Source: Mesoterricola sediminis
GTDB lineage: Bacteria > Acidobacteriota > Holophagae > Holophagales > Holophagaceae
Reading direction: 5' to 3'
DNA length: 64,000 bases
NCBI RefSeq assembly: GCF_030295425.1
Contig: NZ_AP027081.1
Span: 1,364,001 to 1,428,000, forward strand
A program made the position numbers and the translations under genes. Shown here piece by piece: positions 1 to 64,000 of the stretch. Positions within the stretch are counted from its first letter, which is position 1. Each line of letters begins with the position of its first letter. The notes beneath the pieces were generated by a model that saw only the letters and a program-made list of their open reading frames with translations, searched no databases and was not told the DNA's origin.

Positions 1-386
1 GCGCCTTCCAGGTCGACCTGGGCGACGGGCACCTGCTCCGGCCCCGCATCAGCCTGACCCGGTTCCAGGAGACCACGGGCTACTACGCCCTGAGCCAGGC
101 GGCCCTGGCCGTGGACTACCTCTACTTCCTCGAAGGCCGCGCCGAGCGGGGCTTCTACGTGGACGGTGGCCTCGGCATCGCTTCCAACCGCTACACCTGC
201 AGCACCAACCCCATATACGCCCAGGCCGACGAGAGGCCCGTGTTCAGCGTCGGCGCGGGCTACCAGTTCAACCGCGCCTGGGGCGTCGAGTTCCGCGCCA
301 GCGCCTCCAAGTTCACGGACCGCACCACCGTCAACGCCGTCTCCAACGTCCAGTTCCTGGATGTCCTCGCCACCTACCGGTTCTAG
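1..386 (+). CDS. Outer-membrane beta-barrel protein, C-terminal part
   Basis: The reading frame is already open at base 3 and runs to a TAG at 384-386, so the N-terminus lies outside the window. About 127 residues are visible. They alternate polar and hydrophobic residues in short strands separated by turns (YLYFLEGRAERGFYVDGG, then VFSVGAGYQFNRAWGVEFRA) and end in ATYRF. A terminal aromatic residue after an alternating last strand is the usual C-terminal signature of barrels inserted by the BAM machinery. The glycine- and aromatic-rich pattern resembles small OmpW/OmpA-like porin domains, but I cannot name the family. A GC-rich inverted repeat without a T-run follows at about 414-445. The gene on its right is convergent. 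Confidence 0.7.
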   Translation, partial: AFQVDLGDGHLLRPRISLTRFQETTGYYALSQAALAVDYLYFLEGRAERGFYVDGGLGIASNRYTCSTNPIYAQADERPVFSVGAGYQFNRAWGVEFRASASKFTDRTTVNAVSNVQFLDVLATYRF

Positions 387-512
387 GTTCGCCCGAATCT
401 TCGAGTCCCAGTCCGGGGACCCGCCCGTGGCGGGCGGGACCCCGCGTGCTGCCCGGAGCGGGGAGGGGCAGGGTCCCTCCGCCGGATGAACCGGGCGACA
501 GGCCTTTGGCCG

Positions 513-1211
513 TCAGGCCAGGTCGAAGAGCAGGACCTCGGCCCCCGTGGCGGCGTGGATCCGCACGGAGGACTCCCCTTCGAGGGCGGCCCCGTCGCCG
601 GCGCCCAGGCCCACGCCGTTCACCTCCACCCGCCCCCGGGCGACCTGGACCCAGGCGGCGCGGCCCGGGGCCAGGTCCAGGGCCACCTGGCGTCCCGCCT
701 CCAGGTCGGCCACGTGGAGCCGGGCGTCGGTGCGCCATGCCAGGGAGCCTTCCGCCCCGTCGGGGCTGGCCAGGAGGGCCCAGCGGTTCCGGCGCCCCTC
801 CTCCGGGAAGGCGCGCTGCTCGTAGCCGGGCGTCAGGCCCTCCCGTTCGGGGAACAGCCAGATCTGGAGGAAGTGGACCCGCTCCGAGGCCGAGGCGTTG
901 TATTCGCTGTGGCGGATGCCGGACCCCGCCGACATGCGCTGCGCGTCCCCGGGCCGGAGCACGCCCTCGTTGCCGGTGCTGTCCCGGTGGGCCAGGGCGC
1001 CCTCCAGGACCCACGTGAGGATCTCCATGTCCCGGTGGCCGTGGGTGCCGAAACCCTGGCCGGGCTGCACCACGTCCTCGTTGAGCACCCGCAGGGCGTG
1101 GAAGCTCAGGTGGGCCGGGTCCTGGTACTGGCCGAAGGCGAAGGAATGGCGGGTGTCGAGCCAGCCGAAATCGAAGTGACCGCGTTCGTTCGAGGGGCGA
1201 AGGGTGATCAT
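513..1211 (-). CDS. Pirin family protein (bicupin)
   Basis: This is a 232-residue protein with the two-cupin pirin fold. The N-terminal cupin carries the whole metal site: H57 and H59 in GTHGHRDMEI, H101 and E103 in SGIRHSEYN. The C-terminal half is a second cupin without metal ligands. Bacterial pirins such as YhhW can open quercetin with oxygen, and others act as redox-sensing regulators, so the substrate is open. I start at the ATG at 1209-1211 (MITLRPS) because it has a GGGAGG ribosome site five bases upstream. The frame stays open to 1256, but that extension runs across a good -35/-10 pair (1229-1256) and would not be translated. The gene is convergent with the barrel gene and divergent from the secreted protein at 1361. 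Confidence 0.9.
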   Translation of the reverse strand: MITLRPSNERGHFDFGWLDTRHSFAFGQYQDPAHLSFHALRVLNEDVVQPGQGFGTHGHRDMEILTWVLEGALAHRDSTGNEGVLRPGDAQRMSAGSGIRHSEYNASASERVHFLQIWLFPEREGLTPGYEQRAFPEEGRRNRWALLASPDGAEGSLAWRTDARLHVADLEAGRQVALDLAPGRAAWVQVARGRVEVNGVGLGAGDGAALEGESSVRIHAATGAEVLLFDLA

Positions 1212-1228
1212 GGGAACCTCCCAATTCC

Positions 1229-1256
1229 AATATAGGTGTTCAAACATCTTTTTCAA
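1229..1256 (-). promoter_or_regulatory. Predicted sigma-70-type promoter of the pirin gene
   Basis: On the minus strand TTGAAA (1251-1256) and TATATT (1229-1234) are separated by 16 bases, in an AT-rich patch unlike the coding sequence around it. Initiation about seven bases downstream would give a short leader of around 12 bases containing the GGGAGG ribosome site. Read from sequence only. Confidence 0.55.
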
Positions 1257-1292
1257 GACCCCGGATGCGTCCCCTCTGGATGGAGGTGCCCA

Positions 1293-1319
1293 TTGACACG
1301 GAAAATAATTAATTAATAT
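1293..1319 (+). promoter_or_regulatory. Predicted promoter of the secreted protein at 1361
   Basis: A perfect TTGACA (1293-1298) is followed by a run of A and T containing TAATAT (1314-1319), spaced by 15 bases. Offset hexamers with 16-17 base spacing are also possible. It lies about 40 bases before the ATG and points toward it. Confidence 0.5.
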
Positions 1320-1360
1320 TGTTCCCAGCTTCCCTCAGGGACCTCACCAAGGAGCCGCCC

Positions 1361-1840
1361 ATGGCATCGCCTTTCCGGAAAACCCTTCTTCTCGCCGCGG
1401 TCGCCTTCGCGAGCGTTTCCTCCGCCGTTCTGCAAGCAGCCACGCCCGGGGTCCCCTCGGTTCTGGGCCAGGACAAAGGCAAATGGTGCATCGTCGAAAA
1501 TAACACCCGCAAGGGCATCGCCCTCAACATCACGGACAAGATCATCTCCGTGGGGGATATCCTTGTCGTGTCTTCGGATGGCACCCAGACGAAGTTGACC
1601 AACAACAAGGGCAACGCGATCCTGGCGCCCGGGACGAACAAGGTCTACTTCGACACGACAGGCAAGAGCTATGCCGTCAAATTCCAGATCGGTACGACCC
1701 AGTTCCGCGTCTCGATCGACCCCGCGGGGAACGAGAAGCTGGAGGTGGGCAGCTCCGACGGCCTCGCCAACGAGCGGGTCACGGTGCACATGAGCGGGTT
1801 CCGGAACGCTTCCGGCGGCACCTTCCTCGAACTCAACTGA
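1361..1840 (+). CDS. Secreted protein of unknown function
   Basis: This 159-residue protein has a clear Sec signal peptide: MASPFRKTLL, a hydrophobic stretch LAAVAFASVSSAVL, and a likely cleavage after QAA. The mature part, about 130 residues, is rich in beta-forming residues and Asn/Gly turns (VENNTRKGIALNITDK, TNNKGNAILAPGTNKVYF). It has one cysteine and no transmembrane segment, so it is probably a small beta-sandwich in the periplasm or outside. I recognise no family. The start at 1361 follows AAGGAG with six bases between. The frame is open from 1319, but that extension would precede the signal peptide. No partner gene: it is followed by about 240 bases without a recognisable gene. Confidence 0.75.
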   Translation: MASPFRKTLLLAAVAFASVSSAVLQAATPGVPSVLGQDKGKWCIVENNTRKGIALNITDKIISVGDILVVSSDGTQTKLTNNKGNAILAPGTNKVYFDTTGKSYAVKFQIGTTQFRVSIDPAGNEKLEVGSSDGLANERVTVHMSGFRNASGGTFLELN

Positions 1841-2080
1841 CCCCGGGGCCGGCAACGCACGCCCGGCCTTCCCCCACAACCCACCTCTCCTCGCCTTGCC
1901 CGGGCCCTGCGCCGCGCCCGCAGGTCGCGCTGCGGGAACCGGGCCGAGGCCGGGTCTGGGAGCTGGGATGCTAACCCTTTCATCAATAGGGGTTCTTCGC
2001 CCCAAAGCCGCCGGCCCCGTTTCGCACCCTGGCCCCGGGATGGAAAGTGACCTAACTTGAAGGCGATCAGGAGGTCGCCA

Positions 2081-2509
2081 ATGATCAGCCGGGTGATCGT
2101 GGGGGTGGATTTTTCGGACGCGTCGCGGGCCGCCCTGTCCAGGGCGAGCGCCTGGGCCCACCGTCTGGGGGTTCCGCTCGTGGTGGTGCATGTCCTCCAG
2201 CCGCCGGCCCCCATGCTGCCCGAGGCCCAGATCGCCCTGCCGGACCCCGCCTGGCTGCAGTCCATGGAGGCCCATGCCCGGGAGCACCTCCTCCAGTGGC
2301 TGGAGCCCTTCGGCGAGGCGGCCGTGGAGGTGAAGTGGGGCAGCCCCGCCGAGGAACTGGTGGGCATGGCCGACAAGGACGCCCTCCTCGTGGTGGCCCA
2401 GGTGGGCCACTCCCGCATCGAGCGCCTGCTCTTCGGCAGCACCGCGGCCCGCGTCGTCAAGCACGCGCCCTGCGATGTCCTGGTGGTCCGGGAGGGGGCT
2501 GCATCCTAG
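2081..2509 (+). CDS. Universal stress protein, UspA family
   Basis: A 142-residue single Usp domain, the usual length. It begins MISRVIVGVDFSDASRAAL, the first strand plus the D-x-S turn that contacts ATP. Near the C-terminus it has GHSRIERLLFGSTA, the G-9x-G-S part of the ATP-binding motif, although the first glycine of the G-2x-G pair is alanine. It ends with the usual strand CDVLVVRE. Members bind ATP and usually act in survival under stress; the exact role here is unknown. I chose the ATG at 2081 because AGGAGGT stands six bases upstream. The frame is open from 2057. It is co-directional with the acyltransferase that follows. Confidence 0.9.
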   Translation: MISRVIVGVDFSDASRAALSRASAWAHRLGVPLVVVHVLQPPAPMLPEAQIALPDPAWLQSMEAHAREHLLQWLEPFGEAAVEVKWGSPAEELVGMADKDALLVVAQVGHSRIERLLFGSTAARVVKHAPCDVLVVREGAAS

Positions 2510-2533
2510 GGCGAAGTGCGGCAAACTCCTTGA

Positions 2534-3934
2534 ATGCAGTCACAACCCCTTCATGACCTGACCCCCTCCAAGCGCTGCGACTGGCTGGACCTCATCCGCG
2601 GATGGGCGGTGATCGTCATGATCGAGGTCCACTGCGTGAATGTGTGGCTTCACAAGGGCCTCATACCCGAGTGGCTGAACTACCTGAACGGGCTCGTGGC
2701 CCCCTCCTTCATCCTGGCCTCGGGCTACAGCCTGGCCCTGTCCACCTTCCGCCCGGACGGGACCCTCCGGCCCTTCGGCCCCACGGCTCGGCGCCTGGGT
2801 TTCATCCTCCTCTGCGCCTACCTGCTCCACGCCCCGGGCCTGACCCTGGCCGAATGGACGGTGCTGGCCACCCCCCAGAAATACCGGGAGCTCTTCAAGA
2901 TCGATGTGCTCCAATGCATCGTCTATTCCCTGCTCATCCTCCAGGGTCTGGCCCGCCTGATCCGGCGGCCCGCGGCCTATGCCTGGGTGGCCGGGACCCT
3001 GGCCGTGGGGTGCGCCCTGGCGGCCCCCTACGTCTGGCAGCAGGGCGTCGCCGACGGCTGGTGGATGCCCATCCGCGGCCTCGTGAACGGCAACCCCGAC
3101 CGGGGCGTGACCGCCCTCTTCCCGCTCTTCACCTGGTTCTCCTTCGCGGCCTTCGGGAGCGTCCTGGGGGTGCTCTACCGCCACGTGCGGGTGCTCCCCG
3201 TGGCGGGGCGGGCCCGGTGGACCGAGGCGCGGTGGCTGGGCGCCCTGGCCCTGGCGGGGCTGCTCTGCCTGGCCTGGGGCACATGGAAGGGCAAGACCTG
3301 GCTCTGGGGCGGGCCCTGGGCGGACTGGGAACTGGGCCGGCTCCACAACCACACCCTCCCCAGCGTCCTCCAGCGCATGGGTTTCATCTGCCTGGGCGGG
3401 GCGTTCCTGGGCTGGTTCGAGGCCGTCCGGCCCCGCCTCCCGGGCCCCAATCCGGTCATGGCCGCCAGCCGCGAATCCCTCCTCCTCTACCTGCTCCACC
3501 TCAACCTGATCTTCGGCCTGCTCCTGGCCGACCCCATCCGGCTGCGCACGGGCTGGGACTGGTACGCCCTGGGCTGGGCGGGGACCCTCACCCTCACCGC
3601 CCTCCTCATCGGCCTCAACCTGGCGGCGGGCATCGGCTGGCAGCGGGTCCGCAAGGATCCCGCCCGGGCCTGGCGCCTTCAGCGGGCGGGCCTCATGGCC
3701 CTGGGCGTGTGGTTCGTGGCGGGCGGGTGGATCACCTACCACCACTTCCGCCGGAGCCCCGAACTGGCCACCGAGCCGTACGCCTTCCTGCCCGCGGCGC
3801 GGGCGCGGAAGGGCCTGCCCCCCACCCCCGACGGCCTCAGCCGCGATCCCCGCGAGGCCGCGCGGGAGAAGGCCCGGCTGCGGGGGAAGCTCACGCCGGA
3901 GGAGCGGCGCCTGCTAGACTCGAAGGGTGAGTGA
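2534..3934 (+). CDS. Integral-membrane acyltransferase (heparan-alpha-glucosaminide N-acetyltransferase-like)
   Basis: A 466-residue polytopic protein with about ten hydrophobic segments. The N-terminus RCDWLDLIRGWAVIVMIEVH is the first helix typical of DUF1624/heparan N-acetyltransferase-like and YeiB-like proteins, where R, D and a helix-embedded H mark the acyl-transfer site. These enzymes move an acetyl or acyl group across the inner membrane onto a sugar or envelope glycan; the acceptor cannot be read here. The soluble C-terminal tail is Arg/Lys/Glu-rich (about residues 425-466). There is no Shine-Dalgarno sequence. The ATG is preceded instead by CAAACT six bases away, a variant of the element seen before several leaderless starts. 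The last eight bases overlap the next gene. Confidence 0.75.
   Translation: MQSQPLHDLTPSKRCDWLDLIRGWAVIVMIEVHCVNVWLHKGLIPEWLNYLNGLVAPSFILASGYSLALSTFRPDGTLRPFGPTARRLGFILLCAYLLHAPGLTLAEWTVLATPQKYRELFKIDVLQCIVYSLLILQGLARLIRRPAAYAWVAGTLAVGCALAAPYVWQQGVADGWWMPIRGLVNGNPDRGVTALFPLFTWFSFAAFGSVLGVLYRHVRVLPVAGRARWTEARWLGALALAGLLCLAWGTWKGKTWLWGGPWADWELGRLHNHTLPSVLQRMGFICLGGAFLGWFEAVRPRLPGPNPVMAASRESLLLYLLHLNLIFGLLLADPIRLRTGWDWYALGWAGTLTLTALLIGLNLAAGIGWQRVRKDPARAWRLQRAGLMALGVWFVAGGWITYHHFRRSPELATEPYAFLPAARARKGLPPTPDGLSRDPREAAREKARLRGKLTPEERRLLDSKGE
3915..3920 (+). promoter_or_regulatory. -10-like TAGACT six bases before the CorC-type gene (leaderless start)
   Basis: TAGACT ends six bases before the GTG at 3927, inside the 3' end of the preceding gene. 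There is no ribosome site in that gap. The same TANNNT-N6-start arrangement occurs at six other genes in the window, so transcription probably begins at the start codon itself. Confidence 0.5.
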
Positions 3935-5180
3935 ACCTGCGAGTAGCACCCCGGGGCATTGGCTGGCGGCCCTCATGGCGGCCGTTATCCTCTATCGGGC
4001 CCTGGTGGCGGCCCTCCTCGAGGCCCACCACGCCTTGCCGTCCCTGCAGCGGCGCCGCCTCCTGGAGGAAGCCGCCTTCCCGGACCCGAGGCTGGCCCGC
4101 CTTCTGGAGAAGCCCCAGGCCCTGGGCCTGGCCATCTCCCTGTGGAACCAGGCCCTGCTCGTGATCCTCCTGGGCCTGGCGTGGCCCCTGGCCCAGGGGC
4201 TGCCGGGCCGGGGCTTCACCTTCGCCGTCCTGGCCCTGGCCTACATCTGGACCCTCGACCTGGCCCTCCCCACCCTCGTGGTGGCCAGCGAGCCCGCCAC
4301 CTGGATCTCCCGCCTCTTCCGCTTCTACGCGCCGGTCCACCCCGTCCTCGCGCCCCTGGCCGAGCCTCTCGCCCGTTTCGTGGAGCGCCGCCGCGCCGAC
4401 CACGACCGCACCCGGGTGGAGGAGGACGACCAGGTCCCCGAGGAGGCCGTGACCGCCCTCCTGGAGGAGGGCGAGGCCGAGGGCATCCTGGAGGAGGAGG
4501 ACCGGGAACTCATCCGCAACGTGGTGGAGTTCGGGGACACCGTCGTCCGCGAGGTGATGACCCCCCGCACCCAGGTCCAGGGCGTGCCCCTCACGGCCAC
4601 CCGGGCCGAGGCCTGGGAGGCCTTCCGCAGCTGCCGCCATTCCCGCCTGCCGCTCTTCGACGGCACCATCGACCTGGTGGTGGGGATCCTCCTCCTCAAG
4701 GACCTCATGCAGGTGGAGGGGGACGGCCCCCTGGATCTGCGGAGCCTGGCCAAGCCCCCGCTCTTCGTGCCGGAGAGCAAGAACATCGGCCAGCTCCTGC
4801 GCGAGATGCAGCGCAGCCGCCAGCAGCTCGCCGTCGTCGTCGACGAGTTCGGCGCCGTCTCGGGCATCGCCACCCTGGAGGACCTCCTGGAGGAGGTCTT
4901 CGGGGAGATCCACGACGAGCACGAGCTCCAGGCGGAGCAGGTGGACCTGGGCGACGGGGAGTACCTCCTCTCCGGGCAGACCCACGTGGACGACCTGGAG
5001 GCGATCACCGGCGTGGCCTGCGAGCGGGACGGGTTCGACACCCTCGGGGGCCTCGTCATGGCCCGCCTCGGCCGCATCCCCGAGCAGGGCGAGGCCCTGG
5101 AGCTCCCCGGCCTGCGCCTCACCGTCTCCCGCATGGAAGGGCGGCGCATCCTCCTCGTCCACGTGACCGTGAAGGCCTGA
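3927..5180 (+). CDS. Hemolysin/CorC-type CBS-pair membrane protein
   Basis: A 417-residue protein laid out as in the CNNM/CorC (HlyC) family. An N-terminal region has three or four hydrophobic segments (about 10-30, 68-85, 95-115, 125-150). A charged linker leads to VREVMTPRTQVQGVP, the first CBS motif, then a second CBS repeat with AVVVDEFGAVSGIATLEDLLEEVFGEI near residues 290-335. A CorC_HlyC domain (YLLSGQTHVDDLEAITG) closes the protein. The family is linked to Mg2+/Co2+ efflux or homeostasis. The N-terminal DUF21-like part is poorly conserved to my eye. The GTG start overlaps the upstream gene by eight bases, and a TAGACT stands six bases before it. The stop is one base from the convergent receiver gene. 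Confidence 0.85.
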   Translation: MSEPASSTPGHWLAALMAAVILYRALVAALLEAHHALPSLQRRRLLEEAAFPDPRLARLLEKPQALGLAISLWNQALLVILLGLAWPLAQGLPGRGFTFAVLALAYIWTLDLALPTLVVASEPATWISRLFRFYAPVHPVLAPLAEPLARFVERRRADHDRTRVEEDDQVPEEAVTALLEEGEAEGILEEEDRELIRNVVEFGDTVVREVMTPRTQVQGVPLTATRAEAWEAFRSCRHSRLPLFDGTIDLVVGILLLKDLMQVEGDGPLDLRSLAKPPLFVPESKNIGQLLREMQRSRQQLAVVVDEFGAVSGIATLEDLLEEVFGEIHDEHELQAEQVDLGDGEYLLSGQTHVDDLEAITGVACERDGFDTLGGLVMARLGRIPEQGEALELPGLRLTVSRMEGRRILLVHVTVKA

Positions 5181-5181
5181 A

Positions 5182-5544
5182 TCAGCCCAGGTGCTTCTGG
5201 ATCTTCCCGAGCAGGCGCGCGAATTCCACGGGCTTGCTCTCGAAGTCCGTGCAGCCGGCCTCCAGGGCCTTCTCCCGGTCGCTCGTCATGGCGTGGGCGG
5301 TGAGGGCGATGATGGGCAGCGTCCGGCATTCGGGGCGGGCCCGGAGCCGGCGGGTGGCCTCGTAGCCGTCCAGCTTGGGCAGGCTGATGTCCATGAGGAC
5401 GAGGTCGGGCGAGGCCGCCAGCGCCAGCGCCACCGCCTCTTCGCCGTCCTCGGCGAACACCACCTCGTAGCCACGCCTCGCCAGCAGCCTCGACAGGCTG
5501 TCCCGGTTCATCTCGTTGTCTTCCACGAGCAGGATCTTGGCCAT
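5182..5544 (-). CDS. Stand-alone response-regulator receiver domain
   Basis: The 120 residues form a single receiver domain and nothing else. The acidic pair is at E8/D9 (LLVEDNEMNR), the phospho-acceptor is D52 in LVLMDISLP, the switch Thr is T82 (ALTAHA), and the conserved lysine is K104 (ESKPV). With no output domain it must work by protein contact, as CheY or the DivK/Spo0F relay proteins do. The motif MDISLPKLDGYEATRRLR is typical of receivers fed by hybrid kinases. Two such kinases lie elsewhere in the window but not adjacent, so the partner is unknown. A minus-strand TAGACT is found about 25 bases before the ATG. Confidence 0.92.
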   Translation of the reverse strand: MAKILLVEDNEMNRDSLSRLLARRGYEVVFAEDGEEAVALALAASPDLVLMDISLPKLDGYEATRRLRARPECRTLPIIALTAHAMTSDREKALEAGCTDFESKPVEFARLLGKIQKHLG

Positions 5545-5644
5545 GGGGTGCGCCTCAGGGCATGCCCCAGTCTAGCAAGGTTCCTCCCGCCCCCGCGCTT
5601 GATCGCCCAGGAAATTCGGGCCAATCTGGAAGGCCGGAGAGAAG

Positions 5645-6904
5645 ATGCTGAGACGAATCATCGCCTTCGCGGCGCTGGCGGCGATCCCCGCCGTGTTTTT
5701 CGCGATCCGCCGCGCCGAGGGCCGGCGGCTGGTGCCCCAGCCCAGGGGGATGGTGCTCGGCCTCTACGCGGGCCTGCCCGACTACGACTACCGGGAGGAG
5801 CTGAAGCGCATCCAGGGCACCGGCGCCACCTGCGTGAGCCTCCAGGCCATCTACCGCATGGAGACCTGGCACAGCAACGAGATCGTCCGGCACCCCACCA
5901 GCAGCCCCTCCGAGGCGGCCCTGCGGCGCACCTTCCGCCAGGCCCGGGAACTGCAGCTCCGCATGATGTTCTTCCCGACCATCAACCTGCGCGACGAGGC
6001 CGAGAACGAGACCTGGTGGCGGGGCAACATCCGCCCCGCGGACTGGGACGCCTGGTGGCGGAACTACACGGCCTTCAACGTCCATCTCGCCCGCATCGCC
6101 CAGGAGGAGGGCGTGGAGTGGTACTCGGTGGGCACCGAGATGGCGAGCACCCACCGCTTCCCGGACCAGTGGCGCGCCCTGGTGGCCGAGGTGCGGAAGG
6201 TCTTCAAGGGGAAGATCACCTACAGCGTCAATTTCGACAGCCACGACACCTTCACGTTCGGCGACTGCCTGGACGTGATCGGCATGAACACCTACGACCC
6301 CATCTCCAAGGACGAGGAGTACCCCAGCCCCGAGGCCATCCGGGACGCCTGGTGGTGGATCGTCTGCAAGGCCCGGACCCTCCATGCCCGCTTCGACCGG
6401 CCCGTCATGATCACCGAAGTGGGCTACCCCAGCGTCGCCCACGCCCACGTGGGCCCCTGGGACTTCCGCAGCGACAAGCCCCGGGACCTGGCGCTCCAGG
6501 ACCTCCTGGTGGGCGGGGCCTTCAAGGTCCTGCGCAACTGGGGCGACGGCGCCGCGGTGTTCTACTACCTCTACGGCGAGAACCTGAACCAGAAGCCCGT
6601 GGGCGGCCCCGAGGACCGCACCTACGCTGTCTGGGGCAAGCCCGTGGAGCGGACGCTCCGGGACTACTTCGCCCAGCCCATCTTCGAGGGGCGCATCCCG
6701 GCCACGGCGCGGGACCGGCACGAGGCCCTGGTCCAGACCCTCGCCAGCGATCTCCGCAAGGAGCGGGACTACGAGGACGGGGCGCTCCCCGCCTGGGCCC
6801 GGGCCTGGATGGAGGCCCATCCCGACGACGCCCGGGAGGCCCGGGCCGCCATCGCCGGCGAGCCGGTGCCGGCGAAGAAGATCCCCAAGGGCAGGGAACG
6901 GTAG
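5645..6904 (+). CDS. GH113-like glycoside hydrolase, membrane-anchored or secreted
   Basis: A 419-residue protein with an N-terminal hydrophobic anchor (residues 4-21, IIAFAALAAIPAVFFAI) and a TIM barrel. The layout matches GH113 beta-mannanase-like enzymes. VEWYSVGTEM places the acid/base Glu at E165, and VMITEVGYPS places the nucleophile Glu at E258. WWR and DPIS sugar-contact motifs and a late VFYYLYGEN strand complete the barrel. The substrate is probably a beta-linked hexose polymer, mannan by family analogy, but this is inferred. The C-terminal 70 residues are highly charged and probably a linker. The start has GGAGAG upstream. The gene is followed after 12 bases by the receiver-PATAN gene, so they may be co-transcribed. 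Confidence 0.75.
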   Translation: MLRRIIAFAALAAIPAVFFAIRRAEGRRLVPQPRGMVLGLYAGLPDYDYREELKRIQGTGATCVSLQAIYRMETWHSNEIVRHPTSSPSEAALRRTFRQARELQLRMMFFPTINLRDEAENETWWRGNIRPADWDAWWRNYTAFNVHLARIAQEEGVEWYSVGTEMASTHRFPDQWRALVAEVRKVFKGKITYSVNFDSHDTFTFGDCLDVIGMNTYDPISKDEEYPSPEAIRDAWWWIVCKARTLHARFDRPVMITEVGYPSVAHAHVGPWDFRSDKPRDLALQDLLVGGAFKVLRNWGDGAAVFYYLYGENLNQKPVGGPEDRTYAVWGKPVERTLRDYFAQPIFEGRIPATARDRHEALVQTLASDLRKERDYEDGALPAWARAWMEAHPDDAREARAAIAGEPVPAKKIPKGRER

Positions 6905-6916
6905 GAGCATGAAGGC

Positions 6917-7657
6917 ATGATCCCGTCCGCCGGAAGCCCCGCCCTCAAGACCGCCCTCATCGTCGAGGACGAGCAGTCCACCCTGCGCTTCTACATGACG
7001 GGGCTCAAGGGCCTGCACGAGTTCCGCCTGCTCTCCGCCGTCAACGGCCAGGAGGCCCTGGACGTGCTGCGGGACACGCCCGTGGACGTGGTGGTGACGG
7101 ACCTGAACATGCCGGTCATGGACGGCTACAGCCTCATCGCGGTCCTGGCCGAGCGCTATCCCTCCCTGCCCATCATCGTCATCACCTCCGTGGCCGAACC
7201 GGGCATGCGCGAGCAGGCCCTCCAGCTGGGGGCCCTCCGGGTGATCCCCAAGCCGCCCCGGCTCTCGGCCGTCATGGAGACCCTCCGTTCCGCCGTGTCC
7301 GTGCCGCCCCAGGGCCTGGTGCGGGGCATCGGCCTGGGCAGCGTCCTCCAGCTGCTGAACTGGGAGCGCCGATCGGCCACGCTGACCGTGCGCTCGGAAG
7401 AAGGCACGGGCCACCTCTACGTGAAGGAGGGCGAGCTGGTCCACGCCCTGTTCGGGCGGGAGGAGGGGTTGCCCGCCGCCTACCGGATCCTCGGCTGGGA
7501 GCACGTCCAGGCCGAGTTTGTTTTCACCTGCAAGATGCAGCCCACCATCGACCTGCCCCTGCCCGAGCTCCTCATGAACCTGGCCTTCGTCCGGGACACC
7601 CAGCGCATGGGCCAGCCCGGGGCCGGCGAGGCCCACGACGAACGCTGGCACGGCTGA
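6917..7657 (+). CDS. Response regulator with C-terminal PATAN (DUF4388) domain
   Basis: 246 residues. The receiver domain spans about 10-130: ALIVEDEQSTLRF holds the acidic pair, VVVTDLNMPVMDGYS the phospho-Asp, IIVITS the Thr, and VIPKPPR the Lys. It is followed by a DUF4388/PATAN domain starting GLVRGIGLGSVLQLLNWERRSATL and continuing GHLYVKEGELVHALFG. PATAN domains join receivers to motility and surface-sensing outputs in deltaproteobacteria, cyanobacteria and related groups and have no enzymatic site. It lies 12 bases after the glycoside hydrolase, and its stop is one base before the phosphatase start, so the three genes look like one transcription unit. Confidence 0.88.
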   Translation: MIPSAGSPALKTALIVEDEQSTLRFYMTGLKGLHEFRLLSAVNGQEALDVLRDTPVDVVVTDLNMPVMDGYSLIAVLAERYPSLPIIVITSVAEPGMREQALQLGALRVIPKPPRLSAVMETLRSAVSVPPQGLVRGIGLGSVLQLLNWERRSATLTVRSEEGTGHLYVKEGELVHALFGREEGLPAAYRILGWEHVQAEFVFTCKMQPTIDLPLPELLMNLAFVRDTQRMGQPGAGEAHDERWHG

Positions 7658-7658
7658 C

Positions 7659-8303
7659 ATGCGCATCCTGCTCGCTCGTCATGGGGAGACCGCCTGGAAT
7701 GTGGAAGGCCGCCACCAGGGGCAGACCTTCGACATCCCCCTGTCCCCCGTGGGCCGCGACCAGGCCGCGGCCCTGGGCCGCCGCCTGGAGGGCCTGCCGG
7801 TGGCCCGGGCCGTCAGCTCCCCCCTCCTGCGGGCCCGCCAGACTGCCGAACTGGCCCTGGGCGACCGCCGCGACCGCCTGACCCTGGATCCGCGGCTGGT
7901 GGAGATCTCCCACGGAACCTGGGAGGGCCGCCTGGCCACGGAGATCGAGTCCGAACAGCCGGACCTGCGCCGGGCCTGGCGGGAAACGCCCCACCAGGTG
8001 CGCCTGCCGGGGGGCGAATCCTTCCAGGATGTGACCGACCGGGCGTGGCCGGCCTTCCTGGACGCCTGTGCCGGCCTGGAACGGGAGGACATCGCCTTCA
8101 TCATGACCCACGACGGCGTCAACCGGGCCCTCCTGGCGAAGATCCTGGGACTGGATCTCAGCCGCGTGTGGGCCTTCCGGCAGGCCGCGACCTGCCTGAA
8201 CCTCCTGGAGGGCGATAGACCGGACAGACTGCAGGTCGTCCGGCTCAACGACGCGAGCCATCTGGTCGATCTTTTCGGCGAGGTGGTCCACCGAAAGCTC
8301 TAG
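7659..8303 (+). CDS. Histidine phosphatase family protein (phosphoglycerate mutase-like)
   Basis: 214 residues with the RHG signature LLARHGETAWN at the N-terminus, the catalytic His being H8. The second conserved arginine is in SSPLLRARQTAE, the acid/base Glu region is EISHGTWEGR, and the second His is in MTHDGVNRALL. This is the cofactor-independent-looking phosphatase branch (CobC, GpmB, PhoE type) rather than a glycolytic mutase. The substrate cannot be told. In principle it could stand in for a missing phosphoserine phosphatase, since dPGM-type metal-independent phosphoserine phosphatases are known and serA/serC lie 1.4 kb downstream. The start is one base after the stop of the preceding gene. 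Confidence 0.85.
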   Translation: MRILLARHGETAWNVEGRHQGQTFDIPLSPVGRDQAAALGRRLEGLPVARAVSSPLLRARQTAELALGDRRDRLTLDPRLVEISHGTWEGRLATEIESEQPDLRRAWRETPHQVRLPGGESFQDVTDRAWPAFLDACAGLEREDIAFIMTHDGVNRALLAKILGLDLSRVWAFRQAATCLNLLEGDRPDRLQVVRLNDASHLVDLFGEVVHRKL

Positions 8304-8387
8304 CGTCCGCGTGCGGAAGTTTGCGAAAATTCGTCATCGCCGATTGGTGGTTTTTTTTCCCGGGAACCCCTCAACCAGGAAGGATCT

Positions 8388-9626
8388 ATGTCCCAGCTCA
8401 AGCCTTTCAGGGCCTACCGTCCCAAGCCTGAACTGGCCGCCCAGGTGGCGGCCGTTCCGTACGACGTCATCAACACGGAGGAGGCGCGCCAGCTGGCGGC
8501 TGGCAACACCGTCTCCTTCCTCCACGTGGGCCGGCCCGAGATCGACCTCCCCGAGGGCGTCGACGTGCACGCCGACGAGGTGTACGCCATGGGCGTGCGC
8601 AACCTCCAGCGCATGATCGGCGACCGCACCCTCATCCACGAAGGCACGCCCTGCCTCTACATCTACCAGCAGCGCATGGGCGACCACGTCCAGGCCGGCC
8701 TGGTCGGGCTCTGCAGCGTGAAGGAGTACGAGGAGGGCGCGATCAAGCGCCACGAGTACACCCGGAAGGACAAGGAGGACGACCGCACCCGCCACGTCAC
8801 CGAGCAGCAGGCCAACGCCGAGCCCGTCTTCCTCTGCTACCGCGCCGTGCCCTACATCGACTCGCTGGTCGACAAGATCCGCCTCCAGAAGCCCATCTAC
8901 GACGTCGTCACCCCCGACGGCATCGGGCACACGGTGTGGATCGTCAGCGAGGAGACCCACATCTACACGCTGAACCACCTCTTCGACGCCATCCCCGCGA
9001 TGTACATCGCCGACGGCCACCACCGCACCGCCGCGGCCATCCGCTACGGGCAGGCCCGCCGCGCCGCGAACCCCGGGGGCAACGGCGAGGAGAGCTACGA
9101 GAGCTTCATGGCTGTCGTCTTCCCCCACAACCAGCTCAAGATCATGGACTACAACCGCGTCGTGAAGGACCTGAACGGCCTGACCGAGGCCGCCTTCCTG
9201 GCCAAGGTCGGCGAGGCCTTCGACGTCGCCCCCGCGGCGGACCGCAATCCCAAGGCCGCCACCGAGTTCGGCATGTTCCTGGGCGGCAAGTGGTACGCCC
9301 TCAAGGCCAAGCCGGGCTCCTTCCCCGCCGAGGATCCCGTCAGGAGCCTGGACGTGAGCATCCTGCAGGAGAACCTCCTCGCGCCCATCCTCGGCATCCA
9401 GGATCCGCGCACCGACACCCGCATCGATTTCGTCGGCGGCATCCGCGGCATGGACGAGCTCGAGAAGCGCGTGAACAACGGCTGGGCCGTCGCCTTCAGC
9501 ATGTTCCCCACCAGCCTGGAGCAGCTCATGGACGTGGCCGACGCCGGCCAGATCATGCCGCCCAAGTCGACCTGGTTCGAGCCGAAGCTCCGCTCCGGCC
9601 TCCTGGTCCGGCTCTACGAGGACTAG
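8388..9626 (+). CDS. DUF1015 family protein
   Basis: 412 residues, full length for the DUF1015 family (PF06245). The N-terminus KPFRAYRPKPELAAQVAAVPYDVIN and the central AMYIADGHHRTAAAIRYG are the two family landmarks. DGHHR resembles the D-G-H-x-R motif of ParB-fold free-serine kinases (SerK, SbnI), and the gene sits directly before serA and serC, so a role around serine or phosphoserine is a reasonable inference, not shown. It has AGGAAGGAT before the ATG. A strong terminator at 9634-9672 separates it from serA, so serA may have its own promoter or be expressed by read-through. It is predicted cytosolic. Confidence 0.88.
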   Translation: MSQLKPFRAYRPKPELAAQVAAVPYDVINTEEARQLAAGNTVSFLHVGRPEIDLPEGVDVHADEVYAMGVRNLQRMIGDRTLIHEGTPCLYIYQQRMGDHVQAGLVGLCSVKEYEEGAIKRHEYTRKDKEDDRTRHVTEQQANAEPVFLCYRAVPYIDSLVDKIRLQKPIYDVVTPDGIGHTVWIVSEETHIYTLNHLFDAIPAMYIADGHHRTAAAIRYGQARRAANPGGNGEESYESFMAVVFPHNQLKIMDYNRVVKDLNGLTEAAFLAKVGEAFDVAPAADRNPKAATEFGMFLGGKWYALKAKPGSFPAEDPVRSLDVSILQENLLAPILGIQDPRTDTRIDFVGGIRGMDELEKRVNNGWAVAFSMFPTSLEQLMDVADAGQIMPPKSTWFEPKLRSGLLVRLYED

Positions 9627-9633
9627 CGGAAAA

Positions 9634-9672
9634 GGGGCCGCCTCCGCCCCCGGCGGCGGCCCCCCTTTTTTT
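9634..9672 (+). terminator. Rho-independent terminator after the DUF1015 gene
   Basis: GGGGCCGCC (9634-9642) pairs with GGCGGCCCC (9655-9663). Seven T follow after two further C. The stem is perfect and GC-only. It stands eight bases after the stop and 25 bases before the serA start, so it may act as an attenuator for the downstream pair. Confidence 0.85.
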
Positions 9673-9696
9673 GTCCATTCATTCAAGGAGGTTTTC

Positions 9697-10569
9697 ATGA
9701 AGATTCTCATCGCGGACGCCTTCGACGCGTCCCTCCCCAAGCGGCTCGAGCCCTTCGGCGAAGTCTTCACCGACATGGGGCGCCTCGCCGAGGCCAACGT
9801 CCTCCTGATCCGCTCCAAGACGACCGTCACTGCCGACCTCGTCGAGAAGGCCCCCAACCTCAAGCTCGTCATCCGCGGCGGCGTGGGGCTGGACAACGTG
9901 GACAAGGAGGCCTGCAAGGCCAAGGGCATCCAGGTCATGAACACGCCCGCCGCCAGCAGCGTGGCGGTGGCCGAGATGGCCATGGCCTTCATGGTCGCCA
10001 TTCCGGCCCGGCTCCTCGAGGCCCACATGGCCATGAAGGAGGGCAAGTTCCCCAAGAACGAGCTGAAGCGCACCGAGCTCTTCCGCAAGACCCTGGGCCT
10101 CATCGGCGCCGGCGCCATCGCCACCGAGGTCGCCAAGCGCGCCCAGGCCTTCGGGATGAAGGTCGTCGCCTACGATCCCTTCCTCCAGGGCCACCCCATC
10201 GCCGAGCTCAAGAGCCTGGACGAGGTGCTGAAGGAAGCCGACGTCATCAGCATCCACACCCCGCTCACCGACCAGACCCGGGGCATGTTCAACGCCGAGA
10301 CCATCGCCAAGATGAAGGACGGCGTCATCATCGTGAACACCGGCCGCGGCAAGGTGATCGTCGAGAAGGACATGGCCGCCGCCCTGGAGGCCGGGAAGGT
10401 GCGGGCCTACGGAACGGACGTGTGGTTCAGCGATCCCCCGCCGGCCGACTGCCCTCTCCTCACCGCCAAGAACGTCTTCATGGCCCCGCACCTGGGCGCC
10501 AGCAGCAAGGAGAACCTTCTCCGCATCGGCGACATCGTGGTGGAGATCCTCTCCCAGTTCAAGATCTAG
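9697..10569 (+). CDS. serA: D-3-phosphoglycerate dehydrogenase, short form
   Basis: 290 residues: a D-isomer 2-hydroxyacid dehydrogenase with a catalytic half at both ends (LVIRGGVGLDNVD; APHLGASSKEN with the active His) and an inserted Rossmann domain (TLGLIGAGAIATEVAKRA, then NTGRGKVIVEKD with the active Arg). It lacks the C-terminal ACT domain of E. coli SerA, so serine feedback by that route is not expected. Where most relatives have a Glu in the loop before the His (as in FPTEP), this protein has FSDPPP, an Asp. That alignment is by eye. It oxidises 3-phosphoglycerate to phosphohydroxypyruvate. AAGGAGG precedes the ATG. serC begins 10 bases after the stop. Confidence 0.88.
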   Translation: MKILIADAFDASLPKRLEPFGEVFTDMGRLAEANVLLIRSKTTVTADLVEKAPNLKLVIRGGVGLDNVDKEACKAKGIQVMNTPAASSVAVAEMAMAFMVAIPARLLEAHMAMKEGKFPKNELKRTELFRKTLGLIGAGAIATEVAKRAQAFGMKVVAYDPFLQGHPIAELKSLDEVLKEADVISIHTPLTDQTRGMFNAETIAKMKDGVIIVNTGRGKVIVEKDMAAALEAGKVRAYGTDVWFSDPPPADCPLLTAKNVFMAPHLGASSKENLLRIGDIVVEILSQFKI

Positions 10570-10579
10570 GAGCATCGAG

Positions 10580-11683
10580 ATGACCAAGCGCACCATCAAC
10601 TTCTACGCCGGCCCCGCCGGCCTGCCCCTCCCCGCCCTGGAAAGGGCCAAGGAGGAACTCGTCGACTTCGCCGGCACCGGCATGTCGGTCATGGAGATCA
10701 GCCACCGCTCCAAGGAGTACGACGCCGTCCACGAGGAGGCCCTCGCCCTCACCCGCGAGCTCCTGGACATCCCCGCCAACTACAAGGTCATCCTCCTGCA
10801 GGGCGGCGCCCACCTGTCCTTCGGCATGATCCCCCTCAACTGGCTGCGGGGCGAGCACAAGGCCGACTACATCGTCACCGGCAACTGGGCCGAGAAGGCC
10901 TACAAGGAAGCCAAGCTGGTGGGCGGTGAGGACCGCGTTCGCCTGGCCGGGAGCACCAAGGACCAGAAGTTCGCCCGCCTCCCCAAGGCCTCCGAGCTGA
11001 AGCTCAACAAGGACAGCCTCTTCGTGCACTTCACCTCCAACAACACCGTGGAGGGCACCCAGTGGCAGGCGTTCCCCGAGACCGGCGGCATCCCCTACGT
11101 GTGCGACATGTCGTCGGACATCATGTGGCGCCCCTTCGACGTCTCCAAGTTCGGCATGATCTACGCCGGCGCCCAGAAGAACCTCGGCCCCTCCGGCGTC
11201 ACCCTCCACATCGTCTCCGACGAGTTCCTGGAGAAGGCCCAGGCCGCTGACCTGCCCAGCTACCTGCGCTACAAGCTGCACGCCGAAAAGAACAGCCTCT
11301 ACAACACCCCGCCCACCTTCGGCATCTACATCCTGCGGAACGTGCTGGCCTACAACAAGTCCATCGGCGGCCTCAAGGCCATCGAGGCCAACAACCGCAA
11401 GAAGGGCGACCTCCTCTACGGCTGCATCGACCGCCACGCCGGGTTCTTCAAGCCCTTCGTGACCGAGAAGGCCGACCGCTCCCTCATGAACGTGGACTTC
11501 TTCCTCCCCACCGAGGAACTGACGGACGCCTTCGTGAAGGAAGCCAAGAAGGAGGGCATGGTGGGCCTCAAGGGCTACCGCGACATCGGCGGCATCCGCG
11601 TGTCCACCTACAACGCCGTCACCGTGGAGAACGTCCAGACCCTGGTCGACTTCATGGAGACCTTCGTCAAGAAGAACGGCTGA
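10580..11683 (+). CDS. serC: Phosphoserine aminotransferase
   Basis: 367 residues, normal SerC length. It opens INFYAGPAGLPLPALE, with a clear GMSVMEISHRSKEY segment. It has SNNTVEGTQW and the PLP-lysine motif IYAGAQKNLGPSG with K200 as the Schiff-base lysine. It converts phosphohydroxypyruvate plus glutamate to phosphoserine in the cytosol, directly after SerA, and the two form an operon (10-base gap). No serB-type phosphatase follows. The gene ends at a strong terminator. The alternative substrate is the pyridoxine-pathway analogue 4-phosphohydroxythreonine. Confidence 0.95.
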   Translation: MTKRTINFYAGPAGLPLPALERAKEELVDFAGTGMSVMEISHRSKEYDAVHEEALALTRELLDIPANYKVILLQGGAHLSFGMIPLNWLRGEHKADYIVTGNWAEKAYKEAKLVGGEDRVRLAGSTKDQKFARLPKASELKLNKDSLFVHFTSNNTVEGTQWQAFPETGGIPYVCDMSSDIMWRPFDVSKFGMIYAGAQKNLGPSGVTLHIVSDEFLEKAQAADLPSYLRYKLHAEKNSLYNTPPTFGIYILRNVLAYNKSIGGLKAIEANNRKKGDLLYGCIDRHAGFFKPFVTEKADRSLMNVDFFLPTEELTDAFVKEAKKEGMVGLKGYRDIGGIRVSTYNAVTVENVQTLVDFMETFVKKNG

Positions 11684-11704
11684 TCCCGTCCGCCGCCCGG
11701 AAGA

Positions 11705-11730
11705 GGGACGCCCTCCGGGGCGTCCCTTTT
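11705..11730 (+). terminator. Terminator after serC
   Basis: A nine-pair stem GGGACGCCC/GGGCGTCCC closes a TCCG tetraloop and is followed by TTTT. It lies between the convergent serC and HD-GYP genes. In the minus direction the T-tract is poor, so it mainly serves serC. Confidence 0.88.
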
Positions 11731-11734
11731 CCGT

Positions 11735-12991
11735 TCACAGCTGCGGCAGGTCCATGTAGTCGTAAGGATTCAGCTTCCAGTCGTCGGGATCCTCGTTGCC
11801 GACGATGCCGTCGCCCTGGGCGCCGGGGGCGGCCAGGTCCAGGTCGAAGGGATCCACCTGGACGCGGCGCCGGCAGTCGTAGACCACGCGCACCCGGGGC
11901 GTCAGCAGGCCTTCCCGGCTCTGCTCCAGGATCACCGCCAACTGCTCGCTCTCCAGCCGCACGAGGGAGGCCACGGGATAGATGCCCAGCGCGTGGATGA
12001 AGTGCTGCACCAGCTCCTCGTCCATGTGCGGCTCGGCCGTGGTGGAACTGTCGCTCCACTCGTAGATCTTGCGCAGGGCCGTCGGCGGCTCCATGCCCTT
12101 GTGGTAGATGCGGTTGCTGGTGATGGCGTCGTACACGTCCACGATGGCCGCCATGCGCCCCAGGAGGCTGATCTCCTGGCCCTTCTTGCGGAGGGGGTAA
12201 CCGGTCCCGCAGAACTTCTCGTGGTGCTCGCCGGCCACCTGGATCACGGTCTCGCTGATGCCGGGGGTCTTGTGCAGCACCTCCAGACCCAGGTCCACGT
12301 GCTTCTTCATCACCGCGAACTCGGCCTCGGTGAGCTTCCCCGGCTTGTTGAGGATGTGGTCGGGCACCCGCATCTTCCCGATGTCGTGGAGCATGCCGCC
12401 GATCCCGGCCTCGTGGATGACGTCGGCGGGGAGGTCCATGGCGCGGCAGAACGAGATGAGCAGGGTGGCCACGCTGACGGAGTGCTGGAAGGTGTAGGTG
12501 TCCCCCTCCCGGATGCGGCAGAGGCTGACCAGGGTGCCCGGGTTGCGGAGGATCGATTCGGTGATCTGGCTGACCACGGGCTCCACCCGCTCCACCTTGA
12601 TCTGCTTGCCCAGGCGGACGTCCTCCAGGACCGAATGGATGACCTTGTTGGCCTCCTTCTGGATCTCCTTGGCGAAGACCATCTCCTCCTGGTGGGAAGT
12701 GCGGGCGGGCGCGGGGGCCGGGGCGGCCGCGACGGGCGAGTGGAGGATCTTCTCCTGCACCTCCTGGACCACCTGCTCCCGGGTGGGCGCCACCACGTCG
12801 TCCAGCACGTCGATGCCCTTGAGGGTGTCGATGTACACCTCGGTGATGCCGCTGCGGGCGATCTTCTCCAGGTCCGCCTCCCGGCGGAGCATGAAGCTGT
12901 TGCGGAGGAAACTGTGGTCCATCCACCCGCAATTGAGGTCATGGATGAACATCCCCAGCCGCAGGTCCTGCTTCTTCACCTTCTTGATCAT
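11735..12991 (-). CDS. HD-GYP cyclic-di-GMP phosphodiesterase with N-terminal DUF3391
   Basis: 418 residues. The N-terminal 75 match the DUF3391 module (LRLGMFIHDLNCGWMDHSFL). An Ala/Pro-rich linker (about 88-98) follows. The HD-GYP domain runs about 165-330: FQHSVSVATLL, GGMLHDIGKMRVP with the metal HD pair, HVDLGLEVL, and GEHHEKFCGTGYP, the GYP signature. Two changes from the common HHERxDGxGYP are seen: Lys for Arg, and Cys for Asp. It hydrolyses c-di-GMP. In context it joins a PilZ protein, FliL/FliN and a chemoreceptor as part of a motility/attachment circuit. The C-terminal 70 residues are an unassigned tail. No ribosome site is obvious in front of the ATG. Confidence 0.92.
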   Translation of the reverse strand: MIKKVKKQDLRLGMFIHDLNCGWMDHSFLRNSFMLRREADLEKIARSGITEVYIDTLKGIDVLDDVVAPTREQVVQEVQEKILHSPVAAAPAPAPARTSHQEEMVFAKEIQKEANKVIHSVLEDVRLGKQIKVERVEPVVSQITESILRNPGTLVSLCRIREGDTYTFQHSVSVATLLISFCRAMDLPADVIHEAGIGGMLHDIGKMRVPDHILNKPGKLTEAEFAVMKKHVDLGLEVLHKTPGISETVIQVAGEHHEKFCGTGYPLRKKGQEISLLGRMAAIVDVYDAITSNRIYHKGMEPPTALRKIYEWSDSSTTAEPHMDEELVQHFIHALGIYPVASLVRLESEQLAVILEQSREGLLTPRVRVVYDCRRRVQVDPFDLDLAAPGAQGDGIVGNEDPDDWKLNPYDYMDLPQL

Positions 12992-13100
12992 CGGTTGTCC
13001 GTTCAGGCGTTCCCGATTCCAATCTAGCGGTGGCTTTCAAGGGTGTCACATGAAACTTTGACGGGGCATCGGAGGTAGACACTGCCTCGATGGAGCCGCC

Positions 13101-13379
13101 GTGAATGTCCCTCTGACCGCCCTGGCCCTGGCCATCTTCCTGCCCCTGTCCGGCGGCGCCCGGCGCCCGAAGGCGCCCGCCTCCCCCGTGGACCTCAACG
13201 CCGCCACGGCCACCGAACTGGTCCAGCTCCCGGGGGTGGGCCCGGGCATCGCCGCGCGCATCGTGGCCCACCGCAAGGCCCACGGCCCCTTCCGGCGCCC
13301 CGAGGACCTCCTGGAGGTCCGGGGCCTGGGGAACCGGGTCTTCCAGCGCCTGCGCCCCCACGTGACGGTGGGGCCGTGA
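13101..13379 (+). CDS. ComEA-like helix-hairpin-helix DNA-binding protein
   Basis: 92 residues: a short N-terminal hydrophobic signal or anchor (MNVPLTALALAIFLPL) and then a ComEA-type double helix-hairpin-helix beginning VDLNAATATELVQLPGVGPGIAARIVAHR and ending RRPEDLLEVRGLGNRVFQRL. Such proteins bind incoming DNA in the periplasm during natural uptake. The GTG start is preceded by a GGAG. The last four bases overlap the pseudopilin gene, and radC follows, so DNA uptake, pilin and repair functions are grouped. Other periplasmic HhH proteins outside competence look the same. Confidence 0.82.
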   Translation: MNVPLTALALAIFLPLSGGARRPKAPASPVDLNAATATELVQLPGVGPGIAARIVAHRKAHGPFRRPEDLLEVRGLGNRVFQRLRPHVTVGP

Positions 13380-13855
13380 GGGCCCGGGGCCATTCGCTGG
13401 CCGAGGCCTCCGTCGTCCTGGCCGTCCTGGGGGTGCTGGCCCTGGCCGCCCTCGCGGGCTTCTCCCCGGGCCGGTCCGCCCTGGCCCCCGCCGGCCTGGA
13501 AATGCGGGGCCTGCTGGAGCAGACCCGCCTCCTGGCCCTGGCCCGGGGCCGCGGGGTCCATGCGCGGCCCAAGGGGGGCGGGGGGGAGGTGGCGCCCCTG
13601 CGCCTTCCGGGCGGCCTCCGGTGGGGCGCGCCGCCGAACCTGCGGAGCCTGCCGCCCCGCATGGAACGCCCCGCCCGGGCCCTCCTCGCCGGGGAGGCCC
13701 ATCCCCTCGCCACCTACGGGCCCGGCGGCACCGCCAACGCCGGCTGCTGGTTCCTCACCGATGGGCGGGACGCCCTGTGCTTCCGCCTGGCCAACGAGGG
13801 CGTCCTCCGCCGTTTCCGGTACCGGTCCGCCGCCGGGACCTGGGTGGAGGACTGA
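13376..13855 (+). CDS. Type IV pilin-like (GspH/FimT-type) pseudopilin
   Basis: 159 residues. The N-terminus MRARG/HSLAEASVVLAVLG is a class III signal. A Gly precedes the cut and a Glu is at mature position 5. The first mature residue is His rather than the common Phe/Met. A 20-residue hydrophobic helix follows. The globular part is Gly/Pro/Arg rich with two cysteines near the end (NAGCWF, DALCFR), which could form the minor-pilin disulfide. It belongs to the inner-membrane pilus or type II secretion apparatus. It is translationally coupled to the ComEA-like gene by a four-base overlap, consistent with a uptake-pilus minor pilin. Confidence 0.75.
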   Translation: MRARGHSLAEASVVLAVLGVLALAALAGFSPGRSALAPAGLEMRGLLEQTRLLALARGRGVHARPKGGGGEVAPLRLPGGLRWGAPPNLRSLPPRMERPARALLAGEAHPLATYGPGGTANAGCWFLTDGRDALCFRLANEGVLRRFRYRSAAGTWVED

Positions 13856-13856
13856 C

Positions 13857-14528
13857 ATGCGCATCGCCGACCTGAGCCCCGAGCAGCGTCCCCGGGAACG
13901 CCTCCTGGGCGGCCGCGGAGACGAACTGGGCGACGCCGAAGTGCTGGCCCTCCTGTGGGGCACGGGCACCCGGGGGCTGGGCGCCGTGGACCTGGCCCAC
14001 GCGCTCCTGGCCCGCCACGGCGGCCTGAAGGGCCTCCTGGGCCTCGGACCGCGGGAGTGGGCCGCCTGCGAGGGCCTGGGCCCGGCCAAGGCCGGCCAGC
14101 TCTGGGCGGCCGTGGAACTGGGGCGCCGCCTGAACCGTGGGCCGGGCCCCCTGCGCCTGGGCTCCCCCCAGGCCGCAGGCGCCTATCTCCTTGATCGGTG
14201 CGCGGGGTGGGCCGAGGAGCGCTTCGGCCTCCTGGCCCTGAACGTGAAGGGCGTCCTCCTCGCCGATCGCATCCTCAGCCAGGGCACCGCCAGCGCCACC
14301 CTCGTCTCCCCCCGGGAGTTCTACCGGGAGGCCCTGCGCTTCGGCGCCGTGAGCGCCATCGGCTTCCACAACCACCCCAGCGGCGAGCCCCAGCCCAGCC
14401 ACGAGGACCGCCGGCTCACCCGCGCCCTCCGCGAGGCGGGCCATGCCCTCGGCGTCCCCCTCGTCGACCACATCGTCGTCGGCGCCCGGACCTTCCACAG
14501 CTTCCGGGCCTCGGAAGGCTGGGCCTAG
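13857..14528 (+). CDS. radC: RadC family protein (JAB/MPN domain)
   Basis: 223 residues. N-terminal helix-hairpin-helix-like region: PEQRPRERLLGGRGDELGDAEVLALLWGTG. C-terminal JAB metalloprotease-like domain with GFHNHPSGEPQPSHED, the H-x-H...D zinc motif of the family. The frame is open far upstream, but MRIADLSPEQRPRE is the family N-terminus and the ATG at 13857 lies two bases after the previous stop. The name RadC comes from a repair phenotype that was later traced to another gene. The protein is often linked to competence or mobile DNA, which fits the two preceding genes. It is the last intact gene before the decayed mobile zone. Confidence 0.92.
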   Translation: MRIADLSPEQRPRERLLGGRGDELGDAEVLALLWGTGTRGLGAVDLAHALLARHGGLKGLLGLGPREWAACEGLGPAKAGQLWAAVELGRRLNRGPGPLRLGSPQAAGAYLLDRCAGWAEERFGLLALNVKGVLLADRILSQGTASATLVSPREFYREALRFGAVSAIGFHNHPSGEPQPSHEDRRLTRALREAGHALGVPLVDHIVVGARTFHSFRASEGWA

Positions 14529-14983
14529 GATCGATCCTTCCGGTACAGACATGACATGCGACTTCCGCCTGCGGGCCACAGGGCCCGTGGCGATGGACGT
14601 GCGCAGCTGGAGACAAAGCGATCCTCCAGGATCTCCTGGAGCCTGCTTTGTAAGCGTCAGGCCGCCCGAGTCCCGTCAAGTGATGTAGCAAGAGCGGCCA
14701 GCGAAGCGCCGCCGTACCCGTATGATCCGATTTCAATGAAATGCTGCTGCTGATGGACCTTTGGCCGGGGCGGTGTGGGAAACGCGCCAGCGTTTTCCAG
14801 GCGAAGCCCGCGGGTGTTGGAAGGTTGTGGACCCGAAGGGCGCCCCGCAGGGGCGTTGCCTGTGGACCCGGAGGGCGGTCCGGAGGCCCGTTTCGCGCAG
14901 CGAAATCCAGCGGGCAATCCATCAGCCTTTCCATGCCCGCGCACCGCCCCGGCCGGGTGGGTCGCGACCTCGCCCCAGGGCCA
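14529..14983. other. Non-coding stretch at the edge of the mobile zone
   Basis: No gene is supported here. Short open frames occur on both strands, but none has a ribosome site or a recognisable family. The sequence has GC-rich inverted pieces around 14830-14900 and looks like decayed intergenic or insertion-derived DNA next to the IS256 fragment. Confidence 0.4.
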
Positions 14984-15436
14984 TCACGCCTTCACCTTCA
15001 AGTAAGGGAACCGGGCAGAAACCCACTCAGCATGCTGGTCCGCGAGCAACGAGCCCAGAAGGCGCAGCACCGCGGCCCGGTTCGGAAAGATGCCCACCAC
15101 GTCGGATCGCCGGCGAAGCTCACGGTTCTCCCGTTCCAGCACGTTGGTCGAGTGGATCTTTCGCCAGTGGGCTTTGGGGAAATCCATGTAGACCAGGACG
15201 TCCTCCACCGCCTCGTCCAGCAGGGCCGAGAAGCCGGGGTGCTTGCGCTGGGTATCCAGGGCCAGGGCTGCGAACAACCGCTGCGCATCCTCCTTGCAGG
15301 GCGCCTGGTAGGCCTGCTTCAGGCGGTCCAGAAGCTCCTCCTGCGCCGCCTTGGGCAACCGCGTCGCTGCATTCCGCATGAAATGAACCCGGCACCGCTG
15401 CCAGGAGACACCGTTCAGGACCCGCCGCACCGCTGC
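14984..15436 (-). pseudogene. IS256-family (mutator-type) transposase, C-terminal remnant
   Basis: About 150 residues. [17 protein letters not shown], then [26 protein letters not shown] and [25 protein letters not shown] are the second half of the IS256 transposase. They include the terminal catalytic Glu region ([10 protein letters not shown]). Full-length relatives have about 400 residues. Here the first 250, with both catalytic Asp, are missing, because the frame stops matching at about 15436, where an IS91-type transposase begins on the other strand. No start codon belongs to the remnant. It is inactive and marks an older insertion cut by a younger one. Confidence 0.85.
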
Positions 15437-16430
15437 CCTCGGCGGGCACAAGCTGGCCTGCGAACATGGCGACTTTGAGCGGATCGCCTACAACTCCTGC
15501 AGAGACCGGCACTGCCCCAAGTGCCAGGCCCTGGCTCAGGAGAAGTGGATCGCCGCACGGAGCCGACGGATCCTCGCCCTCGGCCACTTCCACGTGGTGT
15601 TCACCCTGCCGGCGGAACTGCGGTCCCTGGCCCGGCTTCACCCGGCTGTGGTCTATCAGGCCATGCTGCGCGCCGTGGCGGACACCCTCCTGGAACTGGG
15701 TCGGACCCGCAAGGGCCTGACCTTCGGCCTGACCCTGATCCTGCACACCTGGACCCGGGAACTGGCCTTCCATCCCCACGTCCACGTGCTGGTCAGCGCC
15801 GGTGGCCTGGGCCTGGATGGCAGCAGCTTCATCCGGCTCAAGCACCGTTACCTGTTCCCGCTGAAGATGCTGGGCGACGTGTTCCGAGGCAAGGTCCTGG
15901 CTGCGTTGGGGGCCGCCCGGGATTCGGGCAAGTTCCCGGAGCGGACCGAAGCCGCCTACGCCCAGTTGATCGCGCAGGTGAAGGAGAAGCGCTGGATCGC
16001 CTACGTCAAAAGGCCGTTCCGCAAGTCCGCCCACGTGCTCCAGTATCTCGGGCGCTACACCCACCGGGTGGGTATCGCCAACTCCCGGCTGATGGACGTC
16101 ACGAATGACCAGGTGACCTTCCGCACCAAATTTGGCCGCACCGCGAGCCTGGAACCTGTGGCCTTCCTCCACCGTCTGGTCCAGCACGTGCTTCCCCAGG
16201 GCTTCCGCAAAATCCGCCATGCGGGTCTCTATGCCTCTGCCAAACCCGGGGGCCCCCTGGACCAGGCCCGGCAAGCTCTGGGCGAGACAACGCTGCCTCC
16301 CTCGCCTCCCCCAGAGACTTGGCTGGAGCAACAAATGCGCGCTTGTCCCGTCTGCGGCGGCATGGTCCGCCGGGTCCGGCTGGAACCCACCGCCCCCCGG
16401 GCACCGCCCATGGATGAGGCCCAATGCTGA
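15423..16430 (+). pseudogene. IS91-family (HUH, rolling-circle) transposase, 5'-truncated
   Basis: Family similarity starts abruptly at about 15423 with [14 protein letters not shown], runs through the zinc-binding motif NSCRDRHCPKCQ, then HFHVVFTLPAELR, and the HUH site FHPHVHVLVSAGGL near residue 120. It ends with the family's VLQYLGRYTHRVGIAN, NDQVTFRTKFGR and a C-terminal CPVCGG pair. Roughly the first 45 residues of a normal IS91 transposase are absent, replaced by antisense IS256 sequence. A GTG at 15594 could give a shorter product without the zinc finger. A GTTC at 16655-16658 might be the element's 3' boundary, since IS91 relatives insert at such tetranucleotides; this is a guess. 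Confidence 0.82.
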
Positions 16431-17059
16431 CCGTCCCCACAACGACCAGGCAGTCCCTCGTCGCCACCTGCCATCAGGACGGGTTGGGAGGGGTCTGCTC
16501 ATGGACAGGAGCGGAACCATCGTTGGCCGGAAGAGGCCAGGAATCGAGGGTCATGGAGATGATGATCGAGGCGTTCCGGCCATTCTCCGGTGGCCTGCCG
16601 AGCTCGATTTGCCCATAGCAGTCCGATCGCGCCGGCCCCTACCGCTCCGGGCCTGTTCAAGACCGCTAATCAACCGAGGGGTGGGCTGCCAGGGCGCCTA
16701 CCCACGGCGGCGCCTGGGTCCCGCCACCCCGATTTGCTAACTATTTCTGGAGGCATCTGATCGGGAGCGTGGAGGCCGTCAGGCGCAGCAGAAATGGGCT
16801 CGAAGCAGGACCAGCCGATCGATGGCAAGGTCGGTCCTCCCGAACTTGTAGGCCGCCTGGCCTGCCGGGGAACGGATTTTGGATCGCATGGTTGTCGCCT
16901 CCATGGCAGCCAATCTAGGCCTTTGGCCATGTGGTACAAGTGCTCATCGCGAACTTCCTCGCGACGCCGTAATCAAGGGAAATCGCAACTTAAGCAGCGT
17001 GAATTCAATTGTTAGTACATGTGGAAACCCAAGGGTGGGCCCCGATGGATCCCTGGATC
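16431..17059. other. Gene-free stretch between IS91 and the AT-rich cargo
   Basis: Apart from the 125-base IS1380 end described separately (16744-16868), I find no gene. GC content falls visibly from about 16900 onward, where the AT-richer cargo begins, so a transfer boundary lies here. Confidence 0.4.
16744..16868 (-). mobile_element. IS1380-type end remnant, left inverted copy
   Basis: Read on the minus strand this piece encodes GQAAYKFGRTDLAIDRLV and HFCCA then a stop. This matches, residue for residue with few changes, the end of the IS1380-type transposase remnant at 21381-21469. The match continues beyond the stop for about 35 bases (CTCCACGCTCCCGATC, then GCCTCCAGAAA) and ends sharply at 16744. 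About four in five of the 122 aligned bases are identical by eye. Only this extreme end of the element survives. Its orientation is outward, opposite to the right-hand copy. Confidence 0.75.
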
Positions 17060-18067
17060 CTACGGTTCTGGTACCAATGGCACCTCAATCATCGGAAGCC
17101 ATGGATCATCAGTAATAATTTGCAACTTACACCTTGGGAAAATTTTCAGCGTGTGGTCTACGGTGATTATCAATTTATGGCTGGTGGCATTCTCGCCATT
17201 ATTTGTGCCTACAATCTTCAGCCAGGCCTCGGGTGGCGAGATGAAAAGTATCCGGAAAGGCTTCCCATCCGTTCTTCGAACTTCAAGAGGATCTAAATTG
17301 AAAAAATCGCTGGAATCATCGGTCTGCCGCCTGGCAATCAAAAACCTCGGTTGAACAGTGAAGGGGGACTTGCGGGTCCAGTGGACCTTGAGCGAGGTGG
17401 TGACGTCAGCTGTTTTCGCGAGGCGGAAGGGAATTTCAAAATTCCCCTCGAGCTGGCCATCGGGGATTTCCTTCTCCAGGAACGGAAAAAACACCTCGGC
17501 GATTTCCGGGTCCAAGCCTTGCCGAATGGAGACGTTTGGGTTCGGTTGGCCAAGGTTCTGGCGGTTGTAGATCAGCTTTTGCTCTGGTTGTCTGAACCGA
17601 GCCAGCGCCTTGACGAGGCGGGACTCCCCATGGGTCAAATCAAGGATGGTAAGGACGGGTGGAGACCAAAGGACCTCTGGTAGAATCTCTCCTAAAATAT
17701 GGATTTTGACGGTTCGGAGGCCTTCACTTCCCCTTCTCGGATAGGGCAACAATGTAAGTCTTGCAGTCTCCGACACGGGGCCGTATCGGTTCTGCAAATC
17801 CAATTTCAATTGGATAGGAAGTTCTTCGCCAGGAAGAACGGGCCCTGAGTCGGCATGCGCTTGTAAACATCCGCAACTTACCTCGATTCCTGCAACCGTC
17901 CAGGTCTCTTCGGAATCGTTACGGAGTAAGTATTCACCCTCCCACTCCTGGATCATCTGGGTTTTGCCAAAATCATGCTTCACGCTGATTTCGGGTGGAG
18001 GATCTCCTCGGCAAATGTCCTGGTTGAAGCACATTAAAATTGTCAAACCACACGCCATGAACTTCAC
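17060..18067 (-). CDS. DUF1573-domain protein
   Basis: 335 residues. After a short hydrophobic N-terminus (MACGLTILMCFNQDICRG, possibly a signal peptide) comes a DUF1573 module: VKHDFGKTQMIQEWEGEYL, the N/D-rich linker, then VSCGCLQAHAD, the Cys-x-Cys landmark, and PGEELPIQLKLDL. DUF1573 is an Ig-like fold of secreted or outer-surface proteins. The rest (about 140-335) is beta-rich and unrecognised. The GTG start overlaps the stop of the 406-residue gene by four bases (GTGA), so the two are translationally coupled. Base composition is much AT-richer than the chromosome, and the pair lies between IS1380 remnants: an acquired cargo. Confidence 0.7.
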   Translation of the reverse strand: MKFMACGLTILMCFNQDICRGDPPPEISVKHDFGKTQMIQEWEGEYLLRNDSEETWTVAGIEVSCGCLQAHADSGPVLPGEELPIQLKLDLQNRYGPVSETARLTLLPYPRRGSEGLRTVKIHILGEILPEVLWSPPVLTILDLTHGESRLVKALARFRQPEQKLIYNRQNLGQPNPNVSIRQGLDPEIAEVFFPFLEKEIPDGQLEGNFEIPFRLAKTADVTTSLKVHWTRKSPFTVQPRFLIARRQTDDSSDFFNLDPLEVRRTDGKPFRILFISPPEAWLKIVGTNNGENATSHKLIITVDHTLKIFPRCKLQIITDDPWLPMIEVPLVPEP

Positions 18068-19284
18068 TTTACACCTATGACGCCGAGAATTTTCTGTTTC
18101 AGGGTCCTGCCCTTTCCTTCCGTGGCCCCTTCCGTTGAGTAATAAATCAAATTCTCATCAGCCTTAAAGCGCCAATTCCAATTCCACATATCTGCGGCTG
18201 ATGAAATGCGGTCAGGGAAGTTTTCTGGCCTGGCTTCTTGTTTCACAGAACCGGTTTTTGGATCGAGCAGCCACCAGGTAATAAATGGGAACTGTTTGAG
18301 GTTTTGATCGCGAATATATTCCGTATCAAAATACCATTTTTTGATTTTTTCGGAATTGGTGGCAATTTCAATGGGAAAATTGTCATTGAAGGCCTGTCCA
18401 GCTTGTTCGACTGCTTGCTGGGAACGGGTTGCCACAAGAATGTATCCGTCTTTCCTTACTTGGGCACCCAGACCCACGTATGGATATGAGAACGCGCCTT
18501 CCCGATGTAAGGCAGACTCATCAATAAAATCGAAAATCCGAATTTGTCGCTCAAATTTGCCGTCCTCTGCCCGGAAAACCAGGAACCATCCGATACTTTC
18601 GTATCCGACTATGACATGATCAGGAGTCCTTAATAAGGCTGGCGTAATGAGCATCAAATTGGGATAATTGGTTTTAGCATCGCCTTCCTCATCAATGGTT
18701 TCTTGCCAATATGCTTTGCCTAATCCGATTGAAACCCCCTCTTTCTGTACAAATTCTTTTCGGTCATTCTTTGCGAGGATGCCGATAGGGGAGTACCCAC
18801 CTTGGAATTTAAAGACGGGCCGAAAAGTAGTCACCAAAAAGTTGCCATTGCCAAGCTTAAAAAAGCCGGTAATAGCCTTGCGCCTGCTTCTGAAGTTGCC
18901 AATCTCCTGCCATCCGGTCTCACCAACAATGGATCTTTCCAAAATCCTGTACATGAACCGTGATGCGATTTCGCCCTTTGCCAATTTCTGGCCTTGAACG
19001 CCTTCCAAGGTAAGTGCGAACGCCTTTCCATCCAAAACGTCTCGCTTGATGGTCTTGGCCGGCAGAATGATCGATCGCTCTATTTTGCCATTAATGCTTT
19101 CTATTTTGAATAAACTGTCTGCACCTCCTTCGCCAGCAACAGCCCCCCGCGAAAGGTCGTGATAAATAACTCCATTGCCCCAGATAACGGGCCTTGAAGG
19201 AGGTGGGTTCTGCCCATTCAGGATGCTCACTGCTATCGCAGTGGTTCCTGAAACCATTTTCGCGAGGGTCTGGTGTTTGCTCAT
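18064..19284 (-). CDS. Secreted protein of unknown function, possible beta-propeller
   Basis: 406 residues with a probable signal sequence (about 5-24, TLAKMVSGTTAIAVSILNG). The mature part alternates short strands with G/N/D turns. Examples are PVIWGNGVIYHDLSRG, SLFKIESINGKIERSI, PDHVIVGYESIGWFLVFRAEDGKFERQIRIFDF and DGYILVATRSQQ. Repeats such as LF-I-S-NGKI and LVF-AEDGKF recall blades of six-bladed propellers (NHL or BF3526-type), but I cannot count blades reliably. AT-rich codon use sets it apart from its neighbours. It is coupled to the DUF1573 gene downstream and preceded by a small secreted protein. Secreted propeller plus DUF1573 plus small peptide is a gene group I know from Bacteroidetes; the likeness is only of layout. 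Confidence 0.65.
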   Translation of the reverse strand: MSKHQTLAKMVSGTTAIAVSILNGQNPPPSRPVIWGNGVIYHDLSRGAVAGEGGADSLFKIESINGKIERSIILPAKTIKRDVLDGKAFALTLEGVQGQKLAKGEIASRFMYRILERSIVGETGWQEIGNFRSRRKAITGFFKLGNGNFLVTTFRPVFKFQGGYSPIGILAKNDRKEFVQKEGVSIGLGKAYWQETIDEEGDAKTNYPNLMLITPALLRTPDHVIVGYESIGWFLVFRAEDGKFERQIRIFDFIDESALHREGAFSYPYVGLGAQVRKDGYILVATRSQQAVEQAGQAFNDNFPIEIATNSEKIKKWYFDTEYIRDQNLKQFPFITWWLLDPKTGSVKQEARPENFPDRISSAADMWNWNWRFKADENLIYYSTEGATEGKGRTLKQKILGVIGVK

Positions 19285-19302
19285 TTTCGCCCTTGTTTTC
19301 GA

Positions 19303-19500
19303 CTAGCCGCCAATCACACGATCACAATATTCTTCTGCCTCCTTCAAAGTGAGTGTTTGCTTTTTTCCCGTTGAAGTGTCGACCCAGAGGACCGTTCCGT
19401 CTGAAGATGCGTGACAGTATATTCCGGCATACGCCGGAATAGTGCCAGCTATGAATGCGGTGATTCCAATGATTCCAAGGATGCGCTTTCTGCTTATTAT
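19303..19500 (-). CDS. Small secreted protein without a standard start codon
   Basis: A 65-residue frame with convincing coding character. Basic residues (SRKR) are followed by the hydrophobic stretch ILGIIGITAFIAGTI, a textbook signal-peptidase site PAYA/G, then a 42-residue mature part with two Cys (GIYCHAS, EEYCDRVIGG) that could pair. The frame opens after a TAG near 19530 and contains no ATG, GTG or TTG before the signal peptide. The best-placed codons are the two ATA at 19495-19500, seven bases after AAGGA. It may use ATA or ATT, or be a recently broken gene. It lies 18 bases before the 406-residue gene on the same strand and shares its AT-rich composition. Confidence 0.5.
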   Translation of the reverse strand: MISRKRILGIIGITAFIAGTIPAYAGIYCHASSDGTVLWVDTSTGKKQTLTLKEAEEYCDRVIGG

Positions 19501-20288
19501 GTTTCCTTGTTGAAATGAGTGAATGAAGTTGACCTATGAGTGAAAACACTGGTGGGTGACTCGATCATATACAAATTGCAGATCATAGCCCAAAACTTGG
19601 CTTTCAAATTTGCAAAAAGGAGTAGGGCGTTCGAAGGCACAGATTGGAAATCGACAAAGGGATGGGGGCTTCCGGCTTGGACCCCAAGAGAAGATTGAAA
19701 AAGACAAGAAGTCTGGGAAGTCTACAATTATTGGGGTGCCACACTGGACCGCATTGAAGAATTTTGGTTTTAGATGGAGTTTGATCACGCGTCCTTCTAG
19801 TTACTCAAATTCCAAACTTCGAAGGCTGGTCCTCAATGGCTCCCACAGCTTCTCCTGGCGCCAACCATAGGAACGCTGGGACGTGCGGTTGCGGAAGTAC
19901 TTTGTGTTGGCGAAGGAGTAATGGATATAGCGGGCGAGTACCTGCATAGAGGCGTCCGAAGGGCTGTCTGATGGTTGATTCTGACAATACCACCTGGCGC
20001 ACGGAATGGGTTCGAGGAAGTTTGCATTTAAGCCCCCTTGCTGGGGCCAGATCATTAGCAATTCTGGTGGTGGGTACCGGGGGACAACTCATTTACAAGG
20101 CCATAAAATGTATTACGCATAGCTGCCAAAACACTGGCTTTGAGGAGGCAATATTTTTTGGAGCTATTAAATTGGCTCAAATGAACAATTCGGGAGCTCG
20201 TGCAATCCGCCTGCGGTGAATCTCCGAAAACCCAATACCCATGAGGGTTTGGTACCAGTGCGGTCGGTTGATCGGTGGCACCTAGCGG
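19501..20288. other. Unassigned stretch, AT-rich to mixed
   Basis: I recognise no gene. On the minus strand 19801-20061 a frame reads ARYIHYSFANTKYFRNRTS and YGWRQEKLWEPLRTSL, which looks protein-like but matches no family I know and has no ribosome site. The stretch carries the composition change from cargo (AT-rich) to the GC-rich IS1380 remnant. Confidence 0.35.
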
Positions 20289-21504
20289 GTGACCCGAAGG
20301 GGAATCAAGTTCATCAAGTTAGAGAAGATGGAACTGGTTGGAAGAACAGGGCTTGCCTTGGCGGGTTGGGTTCTGGACCGCTGCACGGCCCTGGGCAAGG
20401 CTCTCACCCGGCAGTTCCCCACGCGGACCGGAGCTTTGCCGACCGGCGGCGTGGCCTTGGCCTACGTCGCCTCCCCCTGCACAGGGAGGAGCGACTTCGT
20501 GGCCGTCTCGACCCTGGAGGACAAGGTGCTCGCCTCGGAGAGCCTGGGTCTTCAGGCCTTCCCCTCGCCGGACATCGTCCGGCAGCGGCTGGACGAGGGG
20601 GTGGACCTCAACCTGCCCTACGTCCAGAAAGCCACCGACGACCTCCGGCGCAAGCGCAAGTCCCCGATCACCGCCCTCTCCACCGGGCAGGTGGCGCTGG
20701 ACGTCGACGTAACCCCCCTGGACTACTCCAACACCAAGAAGGAAGGCCTCGGCTGGACCTACCAGCAATTCGAGGGCTGCGCGCCCATCGCCGCCTAGCT
20801 GGGCGAGAAGGGCTGGGCCCTGGCCTCGAATGGAGGGAGGGGACCCAGCACGCGCCGGAAGGAGACCCCCGCGTTCCTGGCCTGGTGAGCGCCCTAGCCA
20901 AGCCACGGGTGAGCGGGAGGAGGATCCTGCTCCACATGGATACCCAACGACGCCCTGGAGAACTGCGCCCTGGCTGCCGAGGAAGGCGTCGACAGCCTGA
21001 TCAAGCACAATGGGCGCTCGGAGAACTTGGAGGTCTGGGCGGACAAGGCCGCGGCCATGCCGGAATCCGCCTGGAGCCACCCCCGGGAAGGGAAGCGGGT
21101 GGTGCGCTTCCCGGAGGGGATGGAACGAACGGTGACGTTCAAAGGCGAGGAAATGGGTGTTCGCTACCGGATGGAGTTGGAGGTCTCCGAGCGCATGCCA
21201 GACGCCAAGGACCATGCCCTGCTCCTGCCCCTGGTGGAGGTAGACACCTGGATCACCAGCCTGGACTTGCCGGAGGGCGAGGTGATCGCTCTCTACCGGG
21301 ACAGCGGCACGAGGGCAAGCGCCGCCGCATGGGGACGGTGATCCAGGAACTGCTGTGCGTGGCGGCACGGGTCGTTCACCACGCGGGCCAGGTGGCCTAA
21401 ACGTTCGGGCGGACCTGCCTGGCCTTCGACCGGCTTGTCCTGCGCCGAACCCATTTCTGCAGCGTCTGAGGACCTCCACGCTCCCGATCGGAGGCCTCCA
21501 GAAA
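20289..21504 (+). pseudogene. IS1380-family transposase, degraded, with right element end
   Basis: The first 169 residues are readable: VDLNLPYVQKATDDLRRKR, then VALDVDVTPLDYSNTKKEG (first catalytic Asp region) and YQQFEGCAPIAA, ending at an internal TAG (about 20796). Family sequence resumes in shifted frames: LGEKGWALASNG, then RILLHMDT, then ALAAEEGVDSLIKHNGRSEN, VEVDTWITSLDLPEGEVIAL and YRDSGT. A gap of some 60 residues follows, then GTVIQELLCVAARVVHHAG with a stop, and FGRTCLAFDRLVLRRTHFC ending at 21469. At least three frameshifts, two stops and a deletion make it dead. The shared non-coding end runs to 21504. Confidence 0.85.
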
Positions 21505-21555
21505 CCCCCGGCGTCAGGCCGGAGGCCCATCCAGAATTCGGGGCATCCCACCCAA

Positions 21556-21854
21556 CGCCTCTATTTCCCGGCCATCGAAGGGACCGTAAAGGTGCGAAGG
21601 CGGCCTCGCCATCCCCGGGTGCCGGTCGCACGGATGGAAAACGCGCTGTCGATAACCGATTCCAGGGGCAAGGGTTCGGGGGCATCCTGGCTGCCGAGGC
21701 GATGGCCATGGCTGCCCATTCCGAAGCAGCGTCCTGCACCAGGGTCGTTGATACAAAGGGCCCCATCGCCGGGGCCTTTCATGAGCGCCACGGATTCATG
21801 GCACTGCCAAGCCACCCCATGACCTGCTTCTTTCCCCTGGCCAACCTCCCGTAA
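21556..21854 (+). pseudogene. GNAT acetyltransferase remnant (TacT-like toxin family)
   Basis: A first frame gives RRRPRHPRVPVARMEN. After a shift near 21645 the adjacent frame continues AVDNRFQGQGFGGILAAEAM, the acetyl-CoA loop (Q/R-x-x-G-x-G/A), then RVVDTKGPIAGAFHERHGFM and HPMTCFFPL. That order matches GNAT enzymes of type II toxin-antitoxin systems of the DUF1778-GNAT class. The N-terminal third and any antitoxin gene are missing. It directly follows the IS1380 end, so it was probably cut by that insertion or an associated deletion. Confidence 0.65.
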
Positions 21855-21999
21855 CCGCCACCACGTACGACCCCATCGTCGTCGGCGCCCGGGCCACATG
21901 GAAGGTCCGAGGAAAAACCGAGATCCAATATTCACTCATATCAATTGTTATGGTCGAAGGGGGCCGGCTGTGCGATCGTTGGGACTCACCAGGAAGGCC

Positions 22000-22452
22000 A
22001 TGGACCCCCAGCACCCCAGCTACTTGACGGGCAATCACGCCATCGACGTCCAGCACGCGCGGATCTATCGGCTCCTGGAGGCGTTGAACGTCGCGCTGGA
22101 GGGCGGGCAGGGGCTTCCGGAGGCCAAGCGCATCCTGGCCGCCCTCTCCCTCTTCGTGGTCGCCCACTTCCGGATGGAGGAGGCGGTCATGGAGCAGGCC
22201 GGCTGTCCCGACCTGGAGCGCCACCGGGTGGACCACGCCGACATCGCCTGCCGGGTCGAATCCATGGTGGACGCCTTCCGGGAGGGGTGCCTGCGCCCCG
22301 AGGCCCTCGCGGCCTTCATGAGCGACTGGGTGGACCGGCACATCGAGGCCTACGACAACCCCATGGCGCGCTTCCTGGCGGGGCAGGGGGCCGCCACTCC
22401 CGCCGCGGGCCCGGACCGGCCCCGGGCCACGCGGGATCTGGCCGCCCCCTGA
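22000..22452 (+). CDS. Bacteriohemerythrin-type oxygen/iron-binding protein
   Basis: 150 residues, four-helix hemerythrin domain. The ligand pattern is readable: H19 (NHAIDVQHARIY), H and E of VVAHFRMEEAVME, the H-x(3)-H of DLERHRVDHADI, and H plus D of DWVDRHIEAYD. Together these hold a non-heme di-iron centre that binds O2 reversibly. Roles in oxygen sensing, storage or delivery are all known. The frame is open from 21898, but residues before MDPQHPS look non-coding and AGGAAGG stands just before the ATG at 22000. It is the first intact chromosomal gene after the mobile zone and faces the hybrid kinase tail to tail. Confidence 0.85.
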   Translation: MDPQHPSYLTGNHAIDVQHARIYRLLEALNVALEGGQGLPEAKRILAALSLFVVAHFRMEEAVMEQAGCPDLERHRVDHADIACRVESMVDAFREGCLRPEALAAFMSDWVDRHIEAYDNPMARFLAGQGAATPAAGPDRPRATRDLAAP

Positions 22453-22467
22453 TTCCCGGGGAGCGGG

Positions 22468-25400
22468 TCAGGCCTCCGGCTTCCGCGCGGCCTTCAGGGC
22501 CGCGGCCACGGCCTCGGCCAACTCGAGGCTGCGGAAGGGCTTGTGGAGGAAGGCCGAGATGCCGAGGGCATGGAGGTTCGCCAGGTCGTCCTTCTTGGAG
22601 AAGCCGGAACACATGATCACCGGCACCCGGGGATCCAGTTCGCGGATCTGCTGGAGGGCGGTGCGCCCGCCCATGACCGGCATGATCACGTCCAGGATGA
22701 TCAGGTCGATCCCGCCCGCCGCCTCCCGGAACCGGGCCAGGCCCTCCGAGCCGTTCTCCGCCGTCAGCACCTGGTAGCCCTGCCGCTCCAGCATGGCCGT
22801 GGCGGACACCCGGATGATCTCCTCGTCGTCGATGAGGAGGATGGTGCCGGTGCCCTGCGCGTCCCAGGCGCCCTCCGCCGGGGCCTTCTTCACGGCGGGG
22901 GCCAGGGGCAGGAGGATGCGGAAGGTGGTGCCGCCTCCGACCCGGGATTCCACCGAAATGGCGCCGCGGTGGTCCCGGATCGTGCCGTAGACGGCGAAGA
23001 GGCCGAGGCCGGTGCCTTCGCCCTGCTCCTTCGTGGTGAAGAAGGGCTCGAAGATGCGATCCAGGAACTCGGGGGGGATGCCGGTGCCCGTGTCCTGGAC
23101 CGTGACCTCCACGTGGGGGCCGGGTTCCAGGGGGAAGGTGGACTGGGCGCAGGCGGCCGCGTCCAGGTCCCGGTTCCCGAGATGGAACGTCAGGGTTCCG
23201 CCCTCCGGCATGGCGTGCCCGGCGTTGATGCCCAGGTTCAGGAAGGCGTTGAGGAGCATGGCGTCGTCGCCCGTCACCCAGGCGGTGCCGGGTTCCGCGA
23301 CGATCCTGATCTGGACGGCCTTGTCCAGGGTGCGCTCCAGGATCTCGGTGGCGTCCTTCACGAGGGTCTCGACGTTCACCGGGGAGCTGACCTTGGGCGC
23401 CTTGCGCGAGAAGGCCAGCAGCTTGTGGGTGAGCCGCCCCGCGCGTTCCGCCGCGGAGATGATGAGGTTGAAGAGCCGCTCCCGGCTGGGATCCCCGCCC
23501 AGATCCCTGCGCAGCACCTCAGCGGCCCCGAGGATGCCGGCCAGGATGTTGTTGAAGTCGTGGGCGACGCCGCTCGCCAACTGGCCGACGGCCTCCAGTT
23601 TCTGGGACTGGTTCAGCTGCTCCGCCAGGTGCTTCTGCTCGGTGATGTCCACGAGGAAGCCGCTGATGAGCTCCTTCCCCGGATCGAGGTAGCAGTAGAG
23701 GGCGTGGAACCGCGGCCGGCCATCCACCAGGCGGATCCCGACCTCCTGCCCCATGACCCGCCCGGAGGCTTTGAGCCTGGCCACGTAGTCGTGGTAGGCG
23801 CCCAGGGAGGGCCACCGGGTCTCCGGATGGCCATAGTGGGCGTTGAGCTCCTCCAGGGTCTTGCAGTCGAACTGGCGCAGGGTCACCTGGTTGGCGAACT
23901 CGAAGGCCCCGTCCACCCGCACCCGGAACACGCCGATGGGCGAGTCCTCGACGATCTGGCGGTACCGGGCCTCGCTCACTTCAAGGGCCCGCTTCGTCCT
24001 GAGCTCGTCGGTGATGTCCCGGCCCTCGGACAGCAGGTGGGTGATGGTCCCGTTGCTGTCCCGGAGGGGGGAAACGGAGAGGTCGGTGATCCGGATGGCC
24101 CCGCCCCGGGCCCGGAAGGAGACCTCGCCGCGGAAGACCCCGCCATCGCGGGCCGTTTCGATCCCCTGGCGGACCTGGGCCTGGACCGCCTCGTCGTGGG
24201 TCCACCAGGCCAGGGTCCAGAAGGGACGGCCCACCACCGCCTCCAGCGACGCGTCGATCTGGTCCAGGGCGGTCCGGTTCGCGAATTCCAGATTGCCATC
24301 CATGGATAGGAGCGAATAGAACTGGAGCGAACCGTCGATGGCGTTCACCCGCAGGGCCTCGCTGTCCTGGACGGCCTTGAGGGAGGCGGCGATGTGCCGG
24401 GTCATGGCGTTGAAGGCTTCGGCCAGCCTCCGCAACTCGTCCGGCCCGGGAATGTGGATCTCGGTGCCGTAGTCGCCCCGGGCCACCGCTTCGGTGGCCT
24501 CCGTCAGGCGCTGGACCCGGCCGACCACCTGCAGGCGGACCAGGGCCAGCGTCGCCAGGATGCCCAGGAGGCAGAAGGCGGAGGCCCCCACCACCAGAAG
24601 GGCGATGCGGCGATCGGCCACAGCGGTCACGGCCTTTACGGGAACCGTGAGGATCACCCGCCACGGCTCCGCCGCCGACCCGACCTGGACCGTGGTGGTC
24701 GCGCACAGCAGGCCCTGGGAGGTCAGGAGGCTCTCGCGCTCGCGGCTGGACCCGATGGCCGCGGCGAGCTGCGCGTCCCGGGGATGCCCGACCAGGTGGG
24801 GCTGGGCCGTGGCACCGGCCACCACCCCCGCCTGGGAGAGGAAGTAGAGTCTGGCGGTGCCGTCGTACAGGTGGACCTGGTCCGCCAGGCGCTGGAGGTA
24901 TTCCAGGCGGTAGTCCACCCCCGCGAGCCCCTTGAACCGGCCCTCGTGCAGGATGGGCACCACCAGGGAGGTCATGAAGGTCTGCTCGCCGCGCAGGGGA
25001 TAGGCATAGGGCTCGATGACGTGCTCCCGCAGCGACCGCCTCGGGAGGAGGTAGTAGTCGCCGAGGCCGGGCGTCTCGTAGCCGAGGGCCGCCTCGCATC
25101 GCAGGGTGCCGTCCCCGGCCCGGTTCCACACGGGAATGAAGCGGCCCGTGGCGTCATGCAGGGGCTTGCCGGCGTACCGGGCGTCATGCCCGTCGAAGGC
25201 GTCGGGTTCCCACAGGGTGAAGATGTCCAGGAACTCGGAATGACGTTCCAGGATTCGGCGCATGATCGCGTGGGCCTCGTCCCGGGAGGCCCCGCCGGGG
25301 CGCTCGGCCAGGGCCCCGAGGGTCTGGGCCAGGACGCGGGAGACGTCCATGGCCTTGTTCATCTGGCTGTCCAGGATCCCCGCTTCTCGCCGGACGGAGG

Positions 25401-25542
25401 AAAGCAGCACCTCCCGGGCCGTGGCCATGGACTCGGTGCGGGTGACCCGGGCGAAGTACCCGATGAGGAGGGTGCACACCCCGCCCATGACCAGGCCGAA
25501 CCCGAGGGAGAGCCGCAGTTGGAGGGAGGACTGCCACTTCAT
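22468..25542 (-). CDS. Hybrid sensor histidine kinase (dCACHE-HAMP-PAS-PAS-HisKA-HATPase-REC)
   Basis: 1024 residues. TM1 is at about 9-30 and TM2 at about 312-338. Between them lies a large periplasmic dCACHE-type sensor (IFTLWEPDAFDGHDARY, VEPIL-like strands, GLAGVDYRLEYLQ). HAMP is at 340-390 (GDYGTEIHIPGPDELRRLAEAFNAM). Two PAS domains occupy about 405-640. The kinase core begins with the H-box SGVAHDFNNILAGILGAAEV, with DTGTGIPPEFLDRIFEPFFTTK and GTGLGLFAVYG in the ATPase. The C-terminal receiver has LLIDDEE, LIILDVIMPVMGG and LHKPFR. The HDFNN H-box type usually feeds a receiver relay. No transmitter partner is adjacent. The sensor probably binds a small ligand such as an organic or amino acid. 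Confidence 0.92.
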   Translation of the reverse strand: MKWQSSLQLRLSLGFGLVMGGVCTLLIGYFARVTRTESMATAREVLLSSVRREAGILDSQMNKAMDVSRVLAQTLGALAERPGGASRDEAHAIMRRILERHSEFLDIFTLWEPDAFDGHDARYAGKPLHDATGRFIPVWNRAGDGTLRCEAALGYETPGLGDYYLLPRRSLREHVIEPYAYPLRGEQTFMTSLVVPILHEGRFKGLAGVDYRLEYLQRLADQVHLYDGTARLYFLSQAGVVAGATAQPHLVGHPRDAQLAAAIGSSRERESLLTSQGLLCATTTVQVGSAAEPWRVILTVPVKAVTAVADRRIALLVVGASAFCLLGILATLALVRLQVVGRVQRLTEATEAVARGDYGTEIHIPGPDELRRLAEAFNAMTRHIAASLKAVQDSEALRVNAIDGSLQFYSLLSMDGNLEFANRTALDQIDASLEAVVGRPFWTLAWWTHDEAVQAQVRQGIETARDGGVFRGEVSFRARGGAIRITDLSVSPLRDSNGTITHLLSEGRDITDELRTKRALEVSEARYRQIVEDSPIGVFRVRVDGAFEFANQVTLRQFDCKTLEELNAHYGHPETRWPSLGAYHDYVARLKASGRVMGQEVGIRLVDGRPRFHALYCYLDPGKELISGFLVDITEQKHLAEQLNQSQKLEAVGQLASGVAHDFNNILAGILGAAEVLRRDLGGDPSRERLFNLIISAAERAGRLTHKLLAFSRKAPKVSSPVNVETLVKDATEILERTLDKAVQIRIVAEPGTAWVTGDDAMLLNAFLNLGINAGHAMPEGGTLTFHLGNRDLDAAACAQSTFPLEPGPHVEVTVQDTGTGIPPEFLDRIFEPFFTTKEQGEGTGLGLFAVYGTIRDHRGAISVESRVGGGTTFRILLPLAPAVKKAPAEGAWDAQGTGTILLIDDEEIIRVSATAMLERQGYQVLTAENGSEGLARFREAAGGIDLIILDVIMPVMGGRTALQQIRELDPRVPVIMCSGFSKKDDLANLHALGISAFLHKPFRSLELAEAVAAALKAARKPEA

Positions 25543-25701
25543 GGGGTGCCCCGGGAAGGCCGCGCGAGGGACCTGGTGGAAAAGGCTTCAGATGGGGGAT
25601 GAACGGGAGCCGCCGTGCGGGGCGCAGGCGGACCTGACCTCCACGGGGCAAGGGCATATTGACCACAAATATTCGTGTTCGCAACAGACCCTTGGGGCCG
25701 G

Positions 25702-28212
25702 TCAGCGGTAGGGCCCGAGGCGCTCCAGGGCCAGGACGGGGGCCCCGGCCTCCCGGGAGGCGGCCAGGTCCACCCGGCATTCGGCCACCCAGTCGTTGTG
25801 GCCCTCGGCGTCCACCAGCATCTGCTGGATCCGCCAGGCGCCGTCCTCCTCCAGGATGTAGGTGTGGCGCTGGTTGCGCCCCTCCGCGTCCAGGCGGGGC
25901 CCGTCGTGGTCCGCCCGGTAGGCCTCCATGAGGGCCTTGAGGGCCTCGGGGCCCGCGGTCTCCCCGCCGAGGGCGGCCGCGGCCTCCTCCCAGTCCCCCA
26001 CGGAGAGGCTGCGGAGGAAGCCGTAGATCCGGCTCCGCACGGCCAGGGAGAAGGCCTTCCGGTCCCGGGTCACGTCCCGGGCAGCCTCCTCGGCGCCCGG
26101 GGGCCGCAGTTCGGGGGACCCGCCCTGGGCCGGCGCCCCGCCGCGCATCTTCTCCCATTCGTCCAGCAGGCTGGAGTCCACCTGGCGGAGCATGGCGCCC
26201 AGGTAGGCCTCCATCTCCCGCACTTCCTCGGTCTTGGCGCCGTCGGGCACGGTCTGGGCGAGGACCTTGTAGACGCTGTTGAGGTGCCGGAGGAGAAGGC
26301 CCTCGGAGCGCTGGATGTCGTACTCCCGCACGTAGTCCGAGAAGGACCGGTAGTCCTCGAACATCTCCCGGGCGATGGACTTGGGGCGGATGTTCTCCTC
26401 GCCCACCCACGGATGGAGGGCGGCGAACGCGTTGAAGGTCCCGTAGACGAACTCCCGCAGGGGCTTGGGATACTCCAGCTTCTCCAGCTCCGCCATGCGC
26501 TCCTCGTACTCGATCCCGGCCAGCTTCATCTCCGCGACCCGCTGGCCCTTGAGCCGATCCAGCTGCTTGCGCAGGATGACGTCCGGGTCCTCCAGGATGC
26601 TCTCCACGAGCGTCAGGAGGTCCAGCGCGTACTCGGGGGATTCCGGATCCAGCCTGGGCAGCGTGTCCAGGAGCCAGAGGGAGAGGGTCTGGTTCATGGA
26701 GAAGTCGTCCTGGAGATCCACGTTCACCCGCAGCCCGCCCCCGGCGTACTCCACGATCCGCCGTCCGAGGAGGCTCCGGAAGAGCTGCCAGCCCCTGCGG
26801 AAATGGGCCTCCTTGGCGCGGGGCGTCTCGTGGCTGTCCCGGATCAGGCGGCGCATGGCCCCGCACCCGTCGCCCCCGCGGGAGAGGACGTTGAGCAGCA
26901 TGCCGTGGCTCACCTGGAACCGCGACACGAGGCGCTCGGGCTGGGCCGCGATCAGGCGGTTGAAGGTCTGCTCGTCCCAGCTCACGAAATTGCGGTCCGG
27001 GGGCTGGCGCTTGACGAACTTGCGGCCGCCGGCCGCGGCCTTTGCCGCCAGCTTGGCGTTCTCGATGACGTGCTCCGGCGCCTGGGCCACCACCCACCCC
27101 ACGTCGTCGAAGCCCTTCCGGCCGGCCCGCCCCGAGATCTGGTGGAAGTCCCGGGCGCTGAGGATGGCCGTCTTCTGGCCGTCGTACTTGCAGAGCCGGG
27201 TGAAGAGCACGGTCCGGATGGGGACGTTGATGCCCACCCCGAGCGTGTCGGTGCCGCAGATGACCTTGAGGAGGCCCCGCTGCGCCAGCTGCTCGACGAG
27301 GATCCGGTACTTGGGCAGCAGGCCCGCGTGGTGGAGCCCGATGCCGTGGCGCAGCCAGCGCTTGAGGTCAGGGCCATAGGGGCTGTTGAAGCGGAACCCC
27401 TCCAGGGCGCGGGCGATCTCAGCCTTCTCCTCCTTGGCGCACAGGTTGATGCTGGTGAAGTCCTGGGCGCTGGAGGCCGCCTCCAGCTGGGTGAAATGGA
27501 CGAGGTAGACGGGGGCCTTGCCGGCCTCCACGAGGCGCTCGAGGGTGAGGGGCAGGGGGCTCTCCGCATACGAGAACGCCAGGGGCACCGGCCGCTCCCG
27601 GCTCTTGACCGCCACGGTCGGGAGGCCGTTGAGCCGCGTGAGCTCCTCCTCGAAGAACCCCGTGTCGCCCAGCGTCGCGGACATGAGCAGGAAGCGGGTC
27701 CGGGGCAGGGTGAGGAGGGGCACCTGCCAGGCCACCCCGCGGTCGCGGTCGGCGTAGTAGTGGAACTCGTCCATCACCACGTCGTCGACCTGGGCCTCCG
27801 GTCCCTCCCGGAGGGCGATGTTGGCCAGGATCTCCGCCGTGCAGCAGAGGATGGGCGCGTCCCGGTTGACCGTGGCGTCGCCGGTGGAGAGCCCCACGTT
27901 CTCCGGCCCGAAGTCGCGGCAGAGGGCCATCCACTTCTCGTTGACGAGGGCCTTGATGGGGCAGGTGTAGACCGAGCGGCGCCCCTCGGCGAGGGCCTTG
28001 AAGTGGAGGGCCGCCGCCACCAGGGACTTGCCCGATCCGGTGGGGGTGTTGAGGATGACGTTCCGGCCCTCGAAGAGCTCCAGCACCGCGGCCTCCTGGG
28101 CGGGGTAGAGCGCGAGGCCGCGGCCCTCCACGTAGTCCAGGAAGCGGCCCAGGAGGTCGCCGCTGTCGGGGGCGGTCCCCTGGGGAAGGAGGTCGGCGAG
28201 GGTGGGCTTCAT
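25702..28212 (-). CDS. Ski2-like DEAD/DEAH-box helicase with DUF3516
   Basis: 836 residues. Helicase core: [13 protein letters not shown] (Q-like), [16 protein letters not shown] (Walker A), [26 protein letters not shown] (DEFH, motif II), LMSATLGD (motif III), then [31 protein letters not shown] and [18 protein letters not shown] (motif VI). The C-terminal half (about 430-836) is helical and matches the DUF3516 part of bacterial Ski2-like helicases. RNA unwinding in processing or decay is likely by family. The start at 28212 ([12 protein letters not shown]) is preferred to the upstream ATG at 28254 because CAGGAG lies upstream and conservation begins there. The gene is isolated between divergent neighbours. 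Confidence 0.88.
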
Positions 28213-28381
28213 GCGGTCAGGCTCCTGCGGTGCCTTCCAGTGTCCCATGGCCAAGCGCCCAGCCAGGCATTTCCACTGTTACGACTCCTTCATAGATGAA
28301 ATGCCGGCTGTCCGTCATAGGGCCTCGATGGCAGGGCAAGCTGATATGCTTCAACACGTGATGCACCTGCAGGGGGGGTGA

Positions 28382-28756
28382 GTGGACGGCGGCCAGAACG
28401 AACGGAGGCGGTACACGCGCCTCAGCACGTCCGGGAAGCCGTACGAGGTGGCCTTCCAGATCCACGACCGCCTCGTCACGAATGCCCGCCTGGCCAACCT
28501 CAGCGCCGGCGGCTGCGGCCTGGAAGTCCAGATGGTGGACGCCTGGGACATGGACGCCGGCAGTGTCCTGGACAACCTCTGCATCATGCACCCGGACCTG
28601 CCCTGCGTGCCCCTCCAGGGGACCGTGGTGCGCGTCCTCGGGAAGGTCCCCGGCAAGACCAGCGGCTACGTCCTGGCCGGCCTGGAGTTCACCCTCATCA
28701 CGCCCTTCATCCAGGAGCTGATCCAGGCTCACGTGGAAACCCGCTGTCCCCTGTGA
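28382..28756 (+). CDS. PilZ domain protein (c-di-GMP effector)
   Basis: 124 residues forming one PilZ domain. RRRYTRL gives the arginine-rich loop (R-x-x-x-R), and LANLSAGGCGLEV gives the N-x-S-x-x-G strand, the two motifs that wrap c-di-GMP. A hydrophobic strand YVLAGLEFTLI and a short helix close the domain. With no other domain it should act by binding a partner in motility or polysaccharide export. The GTG start has a GGGGGG-rich spacer rather than a clear ribosome site. The HEAT-repeat gene starts 40 bases later on the same strand, so a shared transcript is likely. Confidence 0.88.
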   Translation: MDGGQNERRRYTRLSTSGKPYEVAFQIHDRLVTNARLANLSAGGCGLEVQMVDAWDMDAGSVLDNLCIMHPDLPCVPLQGTVVRVLGKVPGKTSGYVLAGLEFTLITPFIQELIQAHVETRCPL

Positions 28757-28796
28757 TGACCCCGGCCCCTCGGCCGAGGGGCACCCTGGAGCGCGC

Positions 28797-30671
28797 ATGG
28801 CGTCGAAGGCCCTCGATCAATTCCGGAGCACCCTGGACCATCTGGACGGGGAGGACCGGGAGCACCAGCTGGCCTTCTTCCGCGGCCTGATGGCAGCCGG
28901 TCCCTCGGCGGTCATGGAACTGGACGGACGTCTGCCCGGTTCCCGCGCGCCCCGCAGCCTGCGCCTCCTGGCCATGGAGGCCTGCTTCTACTACCCCTGG
29001 CCCGATTGGGTGCCCATCCTCGCCCGCATCCTGCGCTACGAGTCCGACCCGGCCATCTTCGAGACCGGGACCCGGGCCCTGGGGCGCATCGCCACCCATT
29101 CGGCGCTGGCGGCCCTGCGCGAGCTGAACACCATGCGCCAGGGCGCCGAGTTCAAGGAAGTGGTCGCCCAGGTCCTCACCCAGGCAGACCCTCAGCAGGC
29201 CTTCGACCACTACCTGAGCCGCCTCCTGGAGGGCTCCGGCAATCCGACGGTGGCCAACGAGGCCGCCCAGCGCCTGGCCACCCTGGTCGCCGGCCCCAAC
29301 CTCACCGCGATCCGGACCCTGACCATGCACCCGGACCTGCTGGTGTTCCGGCACGCCATCCACCTGCTGGCCCGCATCCAGACCCCCGAGGCTGCGGATG
29401 CCCTGGCGGACGTGTTCGAGGACAGCCACCGGGAGGTCCTGGCCGACCGCCAACTCAAGGAGGCCATCGCCCCCTACCGCTCCCTTCCGCCCGCCGCGGC
29501 CCGGGAAAAGGCCCAGGAGGCCCTCCGCGCCGCCAACGCCGGAGAGGGGCTGGACCTGCCGCCCGGGGTCAAGGACCTGCACCGGGACGTGGTGACGGCC
29601 ACGGAGGAGGGCAAGCCGACGGCGCTCTCCGCCGCCCTGACCCAGGCGGCCGAAGCCATGCACCAGCGGTCCCGCCGGCTCAGCTTCGCGGTGGATGCGG
29701 CCGCGGAAGGGCTGGCGGACCAGGTCCAGAAGGGCCACCTTGAAGCCGGCCGGGTCCTGGACCTGCTGGTGAACGCCTACCGGGAACAAACGGGCCGGGA
29801 GGGGCTCGCGCGGGCCCTCGCGCGCCTCGTGCCCGCCGACGCCGCCGCCGTGCACCAGCTGATCCTCCAGGGGCCCGATGCCGCCCAGCGGGCGGCCGCC
29901 GTCGAGATCTTTGGGCAGCGGGCGGAGCCCGCCCTCCAGCCCGTGCTCCTCCAGGCCTGCCGGGACCCCCTCGCGGACATCGCCGACCGGGCCCTGCACC
30001 ACCTGGGGCAGCTGCCGGGCGCCCTCGACCTCGCCCGGCAGCTCATCCAGTCCCAGGTCCCCCAGGAGCTGGCCCTGGGCATGCGCCTCGTGGGCATGCG
30101 CCGCTTCCAGGAGCTGGTGCCGGACCTGCTGGCGATGGTCCAGGACGACACCCGCGAGGAGGTCACCCTCCAGGTCATCGAGACCCTCGGCGCCGTGGGC
30201 GGCGAGATGGCCTCGGCGAACCTCCTGGAGATGCTGCATTCCGGCCAGAGCCTGCGCATCCAGACCCTCGTGGCCGAGTCCCTCCGAGGCCTGGGCGAGC
30301 CCGACGTGGCCATGGCCCTGTGCGCCAAGGCCGACCACATCAAGGTGCCCATTCTCCACGCCGTGGCGGTGGAAGCCCTGGCGGCCGCCCATGGCCAGCC
30401 GGAGCGCCCCATGCCGCCGGTGAACGGGACCATGCTCCTGCACCACGTCCGGAAGGCGTGGATGGACCGGAACCCCTGGTCCCTCCGCCTGCGCGTGGTC
30501 GAGGCCCTCGTGCGGATCCAGCTCGCCCACCCCGAAACCTGGAGCGCCGTGTCGGACCTCGTCCGCGACACCCTCTCGGAAAAGCGCCCCGCCGGCGCCT
30601 GGAGCCCCGACGCGCTGCACCAAGTCCAGGCCGCCGCCAAACAATTCGCCCAGCGGGCCTCGGGCGCGTGA
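28797..30671 (+). CDS. HEAT-repeat-like helical scaffold protein
   Basis: 624 residues with almost no beta prediction and many two-helix units rich in Ala/Leu. Examples are DPAIFETGTRALGRIATHSALAALREL, VFRHAIHLLARIQTPEAADALADVF, and EEVTLQVIETLGAVGGEMASANLLEML. The units are about 30-37 residues with A-x-x-A-L-G-x-I cores, as in HEAT or PBS-lyase repeats. There is no signal peptide or transmembrane segment. Such solenoids bind proteins and have no catalysis. Next to a PilZ protein it may be a scaffold of a surface-motility system, but that is inference. Start ATG 28797 follows GGAGCGCG. The 5' half of the disrupted tRNA-Ser begins 45 bases after its stop. Confidence 0.7.
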   Translation: MASKALDQFRSTLDHLDGEDREHQLAFFRGLMAAGPSAVMELDGRLPGSRAPRSLRLLAMEACFYYPWPDWVPILARILRYESDPAIFETGTRALGRIATHSALAALRELNTMRQGAEFKEVVAQVLTQADPQQAFDHYLSRLLEGSGNPTVANEAAQRLATLVAGPNLTAIRTLTMHPDLLVFRHAIHLLARIQTPEAADALADVFEDSHREVLADRQLKEAIAPYRSLPPAAAREKAQEALRAANAGEGLDLPPGVKDLHRDVVTATEEGKPTALSAALTQAAEAMHQRSRRLSFAVDAAAEGLADQVQKGHLEAGRVLDLLVNAYREQTGREGLARALARLVPADAAAVHQLILQGPDAAQRAAAVEIFGQRAEPALQPVLLQACRDPLADIADRALHHLGQLPGALDLARQLIQSQVPQELALGMRLVGMRRFQELVPDLLAMVQDDTREEVTLQVIETLGAVGGEMASANLLEMLHSGQSLRIQTLVAESLRGLGEPDVAMALCAKADHIKVPILHAVAVEALAAAHGQPERPMPPVNGTMLLHHVRKAWMDRNPWSLRLRVVEALVRIQLAHPETWSAVSDLVRDTLSEKRPAGAWSPDALHQVQAAAKQFAQRASGA

Positions 30672-30716
30672 GCGCCTTGGCTGGGGCGGCGCCCCGTGGC
30701 ATCATGACCCTTCCCC

Positions 30717-30755
30717 GGAGGGTTGGGTGAGCGGTTTAAACCAACAGTCTTGAAA
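30717..30755 (+). pseudogene. tRNA-Ser(TGA), 5' half, cut in the anticodon loop by the island
   Basis: GGAGGGT (acceptor, 30717-30723), a D-arm GGT...ACC, and the 5' anticodon stem plus loop ending at the core ACAGTCTTGAAA (30744-30755). After 30755 the sequence stops matching a tRNA. Joined to 34732-34781 it gives an 89-base tRNA-Ser with a perfect 7-pair acceptor stem, a perfect anticodon stem (ACAGT/ACTGT), a long variable arm and encoded CCA. Alone it cannot make a tRNA. Confidence 0.88.
30744..30755 (+). repeat. Attachment-site core, left copy (attL-side)
   Basis: The 12-mer ACAGTCTTGAAA occurs here and at 34720-34731 in the same orientation. It covers the 5' anticodon stem and the loop of tRNA-Ser(TGA). 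Direct repetition at both ends of the foreign stretch is what site-specific tyrosine-integrase insertion leaves. Confidence 0.8.
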
Positions 30756-30880
30756 TCCGGTCCATTCCATTATACCTGGTGGGGTCTGATGCGCTATGGT
30801 ATTGGATTTTCAGACAATTAGAGAGGCCGGCCAAGGGATTGGTGATGTCCAATCCAATCCCGTCCCGTTATGGGGCGTTC

Positions 30881-30901
30881 GGTTACAAATCGGGTTACAT
30901 C
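30881..30901 (+). repeat. Island-end repeats, left pair (GGTTACAAAT / GGGTTACATC)
   Basis: Two near-copies of GGGTTRCAAA, 11 bases apart in register, 125 bases inside the left end. A matching pair lies near the right end at 34654-34674. Both ends also share GTCCAATCC a few dozen bases away (about 30847 and 34639). They could be arm-type integrase sites; there is no direct evidence. Confidence 0.45.
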
Positions 30902-30936
30902 TTCGGAGGCGGGCCGGCTGAGATCGGCGGCCATGC

Positions 30937-31641
30937 TCATTCCCCTGGCTCCACTAGGAAACGCCGTGCCCGTGCGGCTTCCAGAGCTTCGGCAATGTCG
31001 ATCTTGCCCTCCGCACGATCGGCAGCGCGTCGCCGTTCCCAGTCCTCATCCCATTCCCGCCGCAGTGCCTGTGCTTCGGGAACCGGGTCCGCCAGGTCCA
31101 AGGGCGTCATGTTGTAGTCCCCGCCGCCGTATGGCTTGCGGGCGGCCCAGACCTGGTCCACGTGAGCCCAGGCGATCGGCCCCGGGTGCCAGGCCTCAAC
31201 CCAGGGGATCCATTTGAACCCGTGGTAGACGAGCGGGTTGTTCAAGGTGGCTTCGGTGCCCTGGATCACCAGCTTGGTGGGGTCCAGGTGCCCAACGGGG
31301 ACCCGAAGCCAGATGGTGATGCACTGGCGGTTTTCGTTGAGGAAGCCGGCCCAGCCCATCTTGGCCGCGCGGTAGACTTCGCGCTCCGAAGGTGTGTCGA
31401 AGTCGAACAGGGGCACGGCGCCAAGACGGTGTGCCTGGCAGTCGGTCACGCAGGACTTCTCCGTTCCTTCACCTGCCGGGCGGATCTCCCCGGCCCTCAC
31501 GATGCCCTGGAGGCCTTCGACGGTGCACCTGTGCCAGAGGCAGCCGTGTCCCCGCAGGGTGGGCATGAGGTTTCCGACCCACTGCCGCCCCGTCTCTTCC
31601 CATTCCCGGTATTGGTCTTCGATCGGCAATGCCTCCTCCAA
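30937..31641 (-). CDS. Unknown protein, possibly ADP-ribosyltransferase-like
   Basis: 234 residues. I recognise no family with certainty. The first half reads LWHRCTVEGLQGIVRAGEIRP, an H-x-T...G-I/L-x-x-I-x-x-G-x-I pattern seen at the start of DarT- and PARP-like toxin folds, followed by VPLFDFDTPSE. Later comes WVEAWHPGPIAWAHVDQVW, whose E-x-W-x-P-G-P-I is often the C-terminal strand of such folds. The C-terminal 50 residues are a charged helix (EWDEDWERRRAADRAEGK). It starts 21 bases after the stop of the AAA-ATPase gene, so the two are probably one operon. Its composition is closer to the host than that of the ATPase. Could be a toxin or effector; function unproven. Confidence 0.55.
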   Translation of the reverse strand: MEEALPIEDQYREWEETGRQWVGNLMPTLRGHGCLWHRCTVEGLQGIVRAGEIRPAGEGTEKSCVTDCQAHRLGAVPLFDFDTPSEREVYRAAKMGWAGFLNENRQCITIWLRVPVGHLDPTKLVIQGTEATLNNPLVYHGFKWIPWVEAWHPGPIAWAHVDQVWAARKPYGGGDYNMTPLDLADPVPEAQALRREWDEDWERRRAADRAEGKIDIAEALEAARARRFLVEPGE

Positions 31642-31662
31642 GGTTGGGGGATCCTTAGAAAA

Positions 31663-33243
31663 TCAGAAGATGCAAGATTCCAGCTCTGCAAAAACTGTCA
31701 TTTCGGGCGTAATCACTTTGGCCAACTCCTGCTTAAATTTCTCAGCATTGATGCTGCTGACTATCCCGCAATAATTTTTAATTCTTCCCGTTTCATCCTT
31801 TATGTTTTGGTTCTCAATATCCACAACGAAGCCATCATAGGACGCTTCGTCGAACGTAAGAGCGTTCAAATTACAATACTTTTTCAAGACTTCTTTATCA
31901 AAAAGGTAATTTTCAATTTCCCATCTGACAAAAACCCGATGATTTGAAGGATTGTTTTTTAAATACACATCTCTATCGTGTGCTGTCGTATTCTTTCCTG
32001 ATGCCATATCACGGTCTTTCAATACAAGGATATCAAGCCCGTCAAAGACTTTTGAAAGAATAGAAATTGCAATTTCACTTCTTTGGTCAAGTTCCGTGTT
32101 TCCACCGCTCGACACAAACAAAACATCAGGATATTTTTCAGAAAATATTCCATTGAGAACATTAGCATCAAACCCTCTTTCGGTCCCATCCCGTCTGGGC
32201 TGATCCCTTCCCTCGCAATAGATTATTTTCCTGGGACTTAGTAGGCCGGTCAAATCTTCTAGAGCAGTTTTGAAAATGCGTTGCCAATTTTTTCTGGTTG
32301 TTCTAATCGGTGTAATAGTATGTGAACCCGTGAAATAATCTTTTTCGGAAAAATCCAAAACCTGAACTTTCTCTTTTAATTCATCTTGTGCAGCCTTCAT
32401 AAAGCCTATACTATGCGTTGCAACCCATAGCTGACAGTTCTCCGGGATTAATTTCTCAATCTCAATTAATAATTTCTTCTGAACCGAAGTATTTAAATGC
32501 AGCTCTGGTTCATCGATACAAAATACCGTATTGTCATAATCGTTCTTCTTGATGATTATATCCAAAATAATATCTACGACTTCTTTTTCTCCTGCGGAAA
32601 GATTCGAATATGGGAAGTTAGTTGCATTTCCTTTTTCAAAATAAAATTCTCCTTTTCTATCCATTATGTTGCCGAGGCTTGAAATTTTTATGTCCAGGAT
32701 TTTTTCTAAAATTACATTAATAGAACCTATTAATTCAGCCCTGACCTGATTTCCGGTTTTATCGCCAGCTTCAAAGGCTGAGTAGGATGCACTCAGTAAT
32801 CTCTTGTAATTTGCGTCCAGTCTTCCATCAAGTGCAATACTGCTCAGAGGTTCGTCCCTTGTTTCAAAAATGGAAGCCATTGCACTTAATGTTTGGACAT
32901 TCAGTTTTGATGTAAATCTATAAGCCGTTCTAATATAAAAAGTTTTTCTGGAGCTTTGCGCATTTGGTGGATAGAATTCAATTAAAATTGAATTATTTCT
33001 ATTGTAAGTAGATGCTTTCTTTGTTTCATCAGTATAGAAAAATGCTTTGGAGTAGAATGAGGCATCTTCGCCCCCCCATGGCCTAAAGTCTTTTTGTTTT
33101 TCTTCAAACGCGTCAAAAACTGAACTCTTTCCGCATCCATTTGGCCCAACCATTACGATGATTTTTCTTGGCTCATCCCCAAGGTCGATCGTTAGGTCAT
33201 CAAATCTTTTGAAAGTCTTAAGTTGTATCTTCCTGACTCGCAT
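31663..33243 (-). CDS. AAA15-type ATPase with C-terminal TOPRIM/DUF4435-like region, candidate defence gene
   Basis: 526 residues. RIQLKTFKRFDDLTIDLGD and VMVGPNGCGKSSVFDAF are the RecF/OLD-type ABC ATPase opening with Walker A. NLSAGEKEVVDIILDI is the signature motif, TVFCIDEPELHLNTSVQ is Walker B, and LWVATHSIGFM is the H-loop. The C-terminal 190 residues start KIIYCEGRDQ (Glu), continue VLFVSSGGNTELD and ILVLKDRDMA (D-x-D), and then HRVFVRWEIENYLFDKEVL, as in TOPRIM nucleases of the DUF4435 kind. OLD and PARIS AriA/AriB anti-phage proteins have this plan, PARIS usually in two chains. AT-rich, Lys/Asn/Ile-rich codon use shows recent transfer. Probably transcribed from the region before 33243 and coupled to the 234-residue gene. 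Confidence 0.8.
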   Translation of the reverse strand: MRVRKIQLKTFKRFDDLTIDLGDEPRKIIVMVGPNGCGKSSVFDAFEEKQKDFRPWGGEDASFYSKAFFYTDETKKASTYNRNNSILIEFYPPNAQSSRKTFYIRTAYRFTSKLNVQTLSAMASIFETRDEPLSSIALDGRLDANYKRLLSASYSAFEAGDKTGNQVRAELIGSINVILEKILDIKISSLGNIMDRKGEFYFEKGNATNFPYSNLSAGEKEVVDIILDIIIKKNDYDNTVFCIDEPELHLNTSVQKKLLIEIEKLIPENCQLWVATHSIGFMKAAQDELKEKVQVLDFSEKDYFTGSHTITPIRTTRKNWQRIFKTALEDLTGLLSPRKIIYCEGRDQPRRDGTERGFDANVLNGIFSEKYPDVLFVSSGGNTELDQRSEIAISILSKVFDGLDILVLKDRDMASGKNTTAHDRDVYLKNNPSNHRVFVRWEIENYLFDKEVLKKYCNLNALTFDEASYDGFVVDIENQNIKDETGRIKNYCGIVSSINAEKFKQELAKVITPEMTVFAELESCIF

Positions 33244-33408
33244 TCAGCCTCCAAATTATCGAAAGGAAGTGGGCGGCCCCGCTGACATGGAAATTGCAAA
33301 AGGCTTCGCTGGTGGGGATGGTTAATCATACCCCGTGAAGCGCCCCGTGCCTGTTTTTCATCTGCAACCAACCAGGAACATTCCCAAAACAGCAACAAAA
33401 CAGCAACA

Positions 33409-33427
33409 TGTTGTCAATTTAACAACA
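33409..33427. promoter_or_regulatory. Inverted repeat TGTTGT-N7-ACAACA, candidate operator
   Basis: A perfect six-base dyad with a seven-base AT spacer stands between the divergent ATPase gene (start 33243) and the small gene at 33505, next to two AGCAAC direct repeats (33391, 33402). It could bind a repressor controlling the island. No regulator gene is visible in the island. Confidence 0.4.
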
Positions 33428-33504
33428 ATAATAATTTGAGTTATGCTATTGGCGGCCAAGCTACCGGATCTTACTTTTGGTTCATTCCTGGAAAGGACAA
33501 GCCC

Positions 33505-33897
33505 ATGGAGAACCTGCTAACCCTTCCGTCCACCCCCCACCCCGCCGATGCGAGGGCCACTGATGCGAGGGCCACCCTGCGGGCGATCGCCGGGACCTCA
33601 ACCAGGTTGGTTGCGCGGCTCGAACAAAACAGCCCTGCGATGCCTGAGCCGGTCCTGGAGGCCCTGGAAGACCTGAAGGCCGGCCTGAGCACCTTGCAGG
33701 GGGTGGAGGGGGCTCCAGAGGGCTCCGAGCCCAGCCGCATCGAATGGCTGGATGTCTGGGGGATTGGTCAGGGAGCGGCGGAGCTTGGCGGCCTTCTTGC
33801 CGAGGAACTCCGCACCAATGGCGTGGACACGTTCTCTCTTCTGGAGGCCGTCCCGACCCACGAGCCGGCCCTACGCCTTGGACCTGCTCTCAAGTGA
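33505..33897 (+). CDS. Small hypothetical protein of the island
   Basis: 130 residues, GC-rich, Ala/Leu/Glu-rich and helical: ADARATDARATLRAIAGTS, then EPVLEALEDLKAGLSTLQG and GAAELGGLLAEELRTNGVD. The ATG at 33505 has GAAAGGA upstream; the open frame from 33436 lies over an AT-rich regulatory stretch and is not preferred. No family is recognised. A neighbouring frame (about 33865-33975) reads LDLLSSDALDALESMQGAIA, similar in style to this protein's own EALEDLKAGL, so the gene may be frameshifted near 33870 and originally longer. It lies just before the integrase fragment, where an excisionase or antitoxin might be expected, but nothing in it shows that. Confidence 0.5.
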   Translation: MENLLTLPSTPHPADARATDARATLRAIAGTSTRLVARLEQNSPAMPEPVLEALEDLKAGLSTLQGVEGAPEGSEPSRIEWLDVWGIGQGAAELGGLLAEELRTNGVDTFSLLEAVPTHEPALRLGPALK

Positions 33898-33993
33898 TGC
33901 CCTGGACGCGCTGGAGTCCATGCAGGGCGCTATTGCCCGGATCCTGGGTAACGATCCCGCCCTCCGGCGGGTGAGGGCGGCATCCGGATCAAG

Positions 33994-34473
33994 ATGCCCA
34001 AGAACGCCTACAGCCGCAGGACGATCAACATTGACGAGGGCTTGTGCATCACGCTCCGCAACCATAGGCAGGCTCAGGAAGACCTTGCCCAGCAATTGGG
34101 GATCCTGTGCCCCGTGGACGGCCTTGTGTTCCCCATGATGATCTGGCGGTCCCGTGGCCGGCAGCCCATCAATCCCCAGGTCAAGGACGTTGACTTCACC
34201 CGGCCCTGGAACCCGGATTACCCCACCAAGGAATTCAGCCGGGAGGCTGCCCAGGCGGGGTTCCCGGGCCTCCGCTTCCACGATATGCGACACCCCCACG
34301 TCACGGCCCTGCTGACCGCCGGGGTTGCCCCTCACATCGTGGCGGCCCGGCTTGGCCACAGCACGCCGGTCATCACGATGATGATCTATGCCCACGTCCT
34401 GCCTCGCGGGGACGAGCAGGCTGCCAAGGTCATGGGGGAGATGATGCGGGCAGCCCTGGGGGCCGGGAGCTAA
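33994..34473 (+). pseudogene. Tyrosine-recombinase integrase, C-terminal part only
   Basis: 159 residues covering the last part of the catalytic domain. RFHDMRHPHVTALLTAGV carries the H-x-x-R-H box, AARLGHS the next His, and TMMIYAHVLPRGDEQAAK the nucleophile Tyr. The N-terminal SAM-like and core-binding domains and the first catalytic Arg, together about 200-250 residues of a normal integrase, are absent. The frame starts after a stop, and the sequence before it reads as a different gene. It lies next to the replacement tRNA and about 250 bases from the right att core, the usual place for int. Without its N-terminus the protein cannot recombine, so the island is probably fixed. Confidence 0.8.
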
Positions 34474-34514
34474 CCGGGCCCCGGGCCGGCCCAGCCGGCA
34501 GACAAAAGGGGGAA

Positions 34515-34604
34515 TGGCGGAGGGTGAGGGATTCGAACCCTCGGAGGACTTGCATCCTCAATGGTTTTCAAGACCAGCCCGATAAACCGCTCCGGCAACC
34601 CTCC
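34515..34604 (-). tRNA. tRNA-Ser(TGA), complete, carried inside the island
   Basis: Read on the minus strand, the 90-base gene has a perfect acceptor stem (GGAGGGT/ACCCTCC), D-stem CCG/CGG, anticodon loop CTTGAAA with TGA at 34568-34570, a long variable arm (GAGGA/TCCTC), T-arm GAGGG/CCCTC with TTCGAAT, and encoded CCA. The bottom pair of the anticodon stem is a C/T mismatch. Its D-arm and variable arm differ from those of the interrupted host gene, so it is not a simple duplicate. It reads UCA and, with wobble, other UCN codons. Confidence 0.93.
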
Positions 34605-34653
34605 ATCCTGAGAATGATGCCATGGCGGCCCGTAGATCGTCCAATCCCATCCG

Positions 34654-34674
34654 GGGTTGCAAACGGGTTACAAA
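34654..34674 (+). repeat. Island-end repeats, right pair (GGGTTGCAAA / GGGTTACAAA)
   Basis: Two near-identical 10-mers 11 bases apart, 46 bases inside the right att core, matching the pair near the left end (30881-30901) in motif, spacing and orientation. Confidence 0.5.
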
Positions 34675-34719
34675 CAGCCTTCCCGATGTTGATATGCTGT
34701 CGGTTAACTCGCCCTTGCT

Positions 34720-34781
34720 ACAGTCTTGAAAACTGTCGACGCCTCCGGCGTCCGCGAGTTCGAATCTCGCACCCTCCGCCA
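34720..34781 (+). pseudogene. tRNA-Ser(TGA), 3' half with right attachment core
   Basis: Begins with the shared core ACAGTCTTGAAA (34720-34731) and continues ACTGT (3' anticodon stem), variable arm GACGCC/GGCGTC, T-arm GCGAG/CTCGC with TTCGAAT, acceptor strand ACCCTCC and CCA ending at 34781. Everything before 34720 lacks tRNA character. The host terminator follows at 34790, which shows that this end kept the original downstream context. Confidence 0.88.
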
Positions 34782-34789
34782 GACGCCCG

Positions 34790-34815
34790 AAAAGCCCTTG
34801 GATCCAAGGGCTTTT
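34790..34815. terminator. Bidirectional terminator
   Basis: A 26-base perfect palindrome: AAAAGCCCTTG, then GATC, then CAAGGGCTTTT. It has an A-run before and a T-run after, so it works in both directions. It ended the original tRNA-Ser transcript and also serves the acyl-CoA synthetase gene on the minus strand. Confidence 0.85.
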
Positions 34816-34832
34816 CCGTGTCCGGGGCCGGC

Positions 34833-36656
34833 TCAGGCGTTGCCGCGGTAGAGGCCCTCGATGACGTCCTTGAAGGCCTCGTTGACCACCCGGCGCTTGA
34901 GCTTGAGGGAGGGCGTCAGGAGGCCGCTCTCGGGGGTCAGCTCCCGCTCGAGGAGGGCGATCTTGCGGATGCGCTCGTAGGCCGGGAGGTGGGCGTTGGT
35001 GTGGTTCACCCGGGACATGACCTTGGCGACCACCTTGGGGTGGGAGAGCATGGCCGAGTCGCTGTCGAAGGGGATCTGCTTGCGCTGGCACCAGTCCCGG
35101 AGGGCGGGGAAGTGCGGCACGATGAGGGCCGCGAGATGGTTCCGCTGGTCGCCGACGACCACGGCCTGCTCGATGTAGGGATCCTCCCGGAGGGCGTTCT
35201 CGATGGGCTGGGGGGCCACGTTCTTGCCGCCGTTGGTGACGATGATCTCCTTCTTCCGGTCGGTGATCTTCACCCGGCCCTGGGGGTCCATCTCGCCCAC
35301 GTCCCCGGTGCAGAAGTAGCCGTCCGCGTCGAAGACCTCCCGGGTGGCCGCCTCGTTCTGCCAATAGCCCTTCATGACGTTGGGCCCCTGGCAGAGGATC
35401 TCCCCGTCCGGGGCCATCTTCAGGAAGGGCTTGCCGTTCCAGGTCTTGAGGATGGGGTGCCCCACGTACCCGGGCCGCACCTTCCCCAGGCGGTTGAGGG
35501 TCAGGATGGGGCTCGTCTCCGTCAGGCCGTAGCCCTCGTAGATGGGCACGCCCATGGCCCAGAAGAACTCCATGATCGTCGGATTGAGGCCCGCGCCGCC
35601 GGTGACGCAGAAGCGGAGCCGGCCCCCGGTCTTGGCGCGCACCTTGGACAGCAGGATGCGGTCCGCGATCCGCCAGGCCAGGTGGGTGAGGCCCCCGGGC
35701 CGCCGGTCGAAGTAGAGGTAGCGGACCACCCGGTGGCAGGTGGTGCGGGCCCAGCTGAAGACCATGCGGTGGAGGAGGCCGCCCGAGGTGAGGGCGTCCC
35801 GGACCTTCGCGTAGATCTTCTCGAAGATCCGCGGCACCGCCATGAGGACGGCGGGCTGGACCTCCAGGAGGTTCTGGGGCAGGGAGATGAGGCTCTCGGC
35901 GTAGTAGATGGCGATGCCCAGGTGCCACATGGTGTAGTGGCCCGCGGTGCGCTCGAAGATGTGGGAGAGGGGCAGGACCGACAGGCAGCGGTCGCCCCGT
36001 TCGGGCCGCAGGGCCACGATGGCCACCTCGACCACGCCCACGATGTTCGAGGCCACGTTCCCCTGGGTCAGCATCGCGCCCTTGGGGTCCCCGGTCGTCC
36101 CGGAGGTGTAGATGAGGGTGAGGAGGTCCTCGGGGTCGCGCTCCTGGGCCCAGGCGCGGACCTCGGCCCGGCGCCCGTCCAGGGCCGCGCCCTCGGCCAT
36201 GAGGGTGTCCCAGGCCAGGCACTCGAGGGTCCCCGGGTCGGCGGGGAGCCCGTCCAGGGCGATCACCAGCTCGAGTTCGGGGAGTTTGGCCGCCGCGGCG
36301 CGGATCTTGGCGAACTGGGAGCCGTTGGAGGTGAGGATCCAGCGGGCGCCGCTGTTCTGCAGGATGTAGGCGGTCTGGTCCGAGGTCAGCGTGTGGTAGA
36401 TGGGCACGCTCACGACGCCCAGGAGGGAGCACGCGAAGTCCGTCAAGGCCCAGGCGGGGCGGTTCTCGCAGAGGATGCCGACGCGGTCCCCCTTGCGGAG
36501 GCCCCGCGCCGCCATGGCCAGGGCCAGGCGTTCCACCTTCTCCTGGACCTCCCGGTGCGAGATGGGCTTGTAGGCGCCGTCGGCCTTGGCGGCCAGGGCA
36601 TCGGGCAAATCGTACTTCAGAGCCTCGTAGAAAAGCTCAGCAATGGTCCGTACCAA
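34833..36656 (-). CDS. Long-chain fatty-acid-CoA ligase (AMP-forming)
   Basis: 607 residues with the ANL-enzyme landmarks. LLTLIYTSGTTGDPKGAMLT is the P-loop (A3), LPLSHIFERTAGHY the A4 region, YGLTETSPI the A5, and YFCTGDVGEMDPQGRVKITDRKKEIIV the A7/A8 hinge. A C-terminal catalytic Lys lies in the final SLKLKRR segment. The N-terminal IAELFYEALKYDLPDALA and the insert around RPERGD match the long-chain (FadD15-like, AMP-binding) branch. It activates fatty acids for oxidation or lipid synthesis. I place the start at a TTG (36656) because GGAG stands eight bases upstream and the family begins VRTIAELF. The frame is open to an ATG at 36728 without ribosome site. Confidence 0.9.
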   Translation of the reverse strand: MVRTIAELFYEALKYDLPDALAAKADGAYKPISHREVQEKVERLALAMAARGLRKGDRVGILCENRPAWALTDFACSLLGVVSVPIYHTLTSDQTAYILQNSGARWILTSNGSQFAKIRAAAAKLPELELVIALDGLPADPGTLECLAWDTLMAEGAALDGRRAEVRAWAQERDPEDLLTLIYTSGTTGDPKGAMLTQGNVASNIVGVVEVAIVALRPERGDRCLSVLPLSHIFERTAGHYTMWHLGIAIYYAESLISLPQNLLEVQPAVLMAVPRIFEKIYAKVRDALTSGGLLHRMVFSWARTTCHRVVRYLYFDRRPGGLTHLAWRIADRILLSKVRAKTGGRLRFCVTGGAGLNPTIMEFFWAMGVPIYEGYGLTETSPILTLNRLGKVRPGYVGHPILKTWNGKPFLKMAPDGEILCQGPNVMKGYWQNEAATREVFDADGYFCTGDVGEMDPQGRVKITDRKKEIIVTNGGKNVAPQPIENALREDPYIEQAVVVGDQRNHLAALIVPHFPALRDWCQRKQIPFDSDSAMLSHPKVVAKVMSRVNHTNAHLPAYERIRKIALLERELTPESGLLTPSLKLKRRVVNEAFKDVIEGLYRGNA

Positions 36657-36767
36657 CGGGGGAGCTCCAAGGAAATGGCAAAGCGCATGGTAGCAGATGC
36701 ATTCCCCCGATGCATTGCAGGCCCCCAAAGGCCCTGCGGCGCTGCCACGGTTGGTAAAATCCTGGTT

Positions 36768-38366
36768 TCAGTCCTTCCAGGCGGTGCCGACCCCGACCCC
36801 GTGGAAGGCGTTCCAGACGGCCTTCTCCTCCGCGCCACCCTGGCCGTACAGGTCCTGGGCCGCGGAAACGCAGGCCTTCCGGGCGTCCTGGTATCCGCTG
36901 AGGGAGGTCAGGTAGTGGGTGAGGGCCCGGTACCAGATCCGGGCGGCGCGGTCGTTCCCGATGCCCTCCATGCCCTTGGGGAGGAGGTTCGTGTAGTAGT
37001 CGCTCTGGCGGTTCGGGCTCGCGCCCTGGCTCAGGAAGAAGAAGGCCCGGTTCATGGGGCCCGACCCCTTGTGGACGTTGATGTTCTTGAGGTCCTTGGA
37101 CCAGACGTCGGGGCTGTAGCCGTCCTTGCTCGGCTTGTAGAGGTAACGGATCGGCTCGGGCGGGTCCGCCTGGGAGACCTGCTCCCCGATGGTCCAGTTG
37201 CCGCCCCAGGAGCCGATCACGTCGCCCGCGCCCCCCCGGGCGTAGTACTCGATCAGGCATCCGTTGATGTCGGAATTGGCCTCGTTGAGGCTGCCGCTCT
37301 CCCCGAAGTACTCCAGCTTCGCCGTCGTCGCGCAGACGCCGTGGCTGAGCTCGTGGCCGAGGATGTCGACCGTGGTCAGGGCCTTCCAGTCCTTGCCGTC
37401 GCCCAGGGACACGCAGAAGCACGCGTCGGACCAGAAGGCGTTGTCGTAGCCCTTCCCGTAGTGGACCCGCATGGCGATCGCGCGGCCCTCCCCGTCGATG
37501 CCCTTGCGCCCGAGCACTTGCGCGTAGTAGTCCCAGGTCACCTGGAGGCCGTACGCCGCGTCCACCGCCGCCGTCTCGCCATTGGGACTCGTCGTGTCCC
37601 CGCCGTCGTAGTTCCGGCCGTCGCCCCACACGTCGCTCTGGTTGGTGTAGAGGGTGCCCTTGGCGCCGCGGGTGCCATGGTCCAGGTTGTAGACCGCGTT
37701 CCCCGTGCGGCCCCGGGTCCAGTCCCGGAGCTCGTAGACCTCGTCCTGATCCTTCCAGGTCGTGCCGAGGACCACGAGCCCGCTGTGCTGGGAGCGCCCC
37801 TGGCCCTTGCTCGCGCGCCCGGTCCGAAGGGAGGCCCAGTGCTTGAGGATCCGCCCCGTGTGCGCGTCCACCAGGTAGTCCATGTGGCGGGGCTCGGGCC
37901 CCTCCTCCTCCAGGTGGACCCGGAACGCGAGCGCGTCCCGGCCCGCGAGGCGCACCACCAGGAGCTCCGTCGTGGGGGAGACCCGCCGCCGTTCCACGGG
38001 GGCGAAGGCCTCCATCGCCGCCGCCAGGGCCTCCGAGGAGGGCAGGAGGGGCCGGGTGTCGAGGTCCAGCCCCTTCACGAAGGCGTCCGTGACGCCGCGG
38101 GTGCGCGCCCCCGACACGTGGAGGACCCCCTCCCCGCCCATCACCTTGACCCCCTTGTGGTACTGCGCGAAGCGCGTGCTCCGCCCCTGGAGGTCGGGGT
38201 CGGGGATGATCCGCTCCACCACGAGCGTGTCCTCGGAAGCGAGGCCGAGGGAAGGTTTGAGCGTCTCCATGACCATCCGGTCCTGGGACGCGAGCCAGGC
38301 CTCGTCCTGGCCGGGCAGCGGCAGGGCGAGCAGGAACAGGGGGAACATTCGCGGGAATCCGTGCAT
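36768..38366 (-). CDS. Thermolysin-like metalloprotease (M4 family), secreted
   Basis: 532 residues as a pre-pro-enzyme. A signal peptide (MFPLFLLALPLPGQ), then an FTP/PepSY-like propeptide (STRFAQYHKGVKVMGGEGVL) to about 190. The catalytic domain has VDAAYGLQVTWDYYAQVLG, the zinc motif TVDILGHELSHGVC with its two His and general-base Glu, and the third ligand in GSLNEANSDING. The C-terminal helical domain has GPMNRAFFFLSQG with a substrate-binding Asn-Arg, and no extra domain. It degrades extracellular protein. ATG with GGAGG four bases upstream. It is isolated, divergent from tRNA-Ser(GCT). Confidence 0.93.
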   Translation of the reverse strand: MHGFPRMFPLFLLALPLPGQDEAWLASQDRMVMETLKPSLGLASEDTLVVERIIPDPDLQGRSTRFAQYHKGVKVMGGEGVLHVSGARTRGVTDAFVKGLDLDTRPLLPSSEALAAAMEAFAPVERRRVSPTTELLVVRLAGRDALAFRVHLEEEGPEPRHMDYLVDAHTGRILKHWASLRTGRASKGQGRSQHSGLVVLGTTWKDQDEVYELRDWTRGRTGNAVYNLDHGTRGAKGTLYTNQSDVWGDGRNYDGGDTTSPNGETAAVDAAYGLQVTWDYYAQVLGRKGIDGEGRAIAMRVHYGKGYDNAFWSDACFCVSLGDGKDWKALTTVDILGHELSHGVCATTAKLEYFGESGSLNEANSDINGCLIEYYARGGAGDVIGSWGGNWTIGEQVSQADPPEPIRYLYKPSKDGYSPDVWSKDLKNINVHKGSGPMNRAFFFLSQGASPNRQSDYYTNLLPKGMEGIGNDRAARIWYRALTHYLTSLSGYQDARKACVSAAQDLYGQGGAEEKAVWNAFHGVGVGTAWKD

Positions 38367-38608
38367 GGAACCTCCAGGGCCCCGAAGGACCGCTCCAAGC
38401 CCGCCCGCGGGCCAGACGCCCAGCGCCCGGATCGAGGGGGGCCGATCGGCCTCGGAGGCCGGTTAATTGACGGGAACAATAACCTTCTACCCCCCCCTGT
38501 CAACCTTCCCCCCGGAATGGGCCCCCACCCTGGAAGGCCCGCCCGCCGGCCCTTCGCGCATCGGTCCTTGTGGCGGCGGGCGCTTGAGGTTACGATGGAA
38601 GGCCACCT

Positions 38609-38755
<147 letters not shown>

Positions 38756-38857
38756 TCACGGATGGCGCGCCGGAAGGGCCAGCGGAGCACGCATGCGTGC
38801 GTAGCGGTGCGCCGAAGGCGGAGGCCCGGGCGCAGCCAGCCGTGCGGCCCGAAGGGG

Positions 38858-38913
38858 AATCCCCCTCTCTCCGCCAGAAAACAACCCCGCCCCGCGGGGT
38901 TTTTTTCTGGCGG
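38858..38913 (+). repeat. Direct copy of the tRNA 3' end plus terminator
   Basis: 56 bases identical to 38683-38738, offset by exactly 175 bases, including the last part of tRNA-Ser(GCT), the terminator and the first bases of the inverted arm. The 100 bases between the copies hold no gene and are GC-rich with short palindromes (GCATGC, GCGCGC). A partial tRNA duplication or an att-like scar of a lost element. Confidence 0.8.
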
Positions 38914-38995
38914 GGGGAGGGGTGGAGTCCACGCTTTTCAAGGGATTGTCGAAGGGTCTGATGGTAGGGTGGACCAACCACCCAGGAGGTTCGAC

Positions 38996-40621
38996 ATGTT
39001 CCTTGGAGCGCTGGTCGCTTCCCTGCCGCTGTTTGTGCTTCTGCTTGGCATCCCCCTCCTCATGAAACCGGCGGCCAAGGTGGCGCCGCTGGCATGGCTG
39101 GTGACCGTGCTGGCCGCCATCCTCTATTTCCATTTCCCGGCCAAGGTCGTGCTCCTGGCCGCCCTGCAGGGGGCGATCACCGGCATCTTCCCGATCATGT
39201 ACATCCCCTTCGGCGCCCTCGTCATCTACAACGTGCTGAAGGCGACGGGCTGGATGGACAAGATGCAGGGGGCCATGGCCAACCTCACCATCGACCGCCG
39301 CGCCCAGGCCCTCCTCATCGCCTTCGGCTTCAGCGCCTTCCTGGAGGGCATCTGCGGCTTCGGGGCCCCCGTCGCCATCCCGGCCATGATCCTGGTGGGT
39401 CTGGGCTACAACCCGATGATGGCCGCCCTGGTGTGCCTCGTGGCGAACACGGGGCCCGTGCCCTTCGGATCCCTGGCGATCCCGACGGTCACCCTGGCCA
39501 AGACCACGGGACTGGACCTGATGCGCCTCTCCATGATGACCGGCCGTCTCATGGCGCCCCTCGCCCTCATCATGGCCTTCGCCACGGTGTACGCCATGAG
39601 CCGCGGCAAGGGGATGCGCGGTTCCCTGGGCACGATCCTCGTCACCGGCCTGAGCTTCTCGGTGACGGAATTCCTCGTCTCCAACTTCGTGGGTCCCGAA
39701 CTGACCTCCGTTCTCGCCGCCCTGGCCTGCCTCGCGGCCACCGCCGCCTACCTGAAGATCCAGAAGCGTGTCGAGCCCTGGCTCTTCGAGGGCGAATCCA
39801 TGGCGGCCTCCGCCCCCAAGGCGTTCCACCCGATGGACCTCTTCCTGTCCTGGCTGCCCTACCTGCTGCTGGCCGTGTTCATCATCGCGGTGAACCTGCC
39901 GAAGACCAAGCCCCTCTTCGCCGGCACTGCGCCGGGCTGGTCCGCCCTCCTGATCAAGATCCAGATCTACAACCCGGCCAAGCCCTACACCTTCTCCTGG
40001 CTCCAGACCCCAGGCACGGTGATGCTCATCGCCGGCGCCGCCGCGCTGCCCTTCATGGGCATCAAGTACTCGGTGATGGGCCATCAGTTCGGCAGGACCT
40101 TCCGGCAGATGATCCCCTCCTTCATCGCCGTCGCCTGCATCCTCTCCATCTCCGAGGTCATGAACCTGGCCCTGCCCATCGTGGACCCGAAGACGAAGCT
40201 GGCCATCTGGGGGGACCTGGCCGTGAAGCAGGCCTCCATGGTGGCGACGATGGCGAACAGCATCGTCGCGGTGGTGAGCACGCACGTGTATCCCGCCCTG
40301 GCGCCGATCTTCGGGACGATCGGCGTCTTCCTCACCGGCAGCAACACCTCCAGCAACGCGCTCTTCGGCAACCTCCAGAAGCTCACCGCCCAGGGCATGA
40401 AGCTCTCCGAGATCCTCATGGCCTCGGCGGGCTCCGCGGGCGCCTCCGCCGGCAAGATGATCTCCCCCCAGAGCATCGTCATCGCGGCGACGGCGGTGGG
40501 GCTCTCCGGCAAGGAAGGCCAGATCATGCGCCAGACCATCAAGTACACCATCCCCTACGTGATCCTGCTGGGCCTGCTGGTGTGGGGCTTCGCCTTCCTG
40601 TTCCCGCACCTCGTTCCCTGA
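38996..40621 (+). CDS. L-lactate permease (LctP family)
   Basis: 541 residues, 12-14 hydrophobic helices. Landmarks are FSAFLEGICGFGAPVAIPAMILVGLGYNP, ANTGPVPFGSLAIP and FLTGSNTSSNALFGNLQ, with GASAGKMISPQSIVIA near the end, all characteristic of the LctP/GlcA permeases that import lactate or glycolate with protons. The frame is open far upstream, but MFLGALVASLPLFVLLLG is the family start and AGGAGGT precedes the ATG at 38996. A glycerate kinase follows after 12 bases, so uptake of a hydroxyacid feeding glycerate is possible. Confidence 0.93.
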   Translation: MFLGALVASLPLFVLLLGIPLLMKPAAKVAPLAWLVTVLAAILYFHFPAKVVLLAALQGAITGIFPIMYIPFGALVIYNVLKATGWMDKMQGAMANLTIDRRAQALLIAFGFSAFLEGICGFGAPVAIPAMILVGLGYNPMMAALVCLVANTGPVPFGSLAIPTVTLAKTTGLDLMRLSMMTGRLMAPLALIMAFATVYAMSRGKGMRGSLGTILVTGLSFSVTEFLVSNFVGPELTSVLAALACLAATAAYLKIQKRVEPWLFEGESMAASAPKAFHPMDLFLSWLPYLLLAVFIIAVNLPKTKPLFAGTAPGWSALLIKIQIYNPAKPYTFSWLQTPGTVMLIAGAAALPFMGIKYSVMGHQFGRTFRQMIPSFIAVACILSISEVMNLALPIVDPKTKLAIWGDLAVKQASMVATMANSIVAVVSTHVYPALAPIFGTIGVFLTGSNTSSNALFGNLQKLTAQGMKLSEILMASAGSAGASAGKMISPQSIVIAATAVGLSGKEGQIMRQTIKYTIPYVILLGLLVWGFAFLFPHLVP

Positions 40622-40633
40622 TGGAGGCCTGAC

Positions 40634-41797
40634 GTGCGCATCCTCGTCGCCCCCGATTCCTACAAGGGCAGCGTGTCGGCCCTCGCCGTCGCGGGCGCCA
40701 TGGAGCGCGGCATCCTGGCCGTCGCGCCCGGGGCGGTGGTCCGGAAGGTGCCCATCGCCGACGGCGGCGAGGGGACCGTGGAGGCCCTGGTCGCCGCCAC
40801 CCGCGGCACGCTCCGCCATGCCCAGGTCACCGGCCCCCTCGGGGAGCCCGTCCAGGCAGCCTGGGGCGTGCTGGGCGACGGCGCCACGGCCGTGATCGAG
40901 ATGGCCGCCGCCTCGGGCCTGCCCCTCGTCCCGCGGGACCGGCGCGATCCCCGGACCACCACCACCCGGGGCACCGGGGAACTCGTGCGCCTGGCCTTGG
41001 ACCAGGGCCTCCGGAAGCTGGTCGTGGGCATCGGCGGCAGCGCCACCAACGACGGGGGCACGGGCCTGGCCCGGGCCCTGGGGGTCCGGTTCCTGGATCG
41101 GGAGGGCCGGGACCTGCCCGAAGGCGGGGCGGCCCTGGCCGGCCTGGACCGCATCGACCTGTCGGGCCTGGACCCGCGCCTCCGGGGCGCCTCCATCCTG
41201 GTGGCCTGCGATGTGGACAACCCGCTGTGCGGTCCCCGCGGCGCCTCCGCGGTCTATGGGCCCCAGAAGGGGGCGACGCCCGCCATGGTGGCCGACCTGG
41301 ACGCGGCCCTCGCCGTTCTGGCCCGGGTGGCCGCCCGGGACACGGGCCGCGACGTCGCCGCCCTGCCGGGGGCCGGGGCCGCCGGCGGACTCGGCGCGGG
41401 CCTGCTCTGGTTCACGCCCGCGCGCCTCCGGCCCGGGGTGGAGATCGTGCTGGAGGCCACCGGCTTCGCGGACCTCGTCCGGGAAGCCGACCTCGTCCTC
41501 ACGGGCGAGGGTCTGACCGACGCCCAGACCGCCATGGGCAAGGCCCCTGTGGGGGTCGCGGCGGTGGCCCAGGCCCACGGCGTTCCCGTCGTGTGCCTTT
41601 CCGGCGGCCTCGGCGCCGGCGCCGGCGAGGTGCTCGCCAAGGGCATCGGGGCCCTCGCCTCCATCGTCCCGGGACCCATGCCCCTCGAGGCCTGCATGGC
41701 CCAGGGAGAGCAGCTCATCGAGGACGCGACCGCCCGTGTCCTGCGGCTCGTCCTGGTGGGGCGGAACCTTCGGCACGGAGTCGCCGGTCGCTCGTAA
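40634..41797 (+). CDS. Glycerate kinase (GarK/GlxK family)
   Basis: 387 residues. It starts MRILVAPDSYKGSVSALAVA (family N-terminus) and has PIADGGEGTVEALVAA, GIGGSATNDGGTGLARALG, NPLCGPRGASAVYGPQKGA and DLVLTGEGLTDAQTAMGKAP, all family blocks. It phosphorylates D-glycerate, giving 2-phosphoglycerate in this family. The GTG start is 12 bases after the permease stop with GGAGG upstream: one operon. The product feeds glycolysis and, through 3-phosphoglycerate, SerA elsewhere in the window. No tartronate-semialdehyde reductase or glyoxylate carboligase is seen nearby. Confidence 0.93.
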   Translation: MRILVAPDSYKGSVSALAVAGAMERGILAVAPGAVVRKVPIADGGEGTVEALVAATRGTLRHAQVTGPLGEPVQAAWGVLGDGATAVIEMAAASGLPLVPRDRRDPRTTTTRGTGELVRLALDQGLRKLVVGIGGSATNDGGTGLARALGVRFLDREGRDLPEGGAALAGLDRIDLSGLDPRLRGASILVACDVDNPLCGPRGASAVYGPQKGATPAMVADLDAALAVLARVAARDTGRDVAALPGAGAAGGLGAGLLWFTPARLRPGVEIVLEATGFADLVREADLVLTGEGLTDAQTAMGKAPVGVAAVAQAHGVPVVCLSGGLGAGAGEVLAKGIGALASIVPGPMPLEACMAQGEQLIEDATARVLRLVLVGRNLRHGVAGRS

Positions 41798-42041
41798 CTG
41801 TTTTTCCCATGAAGCCTTGCGCGTCCAGAGGGGACCCTTAGATTGGAGTGGGTCCCGTCCGGACGCGGAACACCTTTGCTCGACGCTCCCCTTTTCTGCC
41901 GTCTTTCGCTGAAGCCCATGCCTGGTCCCCCGAAGTTGCCCGCTTGGCTATTCGCGCCAAGCCCGGGTTGGCTTGCACCTTCGTATTGGGGGTGTCGGGG
42001 CCAGGATGCCACGCTCCACCCTTTTTTCTGGAAGGTGAACC

Positions 42042-42806
42042 ATGAGGAAGATTCCCCGCCTTCACGCTGCGCTGCTGGTCCCGGTGCTGCTCGCCGCCGC
42101 GGCGCCCACGGTCCTCCGGGCGTCGGAAGGAGACGCCCGGCTCGTCTCCCGGATCAAGAGCAGCTACAACTTCAAGAACTACCTGGCCAACGACGACATC
42201 TCCATCTCGGCGGACGATGGCGTTGTGACCCTCTCGGGCAAGGTCGGCCAGGACTATCACCGGTCGCTGGCGGAGGCCACCGCGGCCGACACGCCGGGCG
42301 TCAAGTCGGTTCGGAACGAGCTGAAGGTCTCGAGCGAGCCCCTGAGTGAGCGGTCTGACGGCTGGATCACCCTCAAGGTCAAGGCCAACCTCATGTTCCA
42401 CAAGAACGTGAGCGCCTCGGGCACCGAGGTGGAGACCCGGGATGGCGTCGTCATCCTGCGGGGGCGCGCCGACAGCCCCGACCAGCGGGAGCTCACGGCC
42501 ACCTATGCCCGGGATGTGGATGGCGTGAAGGACGTCCGCAACGAGATGACCGTCGACCGGGGCGCCCGCAAGGAGACCTTCGGGGACAAGGTGGACGACG
42601 CTTCCATCACCGCCCAGATCAAGACCAGCCTCCTCCTCCACCATTCCACCCATGCGCTCGACACCCGCGTCAAGACCCGGGACGGGGTCGTCACCCTGCG
42701 GGGAGAGGCCAAGAACCAGGCGGAAAAGGAGCTGGTGGGCAAACTCGCCGCCGATACCCGGGGCGTCAAGCATGTGGATAACCAAATGACCGTTCGGCCT
42801 TCCTGA
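42042..42806 (+). CDS. Periplasmic protein with three BON domains
   Basis: 254 residues. A signal peptide (HAALLVPVLLAAAAPTVLRAS) is followed by three BON repeats at about 33-98, 108-172 and 186-252. Each has the V-x-L-x-G/R core (GVVTLSGKVGQ; GVVILRGRADS; GVVTLRGEAKN) and ends in GV-K-V-N-M/L. BON domains bind membranes or phospholipid and occur in osmotic-stress proteins such as OsmY. A Lmo0937-like membrane peptide and a YtxH protein follow in the same direction with gaps of 13 and 24 bases, suggesting an envelope-stress operon. ATG preceded by GGAAGGTGAACC. Confidence 0.9.
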   Translation: MRKIPRLHAALLVPVLLAAAAPTVLRASEGDARLVSRIKSSYNFKNYLANDDISISADDGVVTLSGKVGQDYHRSLAEATAADTPGVKSVRNELKVSSEPLSERSDGWITLKVKANLMFHKNVSASGTEVETRDGVVILRGRADSPDQRELTATYARDVDGVKDVRNEMTVDRGARKETFGDKVDDASITAQIKTSLLLHHSTHALDTRVKTRDGVVTLRGEAKNQAEKELVGKLAADTRGVKHVDNQMTVRPS

Positions 42807-42819
42807 GCAGAGGCCCCCC

Positions 42820-42969
42820 ATGCTCTGGACCCTCGCCGTCCTGCTCGTCGTGCTCTGGGCCGCGGGTCTTCTCGCGTCCTACACCTTGCACGGCTTCATC
42901 CACGTGCTCCTCCTCCTCGCCGTGGCCGCCGTGCTGATCCGCATCATCCAGGGACGCCGCCCCGTCTAG
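42820..42969 (+). CDS. Lmo0937-like small membrane protein
   Basis: 49 residues, two hydrophobic helices joined by a short turn: MLWTLAVLLVVLWAAGLLAS, then GFIHVLLLLAVAAVLIRII, ending QGRRPV. This is the standard look of the lmo0937/DUF5670 family, tiny two-helix inner-membrane proteins found near stress genes. It begins 13 bases after the BON protein stop, ahead of YtxH. Function unknown in any organism that I can name. Confidence 0.8.
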   Translation: MLWTLAVLLVVLWAAGLLASYTLHGFIHVLLLLAVAAVLIRIIQGRRPV

Positions 42970-42993
42970 GCGTTCCCCTTTCAGGAGTTATCC

Positions 42994-43311
42994 ATGAATT
43001 ATCACCCCTATGAAACCCGCAACGCCCTCTTCGCCTTCCTGGCGGGCCTCGCCACGGGCGGCATCATCGTCGCCCTGACGACGCCCCGGTCGGGTCCGGA
43101 TCTTCGCCGCGACATGGCCCGCCAGGGCCGGCGCCTGCGTGGGCGCCTGAACGAAATGATGGAGCGCGGGGAGGACTACTTGGATTCATGTGCGGAGGAC
43201 CTCGGCGATCGTGCCGGCAGGGCCGCCGAGGATGCCAAGGAAGCCGCCACCCGCGTGGGCGCGGACCTGGGCCGCGGGGCCGAACGCGTGGGCAAGGACC
43301 TCCAGGGCTGA
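42994..43311 (+). CDS. YtxH-domain protein
   Basis: 105 residues: one N-terminal membrane helix with Gly-rich face (LFAFLAGLATGGIIVALTTPRSG), the P-R-S/T-G landmark of YtxH after it, then a long amphipathic charged helix (LRRDMARQGRRLRGRLNEMM, AGRAAEDAKEAATRVGADLG). YtxH proteins are general-stress or envelope proteins without enzymatic role. CAGGAG precedes the ATG. Last gene of the BON group. Confidence 0.82.
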   Translation: MNYHPYETRNALFAFLAGLATGGIIVALTTPRSGPDLRRDMARQGRRLRGRLNEMMERGEDYLDSCAEDLGDRAGRAAEDAKEAATRVGADLGRGAERVGKDLQG

Positions 43312-43373
43312 CGGGCTCGCCTGCGGACTGAATATTTAGAATTAATTATTTTCTCGTTCGCAGGGCTTTCTTG

Positions 43374-43397
43374 TTTAGTTGAAGACTCTAAACTAAA
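43374..43397 (+). promoter_or_regulatory. Leaderless -10 TAAACT inside a TTTAGTT/AACTAAA inverted repeat
   Basis: TAAACT (43389-43394) ends six bases before the ATG of the kinase. The dyad TTTAGTT (43374-43380) and AACTAAA (43391-43397) overlaps it, so a regulator bound there would block RNA polymerase. The surrounding 70 bases are markedly AT-rich. Confidence 0.5.
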
Positions 43398-43400
43398 GGC

Positions 43401-45575
43401 ATGAATCCAATCGGGAGGGGCCCACGTCGCGGGCGCTTCGCGCGCCTTGTGAGGCGTTTCGTCCGCAGGGCCCTTCCCGACCCCTCCCAGCCCCTGGAGC
43501 GGCAGTTCTTTCAGGGGCTCTGTTGGTTCGCAGGGGGGCTCTCGATCCTGGTGATCGCCCCCCTCAACAACTATCCGAGCCTCGACCCCCGGGTGAACCC
43601 GTGCATCCTGACTTATGGGGTCGTCTGTCTGGGGTTGGCTTGGCTATCCCGGCGGGGACGCCACCTCCAGCGGACCTTCGCCCTCTTGACCGTGGTCTGC
43701 CTGGATGCCCTCTGGTTCCCCAACGGCGGCAGCCAGGGCAGCGCGGGGCTCTACTTCTCGCTGGTGGCCGTGCTGATCGCCCTCTTTTTCCGGGGCTGGA
43801 GCCGGCTGGCGGCCCTGGGGGCCCTCCTGGCCAACGTGCTGGGGTTGCTGGTCCTGGAAGGGGCCCACCCCACCTGGGCGGCACCCTTCCCCAATCCCTC
43901 GGACCGGCTGGTGGACCTGGGCATCGGCCTGCTGTTCAGCCTGCCCGTCGGCACCTTTGTCGTGGCCGTCATGCTGGGCCTCCATGAACGACAGGCCGCG
44001 GAGGCCCAGGCCATGGTCAGGGCCCTCCAGGCCAGCGAGGCGCGGTTCCGCTCCGCCTTCCGGAACATGCCCGTGGCCCTGATGATCCAGGCCTACCCCG
44101 AGGGCCGGATCGAGGCCGTGAACGCGCGGTTCGCCCAGGTCTTCGGGCGGTCGGCGGGGGAGGTGACCGGCAGGACGCCCGAGGACCTGGCGCTCTGGGC
44201 GGACCCCCAGGACGCGGGCCGGCTCGCGGCCCTGCTGGATGCGGGTCCCCGGGTGGAGGCCTTCGAGGCCCAGATCCGGAGGGGCGACGGGCACTTCCAA
44301 TGGATCTCCCTCCACGCGGAGCGGTTCGAACAGGATGGGGAGAGCCGGCTGTTGTCCAGCGCGGTGGACATCACGGAGCGCCGCCGGCTGGAGGCCGAGC
44401 GCCTCTACCTGGAGGACCGGCGGAACCGCCTGCGCAAGGCCGAGAGCCTGGGCATGATGGCGGGTTCCATCGCCCACCACTTCAACAACAAGCTGCAGGT
44501 CGCCCTGGCGGGGATCGAAGGGCTGGATGGCCTGCCGGCGGACGCGGGTGCGGGTCGGCGCCTGGCCCTGGCCCGGCAGGCCTTGGAGGAGGCCGTCGAG
44601 GTCAGCCAGAAAATGCGGATCTCCCTGGGGCAGGTGCCGGCGGGCCGGGCCCTGGCGGGTTGGCTGCCCCTGGGCGGCGCCCTGCTGGAGGGCAGCCGGA
44701 ACGCATTGCCGCCGGGCGTCACCCTGGTCTGGGAGGCCGACGGCGCCTCCGCCCAGGTCTCGGTGAGCGAGGACCTGGTGCGCCAGGTGGTCGCCAACCT
44801 CGTCACCAACGCGGCCGAGTCCCTGCGCGAGGGGGGTGGGGTGGTGCGGGCCCGCATCGGATCCTGCGAGCCGGAGGACATCCCCGAGACCCATCGCTAT
44901 CCCCTCGGGTGGCAGCCCAGGGCCGCCCGCTACGCCTACCTGGAAGTGGCGGACGCCGGCTGCGGCATCGATCCCGGCGACTTGGACCGCATCTTCGACC
45001 CCTTCTATTCCACCAAGTTCACGGGCCGGGGCCTGGGTCTGTCCGTGACCCTGGGCGTCGTGCAGGCCTATGGCGGGCTCATGACCGTGGAGAGCCATCC
45101 CAACGAGGGCAGCGTCTTCCGGGCCTGGTTCCCCTGCGCGTCGGCGGCCGCGATGGCCGTTGACCCGGCTCCCAGTCCGGAGGCCCCCCGGCCGGCCGGG
45201 AAGATCCTCCTCGTGGACGATGACGAGGGCCTGCTGGCGACCACCCAGGACCTGCTGGCCTGGCTGGGGTACGCCTCCCTTCCGGCCCGGGGCGGGCGGG
45301 AGGCCGTGGCCGCCTTCGCCGCCCACCCGGACCAGTTCGTCTGCGTGATCACCGACCTGACCATGCCGGGCCTGGACGGCTGGCAGACCCTGGCGGCCCT
45401 CCGGGAGCGGGATCCCGCCCTCCCGGCCATCGTGATGAGCGGGTACCACCGGGGGCAGGGGGCGGGCGCGCCCCCCCGGGACCTGCCCCATGTGTTCCTG
45501 GGCAAGCCCTTCCGGTTGGCCGAACTGAAGGCCGCCTTGGAAACGGCCCTCGCGTTCGCCGAAACGCGCGTCTAG
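43401..45575 (+). CDS. Membrane hybrid sensor histidine kinase (6TM-PAS-HisKA-HATPase-REC)
   Basis: 724 residues. Five or six hydrophobic helices at about 38-200 form a MASE-like membrane sensor with short loops. PAS is at about 215-340 (FRNMPVALMIQAYPEGRIEAVNARFAQVFG). The H-box MMAGSIAHHFNNKLQVALAG is next, then the ATPase with VADAGCGIDPGDLDRIFDPF and FTGRGLGLSVTLGVV. A receiver (LLVDDDEGLL, CVITDLTMPGLDGW, FLGKPFR) ends the protein. The extra His in the H-box (HHFNN rather than HDFNN) is notable: it sits where most relatives have the acidic residue used in phosphotransfer. The stop overlaps that of moeA by three bases. Confidence 0.9.
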   Translation: MNPIGRGPRRGRFARLVRRFVRRALPDPSQPLERQFFQGLCWFAGGLSILVIAPLNNYPSLDPRVNPCILTYGVVCLGLAWLSRRGRHLQRTFALLTVVCLDALWFPNGGSQGSAGLYFSLVAVLIALFFRGWSRLAALGALLANVLGLLVLEGAHPTWAAPFPNPSDRLVDLGIGLLFSLPVGTFVVAVMLGLHERQAAEAQAMVRALQASEARFRSAFRNMPVALMIQAYPEGRIEAVNARFAQVFGRSAGEVTGRTPEDLALWADPQDAGRLAALLDAGPRVEAFEAQIRRGDGHFQWISLHAERFEQDGESRLLSSAVDITERRRLEAERLYLEDRRNRLRKAESLGMMAGSIAHHFNNKLQVALAGIEGLDGLPADAGAGRRLALARQALEEAVEVSQKMRISLGQVPAGRALAGWLPLGGALLEGSRNALPPGVTLVWEADGASAQVSVSEDLVRQVVANLVTNAAESLREGGGVVRARIGSCEPEDIPETHRYPLGWQPRAARYAYLEVADAGCGIDPGDLDRIFDPFYSTKFTGRGLGLSVTLGVVQAYGGLMTVESHPNEGSVFRAWFPCASAAAMAVDPAPSPEAPRPAGKILLVDDDEGLLATTQDLLAWLGYASLPARGGREAVAAFAAHPDQFVCVITDLTMPGLDGWQTLAALRERDPALPAIVMSGYHRGQGAGAPPRDLPHVFLGKPFRLAELKAALETALAFAETRV

Positions 45576-46693
45576 ACGACGTCCAGGTACCGGGTGGGGC
45601 CGGCGGCGAGGCCCCCCTCGGGGATCCAGGCGAAGGCCTCGGCCTGGGCCAGGCGGACGAGGTCGGCGGAACCCCGGCTGGGGAGCGGATCCAGGTCCCG
45701 GCCCTGGCGACGGCAGGGGTGGAGCAGGGGGCGGTCCCCGGGATTGGGGACGGGGGCCCGGAGGAGGCCCTCCTTCCAGGGTTCCGGCGCCCGCCGGCCC
45801 TGGAGGCCGGCCAGGGCCACGGGCAGAAACATTAAGGCGTTAATGTAACTGGACACGGGGTTCCCGGGGAGGCCGAGGATGATGCGGCCGTCCAGGAGGG
45901 CTGTGAGCATGGGCTTGCCCGGCTTCAGGCGGATCTTGTGGAAGAGGATGCGGGCGCCCATGTCGGCCAGCACCCGGGGCAGGTGGTCCTTTTCGCCGGC
46001 CGATACGCCGCCCGAGGTCAGCAGGATGCCCAGATCGCCCAGATCCTCCAGGAAGGCCCGTACGGCCGCGGGTTCATCCGGAAGGGCCGGCAGCCGGCGG
46101 ACGTCGGCCCCCAGGGCGTGGGCCAGGGCCTCCAGCATGGGGCCGTTGCTGTCCCGGATCTGGTGGGGGGCGGGATGGGCGTTCAGCTCGTCGCCCGTGG
46201 CGACCACCCCGACCTTCACGCGGGCCAGGGGCGGAACGGGCATGCCCACCTGGGCCAGCAACCCTACCCGGGCGGCCCGGGCGGGCTCCCCCGCGGGCAG
46301 GAGCAGGTCCCCGGCCCGGGCCTGGCCCGCCCGGGGTCGGATGTTCTCGCCGGCCCGGGGGGGGCGGACCGGGACCAGGGCGTCCCCCCGGACCTCCAGC
46401 TCCTCCACGGGCACCACCGCGTCGGCCCCCGGGGGCACCGCGGCCCCGGTCATGATCCGCACGCAGGTTCCGGGGGCCACCTCCAGGGTCGGGGGATCCC
46501 CCGCATAGCGGGTGCCCAGGACCCGGCGGGGCGCCACCCCGTCCGAGGCCCGCAGGGCGGCCCCGTCCATGGAGGACAGGTCCAGGGCCGGATCGTCCCG
46601 GTCCGCGCGGACCTCGGCCGTGGCGGGGGCCGGGAAGGCGTCCCGGAGGATGCGCAGGGCGTCTTCGAGGGGCAGGAGGGGCGGGGTGCTCAT
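45572..46693 (-). CDS. moeA: Molybdopterin molybdotransferase
   Basis: 373 residues, all four MoeA regions present. SSMDGAALRA is the first motif, with Ala where most MoeA have Tyr (MDGYA). CVRIMTGAAVPPGADAVVPVEE carries the conserved Thr and Glu, VVATGDEL and RDSNGPML two of the active acids, and LLTSGGVSAGEKDHL and GLPGNPVSS the ligand-binding loops. It inserts molybdate into adenylated molybdopterin. No other moa/mob gene is in the window. It is divergent from relA/spoT. ATG preceded by GGAGGC, and a minus-strand TACCTT about 11 bases before. Confidence 0.92.
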   Translation of the reverse strand: MSTPPLLPLEDALRILRDAFPAPATAEVRADRDDPALDLSSMDGAALRASDGVAPRRVLGTRYAGDPPTLEVAPGTCVRIMTGAAVPPGADAVVPVEELEVRGDALVPVRPPRAGENIRPRAGQARAGDLLLPAGEPARAARVGLLAQVGMPVPPLARVKVGVVATGDELNAHPAPHQIRDSNGPMLEALAHALGADVRRLPALPDEPAAVRAFLEDLGDLGILLTSGGVSAGEKDHLPRVLADMGARILFHKIRLKPGKPMLTALLDGRIILGLPGNPVSSYINALMFLPVALAGLQGRRAPEPWKEGLLRAPVPNPGDRPLLHPCRRQGRDLDPLPSRGSADLVRLAQAEAFAWIPEGGLAAGPTRYLDVV

Positions 46694-46750
46694 GCCTCCA
46701 CTTTAAGGTAGAGGCTGGCGCCTGGGATCGGCCTGCCGCAAACTCCTTAT

Positions 46751-48979
46751 ATGGCTGGGAGGGATGAACATCGCGTAGCCGCACCGGCGAGGGACAGGGA
46801 ATCCGCGGACGCGGGAGGCAGCTGCCTCACGCTCGAGGGTGCCTATGAGAAGGTGCGCACGCGGTTCCTGAGCCACCATCCGCAGGGGGACGCGGCCCTC
46901 CTGGACCGGGCCTTCAAGGTCGGTCGCCAGATGCACGCCGACCAGCGCCGCAAGAGCGGGGAACCCTACTTCTTCCACCCCCTGGCCGTGGCCCAGTCCC
47001 TGGCCGAGTGGCGCCTGGACGCCGTCAGCATCGCCTGCGCCATCCTCCACGACACGGTGGAGGACACGGGCATGACCATGGAGGACCTCCGCCGGCAGTT
47101 CGGGGACGAGGTGGCCGACATCGTGGACGGCCTCACCAAGATGTCCAAGCTCAGCTTCACCGACCGCACCCTCCTCAACGCGGAGAACGTGCGCAAGCTG
47201 CTGGTGGCCATGGGCAAGGACGTGCGCGTGCTCCTCGTCAAGCTCGCGGACCGCCTCCACAACATGCGCACCCTGGCCTCCATGCGGGAGGAGAAGCGCC
47301 GGCGCATCGCCCGGGAGACCCTGGAGCTCTATGCGCCCCTGGCCAACCGCCTGGGCATGGGCACCGTCCGGGCCGAACTGGAGGACCTGGCCTTCGCCAA
47401 TCTGGAGCCCGAGCGGTACCAGGAGATGCGCAGGGTCATCGAGCAGAAGCGGGCCAAGAGCGCCCCCATGGTGGACGAGATCCGCAAGACCCTCCACGCC
47501 GCCCTCCGGGACCAGGGCATCCCGGCGGAGATCCTCTACCGCGAGAAGCACCTCTACGGGATCTGGCGCAAGATGGGCCTCCAGGAGAAGGCCCTGGAGG
47601 ACATCCACGATTGGCTGGCCTACCGGATCATCTGCCAGGACCGGGCTTCCTGCTACACGGCCCTCGGCCTCGTCCACGCCCTCTACAAGCCCATCCCCGG
47701 CCGTTTCAAGGACTACATCAGCCTCCCCAAGGACAACGGCTACCAGAGCATCCACACCAGCGTCCTGATGCCCAACGGGGACAGCTTCGAAGTGCAGTTC
47801 CGGACGCGGGAGATGGACGACCACGCCGAGGCAGGCATCGCCGCCCACTGGACCTACAAGGACGGCCGGATCGCCAACAAACAGGAGATCAACCAGGCCT
47901 CCTTCCTCCGCCGCATGGTCGAACTGCACCAGGAGTCCCGGGACAGCCGCGACCTGGTCGCCAACCTCAAGGGGGAGCTCAGCTTCCAGCGCATCCAGGT
48001 CTTCACCCCCAAGGGCGACCTGCGCAGCCTCCCCGAGAACGCCACCCCCATCGACTTCGCCTACTCCATCCACACCGAGGTGGGCCACCACTGCGTCGGC
48101 GCCAAGGTCAACGGCCGCATGGTGCCCCTCCGCCACACCCTGCAGAACGGGGACCGGGTGGAGATCTTCACGCGGGCCGATCACAAGCCGAGCCGGGACT
48201 GGCTGTCCATGGTCACCTCCGCCGGCGCCAAGGCGAAGATCCAGGCCTACATCCGCGAGGAGGAGCGGGCCCACGCCATCACCGTCGGCAAGGAGCGCCT
48301 GGAGCGCGAGGCGCGGACGCTGGGGATCCGCATGGAGACCTCCGAGGTCCACGCGGCCCTGGACGCGCGGCTGAAGGAGCTGCGCATCCCGACCTGGGAG
48401 GCCTTCTACGCGCAGGTCGGCTTCAACCGGATCAGCTGCCGGAAGCTGCTGGACGTGGTCGTCCCGGACGGTGCCCGGGCCGCCAAGGAGGAGAAGACCG
48501 CCGACCTGGGCCACGACACGGTGCTCGTGGACGACAACGTGGGCATCCTCTACGTCCTCGCCGTGTGCTGCAAGCCCATCTGGGGCGACGAGATCGTGGG
48601 GTACACCACCCGGGGCCGGGGGATCTCCATCCACCGCGCCAACTGCCCGCACCTCAGCGCCTCCGCGCCCAACCCCGAGCGGCTCGTCAGCGTCGCGTGG
48701 GGCCGCAACCCCAAGGGGCTCTACAACACCGAGATCGTGGTCCACACCGAGGACCGCCCCGGCATGGTGGCCGCCATCTCCAACGCGGTGCAGAAGGCCG
48801 GCTTCAACATGCAGCGGTTCAGCGGCTCCAGCTCCGACGAGGGCGCGGGGGTCTTCTACATCGCCCTGCGGGTGAAGGACCGGGACCACATCGTCGAGCT
48901 CATGTCGGCGATCCGCAAGATCAAGGGGGTCTTCACCGTCGAGCGGGTCAGGGGGAGCTACTTTGGAACCGTCCGGTAG
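46751..48979 (+). CDS. RelA/SpoT family (p)ppGpp synthetase/hydrolase
   Basis: 742 residues in the long bifunctional layout. The HD hydrolase has YFFHPLAVAQSLAEWRLD, ILHDTVEDTG (metal HD) and VKLADRLHNMRTL. The synthetase has FKDYISLPKDNGYQSIHTSV and FEVQFRTREMDDHAEAGIAAHW. TGS (VFTPKGDLRSLPENATPIDF), a helical/zinc-finger-like part and a C-terminal ACT (VHTEDRPGMVAAISNAVQKA) follow. Both active sites look intact, so it can make and destroy the alarmone. It is the only one in the window. There is no ribosome site, and CAAACT ends six bases before the ATG, a possible leaderless start. The 3' end overlaps the Nudix gene by 17 bases. Confidence 0.95.
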   Translation: MAGRDEHRVAAPARDRESADAGGSCLTLEGAYEKVRTRFLSHHPQGDAALLDRAFKVGRQMHADQRRKSGEPYFFHPLAVAQSLAEWRLDAVSIACAILHDTVEDTGMTMEDLRRQFGDEVADIVDGLTKMSKLSFTDRTLLNAENVRKLLVAMGKDVRVLLVKLADRLHNMRTLASMREEKRRRIARETLELYAPLANRLGMGTVRAELEDLAFANLEPERYQEMRRVIEQKRAKSAPMVDEIRKTLHAALRDQGIPAEILYREKHLYGIWRKMGLQEKALEDIHDWLAYRIICQDRASCYTALGLVHALYKPIPGRFKDYISLPKDNGYQSIHTSVLMPNGDSFEVQFRTREMDDHAEAGIAAHWTYKDGRIANKQEINQASFLRRMVELHQESRDSRDLVANLKGELSFQRIQVFTPKGDLRSLPENATPIDFAYSIHTEVGHHCVGAKVNGRMVPLRHTLQNGDRVEIFTRADHKPSRDWLSMVTSAGAKAKIQAYIREEERAHAITVGKERLEREARTLGIRMETSEVHAALDARLKELRIPTWEAFYAQVGFNRISCRKLLDVVVPDGARAAKEEKTADLGHDTVLVDDNVGILYVLAVCCKPIWGDEIVGYTTRGRGISIHRANCPHLSASAPNPERLVSVAWGRNPKGLYNTEIVVHTEDRPGMVAAISNAVQKAGFNMQRFSGSSSDEGAGVFYIALRVKDRDHIVELMSAIRKIKGVFTVERVRGSYFGTVR

Positions 48980-49652
48980 CTGGGCGCCGCCCCCGGCGGG
49001 GGTGGCCGTGCCCTGGGCCCGGATCGAGGCCAGTCTGCGCCTTCCCCAGCGGTGGCCGGACCCCTTCCGCCTCGCCGGCCGGGTCGCGGAGAGCCCGCGG
49101 CGCGCCGCCGTGGCCGTGCTCCTCCGGGGGACGGCCCTCGGGGCCGAGGAGGTGGTGCTCGTCCAGCGGGGGGCGACGGCCCCCCACCATCCCGGGGAGC
49201 TGGCCTTCCCCGGCGGCATGTGCGAACCCTGGGACCGGGATCTCCCGGCCACGGCCCGGCGCGAGCTCATGGAGGAGCTCGGCGTCTCGGAAGGGCTCTG
49301 GGAGATGGGCTGCTTCCCGGACGGCGTGGCCAAGGCGCGGACGCGGTTCACGCCCGTCTTCCTCCGTTGGGAGGAACCGGCGCCGCGGTTCGTCCTCTCC
49401 TCCGAGATCCAGGACGTGCTGCGGCTGCCCCTGGCCCCCCTCCTGGAGGCGCCCTGGACCCTCCAGCGCCTGGAGCTGAGGGGCGCCGTGGTCCACGTGC
49501 CCCGCCTGGAGCTGGAACCGGTCCCCCTGTGGGGGGCGACGGCCCTGGTCCTCAAGTCCTGGCTGGACGTCCTGTCCTCGGTGCGCAATCCTCCGGGGGC
49601 TGATACCCTGGACGGGGCCCGCGCGCCCCTCCCAACCAAGGCCGATCCGTGA
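48963..49652 (+). CDS. Nudix hydrolase, CoA pyrophosphatase-like (NudL type)
   Basis: 229 residues. Nudix box: FPGGMCEPWDRDLPATARRE then LMEELGV, with R-E-x-x-E-E-x-G-V complete. AAVAVLLRG and VVLVQRGATAPHHPGELAF, the UPF0035-like segment just before it, point to the CoA diphosphatase branch that cuts CoA to phosphopantetheine and 3',5'-ADP. The C-terminal 100 residues are typical. The TTG start overlaps the end of the alarmone synthetase. A GTG-initiated small membrane gene overlaps its own end by four bases, so the run is translationally coupled. Confidence 0.82.
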   Translation: MEPSGSWAPPPAGVAVPWARIEASLRLPQRWPDPFRLAGRVAESPRRAAVAVLLRGTALGAEEVVLVQRGATAPHHPGELAFPGGMCEPWDRDLPATARRELMEELGVSEGLWEMGCFPDGVAKARTRFTPVFLRWEEPAPRFVLSSEIQDVLRLPLAPLLEAPWTLQRLELRGAVVHVPRLELEPVPLWGATALVLKSWLDVLSSVRNPPGADTLDGARAPLPTKADP

Positions 49653-49849
49653 AATTCCTCAGCAGCCACGTGCTCCAGTTCCTCATCATGGGCTCCGGGA
49701 TCTCCCTGATCCTGGGCCTGCTCACGCCCACCCTTCGCAGGGACCGCACGCGCCAGAGCATCCTCAAGCACGCTGCCGGCCTCCTGGGCATCGGCCTCGT
49801 GCTGGCCTGGGTGATGTACCTCCTGCCCCAGCACCCCGTCCGGTTCTGA
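49649..49849 (+). CDS. Small two-helix membrane protein
   Basis: 66 residues: hydrophobic segments LQFLIMGSGISLILGLLTPTL and HAAGLLGIGLVLAWVMYLLP with a basic loop (RRDRTRQSILK) between, which would be cytoplasmic by the positive-inside rule. The GTG start overlaps the Nudix stop (GTGA). It is followed five bases after its stop by the YihY gene. No family recognised. Coupling on both sides supports that it is a real gene. Confidence 0.65.
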   Translation: MKFLSSHVLQFLIMGSGISLILGLLTPTLRRDRTRQSILKHAAGLLGIGLVLAWVMYLLPQHPVRF

Positions 49850-49854
49850 AGGGC

Positions 49855-50808
49855 ATGGACGAGGCGCTCCAGGGCCTCCTCGCGTCCCTGCAGGCGCGGG
49901 GCGCCTGGATCTGGCGGCGGTGGACCCGGGCCTGGCCGCCCCTGGGCACCGCCGGGGACTTCATCCTGGAGGTGCTGCGCAAGTACCACCACGACGACTG
50001 TCTCACCTACGCGGCCAGCCTGAGCTTCTTCCTGACCATCTCCCTGATCCCGCTGGCCACGCTGTTCTTCAAGCTGCTGGTGCTCATGCTGGGGTCCGGG
50101 GCCTACAGCGCCCAGCTCCAGAAGGCCATCGGCGAGATGTACCCCTACCTGCCGCAGGGGTTCATCCTCGACACCATCGCCCACAGCCGCAGGATCGGGA
50201 GCATCGGCCCCAGCTGGGTGGTGCTCTTCATCGGCGCCCACTGGGGGGTGAACCAGCTCGACCGCAGCCTCGCGCACATCTTCGGGCTGCGCATGCGCCA
50301 GCACCGGCAGACCCGGCGCTTCAACTGGTTCCGGCGCCTGGGGGTGGTCTTCGTGGGCCTCCTGTTCCTGGTCATCCTGCTGGCCGCGGGGTTCGAGTGG
50401 GGCCTGCGCCGCCGGGCGCCGTTCTCCCCGATCCTCCTCTACGCCTTCCTGCCGCCGGTGCTGGCCCTGCTGCTGATCACCCTCGTGCTCCAGCACATCC
50501 CCCGGCGCCACATCCGGTTCCGGCACGCCCTCCTCGGGGCCGCGGTCACCACCGGCCTGTGGTGGGGGGCGCAGCGCGTCTTCGGCTACTACCTGGCCCA
50601 CACCCCCACCTGGGGCATCCTCTACGGCTCCCTGGGGAGCCTGATGGCCGCCCTGATCTTCCTCTACTACAGCTGCGCCATCTTCATGCTGGGGGCCGAG
50701 ATCACCGCCGCCTTCTACCGCCACGGCGGGGGGGAGTCGGGCCAGGCGCCGCCGTCCCGCTGGCGCCGCCGGCGTCCGGGTCAGAGGTCCTCGAACAGCG
50801 CCGGCTGA
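49855..50808 (+). CDS. YihY/virulence factor BrkB family membrane protein
   Basis: 317 residues with six hydrophobic helices. DDCLTYAASLSFFLTISLIPL is the family's Y-A-A-x-L-S-F-x-x-x-x-S-x-P signature, then IGSIGPSWVVLFIGAHWG, the long central pair, and TPTWGILYGSLGSLMAALIFLYYSCAIFMLGAEI, the standard end. These proteins were once misnamed RNase BN. The role, perhaps lipid or envelope related, is unresolved. The last 35 residues are basic and the stop overlaps the convergent hypothetical gene by about 28 bases. Confidence 0.88.
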   Translation: MDEALQGLLASLQARGAWIWRRWTRAWPPLGTAGDFILEVLRKYHHDDCLTYAASLSFFLTISLIPLATLFFKLLVLMLGSGAYSAQLQKAIGEMYPYLPQGFILDTIAHSRRIGSIGPSWVVLFIGAHWGVNQLDRSLAHIFGLRMRQHRQTRRFNWFRRLGVVFVGLLFLVILLAAGFEWGLRRRAPFSPILLYAFLPPVLALLLITLVLQHIPRRHIRFRHALLGAAVTTGLWWGAQRVFGYYLAHTPTWGILYGSLGSLMAALIFLYYSCAIFMLGAEITAAFYRHGGGESGQAPPSRWRRRRPGQRSSNSAG

Positions 50809-51956
50809 AGCACCTGGGTGGTGTCGGGCGGGGGCGGGAAGGCCGCGGCCTCGGCCCAGGGGTGATCGGGCATGAAGGGGCCGGGCAGGGCCGCCTCCGG
50901 GGGCAGCCAGCGGAGGGCGGGGGGCGTCTGGAGGCCGGCGACGAAGGCGCCCACCGGGCCCTCCATGGGGACCGCGGGCACCCGCAGGGCCGCCTCGGGC
51001 GGGCCCAGGAGCTGGGAGAGGGGCCGGGGGAAGGCGCAGCGGCTCTCCAGGGGCGAGGGATCCCGGGGATCCAGGCCCAGGCCCGGGGTGAAGCTGGGCG
51101 GGGCGGGGGGCAGGGGCAGGGCCGACCGCCAGGGGAGCCCCTCGTTCATGGCCTGGCGGCCCAGGGCCTCGGCGGCCAGGGGGTCCGTGCTGACGCCGGG
51201 GTGGATGGGGCAGCGGAGGGCGTGTTCCAGGGCCTCGACGAGGGCGCGCACGGCCTCGCCGGCCCGGTCCCAGCCGGCGCCCGCGAGCTGCCATTCCCGG
51301 CCGCCCAGGAAGGAGACCCGCCAGCCCGTGCGCCGACGCTGGAACGGAAGGCCGCCGGGCCAGGCCCCCGCCTCCATGCGGAGGCTGATGGCCTTTTCCG
51401 ACCGGGCCTGGGCCTCCTCCAGGGTGCGGGCCAGGTCGACCGGATCCAGGTGCTCCAGGGCGCCGAGGGGCAGGATGAGTTCGCCCCAGAGCCAGGCCGG
51501 GGGCTCGGCGTCCGCGGCGGTGCCCAGGCCGGGCAGTTCCCAGTGGCCCGCCCGGGTCTCCGGGACCCAGCCGATCCAGCCGCGCCGCCAGGCCTGTCCC
51601 AGGTCGCCCGTGGGGGCGGTGCGGGCCTGGAGGCGCACCCGTCCGGGCTCCCGCAGGTGGGGGGCGAAGGCCGCGTCCCGCACGTGGAGGGCGAGGCCGG
51701 GGGTCTGGGTGAGGAGCTTCCAGTACCCCGCCCGCACCTCGGGGGCGAGGTCGTCGAGCCAGGCCACGGGCGCGTCCCACAGAAGGGCGAAGCCGCCGGG
51801 CAGCAGGCCCGCGAGCCGGGCCAGGGCGCCCAGCCCCTCCCAGGGGGCGGTGGCGAGGTTCCAGGCCTGGTCCAGGGCGCGCACGCCGCCCCAGCCCGCG
51901 TAGGGGGCGTCCTCCCCGGTGTGCAGGAGCCAGCCGCGGCCTTCGGCCCGCCTCAT
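50781..51956 (-). CDS. Hypothetical protein coupled to thiD
   Basis: 391 residues, no signal peptide or membrane helix. Pro/Leu/Trp-rich with segments such as [41 protein letters not shown] and [20 protein letters not shown]. Many Trp and Pro and the length suggest a globular, perhaps beta-rich protein. I recognise no family. The ATG overlaps the thiD stop (ATGA), so it is made together with ThiD. The longer open frame to 52232 lies inside thiD and is not used. The end overlaps the convergent YihY gene. Confidence 0.6.
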
Positions 51957-52762
51957 GGCCGGCCTCCGGCGGGGGCGAAGCAGGGACGGCCCGCGCCACC
52001 CGGGCGGATGGCCTCGGGCCAGCGGGAGCGGAGCCAAGCGGCCGCGGCCCGGGCGGCGGCCTCCGGGGCCTCGCCCTGGAGCCGGAAGGCGAGCCAGGCG
52101 GAAGCGAGGGTGCAGCCGGTGCCCCTGCGGTCCCCCGGCAGGCGGGGGCTGCGGCCGAGGCCCTCGGCCCCGCGGCGCGTCACCCACACGTCCTCGAGTT
52201 CGGCGCCCTCGCCGTGGCCCCCCTTGATCCACACCGCGGAAGCCCCCGCGGCCAGCAGGGGCCGGGCGAGGTCCCCGGGCTCCGCCGTGGCGGGAAGGCC
52301 GGACAGGGCCGCGGCCTCGGGCCGGTTGGGGGAGACGACCCAGTCGCCGCGCCCCAGGAGGGCGCCGGCCAGGGCCCGGAGGCCGGCGGGGCCGTGGAGG
52401 CCGACCCCCGAGGTGGGCGCCTGGACGGGATCCCAGATGGCCGCGACGGGGCGGCGCTCCGCCAGGAAGTCCGCGATGGCCCCCAGCGCCAAGGGCTCCA
52501 GGGCGCAGAGCCCCAGCTTGACGCCCCAGGTCCCGGCCAGGTGCGGCGCCAGGGCCGCCAGGGCGGGCATGGGGTCCCGGGGGGGCAGGATGGCCTCGCA
52601 GCCCAGGCCGTTCTGGAGGGTGTCGCCCGTGCTCACCGCCATGGGGTGCACGCCCAGGGCCGCCAAGGTCATGACATCCCGCAGCAGGCCCGCGCCGCCG
52701 GACGGATCGAACCCGCCGAGGCAGAGCGCGGCGGGGGCGGCGGGAGCGGCGGAGGCGGTCAC
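51953..52762 (-). CDS. thiD: Hydroxymethylpyrimidine/phosphomethylpyrimidine kinase
   Basis: 269 residues. Ribokinase-like fold with [20 protein letters not shown] (normally G-x-D-P-S-G-G-A-G), [26 protein letters not shown] and [18 protein letters not shown], the anion hole and the catalytic GTGC (Cys instead of Asp fits the thiD branch). It phosphorylates HMP twice for thiamine. No other thi gene is near. The GTG start has no ribosome site, but TATCCT ends six bases before it inside the fliN end, so it probably has its own leaderless promoter. Both neighbours are unrelated to thiamine. Confidence 0.9.
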
Positions 52763-52768
52763 CTGCTA

Positions 52769-52774
52769 AGGATA
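52769..52774 (-). promoter_or_regulatory. Leaderless -10 TATCCT of thiD
   Basis: Minus-strand TATCCT, six bases (TAGCAG) before the GTG. It overlaps the region of the fliN stop codon. Confidence 0.5.
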
Positions 52775-52775
52775 C

Positions 52776-53081
52776 TCAGACTTTCCGCTGGGGATCGATG
52801 ATCTCCACGATGCGCAGGCCCAGCGAGTCCTCCAGCACCGTCACCTCGCCGCGCATCACGGGGCGCCCCTTGCAGAGGACCTCCATGGGCTCGCCGGCGC
52901 TCTTCTTGAGCTCCACCAGGGAGCCCACGTCCAGGTCCAGCAGGTCGCGGATGGTCATGGTGGCCGTGCCGAGCTGGATCTCCAGCTTGAACCGCGTGTC
53001 GATGAACGGCATGAGATCGGCGATCACGTGCTCGAACGTGACGACGCGTTCGGTGTCGAGCCGGTCACTGCGCTTGGCCAT
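52776..53081 (-). CDS. fliN: Flagellar motor switch protein FliN-like (SpoA domain)
   Basis: 101 residues, mostly one SpoA domain. LEIQLGTATMTIRDLLDLDVGSLVELKKSAGEPMEVLCKGRPVMRGEV matches the FliN fold, with the usual V-x-x-G...L-x-L-D pattern, and ends LGLRIVEII. FliN forms the C-ring ring that binds CheY-P. It follows fliL by 75 bases on the same strand, a normal flagellar order. The N-terminal 20 residues are short and charged. An SpoA protein of type III secretion would look alike, but the neighbour FliL favours the flagellum. Confidence 0.85.
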   Translation of the reverse strand: MAKRSDRLDTERVVTFEHVIADLMPFIDTRFKLEIQLGTATMTIRDLLDLDVGSLVELKKSAGEPMEVLCKGRPVMRGEVTVLEDSLGLRIVEIIDPQRKV

Positions 53082-53156
53082 GGGGGGTTCGTCCGGGAAG
53101 GGGGGCGTCCGTCAAGAAACGGACGCCCGCGGGAGGCATCGCAAGGCCTGTGCCAC

Positions 53157-53756
53157 CTACTGCTGGATGGCCCAGTCGACGATCAGCACGTCCTTGATGG
53201 GAGGCTTGACGGGCTTGCCGGTCTTCTTCGCCTTCTCCAGCTCCTCCTTGGAGTGCTTGTTGGCGAACTTCTCGTTCAGCTTCTCCTTGATCTCGTTGCG
53301 GATGCTCTCCCGGGTCTCCAGGTCCATGGCGGCCTCCACCGTCTTGCCGGAGATGGACTCGAGGACCAGGGACCGGATGACGCTGTTCTCGGGGGAGGGC
53401 TTGTCGCTGGCGGCCAGCTTCCCGAGTTCGTGGTTGCGGAAGAGGATGTGGATGTCGCACTTGAGGAAGGCGTTCTTGCGCCCGTCCAGGTTCACGATCA
53501 GCCGGTTGAGGGTCATCACGGGGGGGCCCGAGGCCCCTTCGCCCTCGCCGCCCTTGGCCGGGGCCTCGTCCTCGTCGTCGTCCTCCTTGGCGGCGGCCTT
53601 GCCTTCCTCCTTGCCCTCGGCGGTGGCGGCGCCGGCCTCGGCGGCGGCGGGGGCCGCCTTCTTGGCGCCCAGGGTCTTGAAGGCGAAGAAGGCGCCGCCC
53701 CCCAGGAGGAGCAGCACCACGAGCCCGATGCCACCGAAAATGATCAGCTTCTTCAT
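53157..53756 (-). CDS. fliL: Flagellar basal-body protein FliL-like
   Basis: 199 residues. One N-terminal transmembrane helix (IIFGGIGLVVLLLLGGGAFFAF), a long low-complexity Ala/Glu/Asp/Lys linker (about 30-75, KAAPAAAEAGAATAEGKEE, DDDEDE), then the FliL periplasmic domain. It has NRLIVNLDGRKNAFLKCDIHI, the R-x-x-V-x-x-x-L-x-x-x-S-like helix (NSVIRSLVLESISGKTVEA), IRNEIKEKLNEKF, and the terminal DVLIVDWAIQQ. FliL supports stator function. The start has AGGGGTCC-like spacing rather than a clear ribosome site. First gene of the fliL-fliN-thiD run. Confidence 0.88.
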   Translation of the reverse strand: MKKLIIFGGIGLVVLLLLGGGAFFAFKTLGAKKAAPAAAEAGAATAEGKEEGKAAAKEDDDEDEAPAKGGEGEGASGPPVMTLNRLIVNLDGRKNAFLKCDIHILFRNHELGKLAASDKPSPENSVIRSLVLESISGKTVEAAMDLETRESIRNEIKEKLNEKFANKHSKEELEKAKKTGKPVKPPIKDVLIVDWAIQQ

Positions 53757-54042
53757 TCAGGACCCCTTTCCCGTCCAGCGGGATTCCATGCGCGGACCAG
53801 CCATTCTATCGGAAGCTCCCGCCGCGCGCCTGAGTCCGCGCGCGGAAGCGCGGGCCGCTTTCCGGACTCCGAGGGCGGAAACCTGGATTGCCGGGGCTTC
53901 CATGGACCTCGTTGAGCGCCTGCGGTATTTCCAGGCGGGCCATGCGTCAGAACAGGCCGGTGGGAAGCCTCGGGGGCTGATCGTGGGTAGGAGACATTAA
54001 CGGTCTCCTTTTGCACATGAATGTGGCGGAAGTACATAAAAC
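53757..54042. other. Intergenic stretch between fliL and hup
   Basis: No gene supported. A 32-codon plus-strand frame (53901-54000) ends at a small inverted repeat AGGAGAC/GTCTCCT followed by TTTT (53988-54013), but it lacks a ribosome site. The fliL promoter is expected here; I see no convincing -35/-10 pair. Confidence 0.35.
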
Positions 54043-54067
54043 AAGCGGCCCGGAATCCGGGCCGCTT
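54043..54067 (-). terminator. Terminator of the HU gene
   Basis: AAGCGGCCCGG (54043-54053) and CCGGGCCGCTT (54057-54067) form a perfect 11-pair stem with a three-base loop. Read on the minus strand it is followed by GTTTTAT, a usable T-tract. Confidence 0.85.
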
Positions 54068-54084
54068 GGGGGGGATCGTTCGTC

Positions 54085-54381
54085 CTACTTCTTCTTCTTG
54101 CCGCCCTTGCCGTTCACGTCGTCAGCAAGCTTCTTGCCGGGCTTGAACTTGGCGACCTTCTTGGCGGCGATCTTGATCTTCGCGCCGTCGCGGGGGTTGC
54201 GGCCGGTGCGGGGGCCGCGGGTGGCGACGGAGAAGGTGCCGAAGCCCACCAGGGTGACCTTGTCGCCGGCGCGCAGGGCGGCGGAGACGCTGGCGATGAT
54301 GGTGTCCAGGGCGGCGGCGGCCTTGGACTTGTTGATGTCGGCCTTCTCGGCGACGGCGCTGATCAGTTCAGCCTTGTTCAT
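54085..54381 (-). CDS. HU-family nucleoid DNA-binding protein
   Basis: 98 residues. MNKAELISAVAEKADINKSKAA, then VTLVGFGTFSVATRGPRTGRNPRDG, the beta-arm with the R-x-G-R-N-P signature, and a Lys-rich tail (NGKGGKKKK) slightly longer than in E. coli HU. A DNA-bending architectural protein. It is monocistronic: strong promoter at 54527-54555, a leader of about 140 bases, ribosome site GGAGG, terminator at 54043. The AT-rich leader, unusual for this genome, may regulate translation or carry the conserved sequence shared with the kinase gene at 43373. Confidence 0.95.
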   Translation of the reverse strand: MNKAELISAVAEKADINKSKAAAALDTIIASVSAALRAGDKVTLVGFGTFSVATRGPRTGRNPRDGAKIKIAAKKVAKFKPGKKLADDVNGKGGKKKK

Positions 54382-54526
54382 GAGAAACCTCCAAAATGGG
54401 GATTTGTATCCCCGGTGAAGTGAAAACGGTGGGCCGTGGACTTGAGGGGTCCCACCGGCGCTTGATTTTCAAGGGATGACTGCCCTGAAACCCTTGTGGA
54501 TTCTGGTCTTCAACTAAACTACCAGC

Positions 54527-54555
54527 AAGGTAGACCTCCGATTGTTTGGTGTCAA
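54527..54555 (-). promoter_or_regulatory. Strong sigma-70-type promoter of the HU gene
   Basis: Minus-strand TTGACA (54550-54555), 17-base spacer, TACCTT (54527-54532). Near-consensus with ideal spacing; the best promoter in the window. Transcription should start near 54520, directly at GTTTAGTTGAAGAC. Confidence 0.75.
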
Positions 54556-54741
54556 GGCTTTGCGAGATTTTTTTTTTGAAGACTGGCGGCAGGTGGACAT
54601 CTACGTTCCACACCCCCGTACGGATCGGCCCCCGGCGGGCTTTATAACCCATGCATGGACTGCACATGCCCACGGGGCGGGCCTCCGGTGCGCCGCGGAG
54701 GCTCCGGAGGCCCTGTACCAGCGATCCCCCGGCGGCCGCGA

Positions 54742-54747
54742 TAGAAT
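54742..54747 (+). promoter_or_regulatory. Leaderless -10 TAGAAT of truA
   Basis: TAGAAT followed by GGCGGC and the ATG at 54754. No ribosome site. No clear -35. Confidence 0.55.
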
Positions 54748-54753
54748 GGCGGC

Positions 54754-55554
54754 ATGACCCGCCCCTACTTCCTCCGGTGCGCCTACGTCGGCTCGGGCTT
54801 CTCCGGCTTCCAGATCCAGACCACGCTGCGGAGCGTGCAGGGCGAGCTGTGGCGCGCCCTCCGGGCCTTCGACCCCGACGCGCCCATGCCCCAGGGCACG
54901 GGGCGCACCGACGCGGGCGTCCATGCCCGCGCCCAGGGCGTCCTCGTCCAGCTGGCCCGGGACTGGGATCCCTACCGCCTCCTGGCGGCCTTCAACGCCC
55001 ACCTGGAGCGGGATGTGCGGATCATGAAAGCCCAGGCCGCGCCGGAGGCCTTCTTCCCCCGCGCCCACGCCGTGGCCAAGCGCTACGTCTACCGCATCCA
55101 GGAAGGGCCCGCGGAGGATCCCTTCCTCCGGCCCTTCCGGTGGCACGTCCACGGGGCGGCCCCCCTCGACCGCGCAGCCATGGCGCGGGCGGCCTCGGCC
55201 CTGGTCGGCCTCCACGACTTCTCCACCTTCCGCCACCACGAATGCGCGGCGTCCTCCACCGTGAAGCGGGTGCACGCCGTGCGCCTGGAAGGGGAGGGAC
55301 CCTCCCTGGACCTGGTTTTCGAGGGCAACCGCTTCCTCATGCACATGGTCCGGATCATGGCCGGAACGCTGGTGGAGGTGGGCAAGGGCCGGATTCCCGC
55401 GGGGGAGATGCCCGCCATCCTCGCCGCCCGGGACCGCCGGCGGGCCGGGATCACCGCGCCGCCCCACGGCCTCTGCCTGGAGGAGGTCTGGTACCAGGCG
55501 CGCTGGGGTGTCGGGGAGCCCTCCCCCTGGCCGGAGGAGGAGGGGCTATCCTAG
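54754..55554 (+). CDS. truA: tRNA pseudouridine(38-40) synthase
   Basis: 266 residues. YVGSGFSGFQIQTTLRSVQGEL, then QGTGRTDAGVHARAQGVLVQL with the catalytic Asp in the G-R-T-D-A-G-V-H-A motif, RYVYRI, HDFSTFR and FLMHMVRIMAGTLVEVGKG, all TruA landmarks. It isomerises uridines 38-40 in the anticodon arm of many tRNAs, which matters here because a tRNA-Ser anticodon arm is the island target. Preceded by a TAGAAT six bases from the ATG. The NAD synthetase gene starts four bases after its stop. Confidence 0.95.
   Translation: MTRPYFLRCAYVGSGFSGFQIQTTLRSVQGELWRALRAFDPDAPMPQGTGRTDAGVHARAQGVLVQLARDWDPYRLLAAFNAHLERDVRIMKAQAAPEAFFPRAHAVAKRYVYRIQEGPAEDPFLRPFRWHVHGAAPLDRAAMARAASALVGLHDFSTFRHHECAASSTVKRVHAVRLEGEGPSLDLVFEGNRFLMHMVRIMAGTLVEVGKGRIPAGEMPAILAARDRRRAGITAPPHGLCLEEVWYQARWGVGEPSPWPEEEGLS
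55547..55552 (+). promoter_or_regulatory. Leaderless -10 TATCCT of the NAD synthetase gene
   Basis: TATCCT overlaps the truA stop region, six bases before the ATG at 55559. The gap AGGGGG could also act as a weak ribosome site, so the leaderless reading is less certain here. Confidence 0.4.
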
Positions 55555-55558
55555 GGGG

Positions 55559-57271
55559 ATGCGCATCGCACTCCTCCAGCTCAACAGCCGCCTGGGCGAT
55601 CCCGAGGCCAACGGCCGCGCCCTCGAGGCCGCGTACCGGGAGGCGGTGGGCCGGGGTGCCGACCTGGTCCTTTCCGCGGAAATGGCCGTGGGCGGCTACC
55701 TGGCCGAGGACCGGCTCTGGGAGCAGGCCCTCCGCCGGGCCGTCGTCGCCGAATCCGAGCGCCTCGCGGCCGCCTCGGGCCCGGTCCCGTTGGTCTTCGG
55801 GACCTGCACCCCCTCGCCTTCGGGGCGCCTGTGGAACGAGCTGTGGTGGTGCGAATCGGGGGCCGTCCGCGCCCGGGCCCGGAAGCGGATCCTCCCCGCC
55901 TACGACGTCTTCGACGAGAGCCGCTACTTCGACGCCGACCTGGAGCTCCAGCCCCTGGTGGACTACCGGGGGGAGCGGGTGGGCCTTTCCGTGTGCGAGG
56001 ACCTCTGGGCCAGCGCGGAGCTGGCGCCCGGTCCCATCCGCTACCCCTTCGACCCCATCGCGGACTTGGCGGGGCAGGGGGCGACCCTCATCCTCAACGC
56101 CTCGGCGAGCCCCGGCCACCTCGGCAGTTACCTGCCCCCCGGCCGGACCGCGCCCTGGCAGGCCCCGTCCAAGCTGGCCCTCCGGCGGCGCCTCCTCCAG
56201 GGCCACGCGGCGCGGCACGGGGTGCCCATCGCCTACGCGAGCCGGGTGGGTTCCGAGAGCTGGCTGACCTTCGACGGGGGCTCCGGGCTGGTGCAGCCCG
56301 ACGGCACCTGGCAGGGCGACGACTTCTTCGAGGAGGGCGTGGTCATGACCGACTCCGCCGTCCAGGGCCGTCCCTGGCCCGCCGAGCCCCGGGAGGAGGC
56401 CTGGCTGCGCCGGGCCCTGACCATCGGCCTCCGGGAGAACATGGCCAAGCAGGGCCTGGAGGCCGCCGTGGTGGGCCTGTCCGGGGGCATCGACAGCTCC
56501 GTGGTCGCGGCCGTGGCGGCGGAGGCCCTGGGCCCGGACCGGGTGCTGGGCATCGCCCTCCCCACCCGCTTCACCAGCGCCGAGAGCCTCACCCTGGCCC
56601 GGGAGCAGGCCGACGCCCTCGGGATCCCCTTCCTGCAGCTGGACGCGGGCCAGCCCTTCGAGGGCGCGGCGCGGGCCCTCGGGGCGGCCTTCCCCGACCG
56701 CGCCTTCGGCCTCACCGACGAGAACTTCCAGAGCCGGTGCCGGGGCATGCTGCTCATGGGCGCCACCTCCGAACCCGGCGTCCACCGGCTGCTGGGGACC
56801 CCCCGGGTGGCGGTGCTGAACACCGGCAACAAGAGCGAGGCCGCCACCGGCTACTTCACCCTCTACGGCGACGGCATCGGCGCCTTCGGCATCCTCGGCG
56901 ACTGCCTCAAGGCCCGGGTCTTCGCCCTGGCCCGGGAGCTGGGGCCGGCCATCCCCCGGGGCATCCTGGAGCGCAAGCCCACCGCCGAGCTCCGCCCGGA
57001 CCAGACCGACGAGACCAGCCTCATGCCCTACCGCCAGCTGGACGCCGTCCTCGGCATCCTCCTGGAGGCCCGCCGGGAGGAGGCCCAGATCCGCGAGGAC
57101 CTGGCCTGCGCCCTGGAGGGCGCCGACCTGGAGCAGGCGCGGAACGCCCTGCCGCGGGTCTTCGCGCTCCTGCGCAACTCCGAGTTCAAGCGGCGCCAGC
57201 TGCCCTTCTGCCTGAAGGTGAGTCCCTGGGCCTTCGGCCGCGGCCGGCGGATCCCGCTGACCGCCAAGTGA
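55559..57271 (+). CDS. nadE: NAD+ synthetase, glutamine-dependent (amidohydrolase-synthetase fusion)
   Basis: 570 residues. The N-terminal nitrilase-like glutaminase domain has ALLQLNSRLGDPEANGRAL, a SAEMAVGG segment with its Glu, and LSVCEDLWAS with the catalytic Cys. The C-terminal synthetase domain starts NMAKQGLEAAVVGLSGGIDSSVVAAVAAEALG, the SGGxDS ATP-pyrophosphatase loop. GNKSEAATGYFTLYGDGIGAFG, and RKPTAELRPDQTDETSLMPY complete it. It amidates nicotinic acid adenine dinucleotide with ammonia from glutamine, the last step of NAD synthesis. Four bases after truA. Confidence 0.93.
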   Translation: MRIALLQLNSRLGDPEANGRALEAAYREAVGRGADLVLSAEMAVGGYLAEDRLWEQALRRAVVAESERLAAASGPVPLVFGTCTPSPSGRLWNELWWCESGAVRARARKRILPAYDVFDESRYFDADLELQPLVDYRGERVGLSVCEDLWASAELAPGPIRYPFDPIADLAGQGATLILNASASPGHLGSYLPPGRTAPWQAPSKLALRRRLLQGHAARHGVPIAYASRVGSESWLTFDGGSGLVQPDGTWQGDDFFEEGVVMTDSAVQGRPWPAEPREEAWLRRALTIGLRENMAKQGLEAAVVGLSGGIDSSVVAAVAAEALGPDRVLGIALPTRFTSAESLTLAREQADALGIPFLQLDAGQPFEGAARALGAAFPDRAFGLTDENFQSRCRGMLLMGATSEPGVHRLLGTPRVAVLNTGNKSEAATGYFTLYGDGIGAFGILGDCLKARVFALARELGPAIPRGILERKPTAELRPDQTDETSLMPYRQLDAVLGILLEARREEAQIREDLACALEGADLEQARNALPRVFALLRNSEFKRRQLPFCLKVSPWAFGRGRRIPLTAK

Positions 57272-57376
57272 AATCTAATGACTGATTTATGCTTGTAAAA
57301 AATATTTAGGCCCTTGCTGGACCTATGGCAGAATCCGGCGATCGACGGCCCCCGGGCCGCCGCTTCCGGAGGGTCC

Positions 57377-58954
57377 ATGTTCAAGCGCGTGTCCATCACG
57401 TCCCGGCTCGCCTGGGGCTTCGGCATCGTCCTGGCCTTGCTGTTCGGCTCGGTGGTGGCCACGCTCCTGGGGCTCCGCGGCCTGCGGGACGCGATGGCCT
57501 CGGTGCGCCGCGAGGGGCGCCAGGCCGTCCTCGCCAAGGAGGCCCACGCCGGCGCGCTGGACGCCATGGCCTACATCGGGGCGGCGGCCGCCGCCGGGGA
57601 CCCGGCGCTGGCCGCCGCCTACGTGGCCAAGGTCCAGGAGGCCCGGACCGGGTACCTGGCCCGCCTGGAGACCCTGAAGGCGGAGGCCGACACGGCCGAG
57701 GCCCGGGACCGGGTCCTGGCCGTGGAGGCGGTCATCGCGTCGGCGCGGCAGGCCAACATCGAGGTCATGGGCCTCGCCCAGGCGGGGAAGGCCAACGAGG
57801 CCTTCCGCCTGTTCTCGGCCAAGTCGTGCCCCAGCATCGCTGTCTGGGACCAGCGGTTCGAGGAGCTGGCCCGGCTCCGCAACGGGGCGATGGACGCCAG
57901 TCTCGCCCGGTTCGAGGCCCTGGCGGGGCGCAGCACGGTGCTCGTGGTGACCTTCGGCCTCTTCTCCATCGGGGCGGCGGCCTGGTTGGCCTGGGTCATC
58001 TCCCGGAGCATCACGGTGCCCCTGGCGGGCTTCCAGGGGGTCCTGGCCGGCCTCGCGGCGGGGGATCTCACGGTGCGCGCCGCCGTGGACGCCCAGGACG
58101 AACTGGGCAGCCTGGGCGCCTCCATGAACCTGACGGTGGAGCGCCTGAATGGCACCGTCCGGTCCATCAACCAGGAGGCTCACCAGGTGCACGCCCTTTC
58201 CGGGGAGCTCCTGGCGGGGGCCGAGGAAACCCGGCGCGCCACGGACCTGGTGGCTCGGGGGAGCGAGCTCCAGCGGGTGGCCACCGAGCGCGCCTCCAGC
58301 GCCGTGGTCCAGCTGTCGGCCTCCGTGGACCAGGTGGTCCAGGTCGTCCGCGACGTGGGCCTCCGGGCCGAAGCCGCCCGCAGGGAGGCGGAGGGCGGGG
58401 TGGCCTTCGGGCGGGAGACGGCCGAAGCCATGGAAGGCATCCAGGGGGCCACGGAGCGCATCGTCTCGGCGGTGCAGGTGATCCAGGAGATCGCCCGCCA
58501 GACCAACCTCCTCTCCCTCAACGCCGCCATCGAGGCCGCCAAGGCCGGGGCCCTGGGCAAGGGATTCGCCGTCGTCGCGGAAGAGGTGCGCAAGCTGGCC
58601 GAGCGCAGCGCCGCCGCGGCCCGGGAGATCGAGGCCCTCACGGGCCAGACCCGCGGCATCGTGGGCCTGGGCGTGGAGAAGGTCGAAGCCACCTCCGCGG
58701 CCCTGGGCCGCATCCGGGACGGCATCGACGTGCTGGCCCGCCGCATGGAGGAGATCGGCCGGGCCGCCGCCGATCAGGCCAGCGCCACCCAGGACATCTC
58801 GACCCAGACCCATGACATCCGCGCGACCAGCGAGCAGAACGCGGCGGGCGCGACCCAGCTGGCCTCCAACATCCAGGAGACGGTCCTCCACCTGGACGCC
58901 CTCGCGAAGATCGCGGTGCGCCTGGAGAAGGAAGTGGCGGTCTTCCGGCTCTAG
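57377..58954 (+). CDS. Methyl-accepting chemotaxis protein
   Basis: 525 residues. TM1 at about 10-32, a 160-residue helical periplasmic sensor (four-helix 4HB_MCP type: GALDAMAYIGAAAAAGDPAL, ARTGYLARLETLKAEAD), and TM2 at about 190-210 (VLVVTFGLFSIGAAAWLAWVI). HAMP follows (VPLAGFQGVLAGLAAGDLTV), then the signalling hairpin with EIARQTNLLSLNAAIEAAKA then GALGKGFAVVAEEVRKLAER, the receptor tip. The C-terminus lacks a CheR/CheB pentapeptide. Start at 57377 has GGAGGG just upstream; the frame before it is open from 57314 but looks non-coding. The upstream region is AT-rich and carries a possible promoter. Confidence 0.93.
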   Translation: MFKRVSITSRLAWGFGIVLALLFGSVVATLLGLRGLRDAMASVRREGRQAVLAKEAHAGALDAMAYIGAAAAAGDPALAAAYVAKVQEARTGYLARLETLKAEADTAEARDRVLAVEAVIASARQANIEVMGLAQAGKANEAFRLFSAKSCPSIAVWDQRFEELARLRNGAMDASLARFEALAGRSTVLVVTFGLFSIGAAAWLAWVISRSITVPLAGFQGVLAGLAAGDLTVRAAVDAQDELGSLGASMNLTVERLNGTVRSINQEAHQVHALSGELLAGAEETRRATDLVARGSELQRVATERASSAVVQLSASVDQVVQVVRDVGLRAEAARREAEGGVAFGRETAEAMEGIQGATERIVSAVQVIQEIARQTNLLSLNAAIEAAKAGALGKGFAVVAEEVRKLAERSAAAAREIEALTGQTRGIVGLGVEKVEATSAALGRIRDGIDVLARRMEEIGRAAADQASATQDISTQTHDIRATSEQNAAGATQLASNIQETVLHLDALAKIAVRLEKEVAVFRL

Positions 58955-58976
58955 CCTGGCTCCTGGCTTGCAGGTA

Positions 58977-59021
58977 GATCGAATCACCGGAACGATCGCG
59001 TCCCGTTCCGGTGATTCGATC
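58977..59021. repeat. Perfect 18-base inverted repeat between convergent genes
   Basis: GATCGAATCACCGGAACG (58977-58994), a nine-base loop, and its exact reverse complement at 59004-59021, with a partly matching outer extension (TGCAGGT/ACTTGCA). No T-run follows in either direction, so it is not a classical terminator, though it stands between the MCP and CBS gene ends. Confidence 0.85.
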
Positions 59022-59029
59022 GACTTGCA

Positions 59030-59473
59030 CTAGCTGCGGTGCTCGACGCTCTCGATGTAGTTCTCGAGGCCCTTGATGACGATCTCGCGATCGGCCACCA
59101 CCTCGCGGACGATGTCGCGGATGGAGACGATGCCCACAACCATGCTGCCGTCCATCACGGGGACGTGGCGGATGCCGCGCTCGCTCATGAGGCCCATGCA
59201 CTCGTCGACGCTGGTGTTCAGGTGGACGTGGTAGACCTCCGTCACCATGACGTCGCTGACGGGGCGGTCCAGGACGGAGGGGCCGGTGCGGCCCATGAGC
59301 TTGACCACGTCGCGCTCGGAGAAGACCCCCTCGGTGCGCTCGCCGTCCATGACGAGGAGGAAGCCGACCTTCTTCTGGTCCATGAGGCGGATGGCCTCGA
59401 TGACCTTCGCCTCGGGCGGGACGAAGAAGAACGAATAGCCCTTGCCGTCCAGGATGCGCTTCATGTCGGTCAT
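59030..59473 (-). CDS. CBS-pair protein
   Basis: 147 residues, two CBS repeats only: PPEAKVIEAIRLMDQKKVGFLLV with GVFSERDVVKLM, then TEVYHVHLNTSVDECMGLMSERGIRHVPV with GIVSIRDIVREVV. This is the stand-alone type that binds adenosine nucleotides and regulates partner enzymes; the partner is not evident. I start at 59473 because GAGGAGA stands nine bases before that ATG. The frame is open to 59563. It lies downstream of pgi on the same strand with a gap of 49 bases. Confidence 0.9.
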   Translation of the reverse strand: MTDMKRILDGKGYSFFFVPPEAKVIEAIRLMDQKKVGFLLVMDGERTEGVFSERDVVKLMGRTGPSVLDRPVSDVMVTEVYHVHLNTSVDECMGLMSERGIRHVPVMDGSMVVGIVSIRDIVREVVADREIVIKGLENYIESVEHRS

Positions 59474-59522
59474 GCCGATCTCTCCTCGGGATGGCCCTAG
59501 GTTAGCCCTTCCGCGGCCCCCG

Positions 59523-61160
59523 TCAATGGGCGGCGAGGCGCCGGAGGCGGCGGATGAGGGCATTGGTGGAGCCGTCGTGGGCCAGGGCGGGCTCGGTTCC
59601 CGCCTCCAGTTCGGGCAGGATGCGGCGGCTGAGCTCCTTGCCGAGCTCCACTCCCCACTGGTCGAAGGGATTGATGCCCCAGACGGCGCCCTGGACGAAG
59701 ACCATGTGCTCGTAGAGGGCCACGAGGGCGCCGAGGACGGCGGGGGTGAGGCGCTCGGCCAGGATCACGTTGGAGGGGCGGTTGCCCGGGAACGTCCGGT
59801 GGGGCACCAGCGCCGGGGAGGCGCCCTCGGCGGCGACCTCGGCGGAGGTCTTGCCGAAGGCCAGGGCCTCGGCCTGCGCCAGCACGTTGGAGAGGAGCAT
59901 GGCGTGGTGGCCGTCCAGCGGGTTCAGGGAGCGCGCGAAGGCGATGAAGTCGCAGGGGATCAGGTGGCTGCCCTGGTGGATGAGCTGGTAGAAGGAATGC
60001 TGGCCGTTGGTGCCCGGCTCCCCCCAGTAGACGGGGCTGGTGGGCGCGCCCACGGCCTCCCCGTCCAGGGTCACCGATTTGCCGTTGCTCTCCATGATCA
60101 GCTGCTGGAGGTAGGCCGGGAACCGGCGCAGGTAGTGGTCGTAGGGGAGGACGGCGACGGTGGGCGCCTCGAAGAAGTCGGCGTACCAGATGCCGAGGAG
60201 GCCCAGGATCATGGGCATGTTGCGCTCGACGGGGGCGGTGCGGAAATGCTCGTCCATGGCCCGGAAGCCTTCGAGGAGCTCGCGGAACCGGTCCGGGCCC
60301 ACGGCGATCATGGTGGAGAGGCCGATGGCGGAGTCCAGGGAGTAGCGTCCCCCGACCCAGTCCCAGAACCCGAACATGTTCGCCGTATCGATGCCGAAGG
60401 CGGCCACCTTGGCGGCGTCGGTGCTCACGGCGACGAAGTGCCGCGCGACGGCGGCCTCGTCCTCCAGGGCCCGCAGGCACCAGGCCCGGGCGGAGCGGGC
60501 GTTGGCCATCGTCTCCTGGGTGGTGAAGGTCTTGCTGCTGACGATGAAGAGGGTGGTCCGGGGGTCCAGGTCCCGGGTGGCCTCGCAGAAGTCGGTGGCG
60601 TCCACGTTCGAGACGAACCGGAACTCGATGTCCCGGGTGGCGTAGGCGCGCAGGGCCTCGCAGACCATCGCGGGGCCCAGGTCGCTGCCCCCGATGCCGA
60701 TGTTCACCACGGCGCGGATCGGCATCCCGGTGAACCCCTTCCATTCGCCGCTCCGCACGGCCCCGGCGAAGGCGGCCATCCGGTCCAGGACCTCGTGGAC
60801 GGCGGGGACGACGTTCCGGCCGTCCACCTCGACCGAGGCGCCCCGGGGGGCCCGGAGGGCGGTGTGGAGCACGGCCCGGCCCTCCGTGACGTTGATGCGC
60901 CGCCCCGTGAACATGGCCTCGACGCGGTCGCCCACGCCCCGCTCCCGGGCCAGGTCCGCGAGCAGCTCCAGGGTCCGGGCGGTGACCCGGTTCTTGGAGT
61001 AGTCCAGGAACAGCCCGGCGGCCTCCAGGGTGAAGGCCTCGCCCCGGGCGGGGTCCCCGGCGAAGAGTTCCCGCAGGTGGAGGCCGCGGATTTCCGCGAA
61101 GTGGTCCTGGAGGGCCTTCCAGGCCTTCGACTCGGTGAGGGGGGCGGTGCGCTTGTCCAT
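59523..61160 (-). CDS. pgi: Glucose-6-phosphate isomerase
   Basis: 545 residues, long PGI form. [70 protein letters not shown] and [18 protein letters not shown] (active Glu and His), with [10 protein letters not shown] and a final [14 protein letters not shown]. It interconverts glucose-6-phosphate and fructose-6-phosphate in the cytosol. The ATG is preceded at exactly six bases by TAATCT and has no ribosome site, so it is a likely leaderless start. The CBS protein downstream could be co-transcribed. Confidence 0.95.
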
Positions 61161-61166
61161 GCCACA

Positions 61167-61172
61167 AGATTA
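61167..61172 (-). promoter_or_regulatory. Leaderless -10 TAATCT of pgi
   Basis: Minus-strand TAATCT, then TGTGGC, then the ATG at 61160-61158. No Shine-Dalgarno sequence is present. Confidence 0.55.
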
Positions 61173-61216
61173 CCGGAAGCGCCCCGGACCCTGGGATACT
61201 CGGGGGGGAGGACATC

Positions 61217-61891
61217 ATGGCCAAGGGCTTCTTCACGCCGGCGCTCTTCGGGTTCCTCGCGGAACTGAGGGCCGAGAACAGCCGGGAATGGTTCCAGGCG
61301 AACAAGGCCCGCTTCGAACGGGACGTGCGGGAGCCCATGCTGGCCTTCATCGCCGCCTTCGGCGAACCCCTCGCCGGGATCAGCCCGCGGTTCGCGGCCG
61401 ACCCCAGGCCCGCGGGCGGCTCCATGTTCCGGATCGTCCGGGACACCCGCTTCAGCCGGGACAAGAGCCCCTACAAGACCAACATCGGGGCCCAGTTCCG
61501 CCACCGGGACTGCCCGCGGGACGCCCACGCGCCGGCCTTCTACCTCCACCTGGAGCCCGGCGGCTGTTTCGGGGGCGGCGGCAGTTGGCACCCCGATCCG
61601 GCGGCGCTGGCCCGCATCCGGGCGCGGATCGCCGCCAAACCCCAGGAATGGAAGGCCCTGGCCAAGGCGGGCATCGAGGTGGCCGGGGACAGCCTCGTCC
61701 GGGTCCCCGCGGGCTTCGATCCCGCCCATCCCCTGGCGGAGGCCTTGAAAATGAAGGACTTCTACGCCCTGACCCCCTTCAGCCAGCGGGAGGTCTGCGC
61801 CCCGGATTTCCTGGACCGCTATGCGGAGACCTGCCGGGGGAACGCCCCGCTCCTCAAGTTCCTGGCCAAGGCCCTGGACCTGCCCTTCTGA
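61217..61891 (+). CDS. DUF2461 family protein
   Basis: 224 residues covering the whole DUF2461 family (TIGR02453): FTPALFGFLAELRAENSREWFQANKARFERDVREPM, then RIVRDTRFSRDKSPYKTNIGAQF and FYLHLEPGGCFGGGG. Function unknown in the family. No membrane segment. AGGA precedes the ATG. Divergent from pgi (56 bases between starts), with a GATACT in the gap. Confidence 0.88.
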   Translation: MAKGFFTPALFGFLAELRAENSREWFQANKARFERDVREPMLAFIAAFGEPLAGISPRFAADPRPAGGSMFRIVRDTRFSRDKSPYKTNIGAQFRHRDCPRDAHAPAFYLHLEPGGCFGGGGSWHPDPAALARIRARIAAKPQEWKALAKAGIEVAGDSLVRVPAGFDPAHPLAEALKMKDFYALTPFSQREVCAPDFLDRYAETCRGNAPLLKFLAKALDLPF

Positions 61892-61992
61892 GGGACGCGG
61901 CAGGGTGGGTTCATAACATGATTGATTCGTAACATTTGGGGCTGGCCAGGCCCCCGCGGGAGCACCATATTGCCCCCCTGGAGGAAGCCCCC

Positions 61993-62076
61993 GTGGAAAC
62001 CATCGCCATCCTGTCCCTGGTCATCTCGATCCTGCATACGGTCGCCTACATCTGGTTCAACGCCGCCCGGCACTGA
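61993..62076 (+). CDS. Candidate 27-residue single-helix membrane peptide
   Basis: GTG start with GAGGAAG eight bases upstream. Product VETIAILSLVISILHTVAYI then WFNAARH, one 18-residue hydrophobic helix with a short basic tail. It has the look of small bacterial membrane peptides. There is a free 100-base stretch in front of it with AT-rich promoter-like sequence (about 61912-61940). No family can be assigned to so short a product. Confidence 0.4.
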   Translation: METIAILSLVISILHTVAYIWFNAARH

Positions 62077-62138
62077 GCCGGGGTATTCCCGGCCGGGGGC
62101 CTGCCGTAGACTGGGGGCGCATCCCCCCGGAGGCCGCC

Positions 62139-62912
62139 GTGTCCTGGAACCCCGACTCCTACCTGCGGTTCGCCGAACCCCGCCTGCGCCCCGCCCTGGA
62201 CCTGCTGGCCCGCGCCGACCTGACGGATCCGGGCGTCATCGTGGACCTGGGCTGCGGCACGGGCCACCTCACGCGACGCCTGGCGGAGCGCTGGCCCCAG
62301 GCCCGGGTCACGGGCGTGGACAGTTCGGCGGCCATGCTCGGCAAGGCGGCGGAGGGCGGGCCGGGGCCCGAATGGGTCCTCGCGGACCTCGCCACCTGGC
62401 AGCCCGCGGCGCCCGTGGACCTCCTCGTCTCGAACGCCGCCCTCCAGTGGCTGCCGGACCACGGGACCCTGCTCAAGCGGCTCATGGGCCACCTGGCCCC
62501 CGGCGGCGTCCTGGCGGTCCAGATGCCCGACAACTACGAGGCCTCCTCCCACGTGCGCGTGGCCGAGGCGGCGGCCCTGGGCCCCTGGGCCCCGCGCCTC
62601 GCCCACCTCCACGGGCCCCGGCCGGTCGCGTCCCGCTTCTTCTACTACGAGGTGCTCTCCCCCCTGGCGGCGGAGGTGGACATCTGGGGCACGGAGTACC
62701 TCCACGTGCTGGAAGGCGCCGACCCCGTCATGAACTGGGTCCGGGGCACCTCCCTGCGGCCCTACCTGGACGCCCTGGAAGGGGCGGAGCGGGCCGCCTT
62801 CGAGGCCCAGGTCACCTGGCGCCTGGCCTCCGCGTACCCTCAGCGGCCCGACGGCACCACCCTCTTCCCGTTCAAGCGCCTCTTCCTGGTGGCCCGCAAG
62901 GCGGCGGACTGA
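62139..62912 (+). CDS. SAM-dependent methyltransferase, trans-aconitate 2-methyltransferase-like
   Basis: 257 residues. MSWNPDSYLRFAEPRLRPALDLLAR is the Tam N-terminus, VIVDLGCGTGHLTRRLAERWP is motif I, VTGVDSSAAML motif II, and VDLLVSNAALQWLPDH the post-II region. The C-terminal YLHVLEGADPVMNWVRGTSLRPYLDAL is also typical of Tam. It methylates trans-aconitate, an inhibitor of aconitase formed by side reaction. GTG start with CGGAGG five bases upstream; TAGACT 26 bases before, so this gene has an ordinary leader. Confidence 0.85.
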   Translation: MSWNPDSYLRFAEPRLRPALDLLARADLTDPGVIVDLGCGTGHLTRRLAERWPQARVTGVDSSAAMLGKAAEGGPGPEWVLADLATWQPAAPVDLLVSNAALQWLPDHGTLLKRLMGHLAPGGVLAVQMPDNYEASSHVRVAEAAALGPWAPRLAHLHGPRPVASRFFYYEVLSPLAAEVDIWGTEYLHVLEGADPVMNWVRGTSLRPYLDALEGAERAAFEAQVTWRLASAYPQRPDGTTLFPFKRLFLVARKAAD

Positions 62913-62937
62913 CCTCGCCACCGGCGGGGCGGGGCTG

Positions 62938-62943
62938 TACGCT
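62938..62943 (+). promoter_or_regulatory. Leaderless -10 TACGCT of the MarC gene
   Basis: TACGCT, then GGAGCC, then the ATG at 62950. GGAG in the gap is too close to the ATG for a normal ribosome site. Confidence 0.45.
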
Positions 62944-62949
62944 GGAGCC

Positions 62950-63558
62950 ATGGACCTCGCCTCCTTCGCCTCGGCCATCCTCGTCCTCGTCCTGGTGACC
63001 GATCCCCTGGGGAACATCCCCATCGTCATCCCCCTCCTGCGCCGCGTGGACCCCGCGCGCCGGCGCCGGGTGATCATCCGCGAGGTGGCCTTCGCCACGG
63101 CGATCCTGCTGTTCTTCGCCCTCTTCGGCCAGCGGGTGCTGCGCCTCATGCACCTCTCCGACACCTCCCTGGGCATCGCCGGCGGCGTCATCCTCTTCCT
63201 GGTGGCCCTGCGCATGGTCTTCCCCCACCCCGAGGGCCAGGAGGGCACCCCCGACCACGGCGAGCCGTTCCTGGTGCCCCTGGCCATCCCCTTCATCGCC
63301 GGCCCCTCGGCCATCGCCACCGTGCTCCTGATGGTCTCCGGGGACCCGCACCGCCTGCCCCATTGGCTCGCCGCCACCGTCGTGGCCATGTCCGTCTCCG
63401 CGGTGGTCCTCGGTTCGGCGGAGCGCATCGCCGCCTTCCTGGGCGAGAAGGTCACCCTCGCCTTCGAGCGCCTCATGGGCCTTGTCCTCACCGCCATCGC
63501 CGTGGAGATGCTCCTCAACGGCATCGAGAAATTCGTCCGCCAGCTCCGGATGGGGTAG
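62950..63558 (+). CDS. MarC family integral membrane protein
   Basis: 202 residues, six hydrophobic helices. VLVLVTDPLGNIPIVIPLL is the family motif (D-P-x-G-N-x-P), repeated loosely as VPLAIPFIAGPSAIATVLLM in the second half, as in the MarC/UPF0056 fold of two inverted repeats. Despite the name, MarC is not part of multiple-antibiotic resistance; function is unknown. It starts 37 bases after the methyltransferase. Confidence 0.88.
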   Translation: MDLASFASAILVLVLVTDPLGNIPIVIPLLRRVDPARRRRVIIREVAFATAILLFFALFGQRVLRLMHLSDTSLGIAGGVILFLVALRMVFPHPEGQEGTPDHGEPFLVPLAIPFIAGPSAIATVLLMVSGDPHRLPHWLAATVVAMSVSAVVLGSAERIAAFLGEKVTLAFERLMGLVLTAIAVEMLLNGIEKFVRQLRMG

Positions 63559-63573
63559 GCCGGAACGGGGCGC

Positions 63574-64000
63574 TCAGGTCAGGGGGATCCCCTGGACGGT
63601 CCCGGCGCGATCCGTCAGGCGCGACCCGTCGCCGAGCGCCTCGAGCATGACCCTCGCCGCGTCCCTGGCAAGCCGGTCCTCGGAGGCGCCCGATGCGCCC
63701 TGGGTGGCGGAGAAGGCCTTCAGCAGATCCCAGGCGGTCTTCTGCTGGTCCCGGTCCAGGGCGTCCAGGGCCAGGTAGAAACGGGTCAGCCTGAAGTCGG
63801 GGTCCAGGCGGTGGATGCGCCCGAACAGGGCCGAGGCCGCCGCATGATCGCCCTGCCTCCACAGGTCGACGGCCTTCCCGTAGGCGCTGTCCCTGGTGTC
63901 GCCGGTGACGCGGGGTTCCGACGCCGCCGTGGGGGCTGCGGGACCGGGCTGGGGCTTGACCCGGAACGGGAGCACCAGGGTCTGCGCGGAGGCGATGGGC
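63574..64000 (-). CDS. TPR-like secreted protein, C-terminal part
   Basis: The frame runs out of the window to the right, so the start is missing. At least 141 residues. The visible N-terminus PIASAQTLVLPFRVKPQPG looks like the end of a signal peptide (A-S-A cleavage), then AYGKAVDLWRQGDHAAASALFGRIHRLDPDFRLTRFYLALDALD, one TPR-like helix pair, and a helical end. Probably a periplasmic assembly or scaffolding protein; partner unknown. Convergent with the MarC gene. Confidence 0.65.
   Translation of the reverse strand, partial: PIASAQTLVLPFRVKPQPGPAAPTAASEPRVTGDTRDSAYGKAVDLWRQGDHAAASALFGRIHRLDPDFRLTRFYLALDALDRDQQKTAWDLLKAFSATQGASGASEDRLARDAARVMLEALGDGSRLTDRAGTVQGIPLT

Follow-up and report, generated by a model that had tools for sequence, protein, structure and literature searches.

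PARIS defense combines an ABC ATPase, AriA, with a TOPRIM nuclease, AriB; in the current view, the ATPase forms a cage in which a separate tRNA nuclease is kept until its release. The functional hallmarks of PARIS are activation by Ocr or other anti-restriction proteins, tRNA cleavage, and the holding of AriB by an ATPase hexamer. AriB cleaves tRNA through a two-metal TOPRIM site (PMC12409363), and PARIS, which is linked to restriction or BREX loci, also occurs in the form of single-gene fusions (PMC9122126). The fused protein, AriAB, has approximately 694 residues (PADLOC PDLC02981). On a plasmid of Oceanisphaera (L159, 1093-2972), a two-gene PARIS consisting of an ATPase and a DUF4435 protein was observed in this study within a BREX locus, where it is flanked by pglX and pglZ. 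The class 1 OLD proteins, including P2 Old and Thermus OLD (PDB accession number 6P74), likewise carry an ABC ATPase followed by a TOPRIM domain in one chain, which is encoded by a stand-alone gene. Two questions raised in the OLD literature are whether single-gene ABC-TOPRIM proteins can defend alone and whether the PARIS fusions constitute a separate OLD class (PMC10568477). The PtuA ATPase of Septu and retrons is partnered by the HNH protein PtuB and, in retrons, also by a reverse transcriptase. In PrrC and RloC, an ABC ATPase and a HEPN-type RNase are joined in one chain, and the gene for PrrC lies within an operon of a type I restriction system.

In this study, we describe a gene of Mesoterricola sediminis that lies in a window of 64,000 nucleotides (the whole stretch analyzed; contig NZ_AP027081.1, positions 1,364,001 to 1,428,000) and encodes a single-chain protein of this general type. 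PARIS-type defense is known; what is new is a compact, separate single-chain branch of that kind. A single-chain form whose nuclease tail is shortened, and which occurs both in type I restriction operons and in prophages, would reveal whether the nuclease has to be released and what regions of AriB determine the choice of tRNA, and the clade of approximately 530 residues bears on both questions from the OLD literature, i.e., defense by an ABC-TOPRIM protein alone and the class status of the PARIS fusions.

Gene organization and conserved motifs

The gene is read from the minus strand, which the original prediction had not specified, and its ATG is preceded by a ribosome-binding site (TTTGGAGGCTGA-ATG); the plus strand of 31663-33243 contains many stops. 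An open frame of at least 400 codons arose in none of 2,000 base shuffles of this interval, and the same residues are kept in relatives at 29-53% identity, which together indicate that the long reading frame is not due to chance. The Walker A, signature, Walker B, and H-loop motifs, the E...D-x-D region, and the ENYL block, which the original prediction had placed in one chain, were all located by residue (Table 1). In the conservation test, which comprised 11 columns of an alignment of 15 sequences, K39, E219, E245, H277, E344, G345, D359, D410, D412, E444, and K482 were invariant in 15 of 15. The prediction had been staked on the conservation of its acidic residues, and E344, D410, D412, and E444 are all among these invariant positions.

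Table 1. Features of the ABC-TOPRIM gene and of the surrounding island (positions in the window)
Feature	Positions	Strand	Remarks
Single-chain ABC-ATPase + TOPRIM gene	31663..33243	minus (33243->31663)	526-codon ATG ORF, 526 aa
ABC ATPase domain (predicted)	32314..33243	minus	about residues 1-310; PF13304 8.5e-20
Walker A GPNGCGKS	33124..33147	minus	residues 33-40
ABC signature LSAGEK	32584..32601	minus	residues 215-220
Walker B FCIDE	32509..32523	minus	residues 241-245
H-loop THS	32410..32418	minus	residues 276-278
AriB/DUF4435-like TOPRIM domain (predicted)	31666..32292	minus	residues 318-526; model pLDDT 84, pTM 0.82
TOPRIM CEG, predicted catalytic glutamate E344	32209..32217	minus	residues 343-345; E344 invariant, 15 sequences
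TOPRIM DRD, D410 + D412	32008..32016	minus	residues 410-412; aspartates invariant, 15 sequences
ENYL block, E444	31903..31914	minus	residues 444-447; E444 invariant, n = 15; block shared with AriB
5' half of split tRNA-Ser(TGA), island left end	30717..30755	plus	
Core repeat + 3' half of split tRNA-Ser(TGA), island right end	34720..34788	plus	
Intact tRNA-Ser(TGA) inside island	34515..34604	minus	
Tyrosine integrase C-terminal remnant	33994..34473	plus	PF00589 2.2e-8, phrog_1 9.2e-18
234-aa ORF	30937..31641	minus	starts 21 bp downstream of nuclease gene; GC-rich

ATPase domain

Judged from its sequence, the N-terminal domain is an OLD/SMC-type ABC ATPase, and the intact Walker A, signature, Walker B, and H-loop that characterize this component of PARIS are present in the 526-residue protein. 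The Pfam matches are AAA_21 (8.5e-20), AAA_15 (1.4e-18), and SMC_N (1.6e-11). The original description of the protein as an AAA15 ATPase fused to a TOPRIM/DUF4435-like nuclease therefore needs rewording in its first part, which is loose because AAA_21 is the best match, whereas the fusion of an ABC ATPase to an AriB-like TOPRIM domain is supported by both profile and fold. In structural matching, the nearest solved folds are PtuA from Septu and retrons (Z-score up to 20.1), the SMC and Rad50 heads, and AriA (8v46_B, Z-score = 15.9), with a range of 15.9 to 20.1 against the PtuA, SMC, and AriA ATPases.

Although PtuA provides the closest solved ATPase domains (Z-score 17-20), its nuclease partner is a separate HNH protein, whereas the nuclease of the present protein is a TOPRIM domain in the same chain. 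A type I retron or Septu system was rejected, as neither a PtuB HNH protein nor a reverse transcriptase is found in the island, where the neighbors of the gene are the 234-aa ORF and the integrase remnant. Gabija was likewise rejected, as no GajB UvrD-like helicase is present in the island. The protein resembles PrrC and RloC in that an ABC ATPase and a nuclease share one chain, but membership of that group is ruled out by the C-terminal domain, which is of the TOPRIM type and not a HEPN-type RNase.

TOPRIM domain

When the fold search was carried out with the full-length protein, ATPase matches filled the list, and the C-terminal domain (209 residues) was therefore modeled on its own from ten family sequences. 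The structural aligner placed AriB on top (8ux9_A, Z-score = 10.9, RMSD = 4.1, 170 residues; 8v46_D, Z-score = 10.0, RMSD = 4.4, 172 residues), and below it came the C-terminal regions of OLD proteins (Z-score of 7.8 or less), retron Eco8 (7.0), GajA (7.0), and the TOPRIM domain of RNase M5 (4.4). Foldseek ranked the OLD TOPRIM domains ahead and AriB after them. By the structural aligner, the model depicts a TOPRIM fold that is closest to AriB and nearer to AriB than to the class 1 OLD proteins. A non-nuclease fold at the C-terminus, which would have spoken against the original prediction, did not appear, and the comparison with AriA/AriB and OLD structures that had been proposed with it favored AriB in the structural aligner and OLD in Foldseek.

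Profile comparison by hhalign with the C-termini of AriB and fused AriAB gave a match of 98.5% (E = 2.1e-15) in which EG, DRD, and IENYL are aligned, and E. coli AriB shows the matching pattern VEG, CDRE, and LENY in the alignment with the PDB sequence. This match depends on the use of a profile, because just 33% was reached with one AriB-like sequence taken from a BREX locus. P2 Old, which served as the control, gave no match, and this is weak evidence since P2 Old entered the comparison as one sequence and not as a profile.

Among the PADLOC families, AriAB ranked first (6.7e-29, 99 bits), ahead of the OLD, GajA, and retron models; a true fusion scores 668 bits with the AriAB model, and this model may differ from the fusion profiles of PMC9122126. 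Detection in that study was based on PF14491 at its gathering score for the two-gene systems and, for fusions, on 80 bits for AAA_15+DUF4435 and 20 bits for AAA_21+DUF4435. An HMM search with PF13304 and PF14491 had been suggested at the outset, and the former family was recovered with high significance (Table 1), but PF14491 (DUF4435) gave no match in the 526-residue protein up to E = 1; in the relative L108 it is weak (0.0042, 17.3 bits versus the gathering score of 27). Because PF14491 stays below its gathering score, the protein was not filed as a member of PARIS. The gathering score is, however, a poor criterion for fusions, since the accepted AriAB fusion L115 itself scores 26.9 bits, just below 27.

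The present protein shares with PARIS an ABC ATPase and an AriB-type TOPRIM domain with E, DxD, and ENY motifs, and single-chain versions and links to restriction or BREX are known for PARIS as well; the differences are in length (approximately 530 versus 694 residues) and in the tail past the TOPRIM core, which is shorter here. The catalytic glutamate is followed by 182 residues, compared with approximately 253 in AriAB L115 and approximately 290 in E. coli AriB, so that the region of AriB that holds R236 would be at least partly missing. R236 of AriB has been modeled as touching the tRNA D-loop (PMC12409363). No evident counterparts of K60, K64, and R236 of E. coli AriB were found by alignment, in which divergence is high.

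Distribution and neighborhoods of relatives

In the tree, the proteins of approximately 530 residues and the 694-residue AriAB fusions form separate clades (100/100 each), but the branches are long and the node that joins the two has weak support (70/80). Two further proteins, a DUF4435 protein from Campylobacter and an ATPase from Gloeobacter, served purely as comparison rows. The most accurate label would be a PARIS-like, AriB-type single-chain ABC-TOPRIM clade, the members of which would work like PARIS or like a class 1 OLD protein.

The clade of approximately 530 residues is rare and scattered, with full-length or near full-length members in 3 of 396, 2 of 398, and 2 of 359 genomes in the three phylum samples. 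Relatives are carried by two other genomes of the host phylum (L002/L183 and L003/L184), and single-genome relatives came from the samples for two other phyla (G801; G1134 and the broken copy G1109). Full-length relatives also occur in viral contigs (L104-L111), on a Zymomonas plasmid (L013), and in a Dehalococcoidia genome (L025). A scan of genome contigs with the single protein returned no relatives, whereas a scan with the alignment returned two. The gene is absent from all five congeners searched, and the phage collection returned no match. The Phascolarctobacterium relative (L024, 8001-9598) is frameshifted, and the G1109 copy (G1109:C1:600766-602370) contains two in-frame stops; breakage of this kind may happen with costly defense genes.

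Some relatives are found in or beside type I restriction genes, with the gene orders hsdM-hsdS-gene-hsdR (L183), hsdS-gene-(two genes)-hsdR (L025), and hsdS-hsdR-gene (L184), and Eco57I-type restriction or methylase genes lie near the L024 and L104 copies. By inspection, no recognized restriction gene adjoins the G801, G1134, and G1109 copies. The island described here contains no restriction gene, and the single HSDR_N match in the host genome is 2.3 Mb from the nuclease gene. Among the loci observed, restriction linkage of the family is recurrent and not universal. Phage genes surround L105, L107, L108, and L111 (portal and tail genes of Mu type, a Mu transposase together with a repressor, and others), and the L106 and L110 copies adjoin integrases. 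An all-against-all comparison of 14 neighborhoods revealed no partner gene common to the family; the gene thus works alone, as far as neighborhoods can tell. In the phage contig L104 (6443-10627), a close relative has a Schlafen/AlbA_2 protein on one side and a trypsin-like protease on the other, and this group is possibly a small defense cluster.

Proposed function

We consider it probable (approximately 0.6) that the gene product is a self-contained single-chain PARIS-like abortive-infection protein composed of an ATPase sensor and an AriB-like nuclease, with tRNA as the most likely substrate. We infer that this protein acts against phage, responds to a restriction-linked trigger, has RNA and not DNA as its substrate, and is activated within or between same-chain copies. 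If PARIS is a guide (PMC9122126, PMC12409363), the ATPase subunits, once bound to ATP, would form an assembly that keeps the TOPRIM domain inactive until a phage product has been detected. The OLD-type ABC ATPase would detect infection, probably via a phage product that attacks restriction, and would then release or activate its own C-terminal AriB-like two-metal TOPRIM nuclease. As the nuclease is tethered in one chain and cannot leave as AriB does, activation would take place through movement or dimerization inside the assembly. The TOPRIM domain would then cut a growth-essential nucleic acid, most likely tRNA, and the infected cell would stop before phage release.

With regard to the substrate, the AriB-like fold favors tRNA, while the short tail and the apparent lack of counterparts of K60 and K64 would allow a DNA nuclease. 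The protein could then resemble a class 1 OLD protein, i.e., a mobile-element ABC-TOPRIM chain that degrades phage DNA or, like P2 Old, kills repair-inhibited cells. The one-chain domain order is identical to that of OLD, the gene stands alone and is carried by prophages, the related TOPRIM domains of OLD and GajA cut DNA, and the OLD TOPRIM domains are the next structural matches (Z-score 7.8) and come first in Foldseek alone. We nevertheless regard DNA cleavage of this type as possible but unlikely, because AriB lies 3 Z units above OLD, the PADLOC AriAB model outranks the OLD, GajA, and retron models, the ENYL block is as in AriB, and P2 Old, as a single sequence, has no profile match.

Apart from the PARIS-like defense that we favor, the same kind of protein might have a role other than anti-phage defense, either as a module that provides islands and plasmids with stability or plasmid exclusion or as a housekeeping OLD-type ATPase. 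Its occurrence on plasmids, islands, and prophages would fit such a role, and an archaeal OLD-family ATPase acts in the cell cycle (PMC12796447). This is made improbable by the repeated nesting of the gene inside type I restriction operons, and its absence from the five congeners argues that it is not a housekeeping gene.

Genomic island and tRNA-Ser(TGA)

The gene had been assigned to a tRNA island, and the island is indeed bracketed by a 12-bp direct repeat, ACAGTCTTGAAA, which forms its two ends at 30744-30755 and 34720-34731. The repeat corresponds to the anticodon stem-loop of a split tRNA-Ser(TGA), the joined halves of which (30717-30755 and 34720-34788) score as an 89-nt tRNA-Ser(TGA). 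A whole-genome pattern search returned no tRNA-Ser(TGA) candidate besides the intact copy at 34515-34604. The island appears to have broken one tRNA-Ser(TGA) gene and to hold the sole intact copy found in the genome, so that loss of the island would be costly. It has been described that genomic islands can rebuild the tRNA gene that they split from sequence that they carry (PMC4383910), whereas here the split gene is unrestored and a separate full tRNA gene lies inside. Further short repeats (GTCCAATCC.ATCC and A.ACGGGTTACA-like) are present within both island ends and may be integrase arm sites.

In a search for the empty site in congeners, three of them (L154, L155, and L156) were found to carry a minus-strand (in window orientation) tRNA-Ser(TGA) beside the same AMP-ligase gene, so that the minus-strand copy of the island may be foreign or may be the old native gene, in which case it would be older than the island itself. 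The tRNA-Ser(TGA) sequences of these three species are only 64-76% alike, except for two that are identical, and those of the host family are mostly 64-91% alike, too divergent to decide the origin of the island copy.

The nuclease gene has a GC content of 37.5% (GC3 of 35%), compared with 65% for the integrase remnant and the 234-aa ORF, and such an AT-rich gene in an island of approximately 65% GC points to a separate arrival from elsewhere. The original prediction had speculated that the nuclease and the tRNA of the island are functionally linked. We rejected this link as the default, since the island splits tRNA-Ser(UGA) and carries an intact one, so that its insertion best explains the tRNA beside the nuclease, since the AT-rich gene would be a later arrival, and since relatives occur without tRNAs: in a scan of 13 other family loci, only one had a tRNA nearby (L110, a tRNA-His adjoining an integrase). 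It would be far-fetched to propose that the clade is a compact tRNA nuclease guarding type I restriction with a tRNA specificity other than that of AriB, and that the island tRNA-Ser(UGA) is cleavage-resistant and protects the host while other tRNAs are attacked by the nuclease.

The integrase remnant keeps HxxR...H...Y and has lost the first-Arg region. Across 33436-34473 the integrase is degraded: the match is confined to its C-terminal third, and the coding sequence upstream is interrupted by a stop and by apparent shifts of frame; the island is thus probably fixed in place. That the nuclease gene is itself a non-functional remnant in a decaying island, as the truncated integrase and the two broken relatives (frameshift in L024, two stops in G1109) might suggest, is very improbable, as this copy is full-length and retains all of the catalytic residues and the ribosome-binding site.

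The 234-aa ORF has no match in Pfam, NCBIfam, or PADLOC. One distant relative (186 aa, 37%) was found in L153 beside a 238-aa ORF, and the product may function as an enzyme or toxin domain. The AT-rich stretch 33370-33440, in the intergenic space that separates the nuclease gene from the integrase remnant, contains repeated ACAGCAACA and TGTTG/CAACA inverted elements, and may be a regulatory site.
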